Part shown: positions 1-64,000 of the stretch, piece by piece
Layout: each line of letters starts with the position of its first letter
Numbering within the stretch: the first letter of the stretch is position 1
Assembly (NCBI RefSeq): GCF_000220395.1
Contig: NW_004086444.1
Span: forward strand, 124,001-188,000
Length of the DNA stretch: 64,000 nucleotides
Reading direction: 5' to 3'
From: Ichthyophthirius multifiliis
Lineage: Eukaryota > Ciliophora > Oligohymenophorea > Hymenostomatida
Position numbers and translations under genes: made by a program
Notes under the pieces: generated by a model
The model's input: only the letters and a program-made list of their open reading frames with translations
Databases searched by the model: none
What the model was told of the DNA's origin: nothing

Positions 1-1886
1 TTATTATTATAACTATTATCAATATTATTATTTCTTATGTTTATTTATAAATATTAAAGATTTTTTTTATATATTTACCTTATAAAAAACATTTTTACTA
101 ATTATTAGTCTCTGATGTATCAGTATTACTATTTATATTTGTATTAAAACTATACTTTCTTGGTGTTTTTGAAATTTAATAATCATTTTCAATTTATTAT
201 TTTTATTAAATTTATATTTAATATTTTAAAAATTCAACTTCTTCTCTGAGTTATTTGATTTCATCATCTATATATAAAATATATATAAATAAATATATAA
301 AATATATAAAAATATATTTTTAAAATATATATAAATATATTTGATTAGATATAGATATATTATTTGTTTTTTTTTAAATATAATATTTACTTTTAGGCGT
401 TTAATTAAGAAAAGTATTAAAACTATTTTAAGCATTTTCATTTATTTATTTTTTCCCACTTTTTATTTTATCAACTGGTGATAAACTTGAAATTTTACCA
501 TTATCTTTAACAATTTTATAATATACATCTTCATTTTTCATTGCATCTACAGAAATTAGCATAGCCCTACTTGCAAAAAGCAGAGTTGAAAAAGTTTCCT
601 CATAATGAAATTAGACGGATTTACACATGCTAGGAATTAGTTTTGGTATTTCCACATAGACTCTCACTTAAATTCTTGTTAATTTTGAATCTCTAAATGG
701 GATATGTTAATTTTAACCAATAAAATTATTATTTTTTAAATTATTTTTATTTAAATTAGCTAATGCGGCTATACAATTTCCTAAAGAACATATTGATTTG
801 TTTATTATTTTTGCTTCTTCTAATCTTATTCCTTAAGAAGTTGTTTTAGTTAATCTTTCACTTCCTGCTAAGTCTATTATTGTAAGAAGTCCTTTTTAAT
901 AATGTTTTTATTTTTTGTTTTAGTTCTTATTAAAACTAATCCATCTTTATTCTATAAAAATTTATAATAAATCATGACTTCTACTTGATGTTGAATTCTA
1001 TAATTTTTAATATATTATTTAAATATTCAATTTATTTTAAATTTAAAAATACCATAATAGTTTTCCCTGTAATCCTACCTTTAACAGCTTCTCTTATTAA
1101 ATTAAAAGCTTCTTCATATGTCTTTGCAGTTTATTAAATAAGCCCATTAACGAAAATTCCTGAATTAGGATCCTCTCTAATTTAAAGAGAATCTCTTTTT
1201 TTATTTTAATCAAGTAAATCGTAAATATTTTCCATATAAATTTCCATAAAAGATAAAGTGACCATGAATTATCTCTAATTCATTTTCGTGTTTATATTTT
1301 CAAAAACGCTTTTTAAACTCCTGAATACAATTCCACTTTATTAACAAAATATTTCACTGTTTTTATCACATTCTAATATTTTTCTCGTGCCAAAAATCGA
1401 ATATGTTTTTCCTGATCCAGTCTATAAAATTAAGCAACAAAAAAAAAAATATATATATATTTTTAACTTGTCCATATGAAATTAAGGCACCATTATATCC
1501 TTCAAAAACTTCATTTATTAATTTTTCACCAACTTAATTATGCACAGTTTCTTAATTACATTAAGGGTCGAATATGTGATCAAATTAAAATAATCTGTTC
1601 TCCTGATTTTATTTGAATAATAATAATTTTTTCTTTGATTGCTTAAAATATATTTTATTAATAATAATTTTTTTGAATATTCCCTTTTTTTTATTCTAAC
1701 TTTATCTGTTTATATACAATTTTGTAAATCTTCGACATCTGTAGAAACTTCATAATCTTCATCTATAAAAGGTCTAATTCTTACAAATACTTTTATTTTT
1801 AACAAAAAACTTATATTAAGGGTTTTTTTACCATTAAAACGAACTTTCTCTTACCTATTAGTATTATTATTATTTTTAAAATTCAT
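1..1886 (-). CDS. Kinesin motor-domain protein, 3' end cut off by window edge
   Basis: ATP-driven microtubule motor. With TAA/TAG as Gln the minus strand gives, in order, KVFVRIRPF (first beta strand), the P-loop TGSGKTYSIFGT, FMEIYMENIYDLLD, switch I NSTSSRSH, switch II IDLAGSERL, PFRDSKLTRI, and the motor end HYEETFSTLLFASRAM. A stretch starting DDEIKQLREEVEFL follows as the neck or coiled coil and continues past base 1, so the C-terminus is missing. The motor sits at the N-terminus, as in plus-end kinesins; the subfamily cannot be told. Start is the ATG at 1886-1884. Likely introns are at 1422-1467 (inside the P-loop), 998-1052 and 268-390. Between about 600 and 690 the frame breaks three times, each next to an A or T run, and the breaks cancel out; the conserved GNTKT motif is only seen in the shifted frame. 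Confidence 0.93.
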
Positions 1887-2562
1887 TTTTATTTTTTTAA
1901 TGATTAAAAAATGCTATTTAGATTATGTGTGCTTTATATTATTTAAATATTAAAATTTTTATTTTAAATTTTAATGTATATAAATATTAAATATTATAAT
2001 TTGAACAATATTCTTTTTTAAAATTATAATATTTATATTGTATTACTATTTAAAATAGATTATAAAAAATATTCATAAATAACAAATAAAATTAAATGAA
2101 ATTATATAAATAGAAAGAATTTAATTATATTTATTATTTCAGTTTATAGAGAACAGCATAATTTCAAAAATAATATTTTATAAATTTAAAATATTTTCTT
2201 AATTAAAAAAAATTATTTTAATAAAATATATATTAAAGCTTTTATATATATTAAAAAATTTAATAATAATTAATAAAAAAATATAATTAATTTTTTTTTA
2301 TATTATTCTTTTATTATAAAATAAATTCCAAAAATTTTATTAAATTCATATTTTTTTAATTTTTTAATTTTATAATTTTAAATTTTTTTTTTTTTTTCTA
2401 TTTTTTATAATCCATATTATCATTATATATGTTATTAATACATATATAATATGAGTATAAAAATATTACTTTTTAAATTAAATAAAAATTTTAAAACATA
2501 TCAATAAAATTATAATTATTTTTTTTTAAAAAAAAAATACACAAGATATAAAAAATAAAAAA
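1887..2562. other. Divergent intergenic region
   Basis: AT-only low-complexity spacer between the 5' ends of the kinesin gene (minus) and the ankyrin-bromodomain gene (plus), so both promoters should lie here. No recognisable motif or gene was seen. Confidence 0.6.
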
Positions 2563-4917
2563 ATGAGTAAAGAAAATTTAGATTTTTAAATCGAAGTTGA
2601 AGAAAACAATCAATAACAAGACCAATACAGATAAGAAGAATAATAAAATATGTATTAATAAAACGAAATGTAACATTAAGACTAAAGCCAACCTTAAAAT
2701 GATAATTAATAATATAAATAAGATTAAAATATGAATGAATTAGAATCCTAAAAAGCAAACCAATAATATACATAGGAATAATAAAGGACTTTAAGTTAAG
2801 AAGAATAGTAAAACATTTATAACGAATTTAAAATTGCCATTAGAAATAATAATATTGAAAAGGTTTAGGATGTGATAAGTAATAGAAAATACAAAATTTT
2901 TATATACTTATATATATATATATACAATTTTTTTTTTCCCCCTTTTTAAAATTTCTCTTTAATAAATTTAAAAAAAAAAATAAAAAAAAAAATAATAATA
3001 AAGATATCTTATTATTTTGTTTTTTTTGCTTATTTCAATAAATAAAAACTTAACAAAACAAATAATAAAAATAGGAAAATATTAAAAAGACTACGATATA
3101 ATAAATAAAATAGACTCATAAACTCGTTAAATATGCACTTATTTAGCCGCTTGCCTACCAACAGACGAATAATGCTTTAATATGTTAAAATTATTAGTAG
3201 AATCAGGTATTTATTAATCTAAATATATTAAAAATTTAGAATTTAAATAAAGGTGCAAATCCAACATTCAGAGATTAAATAAACTAATCCATAATATTTT
3301 ACTTAGCCCGAGATGGGAAATTAAATTCCCTTAAATTTATAAATTAATTAGGTTGTGATGCTAATGAGATTGATATAAATGGCTAAACACCTTTATTTTT
3401 TGCTTCGAGAGACAATAGATTAGAAATAGTTAAAGAATTATTAGCTAAAGGTGCAAATACATATCATGTGGATAAAGTTTGCTAATAAACTGCTTTATTT
3501 TATGCAGCTAGAGAAGGTAATAACGAAATTTGTAATATTTTAATTGAACACGGGTGCAAAGTAAACCATTAAGATGCTTAGAAGAAAAACGCGATTTTCT
3601 TTGCCAAAAAATTCAATAAAAAGGAAACTGTGGATTTATTATAAGCCCATATAAATAAATTAAAAATTAAATAAGAAAAACCATAATAATAATTAATGTA
3701 ATAATAATAATTATAATAATAATAACAATAATAGTAATAATAACAATAATAGTAATAATAACTATAATAATAAATAAATACTGCTACAAGTAGTAATACA
3801 GGACATAATTTGGCTGTTTTGAGTGAAAAGAAAATTTAAGAAAACAATTCTTAGAATAATTAAAATATTAATTTAGCAAGTAATAATAGTAATAGTAATA
3901 TTCAAGATGATAAAAAAAAATCTGATAATAATTAAAAATCTCTTAAAAGAAAAGCTCCAAAAGATGCAGCTAAAATGTCTTATAAATTAGGTATTTTTTT
4001 TATTTATTTATAAATATATGTATATTTTAAAAATAAAATTAATTTATATTTTATTATTTTTATTAAAAAAATAAAATAATTAATATATATATTATAAAAC
4101 TTTTTGATATTTATTTTCTTAAAAAAAAAAAAAAATATTATAGTTTATACTAATGAAAACGGATAATAAACAGAATTAACTAAATCTGAATATAACGAGT
4201 TTAAAATAAAATATCCAGAAATAACTAAAATCATTGAAAATGCAGATGAAATGATTAATGAGGATATACTAGGAAAAGAAAAAGATGCATGGGAAAAAAT
4301 CGCTAAAAATATTCTTTAAATTATTTCAAAAGCAAAAGGATGTTATTTATTTTAATAACCTGTTGACGTTGTTAAATATTAAATACATGATTATTACGAT
4401 ATTGTTAAAAGACCAATGGATTTAGGAACTATTAAAGTAAATAAATTATACTTATTTTTTTGTTTTATTAATTTTTTGTTTTGTTTTTATTTTATTAAGA
4501 ATAAATTAAATTGCAATGTATATGAAAGTTGTAAAGAATTTATAGAAGATGTAGAATTGTAAAAAAAATTTAAAAAAAACTTGAAGATTTATTTTTTATA
4601 TTAATTAGAGTTTTTTATAACTGTATTTTATATAATGGATCAGATTCTGAAGTTGGAAAATTTGTTTAAATATTAAATAAGAATTTAGAAAAGTATGTAT
4701 TGAAAAAGATATTTATTAATTCTTAACACCTAATCAAAGTATAGCAAAAATAAAAAAATTAATATATTTATTTATTTAATGATAAAAGTGAATAATTATT
4801 TAGCTGAAATAAATGCTGGATAAGATGCAGCTTAAAAAAATATATAATAGTAATAGTTATAAGTTTAATAATAATAATAATAATAATAACAATAATAATA
4901 ACAATAATAATAATAAC

Positions 4918-4948
<31 letters not shown>

Positions 4949-5254
4949 GTAATAATAATATTAATAGATTTAATAATAACCTTAATATACATAATAATAA
5001 ACCATTTAATAATTTAGTTAATAAAATTAACCATAAGTCATACAATAAGTATAATAATAACCAGTTTAAAGTTATTCTTATTAACCAAATTAATATGGAA
5101 ATTATGATGCATATAAATAATAAGGAGGAAATCCTTACTAAAATTATTAAACTAATTAAAATTATTAAATGTATTAAGAAGAAATATTAATTATTAAAAC
5201 GGACAAAATATTCTAGAATAATAAGATGAAAATCATGAAGGCATAAATCATTGA
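2563..5254 (+). CDS. Ankyrin-repeat and bromodomain protein (BDP1-like)
   Basis: Probable chromatin reader. Order of parts: a Gln-rich acidic N-terminus (MSKENLDFQIEVEEN); several ankyrin repeats, seen as LVESGANPTFRD, NGQTPLFFASRDNRLEIVKE and QTALFYAAREGNNEICNILI; a polyQ linker (about 3690-3780); a basic stretch; then a bromodomain with FQQPVDVVKYQIHDYYDIV, KRPMDLGTIK, the Asn-containing helix FYNCILYNGSDSEVGKF and a long polyQ tail. The Asn of LYNG is the usual acetyl-lysine-contacting residue and is present. Ankyrin repeats followed by a bromodomain is the architecture of apicomplexan BDP1, so this may be an old alveolate gene; orthology is inference. At least four introns (near 2880-3090, 3206-3250, 3990-4140, 4440-4495). 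The end is taken at the TGA 5252-5254, which requires one frame change near 5190 after the polyQ region. Confidence 0.85.
4862..4990 (+). repeat. (TAA/CAA)n polyglutamine microsatellite
   Basis: A run of TAA codons with a few CAA and TAG, read as Gln inside the ankyrin-bromodomain gene. Standard-code translation of other frames gives spurious poly-Asn, poly-Ile or poly-Leu peptides here. Confidence 0.85.
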
Positions 5255-5616
5255 AAGAAAATAAAATATTATTATTATTATTAATAAAGATTTTATAAAT
5301 AAAATTAATTTTGAAAAAAAAATTATTTTACAAAAAAACTTAATTTTTTTTTATTATTAATTTATGTATTTTTATTATTTTTATAAATATACAACTTTTT
5401 GTTATTATTATTTTTTTTTTTTTTCTTAATTTCTTTTAAATTTTTAAATTTTTTTTAATTTTGAAAGAAAATAATTTAAATCTTTAATAATTTTTTTTTT
5501 TTATTAATAAACTAAAAATAAAAAAATACACATTATTTTCAATAATCTATAAAAATAAAACTATAAATAGCTTCTGCTTTTAAAACAATTTAATTAATTA
5601 AAAAGAAATTAAAACT

Positions 5617-6590
5617 TCAATCACTTTATTCATTATCTTAGTAATAATCTTCATCATTATAATTTTCATACTCTCTATTTTAATGTGCCTTATAATATTT
5701 TCTAGTAAAACTATCTTCGAAATCTTCCTCACTTTCTTTTTCAAAATAATCATCATTTTCTTAACCAAAAAACTCATCTTCATTTTCTGAATTATAATCT
5801 TCTTCCGGATAATCATTTTATTCAGCACTTTCTTTATTCGAATCTTCACCTTTTTTTATTTTATTTTTAAAAAAAGTTTATTACAAAAAATAAATTAAAA
5901 TATTAAAAAAAATACTTTAAATGTCTTTATTATCCTATTCATCGAAATCTGAATAAAAATAACCTTAAACCAATTCTCCTTAATTGTTTTAAATCATATA
6001 TACTACTTCTTAATTAATCTTCATAATTTTTTAATTTTCTTAGAAATCTTCGTCATCGCTTAATTCTTCTTTTATTTAATAATAATCATATTATTCAACT
6101 TTTTAATCTTTTTCCTTATTTCTTTATTCCAAAATTACCTCATTATTATTAATTTCTATATTTAAAATATTCCCTTTCATTCTATTTTTGTTTAATTGTT
6201 TTTGTCTTGATTCGTTTCGGTTATTTTCCATTACTACTAAATTTCTTTAATTTATTTTTTATATTAATTCATCATTATTTTTGTCAATTAATTTTAGAAC
6301 AAATCGTTTATTTTATTTCTCAATTTCTTAAGGAAATAATGAATTTTACACTTCTTTTTCTACTTTTTTTAATCTAATTCAAGGTTTTAGACCATTTTTT
6401 ATAATTCGGAAATTTATTCATTTAATTTTATCTTTTTTTATAAATTCTCACTTTTGTATTCTTCTAATACTATAAATATATATATATATATATATATTTT
6501 AATATTTTTTGGTTTTTTTTGCTTAATTATTCTATGGGTTCTTGATTTGGTTTTCTTTTTAACTTAAAAACAATAGGATTTTTTTCAATT
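5617..6590 (-). CDS. Acidic, charged protein of unknown function
   Basis: Not recognised. The minus strand reads through a basic/Gln-rich N-terminal half (VEKEVQNSLFPQEIEKQNKR, then MENNRNESRQKQLNKNRMK) into a very acidic C-terminal half (EDSNKESAEQNDYPEEDYNS, EDEFFGQENDDYFEKESEED) ending EQSD at the TGA 5619-5617. One intron lies near 5850-5915. Acidic, disordered tails of this kind occur in histone-binding and ribosome-assembly proteins, but no domain is visible, so no function is proposed. The start is uncertain: a frame change in an A-run near 6370 and a TA-repeat near 6475-6500 (probable intron) obscure the 5' end. Its 3' end faces the 3' end of the bromodomain gene. Confidence 0.6.
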
Positions 6591-7312
6591 TAGTTTTAAC
6601 ATTGTTAGAGAAGATCAAGACTAGACATATTTTTATATATAATTTTTTAATAAGATTTTTAAAAAATATAAAATTATATAAAATATATAAAAATAATAAA
6701 ATATACATATTTCCTTTAATTAGAATATACTTCTATTTATTTTACATTCATTTTTATAAAAAAAGAATAATATTTATATTAATTTTTATTTTTATTTATA
6801 AAGATTTGTTCAATTTTATTTTTTTAATTGAAAAATATTATTTAATCTATAAATTATAATTTTTTTCAAATAAATATCATATTTATTTTTATATTCATAT
6901 ATTATATATTTGTATATGAATTAATATTTAATATTAACATATTATATTATATTATATTATATATTATATATTATATTATATAATAATATTTTTTTTAGTA
7001 AAAGAGTAAATATTTTTAAAATATATTATAAAAAAAAAAGATTATAATAAATTTAAAGAAAATTGAAAATGAATAAAAAACTTTGAAAAAATACTTAATT
7101 AAAAAATATATATATATCATTTTAATATTAAATATTACAATTTTTAAATTTTGATTAATAAAAACTATTTTTAGTATGATTTTATTTAATAAATATATGA
7201 GAAAATTAATATGGATAATATTTTTTATTTATTATTATAAATAAAATCTTAATAAATATTTAATTAAAAAATATTATTATTAATTTATATTTATATTTTT
7301 TTGTTTTAATTT
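6591..7312. other. Divergent intergenic region, AT repeats
   Basis: Spacer between two divergently read genes. It contains a run of imperfect TATAT/ATTATAT repeats near 6930-6985. The open frame at 6602-6859 is hydrophobic Ile/Phe/Lys/Tyr-only sequence as expected from random AT-rich DNA and is not called. Confidence 0.55.
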
Positions 7313-8050
7313 ATGTTTTAAATAATATTAATAATTTGTTTTCTCATAAAATATTTTAATTGCTGTTAACTAAGTGGATATGAAAGTGGTTAATGTGTTG
7401 AATCATTAAATTATATAAATGAAATAAAGTTTTGCTAATAATATTTATTTTAATATATTTGCATACCTAAATAAAGAGTATTATTAATATATAATTATAT
7501 AAATAATCAAACTTTATATATTAATATTTATAAATAAAATTCTAAAAGGAAGTTTGGCCAGATTATACCGTTTCTTCAAAAGACTAATTAATTGAAGATA
7601 TATTTATATAAAACATCGAATAATAATTTGTGAAAGAACTAAGTTCAAAGTAAATAATATAAATTTTAGCATTTTTTTTTTTTTAAAAAAAATATTAATT
7701 AAAATAAATTTTATTTTTATCTATTTATAGTTACAATGGATCTATAATACTATTAAATTATCAAAGTTGTTTTTATTCATATAAAGAATTTTTATGTAAA
7801 TGGAATTTTCCCAATTGTATATATAATGGTAATAATAAGTATTATTTTATTTATTTATTTTTTAAAAATATAAAGAAAATTAAACTTAGCCGATTTGTTA
7901 ATCTTATTGTGAATCATATTTTGATAATTGCAAAGTTATTTTTTATATTAAATATATTTGTTTATATTTAACTAATATTGTTAGTTTGATTCAACTTCTT
8001 GTGCACTTAGTTACTAAAATAAAACTCCTGGATTAAATGAAGATTGTTGA
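7313..8050 (+). CDS. Small secreted protein with Frizzled-CRD-like cysteine domain
   Basis: Predicted secreted or surface protein. Spliced reading begins with a signal peptide (MFQIILIICFLIKYFNCC, cleavage likely near CCQL) and continues as a cysteine-rich domain: GQCVESLNYINEIKFC, ICIPKQREVWPDYTV, SCFYSYKEFLCKWNFPNC, PICQSYCESYFDNC, ending TPGLNEDC and TGA. The LC...FP.C block followed by C..YC..YF..C is the cysteine pattern of Frizzled-type CRDs, which occur in many protist surface proteins. No transmembrane segment follows, so it is probably released or membrane-associated through partners. Introns are near 7481-7550, 7648-7730, 7830-7875 and 7939-7982. The ligand is unknown. Cysteine content is far above that of its neighbours, which supports a real folded extracellular protein. 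Confidence 0.8.
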
Positions 8051-8169
8051 TAGAAATAATTTATATATAAAAAAATAATAATAATTAATATTTTAGTTAA
8101 TGATATTATTTTAACAAACACTAAATTTACTAAAAATACATATAATATATTATTATAAATATTTAATTA

Positions 8170-10015
8170 TCAAGTTTAATTATTATAACCTTTAATATTA
8201 TTATTATATTAACTTGATTAATTTTCTATAGTATTTAATGGCATATTTATGTTAAAATTATGAATATATCCTTTTTTTAATACCTTATTGTTTTTTTGTT
8301 TTGAAAGTAAATATTTATTAAAGTCATATTTTTAATTAAGGACATTTTTTTATTAAAAAATATTTTAATTTAATTATTTTATATTATTTTCAATTTAGTT
8401 ATTTCTTAATTAAGATGAACTTCTATTTCTATAAATAACTTTTTCTTTTTATAAAGACTCAGCTTATTTTTGGGTAAATGTACCATTTTTTTGTTTTATT
8501 TTAAAATTCTAAATTTTCAAAAAATCAATTTTTTTCGATAAATTTAAACAGTCAGTTATTTTTTTATAATTTTTTCTAGAATTTTTTTCTTAAAAATTAT
8601 TATCTTTCATTCCTTTATTTATAGATAAAATTAATCCATTTTAACTTAATGATGTACTTCTTTTTTTTAAAATAACTTATAATTATTATTAGGGCTAAAT
8701 AGTTGAATTATAATCATAATTAGAATATTATCTATCTTTAAAAAATGAGTTTAAATTATTATTTCTGTTAATTATGTTAACTTTTAGATCTTCTTTTCTT
8801 CTTTCTGTAGCTATTCTTTAATTTAATTCTACTAATTTTGGTTTATCTTACTGATTTAAAATACTAATTTTTAATTATAATTTTTAATTTTATCTGCGTT
8901 TAATTTTGTTTATTTCTTCTTAAGATTATCCAAAATCATATCCTTAAAAAATATTACTTTTACTATTAATTTATTTTAGATTAATGTTATCTTTTTTATA
9001 TTTATTTATAGAAAATAAATTTTCTTTTCTTCTAAAAAAATTAGGGGTAAAAGAAATATTTTATTAATTATCAATTAAAAAATTTTAATTTTTTTTTTCT
9101 TAAATATTTAATTTATATTTTTTATAGAAAATATAATTTTCAACTTTTTTTTATAAATTTTCATATTTTTTTTTTTCTTGAAAATTTTATATTTCTTCTT
9201 TTTTTAACAAAATTAACTTTTCTTTATTTTAAAATTATTCTTTTTTTTTTTTTTTTCTTAATATGACTTACAAATCAAATTAACTTCGTTAATTTAATTT
9301 TTTAATCCTTAAAACTAATTTAATTTTTTCCAAATTTTCTTTTCAGTCTATATTTAATTCCTCAAAGAAATTTTTTATAGGCATTAATTTTTTAAATCTT
9401 CTAAAATACAAAAAGGTAAGTATTTTTAAAGAAAACATCCCGCAAAACAATAAACTTCTAAATAAACACTCTAAACCTTTAAAAAATATTCAGAATATTC
9501 GTAATTTTCATCTTAAAAAAGAAACTTTTCTTCCCCAAAAATGGCATATTCATTAAGACTTGCTATATTAAGAATAACTCCTTTTTCCGTCTTTATTTAT
9601 ATAATACATTTCCCATTAATAATAATCCATATTTTTTCATTGTTTACATCAAATTCATTAATTATTTAATCTTTTGTAAAATAATGAATTTAAATTTCTC
9701 TAATTAAATTATTTATTATGTGACTGTTTTATTTTAATTACTAAAGCTATTATATTGATTTTGTTAAGTTTGTATATATTATTTTTCTTTTTTATTAATA
9801 ATTTTATAATATTTGCAAATATTCCTCTTTTTGTAAAATCATAGTTAATTCTAGTTCTTATTTTTCCTTTTTTATTTGTCCTTAATTTTCTTTATGTATT
9901 AATTTTATAGGTTATATACTATTGGAATGATTTTAATTTATCAAATATGTAAAATCTGAAATGTATGATTATTTTATGTTACTTAAATATATATATATGT
10001 AGTTTTGTGTATCAT
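8170..10015 (-). CDS. Cyclic-nucleotide-binding-domain-like protein with basic tail
   Basis: The N-terminal third reads as one cNMP-binding fold: HYFTKDQIINEFDVNNEKIW, then IIINGKCIIQIKTEKGVILN, ASLNEYAIFGEEKFL and VYLEVYCFAGCFLQKYLPF. This matches the strand-glycine-strand, FGE and following strand layout of the family. The phosphate-binding cassette normally has an Arg two to three residues before a turn (R.A); none is obvious after FGEE, so nucleotide binding is doubtful. The remaining two thirds are Lys/Asn/Gln-rich and featureless, as in many ciliate CNBD proteins. Stop is TGA 8172-8170. The 5' end is uncertain: the frame is open from about 9985 down, but no ATG is in that frame, so a short first exon is likely; 10015 marks the nearest upstream ATG. 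Confidence 0.65.
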
Positions 10016-10512
10016 ATTAATTTATGTCTTGTTTTATTTTTAGGGCTTAAATAAACTTTAGATTAATACAAAGTTTTTTTTTTTAAATAAAAATATCGTT
10101 TTTTTTTATATTTACTTCAGATATTAAATCAAAGCATTAGTATTTTGTTTCTAAAAATGAAAAAAAATTGTTTATATAATCAAATTGATTTAATATATGT
10201 TATATTTCCTTTTGTAAATAAATAAATATAATTTAAAAAAAAAAAATTATATATTTTTTTATAATCAAACTTTCAAATTACATATAGTTTATTCTTAATT
10301 TTATAATAAAATATTTAGTTATTTTATAGACTTTTTTATTTTTATAAAATAATTTTAAAAATTAAAAAAAATTACAGATTTCAACCCCATATCTATTTTT
10401 TTTAGTTATAAGTTTTTATTATTTTATTATTATATTTTTTGTAATTATTTATTTTATAGAAATCATATAGTCATATAGTTAATAATTTAATTTATTTTTT
10501 AAAATAAATATA
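10016..10512. other. Divergent intergenic region
   Basis: AT-rich spacer between two 5' ends. No motif or gene is visible. Confidence 0.5.
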
Positions 10513-11989
10513 ATGAATTTTGAAATAAAAGTCCAAAAAGAAAAAAAATAAAATCCCGTAAACAAATTAATAAATTAAAATTATTAAAACGAATAAGGAT
10601 ATAAATGCTATCCCACAAGCCAATTAATATAATTAAATTACGATTTTCAAAATATCTTACCAGGATACTATAATAGGATATTTGAATACATTTAAGGTTA
10701 AAATAAAGCCGTATTAGAAAATTAAAACCTAAACTCTTGTAAAAAAAATATAAAAAATATAAATTAAAAATTATTTTAGAATCAGAATATGATGATTCAA
10801 TGTTTTTAAATTTATATAATTTACCTGATTTTTTTGTAGAAAGAATATAAAAAGTAAAAGAATAAAAATATTTATATAAAATAAAAAAATAAAAAAAGGA
10901 ATTAAATCCTAAAGAAATGGATTTAAATAATCAATAAAAATATTGGTTCAAAATAGCAAAAAATGATTTAAAATTAGAATTTAATTAAAAAAATTTACAA
11001 TAATTAGTTTGTGATATATTTAATTTAAAAAAACAAGAAAATAGCTATTTAGAAATTCATGAAATGTCTGAAATATTAGATGAGGATTAATATGATTAAA
11101 ATATTATATATTATAATAAAAATATAAAAAAAACAAAATATTTATAAGAAAGCAGTGGGTATGATATAGAAAGATAATTTGAAGATAATTAAATAAATAA
11201 AGAAGAAAAAGAAAAAAATATAAATATAAATAAGTATTAAAAATTAAAAGATTCCATCGATTCAATTGAAATATTAGAAGAAGAAGCTTAAAAATATGTT
11301 GAGGAAAATAATAATCCATAAGATATAATGAATAAAAGTAAAGATTTTAATTTTTAAAAAATTAAAGAAATTAAGAATATAGGAAAAGTAATTGATAAAT
11401 AAAAAGAAAAAAAAGAAACAAGTAAATAAAAAAACAAAAATCATTATAAATATATATATATAAATAAATAAATAAATACATAAATAAATATATATATATA
11501 TATTTATATATTTATATTAATAAATATATTAAAATAAAATATTTTTATATATATCTTTATTTATTTACAAATGATTAAGATTCCTTAAATATTTTAAATA
11601 AGATTATAATATAGTCTAAATATAAAATTATAATCAAATATGTTTATAAATATATAAAATATTAATTTAAAAAAAATTCTTAAAAAAATTAAAAAAATAA
11701 CAATAAAAATAATAATAATAATTTTAATAATAATAATAATAACAATAATAATAATAATTATAATAATTATGATTATAATTATAATTATAATAAACATAAT
11801 TTATTTTTAAACTATAAGATGTTTCTTAAATATATTTTATAATAGACTTTTTTATTTTCATTCAAAAATTTCATTATATTTTAAATATATTATTACAAGA
11901 ATAATATTAATTATTTTTATTAGCTTTATAAGATTTTACTTAAATTAAATTTAAAAAAAATATTAATAGAATTAAACAATTTTATATGA
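10513..11989 (+). CDS. Lys/Glu/Asn-rich protein of unknown function
   Basis: Not recognised. Starts MNFEIKVQKEKKQNP and has a first exon with ordinary composition (CYPTSQLIQLNYDFQNILPG). After a likely 41-nt intron near 10740-10780 it continues SEYDDSMFLNLYNLPDFFVE and then long Lys/Glu/Asn stretches (LEIHEMSEILDEDQYD, SIDSIEILEEEAQKYVEEN). Charge pattern suggests helical, possibly coiled-coil structure. A TA-rich block at 11450-11560 is probably an intron, after which an Asn-rich part (AAT repeats near 11700-11790) leads to a TGA at 11987-11989. The last exon is the least certain part; the gene may stop earlier. Confidence 0.5.
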
Positions 11990-12972
11990 TCTTTAAATAA
12001 AATAGAATAAATATTTCTTATTTTATTTTAATTAATTCAATTCTAAAATTATAAATTTATATAAAATAATTTTTTTATATTTTTATTAATTTCTTATATG
12101 GTTTTTTAGTATTTTTTCTTATCTAAATGAAAAAAATTAAATTCCTACTTTAATATTTATTTTTTAGATTAAATATCTTAATTTTTAATAAAAATAAATC
12201 AAAATTTATATAATGTGAAAGGTTTCTTTTTCTTTAGTTTTTTATTAAAATTTAAGAAATAATCTTATTTCAAATTAATGAAAATTATAAATTATTTTTA
12301 TTTGAAAATAAACATTGTCTTTAATGAAATTAAAATAAATAATATAATATAATATATTAATTATATTTTATTTTTTATTAGCAATTAGATTAATTAAGTA
12401 ATAAAATATAAATACTCAAAATAACTTTTAATTAATTTATAAATTTTTAAAGAGGATATAGAAGAAAATAATTAAAATTGAAATAATTATTCTACTAATT
12501 CTAATCAATAAAAAAATTATCTGAATCTCCACTTTTGTTAAAAAAATAATTTTTAATATATAATTGAGAATAGAATTTTTTTATTTTTTACTTTCATTCA
12601 AACTAATTATATTATGTTTATATTTTTAAAAAAATAAAATATTCTAATTACATATTTAAATATATAAATTTACAAAAATATAGTATAGTTAAAATATTAA
12701 TTTTTATATTATAAAATTTATATATATATTGTATTTTTATTATATTTACTTTAATTTAAATCATTTGAAGACTAAAAAATATGATTTTTACATAAAATTA
12801 TTTATTACATAAATTTTAATTAATTTTAATTAATTAAAGTATTTTAATTTATAACAACTAAATATTTAATATGAATAAAATTAAAAAAAATATCAATATA
12901 ATTAAACTAATTTACTATATATTAATTTTTATATTTTGAAAATATATTTTTACGTTTAAAAAAAAAAAAAAA
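11990..12972. other. Intergenic, low complexity
   Basis: Nearly 1 kb of AT-only sequence. A short richer patch at 12450-12540 can be read as a small peptide on either strand but has no start or convincing extension. Nothing further can be supported. Confidence 0.5.
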
Positions 12973-13298
12973 ATGAGTAGAACTCAAAAAGTAAATGTCA
13001 GAAACTTATCAAAAAGTCAATACGTAAAATACAAAAATATTCCCAATTAAGATTTTCCTAAAAAATGTGAACCTGACTCTTTAACTATATTTACATAATT
13101 AAAATAAAAAGACTCCATATGTATATAACAATATTTAAATTAATCAAATTGTAGCATAAAAATTCCTTTACCAAAATAATCTACATAAAATTAAATAATA
13201 AATACAAGTACTAGCTTTTAAAGTTTACAAAACTAACTTCGTATAATGTAAATTAAATGACTTCTGGGTCAAATCGTGCTCTAAGTTTAAATTCAAGC

Positions 13299-13355
<57 letters not shown>

Positions 13356-16322
13356 TGTAAATTAAAAAATGATTTATAGCAAAAATAATAGCAATCGAAT
13401 ATAAATCCCTAAAAGAATATATTGAAAAACTCGTCTACTATGATATTAAATAACTAAAATAATATTTTAGAAAATTATAAAAATAATCAGTTCAGAAAAA
13501 AGGAAGAGAAAGAAAATGAAAAAGATATCACTATTTTAGAACATAAAAATAATATAGAAAGAATAAATATTTTAACTAGTGAAATAGAAAGACTAAATGA
13601 CAACTTGTAATCAAAAATTAAAGAGAATCTACTCTTAGAGGAAAAAAATATGTTAATTTGTTAATAAATGTAAAATATGTAAATTGAATTTTCCAAAAAA
13701 CAATCATAATAGTAATTTTAAAGTATAAAAAAATGTAAATGTGAGGAAAAAATTACTTATTTTAATCAAGAAATCGAAAGATTGAATTAAATGATGTCTT
13801 TTAAAGAAAAATAATACGACGAAAATTCACAGAAATTAATTTAATAAATCGAGGAAAATAATCACATAAAAATTAAAAGGATTTAGAAAATTAAAATTTG
13901 TAATATATACTTACTAAAATTTAGGTATTAGCCACATTATAAATTACAGTGCTTTATTATAAAAAATCCTATATATGTCTTTAAACATTAAAATTTACTT
14001 ACTAAAATTTAGGAAGAAAAAATATTAATTAATTGAATAGAATAAAAAAGTGAACGAAATCATTAATAAATATGAGGAAAAAATTAGCGTTTTTTCAATG
14101 GAAATTGAAAGTTTGAATAAAATTTTAAAATAAAAAGAAGATTTCTTAGATGAAAATGTTAATAAATAAATATAATTTTATAAAGAATAACTAGATAATG
14201 CTTAAAAAAGTTATTAATAGTAAATTTAAATTATTAATAAATAAAAATTAGATGGAGAATAAATGAAAGACAAAGAAATTTTGAAATTTTAAAATATAAA
14301 AAATTAATTGGAAAATGAAAAAAATTAATTAGAAAGATTATTTTAACAACTAAAAATAGAAAAGGAAGAAAATTTAAAAAAACAAGAAGAAAAAATAATA
14401 ATATATGAAAAAAATATGAAATAACAAATATAAAATATATAAATATATGAAGAATAGATATAAAAAAACGAAGAAAAAATTTAAAATTAAGTCTAAGAAA
14501 TTAAAAAATAAGAAATAAAAATAAAAATAAGTGAATAAGAAACATAGAATATAAGTGAAGAATATGAAAATATAATAAATAAAAAATAAAAAGAAATAGA
14601 ATTATTATAAGAAAAAAACGATTTTTTAGAAAAAAATTGTGAAGAGAAAATAAATATTAAACAAATATATTTTAGTAATGAAAAAAATACATTAGAAACC
14701 AAAAATTAAATCTAATAATAATAAATATAGGAATTTAAAAATAATAATCAGATTCTTAATTATGAAGTTGAAAAATTGAAAATAAGTATTGAAAAAAAAT
14801 AAGAAAATATAGAAAATTTTAAATAAAAGGAAATATAAATGAATCATATTATAGATTCTTTATAGAAAATATAAATCAATATTAATTGGAAATTACCGAT
14901 TTATAAAATTAAAGTAAAATTGATATTTAAAACTTAATTAAATAACAAGAAATTATAAAAAATTTCGAAATTGAAAATTTAGAAAAATCCTATAAAAAAG
15001 ACATTTAGGAATTAAAAAATATATTAAATAACTAAAAAAATATTTTAAAAGAAAAAATTTCTGATTTTCTTATCAACTTAGTACTTCTTTATACTGAAAT
15101 AGAAAATCTAAAAGATTAAAATTCTAAACTATGGAAAGATAATGAAGTTTTGAAAAAATCTTGCTAAGATATAGAACTTTCCTATCAAGAAAAATTTGTT
15201 TAATATGAATAGTAAATGAAAAGAATAACAGTTAAAAATTGTAAAACGAATTACTTTAAATTAATTAGAAAATAGAATGCTAATAAAATAAGTATTAATA
15301 AGAAATTTATTAAAATTAATTATAAATTGATACTCTGAATTAGTAAAGTAATTAGTTTTTGAAAGAAAATTAAAATCTTTAATTTTAAATAGAAAATTAT
15401 ATACTAGATGTATTATTTAAAAATTTATAAATTTATATTATTTTAATAGATCAATAATAAAAAAAAGAAGTTTAAAAATTAAATAAAATTTTATAATAAA
15501 AAGAAAATAGTTTAATAGATACTAATAATTAAATTATCAAATAAAAAGAAATAAATAAAAATATCCAAAATAAAGTAATATTATAAAAATATAATAATTA
15601 TATATATATTAATATATATATAAATATAAATATAAATATAAATATTATAATATTATAATATTTTTTTTTATTTTTTAATTAGCTTTTATAATCAATTTAA
15701 GAAAATGATGAATTATTAAAAAAATTAAGCTTTTATGAAAATACTATTTATGAAAGAGATTAGGTTATTATATAAATAAATAATTGTCTTTAACAATATT
15801 TGATAAAAGTATTTTTTTTTCTTATTTTAATTATTTTTTTGTTTAAAAGATTGTTTTATTACTATCTGAAAATGAAAGATTAATTGTATAATTTACAGAA
15901 AAAATGGAGCTAGTAATAAATGGAAATAATAAATAAATTTAAATTCTTAGAGATGATTTTGAATAATATAAAACAACAATCCTACTAAATGTATTTATTA
16001 ATATTAAAATATAATATATAGTCTTTTTTTTCTAGTATTTTTTAAATTGCATTGAATTAGAAAGAACCAATAATTATAACAAAGAATTAATTGAGAATAA
16101 ATTTTCTTTAAATGAGCAACTCTAATATATAAGGAGTTAATTTAATTAATTTAATTCTGTATTATAAGAAAAAAGAGTGAACAATTAAAGCAATTAATAG
16201 TCAAAAAATAAAAAAGTATTTATTTTATATTTAATCTTATTAATAATTTTTTATTTAAAATAATTTAGCTTTTAATTAAAAGTATTTTAATAAATAAAAA
16301 TGAAAACTCATTCTAATAATGA
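12973..16322 (+). CDS. Long coiled-coil protein
   Basis: Not assigned to a family. Starts MSRTQKVNVRNLSKSQYVKY, has a disordered Ser/Asn-rich head with a poly-Asn tract (about 13300-13353), then long heptad-type coiled coil: ITILEHKNNIERINILTSEI, IINKYEEKISVFSMEIESLN, QLENEKNQLERLFQQLKIEK, ELERTNNYNKELIENKFSLN. It ends SILINKNENSFQQ at TGA 16320-16322 after a last intron (about 16213-16269). Probably a structural, cytoskeletal or basal-body protein by analogy with ciliate coiled-coil proteins; inference only. Introns are near 13900-14012, 15408-15450, 15572-15682, 15810-15850 and 15990-16035. Frame breaks occur at 13257 (TGA overlapping an ATG), near 13870 and near 15235, the latter two in A-runs. 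The plan resembles the minus-strand gene at 52720-56680. Confidence 0.7.
13298..13354 (+). repeat. (AAT)n poly-asparagine microsatellite
   Basis: About 19 AAT units, read as poly-Asn within the coiled-coil gene, following TSGSNRALSLNSS. Confidence 0.85.
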
Positions 16323-16968
16323 ATATTAATTAATTTTTTTTTTAAATAAAATAATCTTTATTAATTATAATGAAAATTCAAAAAATTATTTTATATATAT
16401 ATATATATACATATATATTTGTTTTAATATTTATTAATTAAAATATAATTTGCAAATTAATTAAAAACGCGCGTAAATAAAATATTATATTATATATTTT
16501 ATAAATATTAAAAAAAGATATTTTATTTATTTTATTTTATATTGTTTTTTTTAATTTAAAAATATAAATAAAAATAACATTTTAAAAAAATTAAAAAAGA
16601 AGAAAATATTTTTTTAATATTTTAGTTCATATACTAGTTTATATGTAACTAAATTTAATTATTATTTATTATTTTTACAAAAAAAAAAAAAATAATTACA
16701 TTATAATCAGAAATTATCAATAAAGGTATTTAATATTACTAAAAAATTAAATTATTTATTATTATAGATTATATAAAATTTATTAATTTTAAAATTATTA
16801 ATAGTATTTTTTGAAAAAAATATTTTTTATTTATATATTTCTATATTTTGGGCTACAAAAATAATAGATAATTAATTTTTTTTTAAGAATTTAAAATTTT
16901 TAATACAATTTTTCTTAATAAATAAATAAAATTTTTAAATAAATCAAAAAAATTGTACATAAAAAAAA
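16323..16968. other. Intergenic, low complexity
   Basis: AT-only spacer with a TA repeat at 16392-16420. No gene is visible. Confidence 0.55.
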
Positions 16969-17385
16969 ATGAATTTTTAAGAATTATTAAATAAAGTTTT
17001 TGTTGAATTAAGTGATTTTTAAATTTCTAAAAAATCATGTTCTAACATATAATAATTTATTAACACACCACCAATTTAAAATTATAAACATTAAAATTTT
17101 AAAGAAATAAATACACTCTAAACTAAATAAGAAACATAATTAATGTAAAGCTAAAATCAAAATACATAAGAATTTAATTTCACGCCAGAAAAAAAGTATG
17201 TATTTATCTAAAGTACGAATGAAAGTAATAAATTAACTACTTAAAGTTTTTTTTTTACGGAAATAATTTCGAAAAAAGTAACAAGACAGTTAAAAAGTAA
17301 AAAAATATAATATGAATAAATTTTTTATAATAATATTTTAAAAAATATAGTATAGTAAGTGAATTTTAAATTTGAAAAAGGATGA
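16969..17385 (+). CDS. Small unknown protein
   Basis: Not recognised. One open frame of about 138 codons from ATG 16969 to TGA 17385, starting MNFQELLNKVFVELSDFQIS and including TPPIQNYKHQNFKEINTL and FNFTPEKKYVFIQSTNE. Composition is more varied than the flanking DNA, which supports coding. A GTAAGT near 17356 could be a splice donor, so the gene may continue into further exons and could even be the 5' part of the kinase-like gene that starts 360 bp downstream; no joining acceptor is obvious. Confidence 0.5.
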
Positions 17386-17746
17386 AAATACGATTAAAAT
17401 ATATAAAAATTTCTAAAAAAAATAAAAATAAGAAAAAAAAGAAAATTTTCTAAAGAAAAGTTTTAAATAATTTTTAAATTTAAAAATAATCTTTAAGTTA
17501 TATTAGAATTTATAAAAAAAATTATATTAAAAATAATAAATATTATATTTTTATAATATTTGATTTATATATATTTTGTAATTAAACTTTTATATATTTA
17601 ATTATTAAAAAATAATACAAAATAATGAATTATTAAAAAATTTAAATATTATAACAAAGATAAACATATATATAAATATATATATATATTTATATATATA
17701 TATATATATATTTATTTTTATAAAATTAAATCATATTTTAAACTAA

Positions 17747-18723
17747 ATGGGAAACGTTGATAATAAATAAAACGATTTTTAAATATACAACGATATAATT
17801 GATAAAAATACTATCTATAATGGTATAATTTTTTTTATATTACATAGTAAAAAAAAAAAATATTAATAATTTAGACTTAAAATTAATCAAATAACTTAAT
17901 GATGATATTTATGGAAAAATAAAAGTTTTTTAAAGCACAAATTATTAATATGAAATAGCAATTATAAATGTTTTTACTTAAAATGAAAATTTAGTAAATG
18001 ATATAAATTAAAATTAATTAAAATTAATACAGCTAAATAATGATAAAGTTGTATTATTATTATATTATAATAGTAGTTATATATCAACATTATGCTAAAA
18101 TATTTGGAAACTATAATTTTATTATGAGTATTTTATATATATATATTCATTTATTTTGTATTAAAAAATATACTTATATATTTATATATAAATTTTAATT
18201 TATTAGGTATTTATCTTATAATTTATAATTTCATTTGACAAAAAGAAAATAAGAAGTTAACTTTTATTAAGAAAGTGAAATTTGGCATATTATATTTTCG
18301 GTTATATAAGGTCTTTATTCATTAAAAATAAATAATATACTTCATGGATCTATACGACCTGAAAACATATTAATAAATAAATAAGGAAAAATAAAAATAT
18401 TACCATAAAGCGTTTTTAATTAAGCTAAGTATTTATTTTAGTATTTTATATATTTATTTTTTTAAAGAAACAAACTAAGTAATTATATGTAATCATTAAT
18501 GGGATTATAAAAAGCTAATTATTTATCACCAATTTTATTAAAATAACTTGAAATGTAATAACATAACCCAATACATGATGTTATGAAAAGTGATATATTC
18601 TCATTAGGTTTGATAATATTAGAAACTTCTATTTTACATGATTAAGATATATTATATGATTATGAAAATTTCGATTTTGATAAGAAAGTTATTGAGGCAG
18701 ATTTATAAATGGTAAAATATAAG

Positions 18724-18771
<48 letters not shown>

Positions 18772-19190
18772 TAGTTATATATATATATATATTTCATTTT
18801 TTTTTATTTTATATTTATATATATTTCAGATTAAATTTAGATATAGTTAATAACTATATATTTTTTTATAATATGCTCTTATTTTAGAAGAGTAAAATAG
18901 GCCTAACATTGATTTTTTTATTGAATATTTATAAAATATTAATGTATAAGTTGCTGATAATTTATTCTAATTTAATTTACATTATAATTTTTATGATTAA
19001 AATACAAATAATTAAATTGATATTAATTCTTTAGATTAAAGTGATTAAAATAGTTCTTTTGAAAATGATGATACTTAATAATCTTTTTATGAAGGTTTTT
19101 TATATATTTTTATATTTTTATGATTTTATTTTTATTATTTTAGATTTTGAAGGACATATTTAAAGAAGTTAATGGACTATTTCTAAATGA
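17747..19190 (+). CDS. Protein-kinase-like protein, probable pseudokinase
   Basis: Kinase fold with degraded catalytic residues. Spliced reading starts MGNVDNKQNDFQIYND; the N-lobe strand that should hold the ATP-binding Lys reads YEIAIINVF instead of the usual AIK. The catalytic loop reads NNILHGSIRPENILINKQG, so HRD is replaced by HGS while the Asn is kept, and the DFG position reads KILPQS. The C-lobe is well preserved: YLSPILLKQLE (APE region) and KSDIFSLGLIILETSIL (DxWSxG helix F region). These losses argue for a scaffold or regulatory pseudokinase, with unknown partner. It ends FEGHIQRSQWTISK at TGA 19188-19190. Introns are near 17822-17872, 18127-18206, 18428-18467, 18712-18830 and 19095-19143. 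No substrate or pathway is suggested by the context. Confidence 0.75.
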
Positions 19191-19824
19191 AATAATTAAT
19201 GATATTAAATTATAATATAATCATTATTTTTTAAAAATATTTATATTTATTCTTAAACTTAATATTTTTTTATTACTTTTTATAAATAAATTAATATTAT
19301 ATTAACATATAGAAAAACATTTAATTTTTTTTTTTACTGAAAATGAATTTTAATATAAATTTTTTTTATAATAAATATATAATTATGAAAAATAATTTAA
19401 ATACTAGTAATTTTATTTATATATTAAAATAATAAAAAATATTAAATATATATTTTTTTATAAAATATTTATAAATAATTATTTTTATAATTTTTTCAAA
19501 AAATATCTTTATTAAATTACTTTATTTAATATATATTTTTATTCCTTATTAATAATTATGTAATTTAGATTTACTTAAATTCTTTTTTACTAAAATAATA
19601 TTTTAATTAATATATTTTTATAAATATATAAAGATATATAAAGAATAATTAAGAAATTTCTAATTTATAATTTAAATCTTATTTTTTCTTCATAAATTCT
19701 TTATTAAGTAATAATTAATATAAATAAAGTATATTATATATAAATTTTAACCCACTAAAAATACAAACAAAAATAAACAAAAATAATAAAAATTATAAAA
19801 AATAAAAGCTAAAAAATTAACAAA
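19191..19824. other. Intergenic, low complexity
   Basis: AT-only spacer; nothing recognisable apart from a C/A-enriched leader just before the next ATG. Confidence 0.55.
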
Positions 19825-20794
19825 ATGTACTACATTAGAGCAATCCAATTTATCTTAAAAGGTCAAAGAGAATTTACAATAAAAGGTTACGATAAAACAG
19901 CTAAAAATTCAACCAATAAGACACTTAAGTAGACTTATCTAGTCAACATATAATTATAACTGGCGCAAACAGCGGTATAGGCTATTCTGCTGCCTATGAA
20001 TTAATAAAAAAAGGTGCTTATGTCCATTTAGTTTGTCGAAATAAAGAAAGAGGCGAAGAAGCATTAGAAAATTTAAAAAAAGAGACAAATAAAGACTTAA
20101 TTTCTTTACATTTATGTGATATGAGTGATTTTGATTCTATTAAAAATTTCGTAGAAGAATATTAAAAATTAAATGTTCCTTTAAATGCTTTAGTGCATAA
20201 TGCTGGCACTATGAATAAGGATAAATAACTAACAAAATAAAATATAGAATATAATTTTGCCACTAATGTTGCCGGTGTGGCCCTTATGACTGAAAAGTTT
20301 ATTCCTTTAATGGAAAAAACATCTTAGACTGCTGAAGATAAAGCAAAAGTTGTCCTAGTAAGTAGTGGAGGTATGTACACTTAAAAATTAGAATTTTAAG
20401 ATTTTAATATGAATAAATAAAATTTCGATGGATAAGTATAATATGCCAAAAATAAAAGACTAACAAGTTGTTTTGTGTGAAAAATGGACATAATTATATA
20501 CTTAAAAAACAGGTATTTAATTCTATTCAATGCATCCAGGATGGGTTAGATACACCTGTATTACCTGTAGCTATGCCAGAGTTTTATAAAAGATATAAAA
20601 ATGTACTTAGGTAATGTTATTAAGGTTCGGATACTATTGTATGGCTTTTATGTATTAATTATAAAAAAATTAAAAGCGGAGAATTTTATTTTGATAGAGA
20701 ATCTTAGAAAAAACATTTGTGTATTTCTTTAACTGGACATAATTAAAATGAGGTAGACGAATTTTATTAAAATATTTAGAAAATTATTAATTGA
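19825..20794 (+). CDS. DHRS12: Short-chain dehydrogenase/reductase, DHRS12-like, with frame breaks
   Basis: NAD(P)-dependent oxidoreductase of the SDR family; substrate unknown. The N-terminus YYIRAIQFILKGQREFTIKG resembles the conserved leader of animal DHRS12. Rossmann motifs follow: IIITGANSGIGYSAAYEL (TGxxxGIG), VHLVCRNKERG, LHLCDMSDFDSI, ALVHNAGTM (NAG), VVLVSSGGMYT (catalytic Ser strand) and YAKNK (catalytic YxxxK). Then EKWTQLYTQKTGIQFYSMHP and PVLPVAMPEFYKRY, ending TGHNQNEVDEFYQ and TGA 20792-20794. Length (about 320 aa) fits the family and no intron is needed. Three single-base frame changes are required: near 19910 (A/T run), near 20460 (between KR and the frame reading QQVVLCEKW) and near 20550 (PGWV to DTP). 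Either the sequence has errors or the gene is newly broken; catalytic residues are all present. Confidence 0.85.
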
Positions 20795-21009
20795 TTTTTA
20801 TTTTTATTTTTTTGTAATTAAATTTATATTTTTTATTTTTTTTTGTAAATTTATAATAGTTTTTATTGGTTACTATATGAATTAAAGTCAAAAATTTTCA
20901 TATTATTATTATTTATTTATTATTTTCACAAAAAAAAAATATATAAATAAGTTTAAATATATATTTAAAATTGATTATTAAAACTGAACTTGAAAACGTA
21001 AAAATAAAA

Positions 21010-21354
21010 ATGTATATTTTAATATAGGAGAAGTAAATGGGATTATAAAATGAAGTTAATTCAAATGATTAATTTAAAAAAGAATTAATATATTAAAATC
21101 GATAAATATTTTATATTGAACAATAAAACAATAATAATTTGCTTTTTGAAAATAAAAAAAAAATACTTATTAAATATTATAAAAAATTTATATTAAAAAT
21201 ATTAAATCTTTATATTATTTTAAATAATATATAAAATAATTATATAATAAATATATTAATAAAAAGAATATTACTAAAATAAACATCTTTTTATTTATAA
21301 AAATATATTTTAAAAAAGTTTTTTGGAAATTAAAATAAAAATATCATAAAATGA
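21010..21354 (+). CDS. Possible small Asn/Lys-rich protein
   Basis: Open frame of 114 codons (ATG 21010 to TGA 21354) beginning MYILIQEKQMGLQNEVNSND and then QFKKELIYQNRQIFYIEQQN. The first 50 residues look like a helical protein; the rest is Ile/Lys/Asn-only and may be non-coding or contain an unrecognised intron. Could be chance in this composition. Confidence 0.3.
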
Positions 21355-21715
21355 AGTTTAGGTTAATATAAATTAATTTAGTTACATAGATAATGTTATT
21401 TAGAATAAATTTAAAATATTTTTTTTTTTTTTTCAATATAAAAAAAAAGAATCTTATTTTTAAATATTTTTTGTTTATTTATAAAAAAAAATATTTTTAT
21501 TAATTGGTATTTGATTTTCTTACATAAATTTATTTAAGGAAAATAATTAGGCAATAGTTTTTAAAATATTTGTCATTTAAAATAAAAATAAAATATATTA
21601 TTCTTATTTATTATAATATACATTAAAATATAGAAATAAACCTTATGTTCTATGAAATATTAATTAAATATAATTTTCTTATGTAAAGTAATGTTAAATT
21701 ATAAGTATTAATATT

Positions 21716-21768
21716 CCCCCCCTCATTATAATTAAAATAAAAACCCCCATTATAATTAAAATAAAAAC
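21716..21768. repeat. 24-bp tandem repeat with poly-C runs
   Basis: Two exact copies of CATTATAATTAAAATAAAAAC at 24-bp spacing, each preceded by a run of C (seven C at 21716-21722, then five at 21744-21748). C runs are almost absent elsewhere in this window. Confidence 0.85.
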
Positions 21769-22017
21769 TTTAGAATTAATTTTTAAAATTCATTAAGTTT
21801 TTGTATATATATTTTGATTTTTGTTTAAAAAAAATAAAAAAATTTAATTATTTTCAGTTGGTGGACAAAAAAAACTAATAAAATGTATATTTAATTTGAA
21901 ATTAATTATTTTTTTATAAAAATGAATAATTTAAATAATATAAAGTCTATTTTTTAAAAATTTAAATATTTTTATTGTTTTATAAATTATATAAATACAT
22001 TTTTTTTTAAAAAAAAA

Positions 22018-23048
22018 ATGAGTAGTTTTTTCTAAAATAATAATTACCAAAAAAGATCAAAGTAGTTTTTTAAAAAGAAAATTATAATAATATATAAATT
22101 AAAAAGTGAAAAATATAAAGTGATTTTGACCACTAATATATTTAATATTTATTTAAAAAAAAAAAAGTGATTAAAAAGACGAATTATTGATTAGATGTAA
22201 AAATACAATCGATGAATTACAAGATGAACTATAAAAAGTAGAAAAAAAAAAGCAATAACTTTAATAATAAATCGAATAAAAATAAAGTTCATATATAAAA
22301 TTGATTGAAGAAACAAATTAATATAAATCTTAATTAAGTATTTTCATTTTTTTTTATTTTGAAAAAAACAAAAACAAAAAAGATGAATTATATGAATTAT
22401 TAAGACAAAAAGATAAAAAAATAAAAGATCAAGAGAATTATATAAATATATTATGTGAAAAATAGCTCATTAAGAATAAATAATATTCGATTATAATAAT
22501 TAATTAAAAACAGTGACTGTATATCTTTAAAAACCCAACATATATAAATAGAAAAAACTCCATAAATAAATAATGAAAACTAATAATAATAATACAGTTT
22601 TCATTAAATGGAAAATAAAATGTAATAATCATATGAAATTAAACTAACTGAAGTAAATTAAAATATAAAAAGACTTTAATAAAAATTTGATTAAATAATT
22701 GCTTAAGATTAATTATAAAAAACTCAACCTAAATCCGATGAAGAAGAATAATATTAATTTGTTATTAGTAAATAAGAAAAATAAAGATATAACAATAGCT
22801 TATAGAGATAATAAGATTCAATTAACTCTACTAGAATTATAAAATAATAAAGCTTTTAACAATAAAATTATAATTAGTTAAACAATGTTTGTTCAAATAA
22901 ACCTTTAAGATGTTAAACTTAAAAAAGTCTAAATTAAATTCCTAATCCTAAAATCAAAATAAATAATTAAAGAAATAGTTTAGCTAAAAAAGAGCCTAAA
23001 AAAAAAAGCTTAATCAAAAAAACAAGATCTTTTACATAAAGATTTTGA
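22018..23048 (+). CDS. Coiled-coil protein with basic tail
   Basis: Not recognised. Starts MSSFFQNNNYQKRSKQFFK; an early intron (about 22115-22172) leads to a coiled coil: RCKNTIDELQDELQKVEKKK, SYIKLIEETNQYKSQL, and after another short intron KDELYELLRQKDKKIKDQEN. The middle is Gln-rich (NQNIKRLQQKFDQIIAQDQL), and the C-terminus is basic and Ser/Arg-rich (NSLAKKEPKKKSLIKKTRSF), ending at TGA 23046-23048. One frame change in the AT-rich stretch near 22500 is needed. The plan (coiled coil plus basic tail) would suit a cytoskeleton-associated protein, but this is only inference. It converges with the J-domain gene 73 bp away. Confidence 0.65.
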
Positions 23049-23053
23049 AAAAT

Positions 23054-23090
<37 letters not shown>

Positions 23091-23121
23091 ATCATATATA
23101 AATAGAAAATGAAAAAACTTT

Positions 23122-24207
23122 TCACATATACTATTCATCTTCATCTGTATTTAATTATTAATTTTCATTATAATTTTTTTTAAATTAACCAATAAAATCA
23201 TTATTATTATCTTAAAAAAGCGAAAATTCATTATTTTATTATTTAATAATTTATAAGTTTTATTATTTTGAATATTCAAGTAAAGCATCTTTACCTTAAT
23301 AAAAAAGTTTTTTATTTTTAAAGCCTTAATTTTTATTTATTTCTTTTATTTTTCTAATATCTTCTAAATCATCAACTTAAATTTTCACTTTCATTTCTTT
23401 TAATTCTTTTTCGAATTAAATTCTTCTCTTTTCTTAAATATAAATGGGATCATTTTTTACATTTCTACTCAAAATTACATTTTATCTTTAAATTTCAGCA
23501 CTTTTTTATAGTTTTAATTCATTTAATTTTTAGTTTATTTCTATTTCGGTTAAATTTTCAGCATTTTTAAAATAAAAATAATCATTAATTTAATCAATAA
23601 AAACATATAAAACGCCTCCTAAAATAAATACTATAAGAATAAAATTCTTATTAGGCGAAGAATATTTATTTTAATTATATTTTTATCTATATTCATTTTA
23701 AAACTACATATATTCATCATTTAATTTCTATTTATTTTAATTTTAATAAACATTTTTATACATATATTCTCCCTAGTCATTATATTATGAATAATTATAT
23801 TAAGAATTCATATACTATTGATTGGTTTACTAGTTAAATTAATTTTTTTAAAAACCAGGATTTCCTTAAAAACCGTAATTACCTTAATAACTAGAATTAG
23901 TAGTATTTTAATATATAGAATTATCATATTTTTTTCTTTATTCAGGATCTTTTAATTCATTATAAGCTTATGTTATTAATTTAAATTCTTCAATAGACAT
24001 TTAGTTTTGTGGTTTTTCTTAAGAATTTTCTTTATCTGGATGAAGATATTTTGCTTTTTCAAAATAAGCTTTTTTAATTTATTCTTAGGTGTCATCTTTG
24101 TTTACTCCAAGTATTTAATAATATGTTTTTTGTTAAGAAGAAGTTGAAAATTTTAATTATATTTTAATAAAGTTTTTTATATATTTATATTGATGTTTTA
24201 TTTTCAT
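23122..24207 (-). CDS. J-domain (DnaJ-like) protein, probable mitochondrial membrane co-chaperone
   Basis: Hsp70 co-chaperone. The N-terminus is basic and hydroxylated with no acidic residues (MKIKHQYKYIKNFIKIQLKF followed by STSSQQ), typical of a mitochondrial presequence, and is followed at once by the J-domain: TYYQILGVNKDDTQEQIKKA, YFEKAKYLHPDKENSQ with the essential HPD, FKLITQAYNELKDPEQRKKY. Next come a Gln/Asn/Tyr-rich linker, one transmembrane segment (NFILIVFILGGVLYVFIDQI), and a charged C-terminal region with helical character (EKELKEMKVKIQVDDLEDIR). The last codons read DEDEQYM and TGA 23124-23122. No intron is needed. No zinc-finger or C-terminal DnaJ domain, so a type III J-protein. 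Targeting is inferred from sequence composition; anchoring in the inner membrane is possible but not shown. Confidence 0.88.
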
Positions 24208-24333
24208 TTTATTTCAAGTATTTTTTTTATTTATTTTTTTAAAAAAAAGGATTTTTTTCCTTTATTGTTTCTTTTTTTATAATTAAGAAAAATATATTAT
24301 TATTAAATTTAAACTTTTTATTTATTTAATTTC

Positions 24334-24735
24334 ATGAAAACTACAAACAAAAATTTAATAAAAATAAGTAAAAATAATTCAACTTAGAACTAAAAAGTAT
24401 TATTTTATTTACAGTAAAATAATCTAAAATATATACTTACGAAAAAAATAATAAAAAAAAGAATAATTCAAAGAATTAAATACATTAAATAATATAAAAA
24501 ATTCAAACTAAAAAATATATATTAAAAAATCTAGAGTAATAGATAATAATTAATTAATTATTTAATGGAATTTATATTTTTAAAAAATAGATTTTAATTA
24601 AAAGATTAAATTTAAATAAGAAAGAATATTGAATTTTACGAATAAAATCAATTATAGAATGATTTAGTTTATATTAACTTTGGTTTATGGTAGAATTACA
24701 TTTTCTTTAATTATTTTTTTTTTAAAAAAAAATGA
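24334..24735 (+). CDS. Possible small Lys/Gln/Asn-rich protein
   Basis: Open frame of 134 codons from ATG 24334 (MKTTNKNLIKISKNNSTQ) with a more protein-like second half (YLMEFIFLKNRFQLKDQIQI, then NIEFYEQNQLQNDLVYINFG). It stops at TGA 24733-24735, right where the leucine-rich repeat gene seems to begin. It may be a real small gene, an upstream exon of the next gene, or chance. Confidence 0.3.
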
Positions 24736-25733
24736 AGGGATAATCAAGCAAATTATGAAGATATTTAAGAATTATTTTAAAACTTGAATAAATATACATA
24801 ATTACAGAAACTTATTTTAATATTAAAGTTTTTAACATTTGTTTATTATTGAATATATAATATTTAAAAGCAAAAACTAGTTAAAAAATATTGATTTAGA
24901 AGATTGTTTATAAAAATTAATAAAAATAGAATAATTAAAATACTTAGATATTGCTTTATCGTAAAATATATATAAATATTTATTTAAAGAAATCAAAAAA
25001 TTTTTTGTTTTATTTTTATTTACTTTTAGAAATAATTAAATTGATAATTAAATTTGCTAAATTTTATTAAATAATCTACCTTTATTTATAAATTTAGAAG
25101 AATTTTCATTATATTTAATGTAATTTGTTTTTAAAAAAATAAAAAAAAAATTATATAAATAAAAAAATTGTTCTTAATTTAAGGAATTCAAATTTAAAAG
25201 ATATTCATTTAATAATTTAAGGATTTAAAAATAAAGAAAATTTAAAGAAATTAAAATTAAACTTATAATAAAATAAAATCGGATAATAAGAATTCGAATT
25301 ATTTATGAAATAACTACCTTAATTTAAATAATTATTAGAATTTAAATTAGATTTTTAGTAAATTTATAATAAAATATTAAAAAAAAAATATCTAAACTAA
25401 TTAGATAAAATAGTATAACCAATATATTATCTTTATTTTCAGTTATTTCTAATCTAGAAAGTCTTATTTACTTTTAAATTAATTTTTAGTAATACATATA
25501 TAAATAAAATGTATTTTTATCGAATAAATATATAAAGAAATAATAAAATAGAAAAAATTGAAAATATAATTTAAACTTATAAATAAAATCCTTTTTTATT
25601 TTATAATATGATTAATTTTGAAATAGCATTACCAGATAGTTTACATTTAAATCAATCTCAAAATATTATTAAATAGAAAAAAAATTATTATGTTTTTTAG
25701 TTAGTTTTAATAAATTTATTGCAAATGAAATGA
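24732..25733 (+). CDS. Leucine-rich-repeat-like protein
   Basis: Repeated strand-helix units typical of ciliate leucine-rich proteins: ELFQNLNKYTQLQKLILIL, DCLQKLIKIEQLKYLDIAL, LLNNLPLFINLEEFSLYLMQ, LIIQGFKNKENLKKLKLNL, ELFMKQLPQFKQLLEFKLDF. Repeat units are about 25-40 residues with Leu at strand positions, of the ribonuclease-inhibitor-like type, suggesting protein binding; partner unknown. Several short introns interrupt the repeats. The frame that runs into the first repeat has no clean ATG: the ATG at 24732 is one base out of frame, so either an indel or a missing first exon is present. The end is TGA 25731-25733; an extra terminal exon farther on (see 26431) cannot be excluded. Confidence 0.55.
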
Positions 25734-26920
25734 AATTTAATCCCTAATACTTACTTTTAGATTTTTATGTATGAAAAACTAATATATATGAATTTTATAA
25801 ATTATAAATAATTAAAATTAAATAAATAAAATATTATTATTTATAATTAAATAAATAAAACATTATTTTTAATTTTAAATTTAAATTAAAAAAATATGTT
25901 GTTAAAAGTTTGAATTTAAAAAATTTCAATTATTAGTTTATAATATATAATAATATTAAATTTTATTTATATTTATTTTTAATTAGTTTATTATTTTTTC
26001 AAATAAAATAAATACAAATATAAATGAAATTTTTAAACATTTAATTTTACTCATTATAAAACAAATATGATAAATATTAAAAAATGAATACATATAATAC
26101 TATATTATTTTTAAAAATTAATAATCAATTATTGAATATGAAAATTTTTTAAATTAAAGTATATATTTCCTATTTAAAAATATGTTTAAAATAATAAATT
26201 AAATTAAATAGCTAATGCATATTTTTTAACTTTTCAATAAATTTAAAATTTATTTAAAGAATATTTGAAAATAAAATAAAATATTTATTTATAATAAATA
26301 TTAATATAAAAAAGAATTTTTACTATTATTTTATAACAATATAATAAAAAATAAATTAAGTATTTCAATAATATTGATAATAATAAATATTGACTAATAA
26401 ATATATTATAATATATTTTTTTTTTAGATAATTAGTTAAATATATAAGTTATAATACAAAATCAGGATAGTTATTGGTTATTTTATATTAATATTTGCAA
26501 TTTTTAAAAAGATAGGATAAAAAGAATTCTAATTTACTTAGCAAGATATTAAAAAAAAATTGAATAATTAAAAAATAAAAATCAATTGAGCCAAAAATAT
26601 AAAAGAAATATAATAAAATGTAATATTCTTTTAGAAATATAACAAAATATATTAATATTATTTAATTTAATATTTTTTACTAAAATAAAAAATTGATGTG
26701 TTTCAAATATATAATTTAGTTAAAAAATATATATTATGTTATTTATATAAAGAATTTTTTAATTAATTACGAAAAAGATAATATTTCTTAAAAATTACAT
26801 GCTGTTTTTAATTAAAATTTAATTTTAAATTAAATACTGAAAGAAACATATATGAAGAAAATATTAAATTATTATTAAAAGTTAGAATGAAAAATAATAT
26901 GCGAATAAATATATATATAA

Positions 26921-26974
<54 letters not shown>

Positions 26975-27126
26975 TTTTTTTATACATATATATAAATAAA
27001 TAAATAATTATATTTAATACTTTAACAATTCTTTTAACTTAATGGTTAACAAAATATATACCAATATTAATTATACTTTTTAAAACAAACAAAATAAATT
27101 TAAAAAACATTAACATAAAAAAAACA
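25734..27126. other. Intergenic, low complexity, with a possible orphan exon
   Basis: Mostly AT-only. At 26431-26566 a plus-strand frame reads YNTKSGQLLVILYQYLQFLK and then RQDKKNSNLLSKILKKN to TGA, following a T-rich AG that looks like a splice acceptor, so it may be the last exon of a gene whose other exons are not recognisable. A TA repeat fills about 26910-26960. Confidence 0.4.
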
Positions 27127-28194
27127 TCATTTTTCAAGCATCATTTATAATTCTTATTAATCAATTTATTTAGCATCATTATTTTCTTCTTCAATTTTAT
27201 TATTTTCTCCTTCAATAAAATTTTAAGGATTGTCAAAATTCATTATAATTATTTAATTTTTTTATTTAATAAGCTCCACATTATATTAAGCACATTTACT
27301 AGTAATTTCTCTAACAAATCCCGTCATTTTTTTAATTTTATTTAAACAAACTTGAATAATTCTAAAAATATAAAATATATATATATAAAAAATTTAATTA
27401 TAATTATATTGCTTATCAATAACATCTAGTTTTAAAGGTGCTCCACCGGGTTTATGAATATTACAAATATCATTATAAATATTAACTGAAATAGTAATTC
27501 TTCCTTCCATTAATTATTCTTCTTAAGCAAGAGGATCAGCTACTAAAAGAGTCGCATTTTTAAATAGCGCAAAAGTAAAAGGAATAGGCATATGATGAAT
27601 AGATAATGGTTATGGATTTTTATCTGGATGAATTTTTATCTTCGATTATTATTCAATTGAAATATATGGTTTTCTAAAATGCAATAAGCTTATCATTACA
27701 CATAAATATATATTATCAATAAGATTTCCTCCATTTGAAATTACTGATGTTTCCACTGTTATATTCCATACTTTTTTTCCTGTAATTATACATAAACTTG
27801 CTACATCTATTGCTCTTTTATATATTTTTTATTTTGTTTTGAATTAAAAAAATTACTTTGATCCTTTTATAATTTTCTCTAATAATTTTTATATTTCGTT
27901 TGAATATTCTTTGAAATTTTACAAGTTTTATTATTATTCGTCTTATGTGGATGATAAATCTACTTTAAAAAACAAAAAACCTTCGTTTGGCTTTTCTTTT
28001 TTTGGATCTGTTATACTTGAATGCGTTTTAGTTGCTATATGTGTGTCTCCACTTATTAATTCAATTTCGCCTGGATTTAATCCAAAATGAACTTCGATTT
28101 TACGACTATTTAATAATGTTCTTCCATCTAATCTTAATTCTTATTCTAATGATTTTAAGCAAAATTCTTTATCATTTTAATTTAATGTCTTCAT
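27127..28194 (-). CDS. EXOSC9: Exosome complex subunit RRP45 (EXOSC9), RNase PH-like
   Basis: Structural RNase PH-type subunit of the RNA exosome ring, acting in nuclear and cytoplasmic RNA decay and rRNA processing. Key stretches: EQELRLDGRTLLNSRKIEVH (the LDGR start of RNase PH domains), TDPKKEKPNEGFLFFKVDLS, RAIDVASLCIITGKKVWNIT, LLHFRKPYISIE, PLSIHHMPIPFTFALFKN, LLVADPLAQEEQLMEGRITI and DICNIHKPGGAPLKLDVIDK. These follow human RRP45 block by block, including the SIHHMPI signature. The C-terminal extension is acidic (IEGENNKIEEENNDAKQ) and ends LEK, TGA 27129-27127. Length of about 330 aa is near the family core. The single intron (27362-27412) appears to use a GC donor; splicing there restores VIDK-IIQVCLNKIKKMTGFV. 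Confidence 0.93.
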
Positions 28195-28373
28195 TGTATT
28201 ATATTTTATTAATTTTTATATAAAAAAATCTTAATATTATTTTTATATTTAATTTTATACTTTTATATTATTCTTAAAAATTTATGTTATTTTTTATTAA
28301 TTCTTTTATTTATTTCGTTAAAAAAAATAAAAATATTAAATTTATTTTAATCAAAACAAATTCTATTAAACAC

Positions 28374-31300
28374 ATGAATTCGGTAAATGGATCTCCGAAA
28401 ACTTAAAATGATAAATTAAAAAGAACATTTTTAAAATAATATTAAATTTCAAAAGCATAAATACAAAAAGTATAAAATTTAAAATATATATTTATCATAT
28501 GTATTTTATTTTTAATTTAAAAAAAGAAATAATACAAAAAAGCATTTTTCAATCTTAAAACAATAGTTGAAAATGATATATATAATATAATATCTCCATA
28601 TTATAAATTGCAATCATATTATAGATAGTTTTACATTATTTAAAAAATAATAGAAAAATAATTAATAAATCATTTTCTTAAAAAAAAAGAAAATTAAAAC
28701 AATTTAATATAATTAAATAATAATTAAATTGATATTTTTTATGAGTATTTAGACATTTATTTATAAAATTAAGATAAAGATTTTAATAATGAAAATTAAA
28801 ATAGCTATTAAGTATCATTTGAGGAACTTAAATTAATATTTAATATATTCTACATGAATACTTAAATATTATTAAATAATTATTATATAGCAAAAACATA
28901 AGAAAAATAATTTTTAGCTTTAAAATATTTATTATAAGCTTAAAATTTAGTTAAATAAACACTATACGTTTAAGTAAAATATTTTAATAAATAATTAAAA
29001 TTAAAATTAAAATTAAAAAAGTGTTAAAATTTGTTATATTTATATATAAAAATTGTAATTTTAATTAGTAACTTTTATATTGATAATAAATTGTATAATT
29101 ATAGCATTTCTTTATTATTATAATAATTGGAAAACATTCATATATTAATAAATATTAGTTATATAGAATTATCATAAAATCAGCAATTTGTTATTTATAA
29201 AAGAAAAAAAAAGAATTTAGATTTTTGAAAGTGATTAAATTAATAATTCATTTTCTATATAATTTAGTTTATTTATTTGAATTATAATTTGAAATTAGAA
29301 AGGCTTTTGAGAGTTTTTAATTAGCGGCTTATTTTGGAAAATGCCTCCAAACAGATACTAATGACGAATTTAGAAATAATTTAAATATCTTATGTATTGA
29401 TATTAATAAAAAAGTAGAATTTTTTTATATATATACTTATTTTTAGTTTTTTCTATATAGTATTCCTAATTTTTGTTAGAACTTAATGATATAAACATGT
29501 TAGCATAGAAAATTTTATATAAAAATGTAAATTAATTACATATAGAAGAAAAATAATATAAAATAGAAGAAAAATAAGAAAATTATATAGATAATTATTT
29601 TTATCAAAAAAATAATATTAAGCAATTGAACTATTAATAATTACTAATAGTATCATAAAAAAAAACATATAAAATGTTTCGCAAAATAATGATAAATAAT
29701 ATTAAAATACTAAAGAAGATGATTATTAGTATAAATGTATAAAAAATTGTAATTTATAATAAAATAATAATGTTAAATAAAAATAAAGTATTAATGAAAA
29801 AACTTTTGATAATTAAACATAAACTTAACAATATATTAATTAAGAAACTTAAGAAACTTAAATAACTAATATAAGTTTTTAAGCTAATGAAATAAAATAA
29901 AAAAAAAAAAAATAGAAAAATAATAATGAGTAGAAAAATAATTAAATTAATATAATTTATAATATTATATTATATAAAAAAATTAAAAAAGTAGTATAAA
30001 AAGTTAGAAGAAAATTTAAAGGATAAATATAATGAAAACTAATAATACAAAAAATTAAAGCTTATTGTAAAAGATATTTTAATAAAAAAATAAAGTTAGA
30101 TATAATATAAAATAAAGAAAAAAAAGCATATCATAAAATAAATTTAAAAATGATATAAGTTAAATAAATTAAAAAATTGAAAAAAATTAATAATAAACAT
30201 AATAATAACAATAATAATAATAATAAAATAATAATAATAATAATAATAATTATAATAATAATAATAATATTAAAATATTAAAAATAAATAATTCTAATTA
30301 AGTATTTATTATTTTAAATAATTATATAATATTATATATTTTTATTTATTTATTAATTTTTTTTTAATATTTATTTGCTTTTAAAGATAGTTTTTCCATA
30401 AATAAAACATATAAATTTGTTGAAACAAATAATTTAATTAATCAAAATTATCAATTTATTCCTTTTAATTAGTATTTTTTTAAAAAAACATAAATTTTTA
30501 TATTTTTTGCTTACATATAATAGAATTATTAGTGAGACTAATGATTGTATAAAAAGTATTTCATATGATTAAAAAAATATAGATTTTTGTAGGTAAATGA
30601 TAAATTAAAAAAAAGCTGAAGATTTAGGATTATTTTTTTAAAATAAAGATTTTTATAAATAAAAAAATTATTCTAAATATATTCCAATAACTAATGTAAA
30701 TTTATTTTATTTTAAATTTTTATATTTTTATTAAAATAAAAAGTATTAAAAATAAATAATGCAATCATAATATTTGGTTTAAAATTATATAGCTTAAAAA
30801 AAAATTTTTAATAAAAAATTAATGAATAACAAAATAATTAATATAAAGAAAATGAAAATTTAATTGAATATGAAAATGATAAGACTAAAACTAAATTGAA
30901 AAGTATTATATTAAAGCATAAAAAAGTGTTTCCAATGCCAAAAATAAGATAATTCTTTATTGATTAAATAAAATATTAATTTTATGAATAATCTAAAGAA
31001 TAATAAAAATAAATAGTGTTTAAAAATAAAAGCGAATAAGATTTAAAAATAACAGAAAATTAATTATAAAATGAAAAATTAAATTAATTAAAGAAAAACT
31101 TTTTAAATTAATAATTCATTTAAAATAAAATTTTCACTTATAATAGAGTATTATTGAATAAAGTAATATTAGAGTAGAAATAATAAATAAATTAATAAAA
31201 ATAAAAAGTTAGATGTAATTCTTTATATATTAACTAAAATAAAAATATTGAAAAATCCAAGAAAAAAAGGTATATGAATAATATATATATATATTAAAAT

Positions 31301-31461
31301 CTATAATTTATTTTTATAATTGTAATTTTTTTTAAAGGTTTAAATATATTTATGAAAATTATTAATTGTTTTAAAGCTTTTAAAAATATATAAAAATATC
31401 GAAAATATAAAAGTATTAATAAGAAATATTTAATGGTAATTTTAACAATTAATTTAATTGA
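28374..31461 (+). CDS. Long Gln/Lys/Asn-rich protein of unknown function
   Basis: Not recognised. Starts MNSVNGSPKTQNDKLKRTFL; after an intron (about 28471-28568) it reads ISPYYKLQSYYRQFYIIQK and, further on, EIRKAFESFQLAAYFGKCLQ followed by TDTNDEFRNNLNILCIDIN, the most ordered-looking part. The centre is Gln-rich with polyQ/polyN (about 30195-30270). Later exons include NKTYKFVETNNLINQNYQFI, RQMINQKKAEDLGLFFQNKD and KHKKVFPMPKIRQFFIDQIK. The final exon ends QQEIFNGNFNNQFN at TGA 31459-31461. Many AT-rich introns and uncertain frames mean exon joins are approximate, and this span could hold two genes. No catalytic or binding motif was seen. Confidence 0.45.
30195..30275 (+). repeat. (TAA/AAT)n trinucleotide repeat
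   Basis: TAA-type repeat read as polyQ that slips into poly-Asn, within the Gln-rich gene. Confidence 0.7.
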
Positions 31462-31884
31462 TTAAAATAAAAATAAATAAATATAAAATACATTATTAAT
31501 ATGATAATAGTTTGAAGAATTAATTTTCTATTTTATATTATATATATAAATAATATTTAATACTAATAAATTGATAATTATAAATATAAAATATAATATA
31601 TTATAATATAATATACTATATTTTTTTTGTTAATAAATCTTATTTAATTTATTATTTATTTTTATTTAAATTATTTTCATTTTTTTTACTTTATTTTTTA
31701 TTTACCAAATAACTTATATCCATTTTTTTTCTTTTAATTTTTTAAATACTAAAAAACTTAAAATAAATAAAATATTTATTAAAGATTTAATAAATACTTT
31801 ATATTATATATTTAACAAAGAATAATTATAAAATTATTATTTATTAAATTCAAAATAAATATATATGTATATAAAAAAAAAAAT
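31462..31884. other. Convergent intergenic region
   Basis: AT-only spacer between two 3' ends. It contains a short imperfect repeat of AATATAATATA type at 31590-31620. No gene is visible. Confidence 0.55.
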
Positions 31885-33760
31885 TCAATATTTTTTCTTA
31901 ACTTAAACAAATTCTTAAACAACTTCTATTGTTTCAGAAACTTAATTAGGATTATATTAAGGAATATAATCAGCAACAGTAGTATTGGTTGTTTATTAAG
32001 ATTTTCTAATAATTTCATCAATATTATCAGTGAAACTTTATCTAACAACATTTTTACTTCTTTTAATAATTTCAGATTCATCTTATTATTTTTATTAATT
32101 CTATTTTCCAATTTACATTTATAATTCTAAAATAAAATTATTTAGCCTTTATATTTCTTAATTTTTTTCATTTATAATTCTTTCTAATCTAATTTTGTTT
32201 AAAAATAAAATAAAATAAAATAAAATAAAAACAAAATACTAATTGATTTTATTTTATAAAAAGTCAATTTATTATACAAGCAATGTAATTTTTTCTTCAA
32301 ATTCTGAATTATTAGTTTAAATTTTTATATTTGAATAATTTTTTATTTATAATTCTAGACTAGAAATCTAGTTTTTATATACAGTAATCTAAGTATTTTA
32401 ATATTCTAATTCTGTAATCTATTTTCTTAATTAAATAATCAAATTTTCATATTCTAATATTTTCTTTTGACAAGATTCCAAAGATTAAGTCAAATATACC
32501 TATTTAACTTCCCATTAACTATCTTTTTCTTATACATTACCTTATATTTATGTGATTTTAATAGTTAGATTATTAATTTATAAATTTAATTTTTAGATAT
32601 CTTAGTCACTTTGTAATAATTATTATTAATAATATTTTGAAGTTTCTTCTAATTATAGATTTTTTTACTATAAAATTTGATAATCTTATAATTTTAATTC
32701 TAATTGATTTCTAGATTAATTTTAATTACCCAATTCTTTCTCATAATATTATATTTTTTATTCATAAAATTAAACTGACTATGTTAATTAGGCTATTTTA
32801 ATTTCCAAATCATTACTTTTGCTTAACCCACCTTCTAATTCTTTTTCTCTTTTAGACCTTTTTATCAATTCATTTCTAAGTTGTTCTTTTTCTTAACTTG
32901 AATTATTAATTTGTATATTCAACTAGTTTATTGTTTGTTAGAATTCTTCCAATTTTAAACCCTATGTATTTCTCTAAAATTATAATTATGTTAATTCTTT
33001 TTACTAACGAACATTTTCCTCAGATTATCTTTTTAATAAAATTTAAAGGTTTTCGTTTTCGCTTTTTAAAAGCATATAATTTTGTTCTAATTTACCCATT
33101 TCAAGCTTTAAAGAATTAACTTAAGTTATAAAATTAATGTCTTATTAATTATTAGATGTAGTGTTTTATATTTAGATTAATAATTATTAATTTTATTATT
33201 CTAATCTAATTATATTTTTAAGTATTTTTTTTTATTGTTTTATTATATAATATATTTATTAAAAAAATTATATTTTAAATTAAAATTACTATGTAATTTA
33301 CTATCTTAATTCGGCAACTAAAGAACTATCTTCTTCTGTGTTTTTTTCAATATAAATTGGTTTTTAAATGATTCTTTCTTAAACAAAAGCAGGTTAAGTA
33401 GTTAAAGTGTAAATAGGTACTTATTAAACTTATTAACTTATTTATACTTATTGTTTTTATTGTACTTATTAAACGTATTATATTTATTATGGTTACTATA
33501 ATTATTAAATTTTATAAGTAGTAATAGGTTAAGTATTATAAATTATACTTTAAGCTATAGGTAAAATTTGCTAAGAAGGATTTTAAGATATTAACTATTA
33601 TTAAGATTTTTATTATAGTAAAACTGGATTTCGTTAAGGATATTGGGTTTATTAAATTGCTTATCCTTATTAAAAATCATCAGCTTAAACAGTTTTATAT
33701 TTAGGAAATTATTAAATATATGTTTAAGAATTTTATTATTATTAAAATTATTATTATTAA

Positions 33761-33816
<56 letters not shown>

Positions 33817-33981
33817 GATTAAAAATGCTCTTGAGTTTGTAAGTATTTCTCCTGTATTTTTAACTTGCATCTATTAGTTAGACTATTAATTTATCAATTA
33901 TTATATGCGAGGTGGACTTTAGGTTACTTATGATTGATATTTTTATAATTTTTGATCGACTTATTAATATCTTTAATTCAT
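31885..33981 (-). CDS. PolyQ-headed coiled-coil protein
   Basis: Not assigned to a family. The N-terminus reads MNQRYQQVDQKLQKYQSQV, QSPPRIQQLINQ and NTGEILTNSRAFLIQ, then a long polyQ tract, then a Pro/Gln/Thr-rich stretch (QILPIAQSIIYNTQPITTYK, VQQVPIYTLTTQPAFVQ), then about 350 residues of coiled coil (KLEQNYMLLKSENENLQILL, EKEQLRNELIKRSKREKELE, LESCQKKILEYENLIIQLRK). The tail reads DESEIIKRSKNVVRQSFTDN and ends EFVQVKKKY, TGA 31887-31885. Introns lie near 32180-32260 and possibly near 33210-33290. The plan (disordered polyQ head, central coil, short tail) suggests a structural protein of the cortex or basal bodies, but that is inference. Alveolin repeats were considered; VP-Y fragments are too few to support them. 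Confidence 0.75.
33738..33815 (-). repeat. (TTA)n microsatellite coding polyQ
   Basis: TTA units on the plus strand, read as TAA = Gln on the coding minus strand of the coiled-coil gene. Confidence 0.85.
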
Positions 33982-34825
33982 TTTTTTTTATTAAATTATT
34001 TATAATTTTTTATTAATAATATATTAAAGTTTTATTTTTAATTAAATAAAAATATATTATTATTATTATTTTTTCTATTATTTATAATTATATAAATATT
34101 ATAATATATCTTATTATTTTAAATAGAAAAAATAATTTTTTTAATATATATAATATTAAATTTTAATTATTTATTAAATAATTATATATATTTTTTAATT
34201 AGTTATTTAATATTTTTATATATAATATTTTTTATTTTTAAAACTATTATATTTAATTATTTATATTCTAATGAATTTTTTTTAATGCTTATGCTTATGT
34301 TTATCTTTTTTTTAATTTTTTAAAATATAAAGAATAAAAAAATTAATTTATATTTATCTTTTTTTTTTAATAATTTTTTTTAAATATTTTTTTTATTTTA
34401 ATCTAAAATTTTATTTTTATATCTAAAAATTCATTTTTAATTTTTTAATGTTTACATAATATAATTTATTTATTTTTAATTTTAAAAAAACTTGGTTAAC
34501 TAAATATTTAATTTATTAAAATTTTAAAAGTATATATAATGTGTATATAAATTTTATATAAAATAAATATTTTTATTTAATAAAAAGCAAAACATGATTT
34601 TTTAAATTTATTTTATTATTTTAAATGTTTAGTATCTATTTTTTTTAAATTATGAACAGAATTAATAAGATTATTTTATTCATTTTATTAATGTTTAAAT
34701 ATATATTTTTTTTTTTATTATTAAAAATAAAATTATTAATTATTTTTATTTTCTTATAAATTATATTTAATCAGTATTTTTTTATAATATTAGAGCTAAA
34801 ATAAATTTACAAAATATATAAATAA
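33982..34825. other. Divergent intergenic region
   Basis: AT-only spacer between divergent 5' ends. No motif or gene is visible. Confidence 0.55.
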
Positions 34826-35382
34826 ATGGAATTATAAAATTAAAGTTTACTACCAAATAAACAATATTAATAATATCTAACAAAAGCCCATACTACTAAA
34901 GGTATAAATATAATAAACTATAACTAAAATTATTTTCATTTATTTTAGGAGAATTAATATTTATAATTAGCTCATTTGTATTAAATTATTAATAATTTTA
35001 AAATCAAGGATAATTAGGATAAATATTAGTATATGTTAGCTAATCTAAGACATAAATTAAATAATATAAAGGATAATGTAATAATAATAATAAAATAATA
35101 TTATAAAAATAAAATAAAAAAATAGTAATAAAATCTGAATGTTTAAATTAAGAAATATAAATTTCAGATTAATATTATAATTAAATTTTAAACTTTTTTA
35201 ATGAAAAAATCGAAAACGTAATAATAAAATTAGATGATAATGAAGAATCAAATTAAAAATAAGTAGATTTTATTTAAATTATTTTTTAATTATTTATGAT
35301 ATAAAAAAAATAAAATAAAATAGATGAAAATATAATAAAAGGCTAATATTAATACTCATGTATAATTTAAATATATATTTAA

Positions 35383-35422
<40 letters not shown>

Positions 35423-36063
35423 TTTTTTTTATAAATTAGTATAATATACTAGAAATTACACTAAATTAATGTTTAGGTGATGTTTCATTAGAATAAATAC
35501 TTGATTAAATATAAAAAGTATATAAAAAAAAAGAGGAGACTATAAAAGATTTAAAGTTTTCATTAGAATAAAAAATTCAAGAAATAAATAAATTAACATA
35601 ATAATTGGCTATATAAGAAGAAACACATTCAAAAAACATGAAAAATATAATTAATAAATTCTCTTTATTACTAAACGAGAAAAAAAAATTAATATTAGAA
35701 AAAATAAACGGAAAAAATAAACAATTATATGAAAAAATAATAGATAACTAATTATATTAGCCTTCTATTAATATAATTTAATTATGTAAAAAAAAAATTA
35801 GATTATTTTTATATTTTTTTAATAAAAAAAAAGAACAAAAGCATAATGATTTATCAATAACTGAAAAAAGTTTGCTTAAAAACGATAATCTTTTGACATA
35901 AAAAATTTTAGAAAATTAAGCAAAACCGAACTTTACTTAAGATAAAATTCCAAGTAAATAAATACTTAAAAGAAGGTTTTAAAGATTAAATGAATAAGAT
36001 AATGATGAAGATATTTAATTGAATTCATAAGAAATAGATGAATTTGATATTTAAACTGAATGA
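34826..36063 (+). CDS. XRCC4: Probable XRCC4, non-homologous end-joining factor
   Basis: XRCC4 dimerises through a long coiled coil and holds DNA ligase IV for end joining. Here an N-terminal strand-rich part of about 170 residues (GELIFIISSFVLNYQQF, YNILEITLNQCLGDVSLEQI) precedes a coiled coil (KVYKKKEETIKDLKFSLEQK, IQEINKLTQQLAIQEETHSK) that runs into NKFSLLLNEKKKLILEKI. This last segment closely matches the FxxVLNEKKxKI ligase-binding segment of known XRCC4. A Lys/Asp/Glu-rich disordered tail follows, ending DEFDIQTE at TGA 36061-36063. Head-coil-tail order and total length (about 340 aa) agree with the family. Introns lie near 34892-34948, 35350-35430 and 35785-35832. The head is too diverged to confirm by eye, so the call rests mainly on the coiled-coil signature and layout. 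It could alternatively be another XRCC4-superfamily member (PAXX, XLF, SAS-6). Confidence 0.6.
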
Positions 36064-36278
36064 AAAAAAAATATTATAAAATATAATATAAGTATATATT
36101 CTATATTTTAAATTTAATATAATACTAGATTTTATTATTGATAATTTCTTATTATTTTTATTATGTAAAATAGTAAAAATAATAAATTAATATTTAAATG
36201 CTTTTTTTTCTATAATTATTTATTTATAATTTTTTTTATATGAAAATTATTATTATTTTTATATAAAATAAAAAATAA

Positions 36279-37244
36279 TCATTTTAAAGATTATCTTGCT
36301 TTTTCAAGCACTTCTTTTTCAATTTTTGGATAATTTGGGAAAATCTCAAGAATTTTCTTACAAATATTTATACAATCAACAAATCTCTTAGCTTTTAAAT
36401 AATTGAAACTCAATCTAAAAGCAATAGAAGCTGATTTTTCATTAGTTAATTTATTTGCTTTTTCATAATGAGTAGCTGCGTCTACATAAGAACTTTCTTT
36501 TTCTTTAATAAGTCCCATATATTCTTCAGCTTTTCCTTTTTTTTAAATATCTAAATAAAATAAAGATATATTTATATATTATTACCACAAGACTAATTAT
36601 ATTTAAGACATTTTTTAAGGATTTCTTCAGCATTATCATATTTCTATATAGAAACATAAGAATCAGCATATAATAGCCATGCTCTTTCCAAATCATCACC
36701 GTATTCAGTCAAGTAATTCTTTTTCCATAAAATCTTTAATAAATTTTTAGCCTCAGTACTTTTTTTTAAATGAATTTCCCAATAGCTAAGGCTAACATAG
36801 CAGGTATATATTCATTATTAGCTTTTAAAATATCAGTTAAATTTTTAATTCCTTATTCTAATCCTCCTTTATATTTATTTCCACCTAAAAAATAAACATA
36901 ACTTTCCATAACTAAATATCTCAAATAAGATGATCTCGCCTACATTTCCCTTAGTAAACTCTCACAAGCTCTTAAATTTATTTCATCAACTATTTTAGCA
37001 CTTTCATCTACATTACTATAGTATAAATCTTAATCAGGATTTAAATATATATCAATCATATTTACTAAAGATTCTTCAGCATACTAAATTGATTTTTTAG
37101 CTTTAGAAAATTCATTTAGAGCATCTTTCGGGCATCTATAAAAATATAAAATAAAAATATAAATATAAATATAAATAGATAAAATAAATGTTTATAAATA
37201 ATAAAAAATAAACTATATATACTTTAATATATATATAAATATAT

Positions 37245-37278
<34 letters not shown>

Positions 37279-39506
37279 AATACTTATTTAATATATTTTT
37301 TAATTATTGTTTGTTCATTTTTATTTTTTTTTATTAAATATTTAAAATAAATAATATTTTTTTTTTTTATTTATTTTAAATTTACTTATATATTATTTAT
37401 ATATTTACCTGTTATATTTATAAAATAAAGCTTTACAATAACACAATCCTGGATCGTTTTTATTAGTTGCCTTTTTTTCTGCTCTTTCTATGTATGCATT
37501 AGCCTATTATATTTAGAAAGTTCTTCTAAAAAAGTCTATTAATTTGGACAAAATACCATAATTATTTGGTCTATCTTATAATATTTTCTTAAATTATTCT
37601 ATAGCTTATGAATAATCATTTTTTTATAAGAGAAGTTCTGCTAAAGTTAAAGACGCGAAATCATTATTTGCATTTAATTTTAATAAAATATTACATTTGT
37701 TTTCACAATCTGCTTTTTGTCCACCATTTAAATATATTTCAGCTTCCAATTCTAATACATTTTCCTAATCTTGTACATATTTATTACATTCTTATAAAAT
37801 AGCCAATGCAGCTTATTCATTTCTTTCATATTTTATAGTATATTTCGCTAATTCTAAAAACAACTATCCTATATATTTTCTTTCATTTTCTACATCTTCG
37901 CTTTCCTGTTTTGCTTTTTCTTTATTTTTATATATACATATATATATTTTTATATAAATATTTATTTATTGCCTTATATTAAATACCTATAACTTCTGTT
38001 TATAATTAGATAGCTTTTTTAATAGCTTTTCTATACATTTCAATAGGCTTAATTTCATTTGGTGTTTATTTTTTTAAATGTAATTTAGCAATTAAATAGA
38101 AACCTTACATATTTTTTTTTAATACACTAAAACTTTTCTCCTAATACTCATCTAAGGTAAATACTTCAGGTCTTAAAACCTATTCTGCTCTTTTAAAATT
38201 TTTAATCTGGATGCATAACTATCCTAAACCTAAAATAAGATCTATTCTTTTGGGATTCTACCCTAAAGCATTTTCATAATAATCTAAAGCTCTCTAAAAG
38301 TCATGGGTTTAGCATAAAGAGGAACCTAAAAGCCTTATAATTTCCTAATCTTCGGGTTTTAAAATTGCGGCTTTTTCATAAGCCTTGGCTGCGTCTTCCA
38401 TTTCTCTAATTTTTACTAAAGCATCTCCTAAAAGCTTATAGTTTTCAAAACTTTAATCTAAATCAACCATATCAGTGTAGCATTTTGCATAATTTCTCTT
38501 ATCTCGTAATTATTCTAAATAAACATCAGCCAATATCTATTTAGCTCTTAAAAAATAAGGTGAATCTTGTTAAACTCCTTTCAAAATAGAAATTGCTTTT
38601 TTCACATCGCCTGAATTTATGGCAATTTCAGAATTCGCAATAAATACATTTACCTCTTCGGGAGTATTCGCAAACTAACCGATGGCTAAATTCATTATTT
38701 TTTTAGCATCTTTTGCTTTGTTATTCTTAGATAAAGCTTTTGCATATAAAAGGAATATTTAACATCTATCTTTTTCACCAAACTAAAGTATTTATTGTTG
38801 ATTATTTGAATTTTTTTGTATATTTTAATCCTTAACTTCCGGTATTTCATAAGCTGCTTCCATTGTTTATTCGCAGTTAAGGAAATTTCCCATTGCATAT
38901 TCTACTTCACCTTTCACAAGCATGAAAAGAGGATTTTCTCTTATCATAAAATTATTAGAAATAGCCTATTGTAAATTATTTTAAGCTAAACTGTAGTTTT
39001 TACTCTAAGAAGCTATCAAAGCAGATAAAACATAAGCTTCTTCATTTTTAGAATCGAATTCTATTACTTTATTTATACTTTTTAAAGCATCACTTTATTA
39101 TCCTAAAGACATTTTACCCTTTGCTAATAATAAATAAGCTGACACTAAGCCAGGAATTTATTTAGTAATTGTATCAAGCAATTTAGTACCTGTATTATAT
39201 ATATATGAATATATATATATATATATATAAATATATATATATATATTATATATATTTTATATATTTATAAATCTTTTTTTATTTTATTTTTTAAATTTTA
39301 TTTACCTTTCGCAACTGAACCATTTGATGGTTGATTTCCAGAAAGCATTTCTTTCATACCGATCTAACTGAGATAGGCTTGAGAAAGTTATAAAAGGAAA
39401 TTTGGATTTAATTAAATGTAATATTCGAAGTTTGGAGATAATAATTTAGTACTTTATATATGAAGTTTCAAAGCCTTTTTTTTATATATATATATTTATA
39501 TAAAAA

Positions 39507-39557
<51 letters not shown>

Positions 39558-39887
39558 TAAATATATATTTATTTTATTACTTCATCAACAAATCTTATAG
39601 TTCCTTTAGGATCATTTTATGTTTTTTTAGAAGCTAATAAATATTCTAAATATGCTATTTCCGGAGTTCTTTCTTCTTACGAATTTATTTAATTTAAAAA
39701 CTCAATTTATTACTCAGCATCTTCAATAACTCCTTAATATAATCTACATTAAATCATTCCTATTAAGCAATCTATTTTTGTTTCATCTAAAGCAGCTGCT
39801 TCTTAAAATAAACCATAAGCTTTTTCATAATCATTTAACTATTATAAAATATTTATAAATTTATATATATATATATATATATGTATA

Positions 39888-39944
<57 letters not shown>

Positions 39945-41173
39945 ATATATTATTTTTTTATATATAATACCATTAAATATTAAACAGCTAATTCTGAAGC
40001 ATAATTGGCATTTAAAGGATTGCTTTTTTTACACTAAAGGCATAAGTTTAAAGTTGTATTTAAAATTTGTTTATTTTTTCCTGATATTCTTGAAAATAAT
40101 TAAGCTACTTTATGCATTAATTAAGTATTTTTCTATTCCTATTTTTATATTACTTTTATTAAAATATCAAGCTTTTCACATCCTAATTCAATATCTCCTT
40201 CTCTTATAAAAGTAATAAAAGCCTACAATTATAAGGCTATTATATTATTAGGTTCATCATATAAAATTTAAGATACAGATTCTTATAATTATTCCCAATT
40301 TCCTAACTATTATAGTATTTTTTAATTAGTTTTAAAAATTAAATAAAAAAAATATATTTTTACAATCATCAGAAATTTAGCTTTTTCAATTTAAACAGAT
40401 TTAAAATCAGTATAAAGAACAATTATTTCATTTAAAGTATTTAAAGTGACTTCGAATTTTCTTTTTAATTCATTAGCTTTTGCCCTTCCCATTAAAGATT
40501 CAATATTTTTATTTTAATCATTTTATTCATTATATAAAGCTTCGAAAAGTTCAATTGCCTTATCTACATTTTTAGTTGATCCTTCCAATAAAAAAGACCA
40601 AGCTTAAGCTATTCTAGAATTAATCCCTTAAGATTATATATCGTCTAAAAGTTCTTTAGATTTCCTATGTTCTCCACTATAAGAATAGAATAAAGAAGCT
40701 AAACATAATGCTTTATCATTTGTTAATCTTCTTTCTGCTTATTCTTCAAATTTTAGATTTTATAAAGCTTCCTTTTATTTAATTTTATATATATTTTATT
40801 TTTTTCAAATAAATTTAAAATATTTACTCTATCAACTGATTAACAACTTTAATGATAATAAATTAATGCAATAATTGAAGCATATTATATTTCTTTTTTA
40901 TGATATATTTAAGTTAACTCATTTATAGCTTCATTTGGAGATCCTTCTTAAAAAAGTCCAAATGCTTTCCAAAACACAAAACTGGGATCACCTATGGCTT
41001 TATATTACTATATATATATTAATAAAAATATTTAGTTTTAAAAAATCTTATATATTTATTTAATTTACTTCATTGCAATATTTTTATAATGTCTACCATA
41101 AATTTTCACGGATATAATATTAAACATTACTTTAAGCTATTTATATTTATTAATATTTTTATTAATTTGACAT
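36279..41173 (-). CDS. TTC21B: IFT139 / TTC21B, intraflagellar transport complex A TPR protein
   Basis: TPR-array subunit of IFT-A, needed for retrograde transport in cilia. It starts MSNQQKYQQIQIAQSNVQYY and IRENLWQTLQKYCNE, matching the family's YY.RE start, and continues through many 34-residue TPR units visible as NPxxxxxWxxLG-like helices, for instance in ALKPEDQEIIRLLGSSLC. The C-terminus is diagnostic: SSYVDAATHYEKANKLTNEK, FRLSFNYLKAKRFVDCINIC, ILEIFPNYPKIEKEVLEKAR, then QSLK and TGA 36281-36279; this follows vertebrate TTC21B residue by residue. Total coding length is roughly 1,300 residues, as expected. About nine introns, several made almost only of TA repeats (36545-36595, 37135-37410, 37925-37990, 39195-39305, 39475-39580, 39840-39970, 40325-40370, 40785-40830, 41005-41068). 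It is codirectional with DPCD, 430 bp downstream of it. Confidence 0.93.
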
Positions 41174-41601
41174 AGATTTATTTTTATTATTGTTTTATTT
41201 ATTTGATTTTTTTTATTTTATTTTTATTTAAAAAAAAAAAAAAATATTATTTATTTAATTTTTGAATTTTTTCTTAAAAAATTATAATATAAATATTAAT
41301 TTATATAAGTGTTTTAATTCTTTATTTTTTATAATTGAGATTTTGTTTTATTCAAAAATTATGACTATTTATTTAAATTAAAAAAAAAAAATATTATAGA
41401 TACATAAGATAATTAAATTTTTTTAAAAAAAACTATAAAATATTGATAAACAATAAATAGTTATAAAAATGAAATTTATAACAAAAATTAAAAAATAATT
41501 TAAAAATAATTAAATTTATATTTATTAATTAATATGTATATATATAAATATATGTATATAAATATAAATATATATATATAAATATAAATATATATATAAT
41601 A
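41174..41601. other. Spacer between IFT139 and DPCD
   Basis: AT-only; must hold the IFT139 promoter and the DPCD 3' UTR. A run of A (41230-41243) and TATATAAATA repeats at 41535-41600 are the only features. Confidence 0.55.
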
Positions 41602-41906
41602 TCAATTTTCTACAAATTCAATATCTGCTTCTCTTGGTTTCTTTAAATTAAGTTTATTAAATTATTTTCTTCTTTCAGATTCTTAAATTAAAATTTAATC
41701 AGGTTTAGGATAAGAAATTACAAGTGTATTATTTTTATAATAGAAAGTTTATTTACCATTTTATAATTTAATATTAGCTCTTTACATATCACCGATTTGA
41801 ATTTATTTATAATATTTTTTATTACTTGTACTAACTACTAAGATTTACTTTTATTCATCAACAGAAACTTAATATACCTAAAATTATAATTATATTAAAG
41901 AATATA

Positions 41907-41937
<31 letters not shown>

Positions 41938-42639
41938 GTATATTTATATATATATTTTTTTTTTTTATTTATTTTTATTTTTATATATATTTATCATAAA
42001 TAATTTTTTTTCTTATATTAAATATGTTATTTTTAAGTTATTTATATGTATTATTTTTAATATTAATAATTTTTAATATTTACATATTATTAAATTAATT
42101 TTATTTTTTTAAAAATTATATAATTACATTTTCATTATATGTTAAATTTCTTATTCTTATTTAGAAATCTTTTTCCGTGTCTTTTCTTACCATAATTGGC
42201 TATTTTATTTTATTTTATTTACATAATCATTTAATTTGATTTTATTTAATTTATAATTATACATTAGTACTACTTTATTTTATTAAAAGTTCACCTTAAT
42301 TTTATAATTAAGGAGCTTCTCCTATTTCATATTCCCATTTAGCATCTTTAAAATTTGATATTTTTTTTACTTTTCTTGATAATAATTCATGGCTTTTAAT
42401 ATCATATTCTTCATGCTATTTTTTTAGATTTTTTTTTTTTTTATTTTTATTATTTTAATAATTTTTAAATTAAATTTATTTTACCATTTCAAATTTATTA
42501 GGATATGTGTATTAAAGTGTTCTTCTTCCGCCTATAAATTTATTTTACAATTTCTTTTTTTTTAAAATTTATATTTACCTAATATAATGCATGTTATTGT
42601 TGGTTTTCCTCCTTAATCTTATGATGATTACTATTACAT
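41602..42639 (-). CDS. DPCD: DPCD protein (ciliogenesis/ciliary motility factor)
   Basis: DPCD is linked to ciliogenesis and to the RUVBL1/RUVBL2 assembly of ciliary machinery in animals. The reading frame gives MQQQSSQDQGGKPTITCII, GGRRTLQYTYPNKFEM, EEYDIKSHELLSRKV, PIMVRKDTEKDFQIRIRNL, VYQVSVDEQKQILVVSTSN, KKYYKQIQIGDM, NTLVISYPKPDQILIQESE and ends EADIEFVEN, TGA 41604-41602. Every block has its counterpart in human DPCD (GRRKVHYLF, EEYDEKTSELLVRKW, RKDTKMSFQWRIRNL, TNKKYYKKF, TLIISYQKPKEV). Length is about 210 aa as in animals. Introns near 41880-42125, 42190-42290, 42425-42480 and 42550-42580, proportionally large for so short a protein. Presence beside IFT139 fits a ciliary role, though clustering may be chance. 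Confidence 0.93.
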
Positions 42640-44080
42640 TTTATTTTTTAAATTATTAATGTTATTTTTTTTTTTTATTATATATATATTTTTTTTTTTA
42701 CCATTTTTATTGAAGCTTTTTGAATTTTAATTTAAATTTTTTATTATTTTTTTAAAATAGATATTTTTGTAAAATAATGATATATAAAAAAATTAAATTA
42801 CATTAAAAAAAAAAAAATTAATTACTTATTAGCATAATTTTTATAATATTTATAGTAATTTTTTTAATTATTAAAGTCATATTTAATAATAAATAAAATA
42901 AATATAGATTAGATTAGATATTGAAGTATTTTTATAACAAATTTTTAAAAAAATTATAGAAAAAAAAAAACATATCGAAAATAGTATTAAAGAGATTAAT
43001 TATTAATTGAAAAAAATTATATTAAAATTAATTTTTATAAAAATATATCTAAAATTAATAAAAATTTTTTTAATATTTAATGTATTAAAAAAATTATATT
43101 AATAAAATTTTATAAATATAAAAGTAAATATTTGTCTAGAATTATAAATGTTTTCTTATAGTTGTAATAAAATAAAAACTAATTATTTTTTTATTTATAA
43201 ATTAAATTTAATTAAAAAAAATTAATAAATAATATAAAAATATATATATATATATTTATATATATATATATTTTTTTAAATATATTATTTACTATATTTT
43301 TAATATTATATCCTATAAAAATATTTTTAATAAAGGACATATCTTACTTTAATAATATCTTTTATATATTTATAAATATTTTTTTTTTATTATTCTTTTT
43401 ATATTTTTTTAATAAATAATTATTAAAAATATTTCTTTTTCTTTATATATTTAATTCATATTTCTCGATAATTAACACATATTACTTATCTAATTTTTAT
43501 TTTTTTACTTTATATTTTTTACAAATTTCATTATTTATTAACTTTTTAAATTTTTTTTTCTTATTATTTTTATTTTTGTAAAAAAATATATTTTAAATAA
43601 AATAAAAAAATAAAAAATTTTAATTTTTTATTATAATATATTTATTTTTTTGCCAATTTTTATTATGCCTCTTAATTTTTTACTTATTTTTTTTTTTTAT
43701 TTATTAATATTTTTGTATAATCAATTTAAAATTACATTTTCTTAAAAAAATTCTCATATGACATATATTAAAGATTATTTTGGTCGATAGAAAAAGTTTA
43801 TGTTTTTAAATAAATAAATAGAATTTTATAAATTTAATCAAATTCATGAGTTTAACCTTTATGATAATTTTTAAAAGTGAGATATATTATTCAATTATGA
43901 ATTTCTGTAACAACAAAAAACTATAAAGTGCTAAAAATAATTTTATAATTTATTATAATAAATAAAAAATATTTATTTAATATTTAAATAAATAAAAATT
44001 TAATAAAAGTAAAAAAAAATTAATAAATATAAAAAATATATTTTATATATTATTTGATTATATATATCTATATTTTTCTA
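42640..44080. other. Intergenic region with one short ORF
   Basis: AT-only spacer of 1.4 kb between the DPCD start and the 3' end of the next gene. A short, slightly richer open frame at 43758-43880 is listed separately; TA repeats occur at 43240-43275. Confidence 0.5.
43758..43880 (+). CDS. Very short ORF, possible micropeptide
   Basis: ATG to TGA, 40 codons, reading MTYIKDYFGRQKKFMFLNKQ and then IEFYKFNQIHEFNLYDNFQK. Composition is less biased than the surrounding DNA. No family is recognised, and it may be chance or an ancient exon. Confidence 0.25.
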
Positions 44081-47000
44081 TCAGCATTAATACTAAGTTA
44101 CATACAAATGATTATAAGCTATTTTATATCCTGCATTTTCTATAATAATCTCATATATTTAATTTTATAACTTATAATTATTATTAACTTAGTAATTTTA
44201 TATTTATTAAATAGCCGGTATACATCCATCAATATAAAAACTTTTAATAAATTAATTAATATCATCAAAATCAAATCGTAAAAATTAATTTTAAATTTTA
44301 ATTTCTATAAAATATTTCTTTTGAGACAATTCTTAAGCTTTTTTAATAATTTAATAAATTATAGAATTATTTATTTCAACAATTTCTTTCAAAATATTTT
44401 TAGATAAATTTAATTTAAATAAATGATGAAAATCTAATTATTTTAAAGAATTTCTTACACAAATAATTTCTTCCTAAACAAAGAAAAATTAAAAATAAAT
44501 TTTTAATAATATAGATTTACATAAGAATGCTACAATAAAACTTAATTAGCTTATTATTATATTTCTTATAAACTAAAATCATTACTTTTAGATTCTAAAT
44601 CTTAAAATTATTAAATCAATATTTATACATTAGAAAAAAGTTATTAATCTAATACTTATATAATTGATTTAGTGTCTTACATTATTTAATAAATATTTTA
44701 ATATTATATTTTTGAATAATCTTCTGATTTATTGATTGTTTAGTTCTCAATAATTTCAATAGAGTTTTTTATTTATAAAATAAATTCATCATTCTAATTT
44801 TTAATAGAACTTAACTATGATTATTAATAGAGCTTCAAATAATCCAAATATATGGAATTATAATAATTATCAATAATAGTATTTAAATTATATTATTTTA
44901 ATTCAGAAAAAAATTAATTGTTTTCATTAAAACCATCAGAATAATTTAAAAATCCTTAAATATTTTTTATAAAGTTAATTTAAGTCCTATATAATAATTA
45001 ACAGAATTCCTAAATTTTATAAATAAATTTATTATTTACAGAATTTTTCAAAGTCTATTAATTAAATTCCATTAAAAATTATTCTTATTAAACTACTATA
45101 CTTTCTAAAAATTCAATACTATTATTATTGCAGTTTTATAAATAATTAAATTATTATTTTGAATTATTTTCTTTTAGAAATTATAAAATTTCTTTTTTAA
45201 AATTTAAAAAGACTATTCTTTATTTTTATTTCGTTTATTTATAGCCTATATTATATTATCATTTTTTTGTTTGCTTAAAATTATTTACGAAATTTCGACA
45301 ATAAAAAATTGAAAATCTTTTGTATATTTCTTTAAGTATAAATTGAAAAATTCTAACTTTTAGTATATAATTGATAATTTTTCAATTAATGTTGTGTTGC
45401 ATTATTAAAATATTGTTTATTCTTCGATTATTTCATATATCATTTAATTAATTTTTTATTCTATTTTTTATATTTTTTAGTTTAGTTGATCTTAGTTTAA
45501 ATTTTAATTTAAACTTTCGTATTTTAAAGTATTGTAGGACTATATATTAATCTTATCATCTTGTTTTTATTTATTTACACACGTTTGTATTTCATTATTA
45601 ATTTTTATTGTTGGTTATTTTAAATTTTGATTAACTGAAAATTCTTCTTCCTTTATTTATTTTTTGTTTGTTTGAAAAAATTTAAACTTTTTTTTGATTT
45701 TATTTTTTACTCTTTGATTAGATTCAGATACTAAATTTTATTATTTTAGGATTTGTATTTTGTTTTTTTTTTATGAATTTTATTTTTAAAATTTTATTCA
45801 TTTTACTATAACTATTATATTTATTATAATTATTCTTTTTAAATATTATTTAATTCTTAATTTTAATTCATTAGTTTTTTCAATTTATTTTCTTATTCAT
45901 TTTAATTTAATTAAACTAAATCATTTTATTCTTAAAAAATAAAAAATAACAAAAAATATTATTAATTAAAATTACATTTTTGGTTAATTAATTATTTAAT
46001 TTGTTCATTTAAATTTTCATTAGTATCTGTATAGTATAAATTTTAATTATCTTTAATCTCTTAATCTTATATTTTTTTTTTTAAATATAATCTAAATAAT
46101 TTCATCTTCCTTTGATTAAAAATCAATTTAATAAATACTACATATTTCTTATTTAAAATTATCAAAAAATATATTTTATTCTATTATTTATTTTTCTAAT
46201 AATTTAATATTCTCATTTAATTATTCGTTTTCATTTTTCTAATTTAAAATTTCTTTTTAATATTAATTCAATTTTTTGTTTTAGATTTTAAATATTTCAT
46301 TTATTTTCAAATTAATATCATATATATATTCAATTTAATCACAATTTTATTTCATATCAATTTCTTAAATATAAATTTTAAACTCATTCTAAATTAAATT
46401 ATATAATTTTTTAATTTCTAAAAATATTTATTCATCCATTAGTTTAGCCTAATTAATTGAATTCACATATTATTAAATTTATTAATTTTATTATTAAATA
46501 ACTGTATTATTCATACAAATTTATTAAAAATTAGAATCACAAATAAATTTCAATTTATTTGCTAATTAATCTATTTAATAATTGTTTATACAATCTACAG
46601 GTATATTATTTTTATCTATAATACAGCCCAATAAAGCTTAAGTTTTATTAATAACCTATATTTTTTCATTTAACTATAACTCAATTTAAATAAAATTATT
46701 TTCTAAAATTTCATATTATTTCTTCTCCTATTATAAAACTTATTATAAATTTTCTATTTGTAATTATGATTTAGTAGTTAAATCATTCTATTCATTAATT
46801 TATAATGCCGATTTTAAATTTTCATTTTTTTTTTATATTTAACTTTCTTATTTATTTATTAAATTTTTTAAATTCAATATTTCTTATTCATATTTATTTT
46901 ACAAGTTGTTTGTTTATGATAAATGTTATTGTTTTATTTCATTTATTTGTTCTTATAATTATTTTTCTTTTTACATACTTTTTTATTAGTCAATTTATAT

Positions 47001-48192
47001 TTATTAAAGAATTTAATTTTTTTCGTTTTAATATTAATTTTATAAATTTGTTATTTGATTTTCATATTTCTTTAATTAATTTTAATATTCTTACAATTCT
47101 TATGACTCTTATAAATTTTATTATTACTTATTATTATAGTTTTCATGTTAATTTATAAGTCTTTCTTCTTATGATATAATTCTTTATTTTATTAATTATT
47201 TTTTATTTATACTACTGTATTTATTCTTTATATTCATTTAATTATACATTTATTAATTGTTCTAATTATATTATTGTTTCTTGCTCTTTGTTTTAACTTC
47301 ATTTGTATATTATTCATTTAACTTTTAATATTATTTATTTATTTATATATAAAATAATATAAAATACTTTGTTAAGATTAAATATAAGATTTCTATTGTA
47401 AATATATCTATTTTTTTATTTATTAATATATAATTATTTTTTAAAATATATTGAATATTTTTTATTATATTTTTATATATTAATTTTACTAAATTAATTT
47501 ATTCTTTTAAAATTTTGTTTTCGTTTTTATATTCTTCAATTTATATACTCATTTTTTCATTATTGTTAATATATTAATTAATAATTTATTCATATTCTTC
47601 AATAACTTAAGTAATATTTATCTTTCATCTTAACATATTATTTTGGAATTAAAATTTTATTTATTATAGTTTAAAATTAATTAATTACTACTGCAATTTT
47701 CAAAATTAGCTGTTTTATAGTTTAATTCTTCCTATTTTAATTTTGATATAAGTATATTATAATCATTATTTTCTAGGTTGAGTAATTTATTTTATTATTT
47801 TAACTCCTATCTATTATTATCTAATTTTTATAATTCTTTAGTTGCTGTTTCTAACTATGTTATTTTTACTTATTAAAAATTTAAAAATATAAAAATACAT
47901 CTTTGCTTAATATATCTATTATTTATGCAGCTTTTTATATTGATAAATCTTTTTAATTATTCTCATTTTGTAATTATTAAATTAAATCTAACAACTTTTA
48001 CTTAATATTTAATTTTAGATTAAAATATTTTATTTTAAAATTAATATACTTATTCATTTTAACAGATGGATGACTATTGAGTTTCTCTTGTATTCATCAT
48101 ATCCAATAGGGAATTATTATTATTATTATTAATAATAGAAATAGATTTTTTTTATTTATTAAAGTAGCATTTCTTTTATGCATATTCTTCAT
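44081..48192 (-). CDS. Long coiled-coil protein
   Basis: Not assigned to a family. About 1,300 residues of Asn/Gln/Lys/Glu-rich coiled coil read on the minus strand. The N-terminal part has poly-Asn and SLLDMMNTRETQQSSICQNE, then LLDLIQQLQNENNQKDLSIQ and KAAQIIDILSKD before an intron near 47880-47910. Typical coil sequence is NKQYQKLNEQYTNEVKTKSK. The C-terminal 120 residues look more ordered: LKQLDFHHLFKLNLSKNILK, FLRFDFDDINQFIKSFYIDG, CIPAIQQIQNYQVNNNYKLQ, NAGYKIAYNHLYVTQYQC, ending at TGA 44083-44081. The start ATG (48192-48190, MKNMHKRNATLINKK) needs one frame change in an A-run to join the main frame. A basal-body, axonemal or cortical role is plausible but unproven. Confidence 0.65.
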
Positions 48193-48552
48193 TATATTAT
48201 TTTTTTATTATTAAATAAATTATATATTTATAATAAAAAGTATAAAAAATATATGATTTTATTTAAATAACTAATATATTTATATATAAAAATAAATGTT
48301 ATAATAAGATTAAGTTTACAAAATAATATATAAAATATTTATTTATTTATATATATATTTATTTATCATTTAAATATATATTTATTTTTTATTAAAATTA
48401 ATTTAATTTGATATTTTTAAAAGTTAACGAGTTAATTTATATTAAATAAAATAATCATAAAAAAATATAATATATTAATAATAAAATAAATAATTTATTT
48501 TTAATAACTTAATAATATTTTTATATAAAATAATTTTTACTAAAGATATTTT
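48193..48552. other. Divergent intergenic region
   Basis: 360 bp of AT-only sequence between divergent 5' ends; nothing recognisable. Confidence 0.55.
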
Positions 48553-51002
<2,450 letters not shown>

Positions 51003-51640
51003 ATTATTTTTTAATATAATTTCTTATAAAAATATATTTACCTTTTTTATAAAATATTAAATAAAAAAAATATGTATTTTTAATTATAATATTAAAAATA
51101 ATTATAATATATTTTTTATTTCGAATAAAAATATTAATTCTATGTTTTTTTTTTTGTTACTAAATTAATTAAATTTTTAGTATTATTTCTAAATAATATA
51201 AATATATAAAAAAAATTTATATTTTACTTTCTCCAAATTTTAATTTAAATATATATTTTAAATAATTTTAATGAATATCTATTTATCAAATAAACTGGCA
51301 AAAATTAAACATTATATAATTTAAAAAGAAAATAAAAAATTATATTAAAAAAATAATTAATTTTTTTTATATTTTTAAATTATAAATACACCGAATAAAT
51401 ATCAAATATTTCAATAATTCATGTTTTATATAATTACGTAATTAAATAGAAACAATAAAATTTTAAATACTCAATATAATTAATATGTATTATTAAATAA
51501 TAATTATAAATATTATTTTTTATCCACTTCATCTATCCCATTCTTAAAATATTTTTATATCTTTTATAATTTTTAAATTCATATTTATAATATTATATTA
51601 TTAATTTTATTTTGTAATTTTCATTCAATTAAAAAAATAA
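51003..51640. other. Intergenic, low complexity
   Basis: AT-only spacer; nothing recognisable. Confidence 0.55.
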
Positions 51641-52162
51641 ATGTCTTAAATAAAACTTAATATTAAATATTATGTATTCGACTCTGAAATAAATCAAAAT
51701 TTAATAAAATCTTTATATCCTTCAGTTATATAATAAATTGTTAAAAACCCAATTGAACGTTACAATCATTTTATAGAAGTTTACAACTAAGAATTTAATT
51801 AAGTGAAAAACATTACTTTATAGAAATTACCTACTTTGAAATTGGATGAAGAGATAAGTTTTCAATAACTTGAAGAAATTATAACTACATTCTAGTTGAA
51901 TCATTAGAAATTATCATATAATAGATGTTATGAAAAAATGAAACAAATCGATAGTTTTTCTAATATTAATGATAATTAATAATAATTTTACATCTTTAGC
52001 TAATTCTAAAAAAAAATGATCTCTAACAAAAAAAATGATAATTACTTAGTTAATAATTTAATTACTTTATATAGCTTAGACTGGGCTCAATAAAATGACG
52101 AAGCTTATAATTAATTATGTAACATTACTTAATATTACTAAAATTTATAATAAAAAAGCTGA
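51641..52162 (+). CDS. Unknown intronless protein of 173 aa
   Basis: Uninterrupted frame from ATG 51641 to TGA 52162, reading MSQIKLNIKYYVFDSEINQN, LIKSLYPSVIQQIVKNPIER, YNHFIEVYNQEFNQVKNITL, YNRCYEKMKQIDSFSNINDN and ITLYSLDWAQQNDEAYNQLC. Composition is balanced and clearly coding, probably alpha-helical and cytosolic. No family is recognised. The absence of introns is unusual among its neighbours. Confidence 0.75.
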
Positions 52163-52719
52163 TAAAACTAAAACTAAAAATAATTTGAAACACAATATTT
52201 TTTAATAATTAGAATATAAATGAAATAAAATATATAATGAAATTAATATTACTAATATATAAAAATTATATTAATAAATAAAGTTATATAAAATATAACA
52301 AAATTTAATTATTTTTATTTTATGAAATATATTTATTGCATACACATTTATTTTTTTATATGACTATAAAATAAAAATTATTAAATTATTTTTATTTTTT
52401 ATTTTGATTTTTATTTTTTTAGTCTTTATAAATTTAAATTTATTTTTATTTTTTTCTTTATTTATAGGATATATCTATAAATTTATTTATTATTATTAAT
52501 ATATTTTTAAATAACCAATTATATAAAATCTAAATAAAAATAAATATAAATATAAATTATTATATTTATAATTTTCAAATATATAAAATCTTATTATTTC
52601 AAATTTAAACAATTGTTTTAAAAATAAAATAATAATTTATTGTATATTGTAAAATAATTTTTTATTTATAAAATAAAAATTAACTTATATTATATTTATT
52701 TGTTTAATTAATTATATAT
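52163..52719. other. Convergent intergenic region
   Basis: AT-only spacer between two 3' ends; no gene visible. Confidence 0.55.
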
Positions 52720-53747
52720 TCATTCTATTTATAGTACCATTTATAATGTTTATATAATAAATTCTAATATTCCTTAAAATAAATCATTTATTATTTAATC
52801 TAATAAAACTATAGAAATAATACATTATTAATTTGGATAAAAATATATTTTCATTAAAAATGTTATATCTTTTAAAATAAATTAACCCCCAAGTTTAATT
52901 TAATTAAGACCAAATGCATATTAACTTTATTATTCTTAATTTATTTATATTAAACCTTAAAATAAATTAATAAAATCATTTGCGCTTTTGGCTATTTGTT
53001 CATCTATATATATTTGTTCGCTTCTAATAATATTATTTTTATTTAATTTCCATAAATATTTAAATTATTTTTATTAAATTTTAATGCTTTAGAAATATTT
53101 ATTTATAGTATTTGGTATACAGAATTAACTTTAATTAACTTCTTATTAAAATCTATAAAAATAAAATTAAAAATATTGCTTTTAATATTTATAAAAAGAA
53201 ATACTTGTATAAGATATTAGCCTTTAAAATTTAATAAGGTATTTGTGTAAACTTAATTGTAATATTTAATTTAATTTATGTATTAGGATTTAAAACTTAT
53301 TCGAAATTTTCAGGTTCTTTTAAAGTTATAGCAACATTGTTTGATTCTTAGATATTAATAGATAGATTATATATAGGAGTTATAGATTTATTAAAAAAAT
53401 ATATAGAAACATGCAATAAAAATGTATTCTCATATTATTTATTAACAACATTTGTTGCAATTCCAATTTAAATCTATTCGTTTTCATATAGTGGGTAATT
53501 ATTTTTCACACAAGATTTTCTAAATTTCAAAGGAATACTATTTTAATTTAAGTATAAATTTTCAAATAAATATTCATTAAATTTAATTATTTTTCCTTTG
53601 GGTTCTCTAAAGGTTTTCTTTTCTAAATATTCTAATGGATTTTAAAAGGGAAATATTAAAGCAACACTTTCATTATTATAAAGATTTTTTTATTTTTTTA
53701 ATGGAATTGTTTTATAATCTATAAATAATAAAAACAATATTTAAAAA

Positions 53748-53780
<33 letters not shown>

Positions 53781-56680
53781 TTATATATATACTTATATTT
53801 TATTTATTTTATATTGATTAGTTTGTTCTTTCTAAATTTTTATTATTTCTCATTCTTTATAATGACTAGTCATTATAATTATCTTATATTGTTCTATTTA
53901 AGTATTTACTTTATATTTATGCTAATTCAGATAATTTTATGCCATTTTTTTTTGATTGTCTTTTTTATTCTTTACTTTTTTGTTTTAAATTACTTTCTCC
54001 CATTATAGAATCATCTTTTAAATATTTAAATATTTTTTTTTATTTTTTTTATACCTTTTTTATTATTTAAATTTCTATAATTTGAAGGAGAAAATTGATT
54101 TTCATCATTTTCTATATCGTTTAAATTTTTAATAAAATTTCTTTTTGATCTTGGAGTATTTTTTTCTAATAAATTATCTTATTTTTTAAATGTAAAATAA
54201 TTATTAATTTAAATATAAAATTTAATTTACAAAAAGAGACTAAGGAATTTTCTTCTCCAAACATTTAATTTATTCTTTATATTAATTATTAATTTATTTT
54301 TTATAAATTTTCATTTTCTTTTTTTATTTAATTAATATCTTTTATATTATTCTCTTGTTATTATTTTTTATAATCATCTTTAAATTATATGATTTATTCT
54401 TCATATTATTTTATAAGATTTTAAAGTCTTGTTTCACTATTTTCTTATTCTTATTTATTCTTTTAGTTTTTTCTAATTCAATATTAAGTTTTTAAATTTA
54501 TTAATTTAATTTTTAAATTTCAGAATTTTAAGAATTTTAAGCCTTCGTTTTAAAAATTTCTTCTTAATATTATTAATTTTCTTACTATATTTTTATAATG
54601 GTTTATTGATTTTATTTATTTAACTAAGTAATTTTTTGAATTTATTAAATTTATTCTTATATTTTTGAATTTAAATTTTATAGTTAATTTTCATTTTCCT
54701 AATTTAAATTATTTATTTTTTCTTGCAAATTCTTAATTTCTTTTTTTAATAATTATTCGTTTTATTAAAACTGTTAAATTTTTAATTTAAAAATTCTTTT
54801 TCATATTCAAAATTTTTATGTAATTCTTCAGTTTTTAATTCGATTTCTTTCTAATTTCCATTATTATTTTTAACTAATTTTTTTTCTTTTTCTAAACTAT
54901 TTATTTTATTTTTTAGAAATTCAACTTCTTTTTCTAATTAAGACTTTTAAGTGTTCGTAAATTAAATTTCCTAATCCTAAAATTTAATGTCTTAATCTAA
55001 TTTTAACTTAAATATATATATATTAATAATTATTATAAAATATTTTATATACTTTTTCAGTTTTAATTTTATTAAATTCTGTATTATTTAATTATATTAT
55101 TAATTCTAATTCCTTTATTTATTTTAAATTTTAGTTTTCTTTTTCTTAATACTCTTATATTTTTATTTCAAAATGTTTTATTTATTACAGAAACTCCTTA
55201 TTTTATTTTTGAATCAAATTTTATTCTTCTGTATTTAATTAATTAGTATTTTAAAAATTAACTTTTTAAATGTGTTATTAATTTTAAATTTCAGTATTTT
55301 AGACTTACATTTTAATAATTTCTTCTTAATATTATTAATTTTCCTACTATATTTTTGTAATGGTTTATTAATTTTATTTAATTTACTAAGTAATTTTTTG
55401 ATTTTATTAATTTAATTCTTATATTTTTGAATTTAAATTTTATAGTTAATGTTCATGTTCTTAATTTAAATTATTTATTTTTTCATGCAAATTTTTAATT
55501 TCTTTTTTAAATAATTATTCATTTTATTAAAACTAAAGATTTTTTTAATTTAAAAATTCTTTTTCATTTTCGAAATTTTTTTTTAATTCTTCAGTTTTTT
55601 ATTCAATTTCTTTCTAATTTCCACTATTATTTTTAACTATTTTTTTTCTTTTTCTAAACTATTTATTTTATTATTTAGAAATGCAACTTCTTTTTCTAAT
55701 TAAGATTTTTAAGTATTCAAAAATTAAATTTCTTAAACTTAATATTTAATATCTGATTCTAATTTTTACTTAAATATTTATATATATATTAATAATTTTT
55801 ATAAAAATAATTTTATATACTTTTTCAGTTTTAATTTTATTTAATTCAGTATTATTTAATTCTTTATTTTATTCTATTTGTATTATATTTTAGTTTTCTT
55901 TTTCTTAATACTCTTATATTTTTTTCTCAAAATACTTTATTTATTATAGAAATTCTTTATTTTATTTTTGAATAAAATTTTATTCTTCTGTATTTTATTA
56001 ATTAGTGTTTTATTTTTATTATTTTTCACTTATTAAATTTTATATATTTTATTATTATTTTTACAATTCCTTTTCTAAATGTTAAATTGTTTTATTATTT
56101 TCTTATATTTATTTATTTTATTAGCTAAGTGCTTATTTTAGCATATTAATTTCCTAATCTTTCATTTGCAAATCAAGATTCTTTTTTTAAATTTCTTCTT
56201 ATTGACTTTCTATTCCAGATTACTTAAAAATTTTAATATTTTATTTTGTTAAATATAAATAAGTAATAACATATTTACTTTTTAAACTCCTTTATAAATA
56301 CTAGCCTTGCATTTTAAATTATCTAAACGAGATAAAGAAGACGCCCTTTCAATATCACTAGAAGATCTAACCGAATTGCGTTTATCAACTTTAATTTTTT
56401 CTTATTCAACCATTTAATCTATTGCTTTTAAAAATTTATTTCCTTTAGCTCCTGAGTTTCCATTATCTTTAGATATAGTTGATTCTTCACTGTTATTTTT
56501 AAAAATACTTTACTTTTCACTCAGTAAAGAAATGCTATCTTTCCTTTTATTTTCAAAAGGGGTAATATTATTGCTACTATTTTTATTTTCTTTATAATTA
56601 CTATTTTAAGACACATTAGAATTATTAAAAGCTTTTTAAAAAAGACTCTTTTTTCTATTTGTATTAGAATTTTAAAGCAT
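52720..56680 (-). CDS. Coiled-coil protein with C-terminal alpha-adaptin appendage domain
   Basis: N-terminal Ser/Asn-rich head (MLQNSNTNRKKSLFQKAFNN, RKDSISLLSEKQSIFKNNSE, KRNSVRSSSDIERASSLSRL), about 650 residues of coiled coil (EKEVAFLNNKINSLEKEKK, NQLLKKEIKNLQEKINNLNQ), a linker (NTPRSKRNFIKNLNDIENDE, IKLSELAQIQSKYLNRTIQD), then an AP-2 alpha-type ear. In the ear, KFRKSCVKNNYPLYENEQIQ and IGIATN match the appendage beta-sandwich start; FEQVLNPNTQIKLNITIKFT, KANILYKFQQEVNQSQFC, IPNTINKYFQSIKI, and KQFKYLWKL match the sandwich-platform junction (LP.T.NKFFQP...FF..WK). The adaptin trunk is absent. Such ears recruit endocytic accessory proteins, so this may be a trafficking tether; inference. 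End is TGA 52722-52720. Introns near 53165-53215, 53715-53815, 54015-54055, 54185-54235, 55005-55060, 55765-55830 and 56230-56280. Confidence 0.82.
54470..56015. repeat. Internal tandem duplication of about 765 bp
   Basis: Two adjoining copies (about 54470-55240 and 55240-56015) match closely at an offset of 762-768 bp, for example around 54601 and 55363, 54725 and 55487, 55051 and 55819. Each copy contains coiled-coil exon sequence and one short intron, so the duplication happened at DNA level inside the gene. Confidence 0.9.
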
Positions 56681-56732
56681 TTGTATTTGTTAAAGTTATT
56701 ATTAAATATTTTATTTAAATTTAGTTATGTAT

Positions 56733-57494
56733 TCATTTTATATAAAATACATTTTTTCTAAAGGAAGATAACATTTATGTTATTTTAATTAGTCGAATAT
56801 CAAGGAGTATTCTGATTTTTCTTTATTTTATTTAAATATATATGTTTGAGATAATATATATAAAGTCTCTATTAATATTTTAATGAAAATATTTCCGAAT
56901 TTCATTTAATCGAAATCTAGTATTATTTATTAATTTTTATTTAATTTTTATTTTTATTTTTACTTGGATTTTAACTAAAAAATAACTATCCAACTCTATC
57001 TTCTGTTTTATTTTTAGAATTTTATATTGCCCATTAAGATAAAATTTATATTAAAAAATGGTCTTAAAAATATTCTAAAAATTTTATACGTCCTTATAAT
57101 AAGCATTAACTTAAGAACTAATTTATATTTTAAATAAGAAAAATATTAATTTTTGTTGGTTTATAATTAATAAAAATTGAAAAAAATAAAAATATTCTTA
57201 CATAAATTGTATTTAATTTTAAAATCATTGAAGATTACTCATTTGTTAAAATGTCAGTTATAATTTCACAATATTAATTGTAAACATCGCTATATTTAAA
57301 AATATAAATATTTTATTTAAAAATTATAATATATTTATATTTATTATTTTTCTTATTAATAAAATAATTTAATACTCATTATCTTCATTTATTTTATTTA
57401 TGTATTAATCTAGTTTATTTAATCTGAATTTGTCAGTCTATATATCATATATATCATCCTTATTTAAATCTTGTTTGAGTTAGTCAAAAATCAT
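56733..57494 (-). CDS. Small unknown protein with several introns
   Basis: Not recognised. Spliced reading begins MIFDQLKQDLNKDDIYDIQT, DKFRLNKLDQYINKINED, and after an intron near 57290-57375 continues DVYNQYCEIITDILTNEQSS. Later exons read SQVNAYYKDVQNFQNIF and, near the end, KIRILLDIRLIKITQMLSSF with stop TGA 56735-56733. The helical, Leu/Ile-patterned C-terminal end is somewhat like small subunits of replication complexes (GINS-type), but this is too weak to name. Its stop is only 52 bp upstream of the next gene's start. Middle exons (56900-57180) are uncertain in frame. Confidence 0.45.
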
Positions 57495-57855
57495 TTATTT
57501 GTATAATTATTAATTTATTTATTAATAAATTTTGATTATTTTAAAAATTTTGTAAAAAAAAATTTTTAAATATTTATATATATTTTTTTAAAAAAATATA
57601 AAATTAATTTCATTTCATTTTATATATGTATATATATATTAATAATATTTTTATTATAAATTTATTTATTACTAATTAAATTTATAAAGTTTAAATTTAG
57701 TATTATTTCTTCCTATATATATTTGAAAAAAATTATATTTAAAATATAAAAATTATAATGCTTATATAATTTTCTTTTAAATATATTTTTTTAACAAGTT
57801 AATTTAATTTTAAGCGATAAATACTATTTATTTTCTTATAAAAATAAAAAAAATT
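57495..57855. other. Spacer downstream of the tRNA and upstream of a protein gene
   Basis: AT-only. Directly after the tRNA 3' end (minus strand) there is an eight-T run interrupted by A (57843-57855), a good RNA polymerase III terminator. Confidence 0.55.
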
Positions 57856-57936
57856 GGCAGCTGTGGGATTTGAACCCACGCGGACTAGGTCCAGACGATC
57901 TTAAGTCGCCCTCCTTAACCACTCGGACAAACTGCC
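57856..57936 (-). tRNA. tRNA-Leu (anticodon UAA)
   Basis: The 81-nt minus-strand sequence folds as a class II tRNA: acceptor GGCAGTT paired with AGCTGCC, D arm with GTGGTTAAGG (A box), anticodon stem GGCGA/TCGTC with loop CTTAAGA giving anticodon TAA, a long variable arm (GGAC-CTA-GTCC), and T arm GTGGG-TTCAAAT-CCCAC (B box GGTTCAAATCC). The long variable arm and UAA anticodon identify Leu, reading UUA, the commonest Leu codon in this genome. No intron and no encoded CCA, as expected for a nuclear eukaryotic tRNA. It is by far the most GC-rich short segment of the window. A T-run terminator follows. Confidence 0.97.
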
Positions 57937-58638
57937 TTTAATGATAATAAAGTAGTTATTATTATTTATAATTATCTTATCATCTTAATATTAAATAAAT
58001 ACATTTAAAAAGAAAATAAAAATTCTTAATTAAGTAAGAGGATTATTGATTAAATGGATTTCTTTTATATTTTTTTTAAATAAAATTTATATAACCTTAA
58101 AATTGATTTTTTATTTTATTTTAATTTAAATAAAAAACATAAATACAAATCTAAAATACATATAAAATTGTAATTTAATAAATATATATAAAAATTAATT
58201 TTTTTTAAAAAATAAAAATAAATTTTTTAATTAAAAAAAGAAATAAAATAATATTTATATATATAAAAAAAATATATTTTATATAAAAAATATATATTAT
58301 TTTAATAAAAGTTTTTAAATAAAAATATTTAAAAATATATATTAATATAAATTTAATTAAAATAAAATTGTCATATAAAAAAAAATTTAATTAAAAAAAT
58401 TTAATATAATTATAAATATTTAAATATAATTATATTTATATATATATATAATATTTAAATTTGTATATAATATTTTATTTTTATAATGAAATATTAATTA
58501 TATACTTCTAAAAAATAGCAAATAAATTTTTTAAAAATGTTATATTTTTTTTATTTAATAAAATGAACTAATTAATATTTATTTAAACTTTAAATATAAA
58601 AAAAAAATATAAAAGTTTTAAATTATTAGAAATATTCT
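57937..58638. other. Intergenic, low complexity
   Basis: AT-only spacer between the CCT4 3' end and the 5' flank of the tRNA; nothing recognisable. Confidence 0.55.
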
Positions 58639-60786
58639 TCATCTAGCAGAAAATACCTTATTTTATTATCTAATAAATAAAAATATTAATATTAATAATA
58701 AATTACCAAATCATCAATTTTAAGAATCATTCTGACACATTCAGTAGCTAAAGTAAGAGCTGATATAGTTACCAAAGCAGGTTATAGTACATTTTCAGTA
58801 ACAATGTCATCATTAATATGTCCTTTCTTAATTGAAATACCTGCATATTTGTAACCTAAAGCGTGTTTATTTCTCAATTCAGTAACAACATTAATTGGAT
58901 TTAAACCTGCATTTTCAGCCAAAGTATAGGGAATAACCTCTAAAGCATCAGCAAAAGCTTTAACAATTCTCTAGTTTACACCTTTCATTTATCTAGAAGC
59001 AACAGCTAACTATTAAGAAATTTCAACTTCAGGTGCGCCTCCTCCAGGAATTAATCCTCTGTTTTTAACTAATGCTCTAACTACGCAAAGAGCATCATGT
59101 AAACTTCTTTCAGCTTCGTCAATAACCTAATAAAAATAAATAAATAAAAAAAAATATTAAATAAATTAAAAAATGTATATTTTAAAAAAATTATAAATAA
59201 TTATATGTATAATATAAATAAAATATATATATGTATATAAGTATATATGTATATATGTATATATGTATATATGTATATATGTATATATGTATATATTTAT
59301 ATATTTATATATTTATATATGTATATTTATATATGTTTATATTTTATATATTTTTTTATATAATTATACTAATGTATTTGATCCACGAACTAAAATAGTT
59401 ACAGTATTAGCTTTAGCTTAAACTCCCGTAATTTTTAATAATCTAGAATCATCTTCTAATTTAACATCTTCACAAAGATTTGCTCTTCCCAATTTATTAT
59501 CTGTAAGATGATCTATATGGGCAACTGGTATGCATCCAATAGTCTATATTTTTTTTTTAATTTTATTTTATAAATTATTTTATATTTTTTAATTACTTTT
59601 GTTATAAATTCAACATCTTCTCTTTCAATATCTTTAACAACCATAATTCCTTTTTTTGCTAAGAAATGTAAAGAAAGGTCATTTGTAGAATCTCTTAATA
59701 TACTTTTTTAGATTAAAAGTACATTAGCACCTGATTTTACGATTTTGGATACTAGATTCGCTATATATTTTCTTTCTTCTTTAAGAATTCTATCCATTGC
59801 AGTATAATCTTTTACTACAATAGAATTTTCTACGTCTGTTTTTGGAGCACTTAAGCAGAATTATAATAGTGCTATTTTAGCATCTTTTATTCTAGTGGGG
59901 CCTCCTGCTGATTATGACGGTTTTTAGTTTGTAAAAACTAAACCTTCAATAAGTTCGGTATCTTCTATTGTTCCTCCTAGTTTTTTTACTAATTTTATAT
60001 CTCTAAGGTCAGCATTTGTATCTTTTGATGGGTCAATTATTTTAAGAACTGCATCAACTGCAATAGGACTTAATTAAGCGGAATTACCAGAAATAATTTT
60101 AGAAGATAAAGCTGTGTTAACACATGTTATTAATGATTCACGGTCCTTTAAGTCGACTGTTTTTTACATTCCCTTGATTACCTGTAAGGCTTGGTCTAAA
60201 GCAATTTAGAAACCTTCAGATATAGTAGTTGGGTGTATTCCCTTTTCTAATAAACCCTCACAAGCATTCAATAAAGCTCCAGCAATTACAACTACAGAAG
60301 TTGTGCCATCTCCAGCTTCTATATCTTGAGCTTTGGAAATTTCGACAAGCTTTTTTTTTTTTAATTTGTTTTTAATTATTTGTTATTTACCATTTTAGCA
60401 GTAGGATGAATAACGTCCATTTGTTTGAGAATTGTTGCACCGTCATTTGTGATTAAGACTCTTCCCTTAATTTTTTATTAATTTATTCAATTTTATATAT
60501 AAATATATTTTTTGTTTTTATTATTTACTTTTGCGTCTTATATCATCTTGTCCATACCTTTGGGACCTAAGCTTGTTCTGATTACATTTGCTACAGCTAT
60601 TTATTTTATTTTTAAATTAAGTAAAAAAATTAATTTTATTTTTGTATTTCTTTTTTTTATTGTAAATATTATTTTACCTTTAGCTGCTTATATATTAGTT
60701 TGACGAATATCGTTTGTCTTTTCTGAACGATTTTACATATCTCCATTTCTTGAAGAAGATTAATTCTTTGAAGCGGTTTCGGCCAT
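58639..60786 (-). CDS. CCT4: T-complex protein 1 subunit delta (CCT4)
   Basis: One of eight subunits of the cytosolic chaperonin that folds tubulin and actin. N-terminus [20 protein letters not shown], then [34 protein letters not shown] (apical ATP-site entry), and downstream GDGTTSVV-type coding, then [11 protein letters not shown], equatorial motifs and, at the C-terminus, [75 protein letters not shown] and [20 protein letters not shown] 58641-58639. The end matches the ILKIDDxV terminus specific to CCT4. The last junction (intron about 58653-58701) uses the second of two possible AG sites, giving DDL-VFSAR. Other introns near 59129-59371, 59545-59597, 60350-60390, 60466-60525 and 60601-60680. 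Length of about 530 aa is normal. This is the best-conserved protein gene in the window. Confidence 0.95.
59222..59330. repeat. (GTATATAT)n 8-bp tandem repeat in a CCT4 intron
   Basis: About eight consecutive GTATATAT units, grading into TTTATATA units, within the intron at about 59129-59371. Confidence 0.85.
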
Positions 60787-62353
60787 TTTTTATTTTGAGT
60801 ATTTTTTTTTTAATTTTGTTTTATTTTTATATTTGTATATTTTAAAAATAAATCGTATTTTTTTTTATTTTAATAATTATAAATTATTTTATTTTTTAAG
60901 TATATTTTTTAAATATTTTTGAAAAAAATTAAAATATTAATAAAATATCTATTATTTTATATATATAATAAATATATAAAAGGAAAATTAATTTTTTTTT
61001 TATTTATACATATAATTTTTAATATATAAATTTTAATTAATATTTTTATAAAATTAATAGATATATTGAAAATTTTAAAAATAAAAATACTTAAATTAAT
61101 TATAAAAAATATTATTATTAAATATAATATATATGCATGTAAATAAAAAGACATAATAAATATAATTTTAAAAAAATTATATATATTAAATTTTATATTG
61201 CTATTAGTATTTAATTATTATCTCATATTTTAAATAAAAAATAGTTAAATATATTTAATATTTTATTTTTATTCTTATTATTTATATTTGTTTTTTCACC
61301 AAAAACTATTTAGATATAATAAATTTTCAATCTAAACCTATTTTTATTATTTATATTTCCTAATAAATTATTTTTTATTCTTAAAATTTATTAAATGACA
61401 TTCATTTTAAAAAATATCATTATAATAACTTAACTTTTTTTACTTTACACATTTGTATAATTAAGTTTATAAAATATTTACTTAATATAATGAAATTAAA
61501 GAAATTCATAAAATAAATAATTACTTAATTATTATTTAAACTGCTTATAAATAAATTCTTAAAATTTTTATTATAACCATAAAAAATAATACATTAAAAA
61601 TATTATATTATATTCTATTATAAATTGATAAAATATACTTTTGTTAATTCATTAAACATTTAAAAATTAAAGAATATAAAAAAAAATAAAAAAAATATAA
61701 ATAAAATTATAAATATAAATTATGTAATTAAATAAATAAAAATTTGAATAAAAATAAAAATATAAGAATATGTATTTCCCTTATTATTGTATAAACTTAA
61801 AATTTTTTTAAAGTTAATAAAAAATATTATATAAATTATATATAGCTAAATAAATTAGGCAATAAAAAGTATATATATAATATTTAAAATATATATATAA
61901 AATATAAAAAAAACAAAATTAGTGTAAAATATATAATAAAGTTAATATAGTGTACAGTTGAATTAATAAATGATTGTTAATGGTTTAATAAAAATATAAT
62001 AACAAAATTTTAATAAATATTTATAAAAAAAATTTAAAAATTAATATTTTAAATAAATTTAAAAAAGATAAAATTTTTAAGTATATAATATATATAAAAT
62101 ATAATATATATATATATATATATTTTATTTAATATTTTATTTAAATATTTATTTTATATTTTCCATAAAAACATATTTTAATTATTTTTTATATATATTT
62201 ATGCTATTATAAATTCTTATTAATTAATATATAAATATTTTATTTTATAAAATATATTTTATATTATTTAATTAAATATAATATTTTTTATTTTTTTTAT
62301 AATCATATATGTAAATTTTTAAAAGTATAATAAAAACATAAATATATATAAAA
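60787..62353. other. Divergent intergenic region
   Basis: 1.57 kb AT-only spacer between the 5' ends of CCT4 and the aldo/keto reductase, the longest gene-free stretch in the window. The open frame at 60957-61154 is Ile/Lys/Phe-only and is not called. TA repeats at 62090-62120. Confidence 0.6.
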
Positions 62354-63401
62354 ATGGAATAAATTTAAATTCCTAAAATAAATTTTTAAAACAATAGAGG
62401 TTCAATCCCTTAAGTAGGATTTGGTACATATTAATTACAAGGAAATAACTGTAAATAAGCCATATTTGAAGCGCTAAAATTAGGTTATAATCATATAGAT
62501 ACCGCAAGTATATACAAAAACGAATAAGAAATAAATTTAATAATAAATGATAAACAATTAAATATCTAAAGAGAAAATTTATTTATAACGTCTAAAATAT
62601 CACCGGCAGAATAAGGTACACAAAATTCTTTAAATGCAGTTGAATAGATATTAAAAAGGCTAAATGTTTCTTATTTAGATTTAGTTTTGATTCATTGGCC
62701 TGGAGTAAGTAAATATAAATTAGATGATCCTAAAATAGCTTAAATAAGATTAGAATCATGGAAAAGTTTGATAGATTTAAAAAATAAAGGTATTTAAAAT
62801 AAAAAAAAATTTAAAAATAAATTAATAATTATATAAAAATAAATATATAATTTTAAATATATAAATATATATATATTTATATATATATATAAATATAAAT
62901 ATAAATATAAATATAAATATAAATATAAATATAAATTTAAATATTTTTTATATTAATTAAGGTGTAGCAAAGCATATAGGAGTTAGTAATTTTAATATTA
63001 ATCATTTATAGCATTTGTTTGAAAATAGTGATGTTAAACCTGAAGTTAATTAATTTGAAATACATCCTTTATGTTATGATAAATAACTTATTAAATTTTG
63101 TGAAGATAATAATATAATAATTGAAGCATATAGTTCTTTAGCAAGATAGGATGAAAAAGTGATTAAAAATCAATTTATTGTAAATTTGAGTTTAAAATAT
63201 AAAAAAACTGTTCCTTAAATTTTACTTAGATGGGCAATTTAGCATAATTTTGTAATTATTCCAAAATCAAAAACTCCTAAATATATATAAGAAAATTTAA
63301 ATATTTTTGATTTCGAAATTAGTTAAGAAGATATGTAAAAATTAGATGATATGAATTAGAATTATCATACTTGCTGGGACCCTTCTGCTGTATTATATTG
63401 A
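62354..63401 (+). CDS. Aldo/keto reductase
   Basis: NAD(P)H-dependent carbonyl reductase of the AKR superfamily; substrate unknown. Blocks: IPQVGFGTYQLQGNNCKQAI, LGYNHIDTASIYKNEQEINL (catalytic Asp and Tyr), LFITSKISPAEQG (catalytic Lys), LNVSYLDLVLIHWPGVSK (catalytic His), ESWKSLIDLKNKGVAKHIGV, SNFNINHLQHLFEN, PEVNQFEIHPL, IEAYSSLAR, PQILLRWAIQHNFVIIPKS, and DMQKLDDMNQNYHTCWDPSA, stop TGA 63399-63401. The complete D-Y-K-H tetrad and the IPKS cofactor motif are present, so an active enzyme is expected. Length is about 285 aa, normal for the family. One intron, about 62791-62960, contains a 6-bp repeat. No frame breaks, unlike the other oxidoreductase in the window. Confidence 0.95.
62884..62938. 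repeat. (AAATAT)n 6-bp tandem repeat
   Basis: About nine AAATAT units inside the intron of the aldo/keto reductase gene. Confidence 0.85.
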
Positions 63402-63590
63402 AAAAATTTCTTTTAAAAAATTCTATATTATTTATCTATTAAAGTTTTAAGATATTTGTATTTTTATTAAAATAATTTTCTTTGATTAAAAGATTATTTA
63501 TTTTTAATGTTAATTTTTTTTGGTTTTTTTTAATTTTATATTTATAAATAAAAATTTGCTTTAATTTTTTATTAAAAATAATATAATAAA

Positions 63591-64000
63591 TCATTTATTT
63601 AATATACAATTTAACAAAATAATTTCTTTAGAAATTTTATTTTTTTAAATCAAATGAAATTTATTGTCTAAATAGAATTTCTAGAAAACTATAAAAAAAT
63701 AGAAAATAATTAAAAAATGAATATAATTAAAATATATATATATATAAATATATATTTATATAATAAGATATTATTATTATTTACACTCTATCATCTAGTA
63801 TTTTTTTAATTACCATTTTAATTATTTGTTTAATTAAAACATATTTTTTTTTGGAAGGTACAGGTTAATAAGTTTTAATTCCTGACAATATTTAACCATT
63901 TATATCAACTATCGTTTGATTTTCATAATTTTAAACATTTCTTTATATTTATTTGCTTTCAATATTTATATAAAAAGCATCAATTAATAAATCTTTTTAA
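63591..64000 (-). CDS. Unknown protein, 3' end only
   Basis: Minus-strand frame entering from the right edge: KDLLIDAFYINIESKQIQRN, ENQTIVDINGQILSGIKTYQ, PVPSKKKYVLIKQIIKMVIK, KILDDRV, then an intron (about 63680-63790) and FQKFYLDNKFHLIQKNKISK, EIILLNCILNK with TGA 63593-63591. Not recognised; the 5' part lies beyond the window. It converges with the aldo/keto reductase 190 bp away. Confidence 0.65.

Follow-up and report, generated by a model that had tools for sequence, protein, structure and literature searches.

The 64-kb stretch of Ichthyophthirius multifiliis DNA analysed here (the window) carries a gene whose predicted product ends in an AP-2 alpha-type appendage, or ear, preceded by a conserved N-terminal domain and a long coiled coil, with no adaptor trunk found. 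The gene belongs to a family of paralogues, and a canonical AP-2 alpha is encoded separately in the same genome. The window gene is not unique, there being at least 13 ear loci in the genome and published trunkless alpha-ear proteins in Myzozoa. On balance, it is probably a ciliate branch of the KAE/KIC kind, namely a GGA-like adaptor extended by a coiled coil, the ear of which would recruit an Eps15-type network.

The appendage and the gene that carries it

The genetic code is that of ciliates, as long frames in the 64-kb window (GC content 14.6%) stay open only if TAA and TAG encode glutamine and TGA is the stop. The ear gene was modelled from an ATG at 57494 to a TGA at 52722-52720, with ten introns of 40-86 nt, all of them GT-AG, and a length of about 1394 codons if frame breaks are ignored (Table 1). 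Some 1080 residues precede the ear, comprising the N-terminal domain, a linker, the coiled coil, and a second linker. The initial annotation had envisaged 700 residues of coiled coil and linker at this place, without a trunk; the coiled coil and the lack of a trunk hold, but the length was too short and the composition left out the N-terminal domain of exons 1-4.

Table 1. Position and basis of each part of the ear gene, in window coordinates.
Feature	Position	Strand	Exons and basis
Whole ear gene model	57494-52720	minus	11 exons; own exon/intron model, no transcript
N-terminal domain (VHS-like), 175 aa	57494-56753	minus	Exons 1-3 plus the first part of exon 4; paralogue profile match
Low-complexity linker	56752-56279	minus	Remainder of exon 4; translation
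Coiled coil	56222-54231	minus	Exons 5-7; heptad test
Linker	54177-53793	minus	Exons 8 and 9; translation
Alpha-ear sandwich subdomain	53527-53205	minus	Inside exon 10 (53718-53205); Pfam, PDB matches, alignment
Alpha-ear platform subdomain and stop	53152-52720	minus	Exon 11; conserved INKYF...F..LW motif

A tRNA-Leu gene (TAA anticodon; 57855-57936, minus strand) lies about 360 bp upstream of the start of the ear gene. On the plus strand, a tubulin-tyrosine-ligase-like (TTL/TTLL-like) gene of several exons occupies approximately 48632-50280, its hand-joined exon pieces matching Pfam TTL at E 1.6e-40, and a single frame of 173 aa (51641-52162), for which no Pfam match was obtained at E 0.01, stands tail to tail with the ear gene.

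Sequence comparison confirmed that the last two exons, between which a GT-AG intron of 52 nt falls close to the boundary of sandwich and platform, encode a C-terminal AP-2 alpha-type appendage with both sandwich and platform. When the window ear alone was searched against the PDB with phmmer, eight matches were returned to E 1, the first seven being alpha-adaptin chains (best E 5e-4), and Pfam Alpha_adaptinC2 matched it at E 1.7e-5 with 25.5 bits, slightly missing the curated cut-off of 27.6. A profile of nine paralogous ears gave 22 PDB matches to E 1, led by seven alpha-adaptin matches (best E 1e-9) and followed by 15 to histone demethylase chains, none of them better than E 0.12. Using part of the mouse ear as the query, the window ear was found at E 2.9e-5 and outscored all 2000 shuffled decoys. 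Every decoy was outranked by six of the ten ciliate ears tested with this query, clearly by the canonical AP-2 alpha, L033, L032, and the window ear, and narrowly by L030 and L034; L031 and L035 were outscored by at least one decoy, and the matches listed did not include L029 or L036. The match to solved alpha ears extends from the sandwich into the beginning of the platform, while the remaining platform assignment rests on conservation among the paralogues and a loose alignment. Structure prediction from single sequences was uninformative for both ear exons (pLDDT 33 and 42), and an ear query in a large protein collection gave 706 candidates, none of which was scored, and reached no other ciliate. 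As the ear proper starts at about 53527, its length is about 250 residues; the initial annotation, in which the last 320 residues were assigned to the AP-2 alpha ear, was therefore correct as to the domain, as the Pfam and PDB matches attest, but not as to its size, the 320 residues including about 60 of linker.

The N-terminal domain and the coiled coil

Exons 1-4 code for a conserved N-terminal domain that is common to the paralogues and, judged by profile comparison, is homologous to theirs. A profile built from L029, L030, and L031, with the window held out, found the window domain at E 5.4e-12 and that of L033 at E 9.7e-6, both above 1000 shuffles, and in the reverse test, made with a profile of the window domain and L033, L030 and L031 outscored every one of 1500 shuffles and L029 ranked beneath the best shuffle. 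The positions of introns 1 and 2 are also common to the window gene and L033, as compared by eye. Across the 13 ear loci, the domain is clear in five (those used for the profile), weak in L036 (E 0.0037) and L051 (E 0.0066), and recognisable by eye in L034; no signal was obtained in L032, L035, L049, L050, and L052 within the stretches searched, which were of 9.9 kb or less.

The domain appears to be VHS-like, although its identity as VHS is suggested by weak statistics and is not proven. A four-row profile gave four PDB matches to E 10, all four to GGA VHS domains (best E 0.0057, which is weak), and a five-row profile gave six, the top four being GGA VHS (E 0.086-0.16) and the other two 14-3-3; the fifth row thus worsened the best VHS value from 0.0057 to 0.086. 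A control profile of reversed sequences returned three matches, all to unrelated proteins. Searched alone against the PDB, the window domain gave three matches, none of them VHS, and the domain of one paralogue gave GGA2 VHS as the second of three, after plexin. Pfam scans of the window gene and of single paralogues did not detect VHS. The GAT domain of GGA and KIC4 was not found either: scans of single paralogues with Pfam showed none, a PDB profile search of the paralogous helical region past the N-terminal domain gave three unrelated matches at E > 1, and no GAT-like helical region was identified by eye in the window gene. The remainder of exon 4 (the low-complexity linker) matched no credible family in a Pfam scan.

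The plain tether of coiled coil and ear that had first been proposed for this locus is not what the fuller gene model suggests: a VHS-like domain precedes the coiled coil, and the whole therefore has the look of a GGA/AP hybrid. A golgin-like tether, in which the N-terminal domain would be a lineage-specific helical domain other than VHS and the ear would capture vesicles instead of recruiting coat factors, nevertheless retains some plausibility from the length of the coiled coil and the weakness of the VHS statistics. We consider it unlikely, given that the best PDB profile matches of the N-terminal domain are GGA VHS domains and that KIC4, with VHS and appendage, provides a published architectural parallel (PMC10718435).

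A coiled coil in exons 5-7, with approximate limits as in Table 1, is supported by the heptad pattern of the translation. The hydrophobicity at positions a and d was examined in six segments: in three of them 0, 0, and 8 of 500 shuffles attained the observed value, and in the other three 64, 66, and 196 of 500. By the best-28-residue measure, only one segment stood out (5 of 500 shuffles), with 44 to 359 of 500 reaching the others, and the linker of exons 8-9 showed no sign of heptads, its value being reached by 475 of 500 shuffles. Self-comparison revealed a tandem duplication within the coiled-coil exons (54439-56122), whose copies are 83% identical, are offset by about 780 bp, and include an intron; over 260 codons, the two copies differ at 56 first, 37 second, and 61 third codon positions.

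Three apparent frame changes were seen by eye within the coiled coil (near 55640, 54800-54740, and 54470), with no plausible intron visible at any of them. The earlier statement that the exons join in one frame through introns consequently stands for the ear and fails at these three sites. The breaks may reflect either a pseudogene or assembly error. Were the window copy a decaying pseudogene, the fusion would be real in its ancestry while no full-length protein was made from this copy, and frame changes that look intronless are what would speak for it. Against this, the changes lie, by eye, at or near A-rich runs in DNA of so low a GC content, where sequencing or assembly may well have introduced indels; the flanking exons are open with GT-AG splice sites; and the tandem copies differ less at the second than at the third codon position, a weak sign of constraint. 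Decay of the window copy is judged to be unlikely.

Paralogues and the separate AP-2 alpha

The genome searched comprises 45 Mb in 937 contigs, that of the window being labelled C418. With the window ear as query, eight other contigs were matched at E no higher than 4e-5, and the use of two paralogous ears as queries added C547, C872, C918, and C279, which the profile of the first nine ears matched, in a search of a small local set, with E between 5e-10 and 2e-24. The counts of trunkless ear loci are lower bounds, and contig C365 (L053) was left out of the 13. The N-terminal domain of L053 is nearly identical to that of L031 on C592, one of the two contigs being short, and these near copies may represent a recent duplicate, an allele, or an assembly copy.

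Several paralogues hold the ear and the sequence upstream of it in a single open frame. That of L033 runs for 886 residues and contains most of the N-terminal domain (profile positions 52-159 of 159), a helical/coiled-coil region, and the start of the ear (the first 78 of 247 ear-profile positions), whereas that of L029 contains the coiled coil and the whole ear in 823 residues; in L036 and L032, too, a single frame runs from long upstream sequence into the ear. These single-frame paralogues make it unlikely that the locus would yield two transcripts, one for a coiled-coil protein and the other, from a promoter of its own in between, for an ear protein that stands alone. The boundary is indeed AT-rich and holds an intron at 53792-53719, but the splice joints in the window preserve the frame, and the two-gene arrangement, which we hold to be very improbable, was rejected. 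In L050 (oriented 6607-8033) and L035 (oriented 3378-5384), long low-complexity stretches upstream of the ears contain short F-D-F-like, WG-like, and NPF motifs that are reminiscent of adaptor ligands.

The absence of a trunk was assessed by an Adaptin_N search of the genome, in which only the best candidates were scored. The 28 scored matches fell on 12 contigs; none was on C418, and none of the 13 ear loci lies on a trunk contig. The claim of an alpha-type ear attached to a coiled-coil protein with no AP-2 trunk is hence upheld. A separate normal AP-2 alpha gene, the search for which had been proposed with that claim, was found on contig C240 with a trunk and its own ear, and the top PDB match of its protein was AP-2 alpha (residues 4-880 of 985, E 7.8e-122). 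The AP-2 alpha subunit has therefore not been replaced by the window gene, and the notion that the latter is a divergent AP-2 alpha, which lost or exchanged its trunk and still joins the AP-2 complex, is rejected as extremely improbable in spite of its alpha-type ear, given the gene on C240 and the lack of any Adaptin_N match on C418. A genome search with PF02883 yielded three matches, on C278 and C861, both with a trunk and in our own reading AP-1 gamma-like, and on C592, which belongs to the trunkless ear family; a search with PF02296 gave no match, its control likewise matching nowhere.

Related adaptors and a possible role

GGA adaptors contain a GAT domain, a clathrin-binding hinge, and a gamma-type ear of a single domain. 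The ciliate gene resembles them in its appendage, which comes last, and would share the adaptor plan with VHS first if its N-terminal domain is of that kind; it differs in its long coiled coil and its two-part ear, which is of alpha type instead of a gamma type without platform. With the AP-2 alpha subunit it shares the ear, but no trunk was found in it and the genome has its own AP-2 alpha.

The closest descriptions are those of apicomplexan proteins. Toxoplasma KAE carries a C-terminal alpha ear on a larger protein with coiled-coil motifs and without the AP-2 alpha trunk, and coexists with a separate AP-2 alpha (PMC10105704), as in the ciliate. The latter differs in its number of ear loci and in its VHS-like N-terminal domain, the text of PMC10105704 naming no other conserved domain in KAE. 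Plasmodium KIC4 is a VHS-GAT-appendage hybrid, said in 2023, on the basis of InterPro, to be unseen in other proteins, and TgKAE has been named as its homologue (PMC10718435). The ciliate gene shares with KIC4 the C-terminal adaptin appendage and, should its N-terminal domain prove to be VHS, the GGA/AP hybrid plan as a whole; KIC4, however, is described with GAT and with a platform subdomain of beta type (PMC10718435), whereas the ciliate gene has no supported GAT, an ear of alpha type, and a long coiled coil in between. KIC5 has an alpha-type sandwich and platform without Adaptin_N, as does the ciliate gene, while VHS is not reported for it in the portions of the paper drawn upon (PMC10718435). 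The ciliate gene thus combines features of KIC4 with features of KIC5, a likeness drawn from published descriptions. A split between AP-2alpha and KAE has already been stated for all alveolates in one paper. No description in text of a ciliate KAE or of this combination of domains was found in the literature, and the supplementary figures of PMC10105704 may show ciliates.

Functional data exist for the parasite proteins. The ear of Toxoplasma KAE, unlike TgAP-2alpha, binds Eps15L, and this binding depends on WxxF (PMC10105704); KAE knockdown caused a strong growth phenotype. Disruption of KIC4 or KIC5 produced no endocytosis defect detectable in the assay used (PMC10718435). KAE/KIC4 proteins are found at the parasite uptake site linked to artemisinin susceptibility (PMC10718435, PMC10105704), and K13 is apparently absent in ciliates (PMC10105704).

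By extension to the ciliate, the VHS-like helical domain would bind membrane or cargo, the long coiled coil may dimerise and extend the molecule, and the two-part ear could recruit endocytic partners to coated pits, its partner probably being a scaffold of Eps15/EH type that bears WxxF-like aromatic motifs. Such an adaptor would act beside the AP-2 tetramer and not within it, because it has no trunk for sigma, mu, and beta and a normal AP-2 alpha gene is present. More speculatively, it is conceivable, though short of probable, that an adaptor of VHS, coiled coil, and alpha ear predates the split between ciliates and Myzozoa, took over part of the recruiting role of the AP-2 alpha ear, and expanded to more than 12 paralogues as AP-2-independent recruiting arms at endocytic sites, in organisms for which K13 is reported absent. 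If a ciliate family does have a similar plan in many copies, the hybrid would be older than both parasitism and K13, and it would become testable in model ciliates should they carry the family. The matter also bears on how the AP-2 ear separates from the AP-2 complex.

Ears were aligned in mouse numbering, the last columns aligning loosely, and compared at positions that we take to line the motif pockets of the alpha ear. In the trunkless ears, G725 and an aromatic residue at 740 are each present in seven of eight and Q782 in all eight, whereas positions 725, 740, and 782 are all Q in the AP-2 alpha of this genome; by this alignment and the pocket roles so assumed, its sandwich pocket is altered. 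Position 840 is W, F, or Y in nine of nine trunkless ears and W in the AP-2 alpha, and position 905 is K or R in eight of eight and Q in the AP-2 alpha. K727 is lost from all eight trunkless ears and retained in the AP-2 alpha; G742 is retained in one of the eight, and the residues at 837, 907, 916, and 920 in none; these positions argue against binding having been retained. With a profile built from the trunkless ears, part of the mouse ear scored 41.9 bits and the AP-2 alpha ear of the ciliate itself 16.6 bits, while the mouse-ear query scored that AP-2 alpha best (38.1 bits) and the window ear at 21.2 bits. Since pocket residues are partly kept and partly lost, a division of roles between the trunkless ears and the AP-2 alpha ear is suggestive only. 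No literature on these pocket residues was found. The pocket pattern is reminiscent of the contrast between KAE and TgAP-2alpha in Toxoplasma, and an EH-domain match was obtained in the ciliate genome on contig C768 (E 2e-9).
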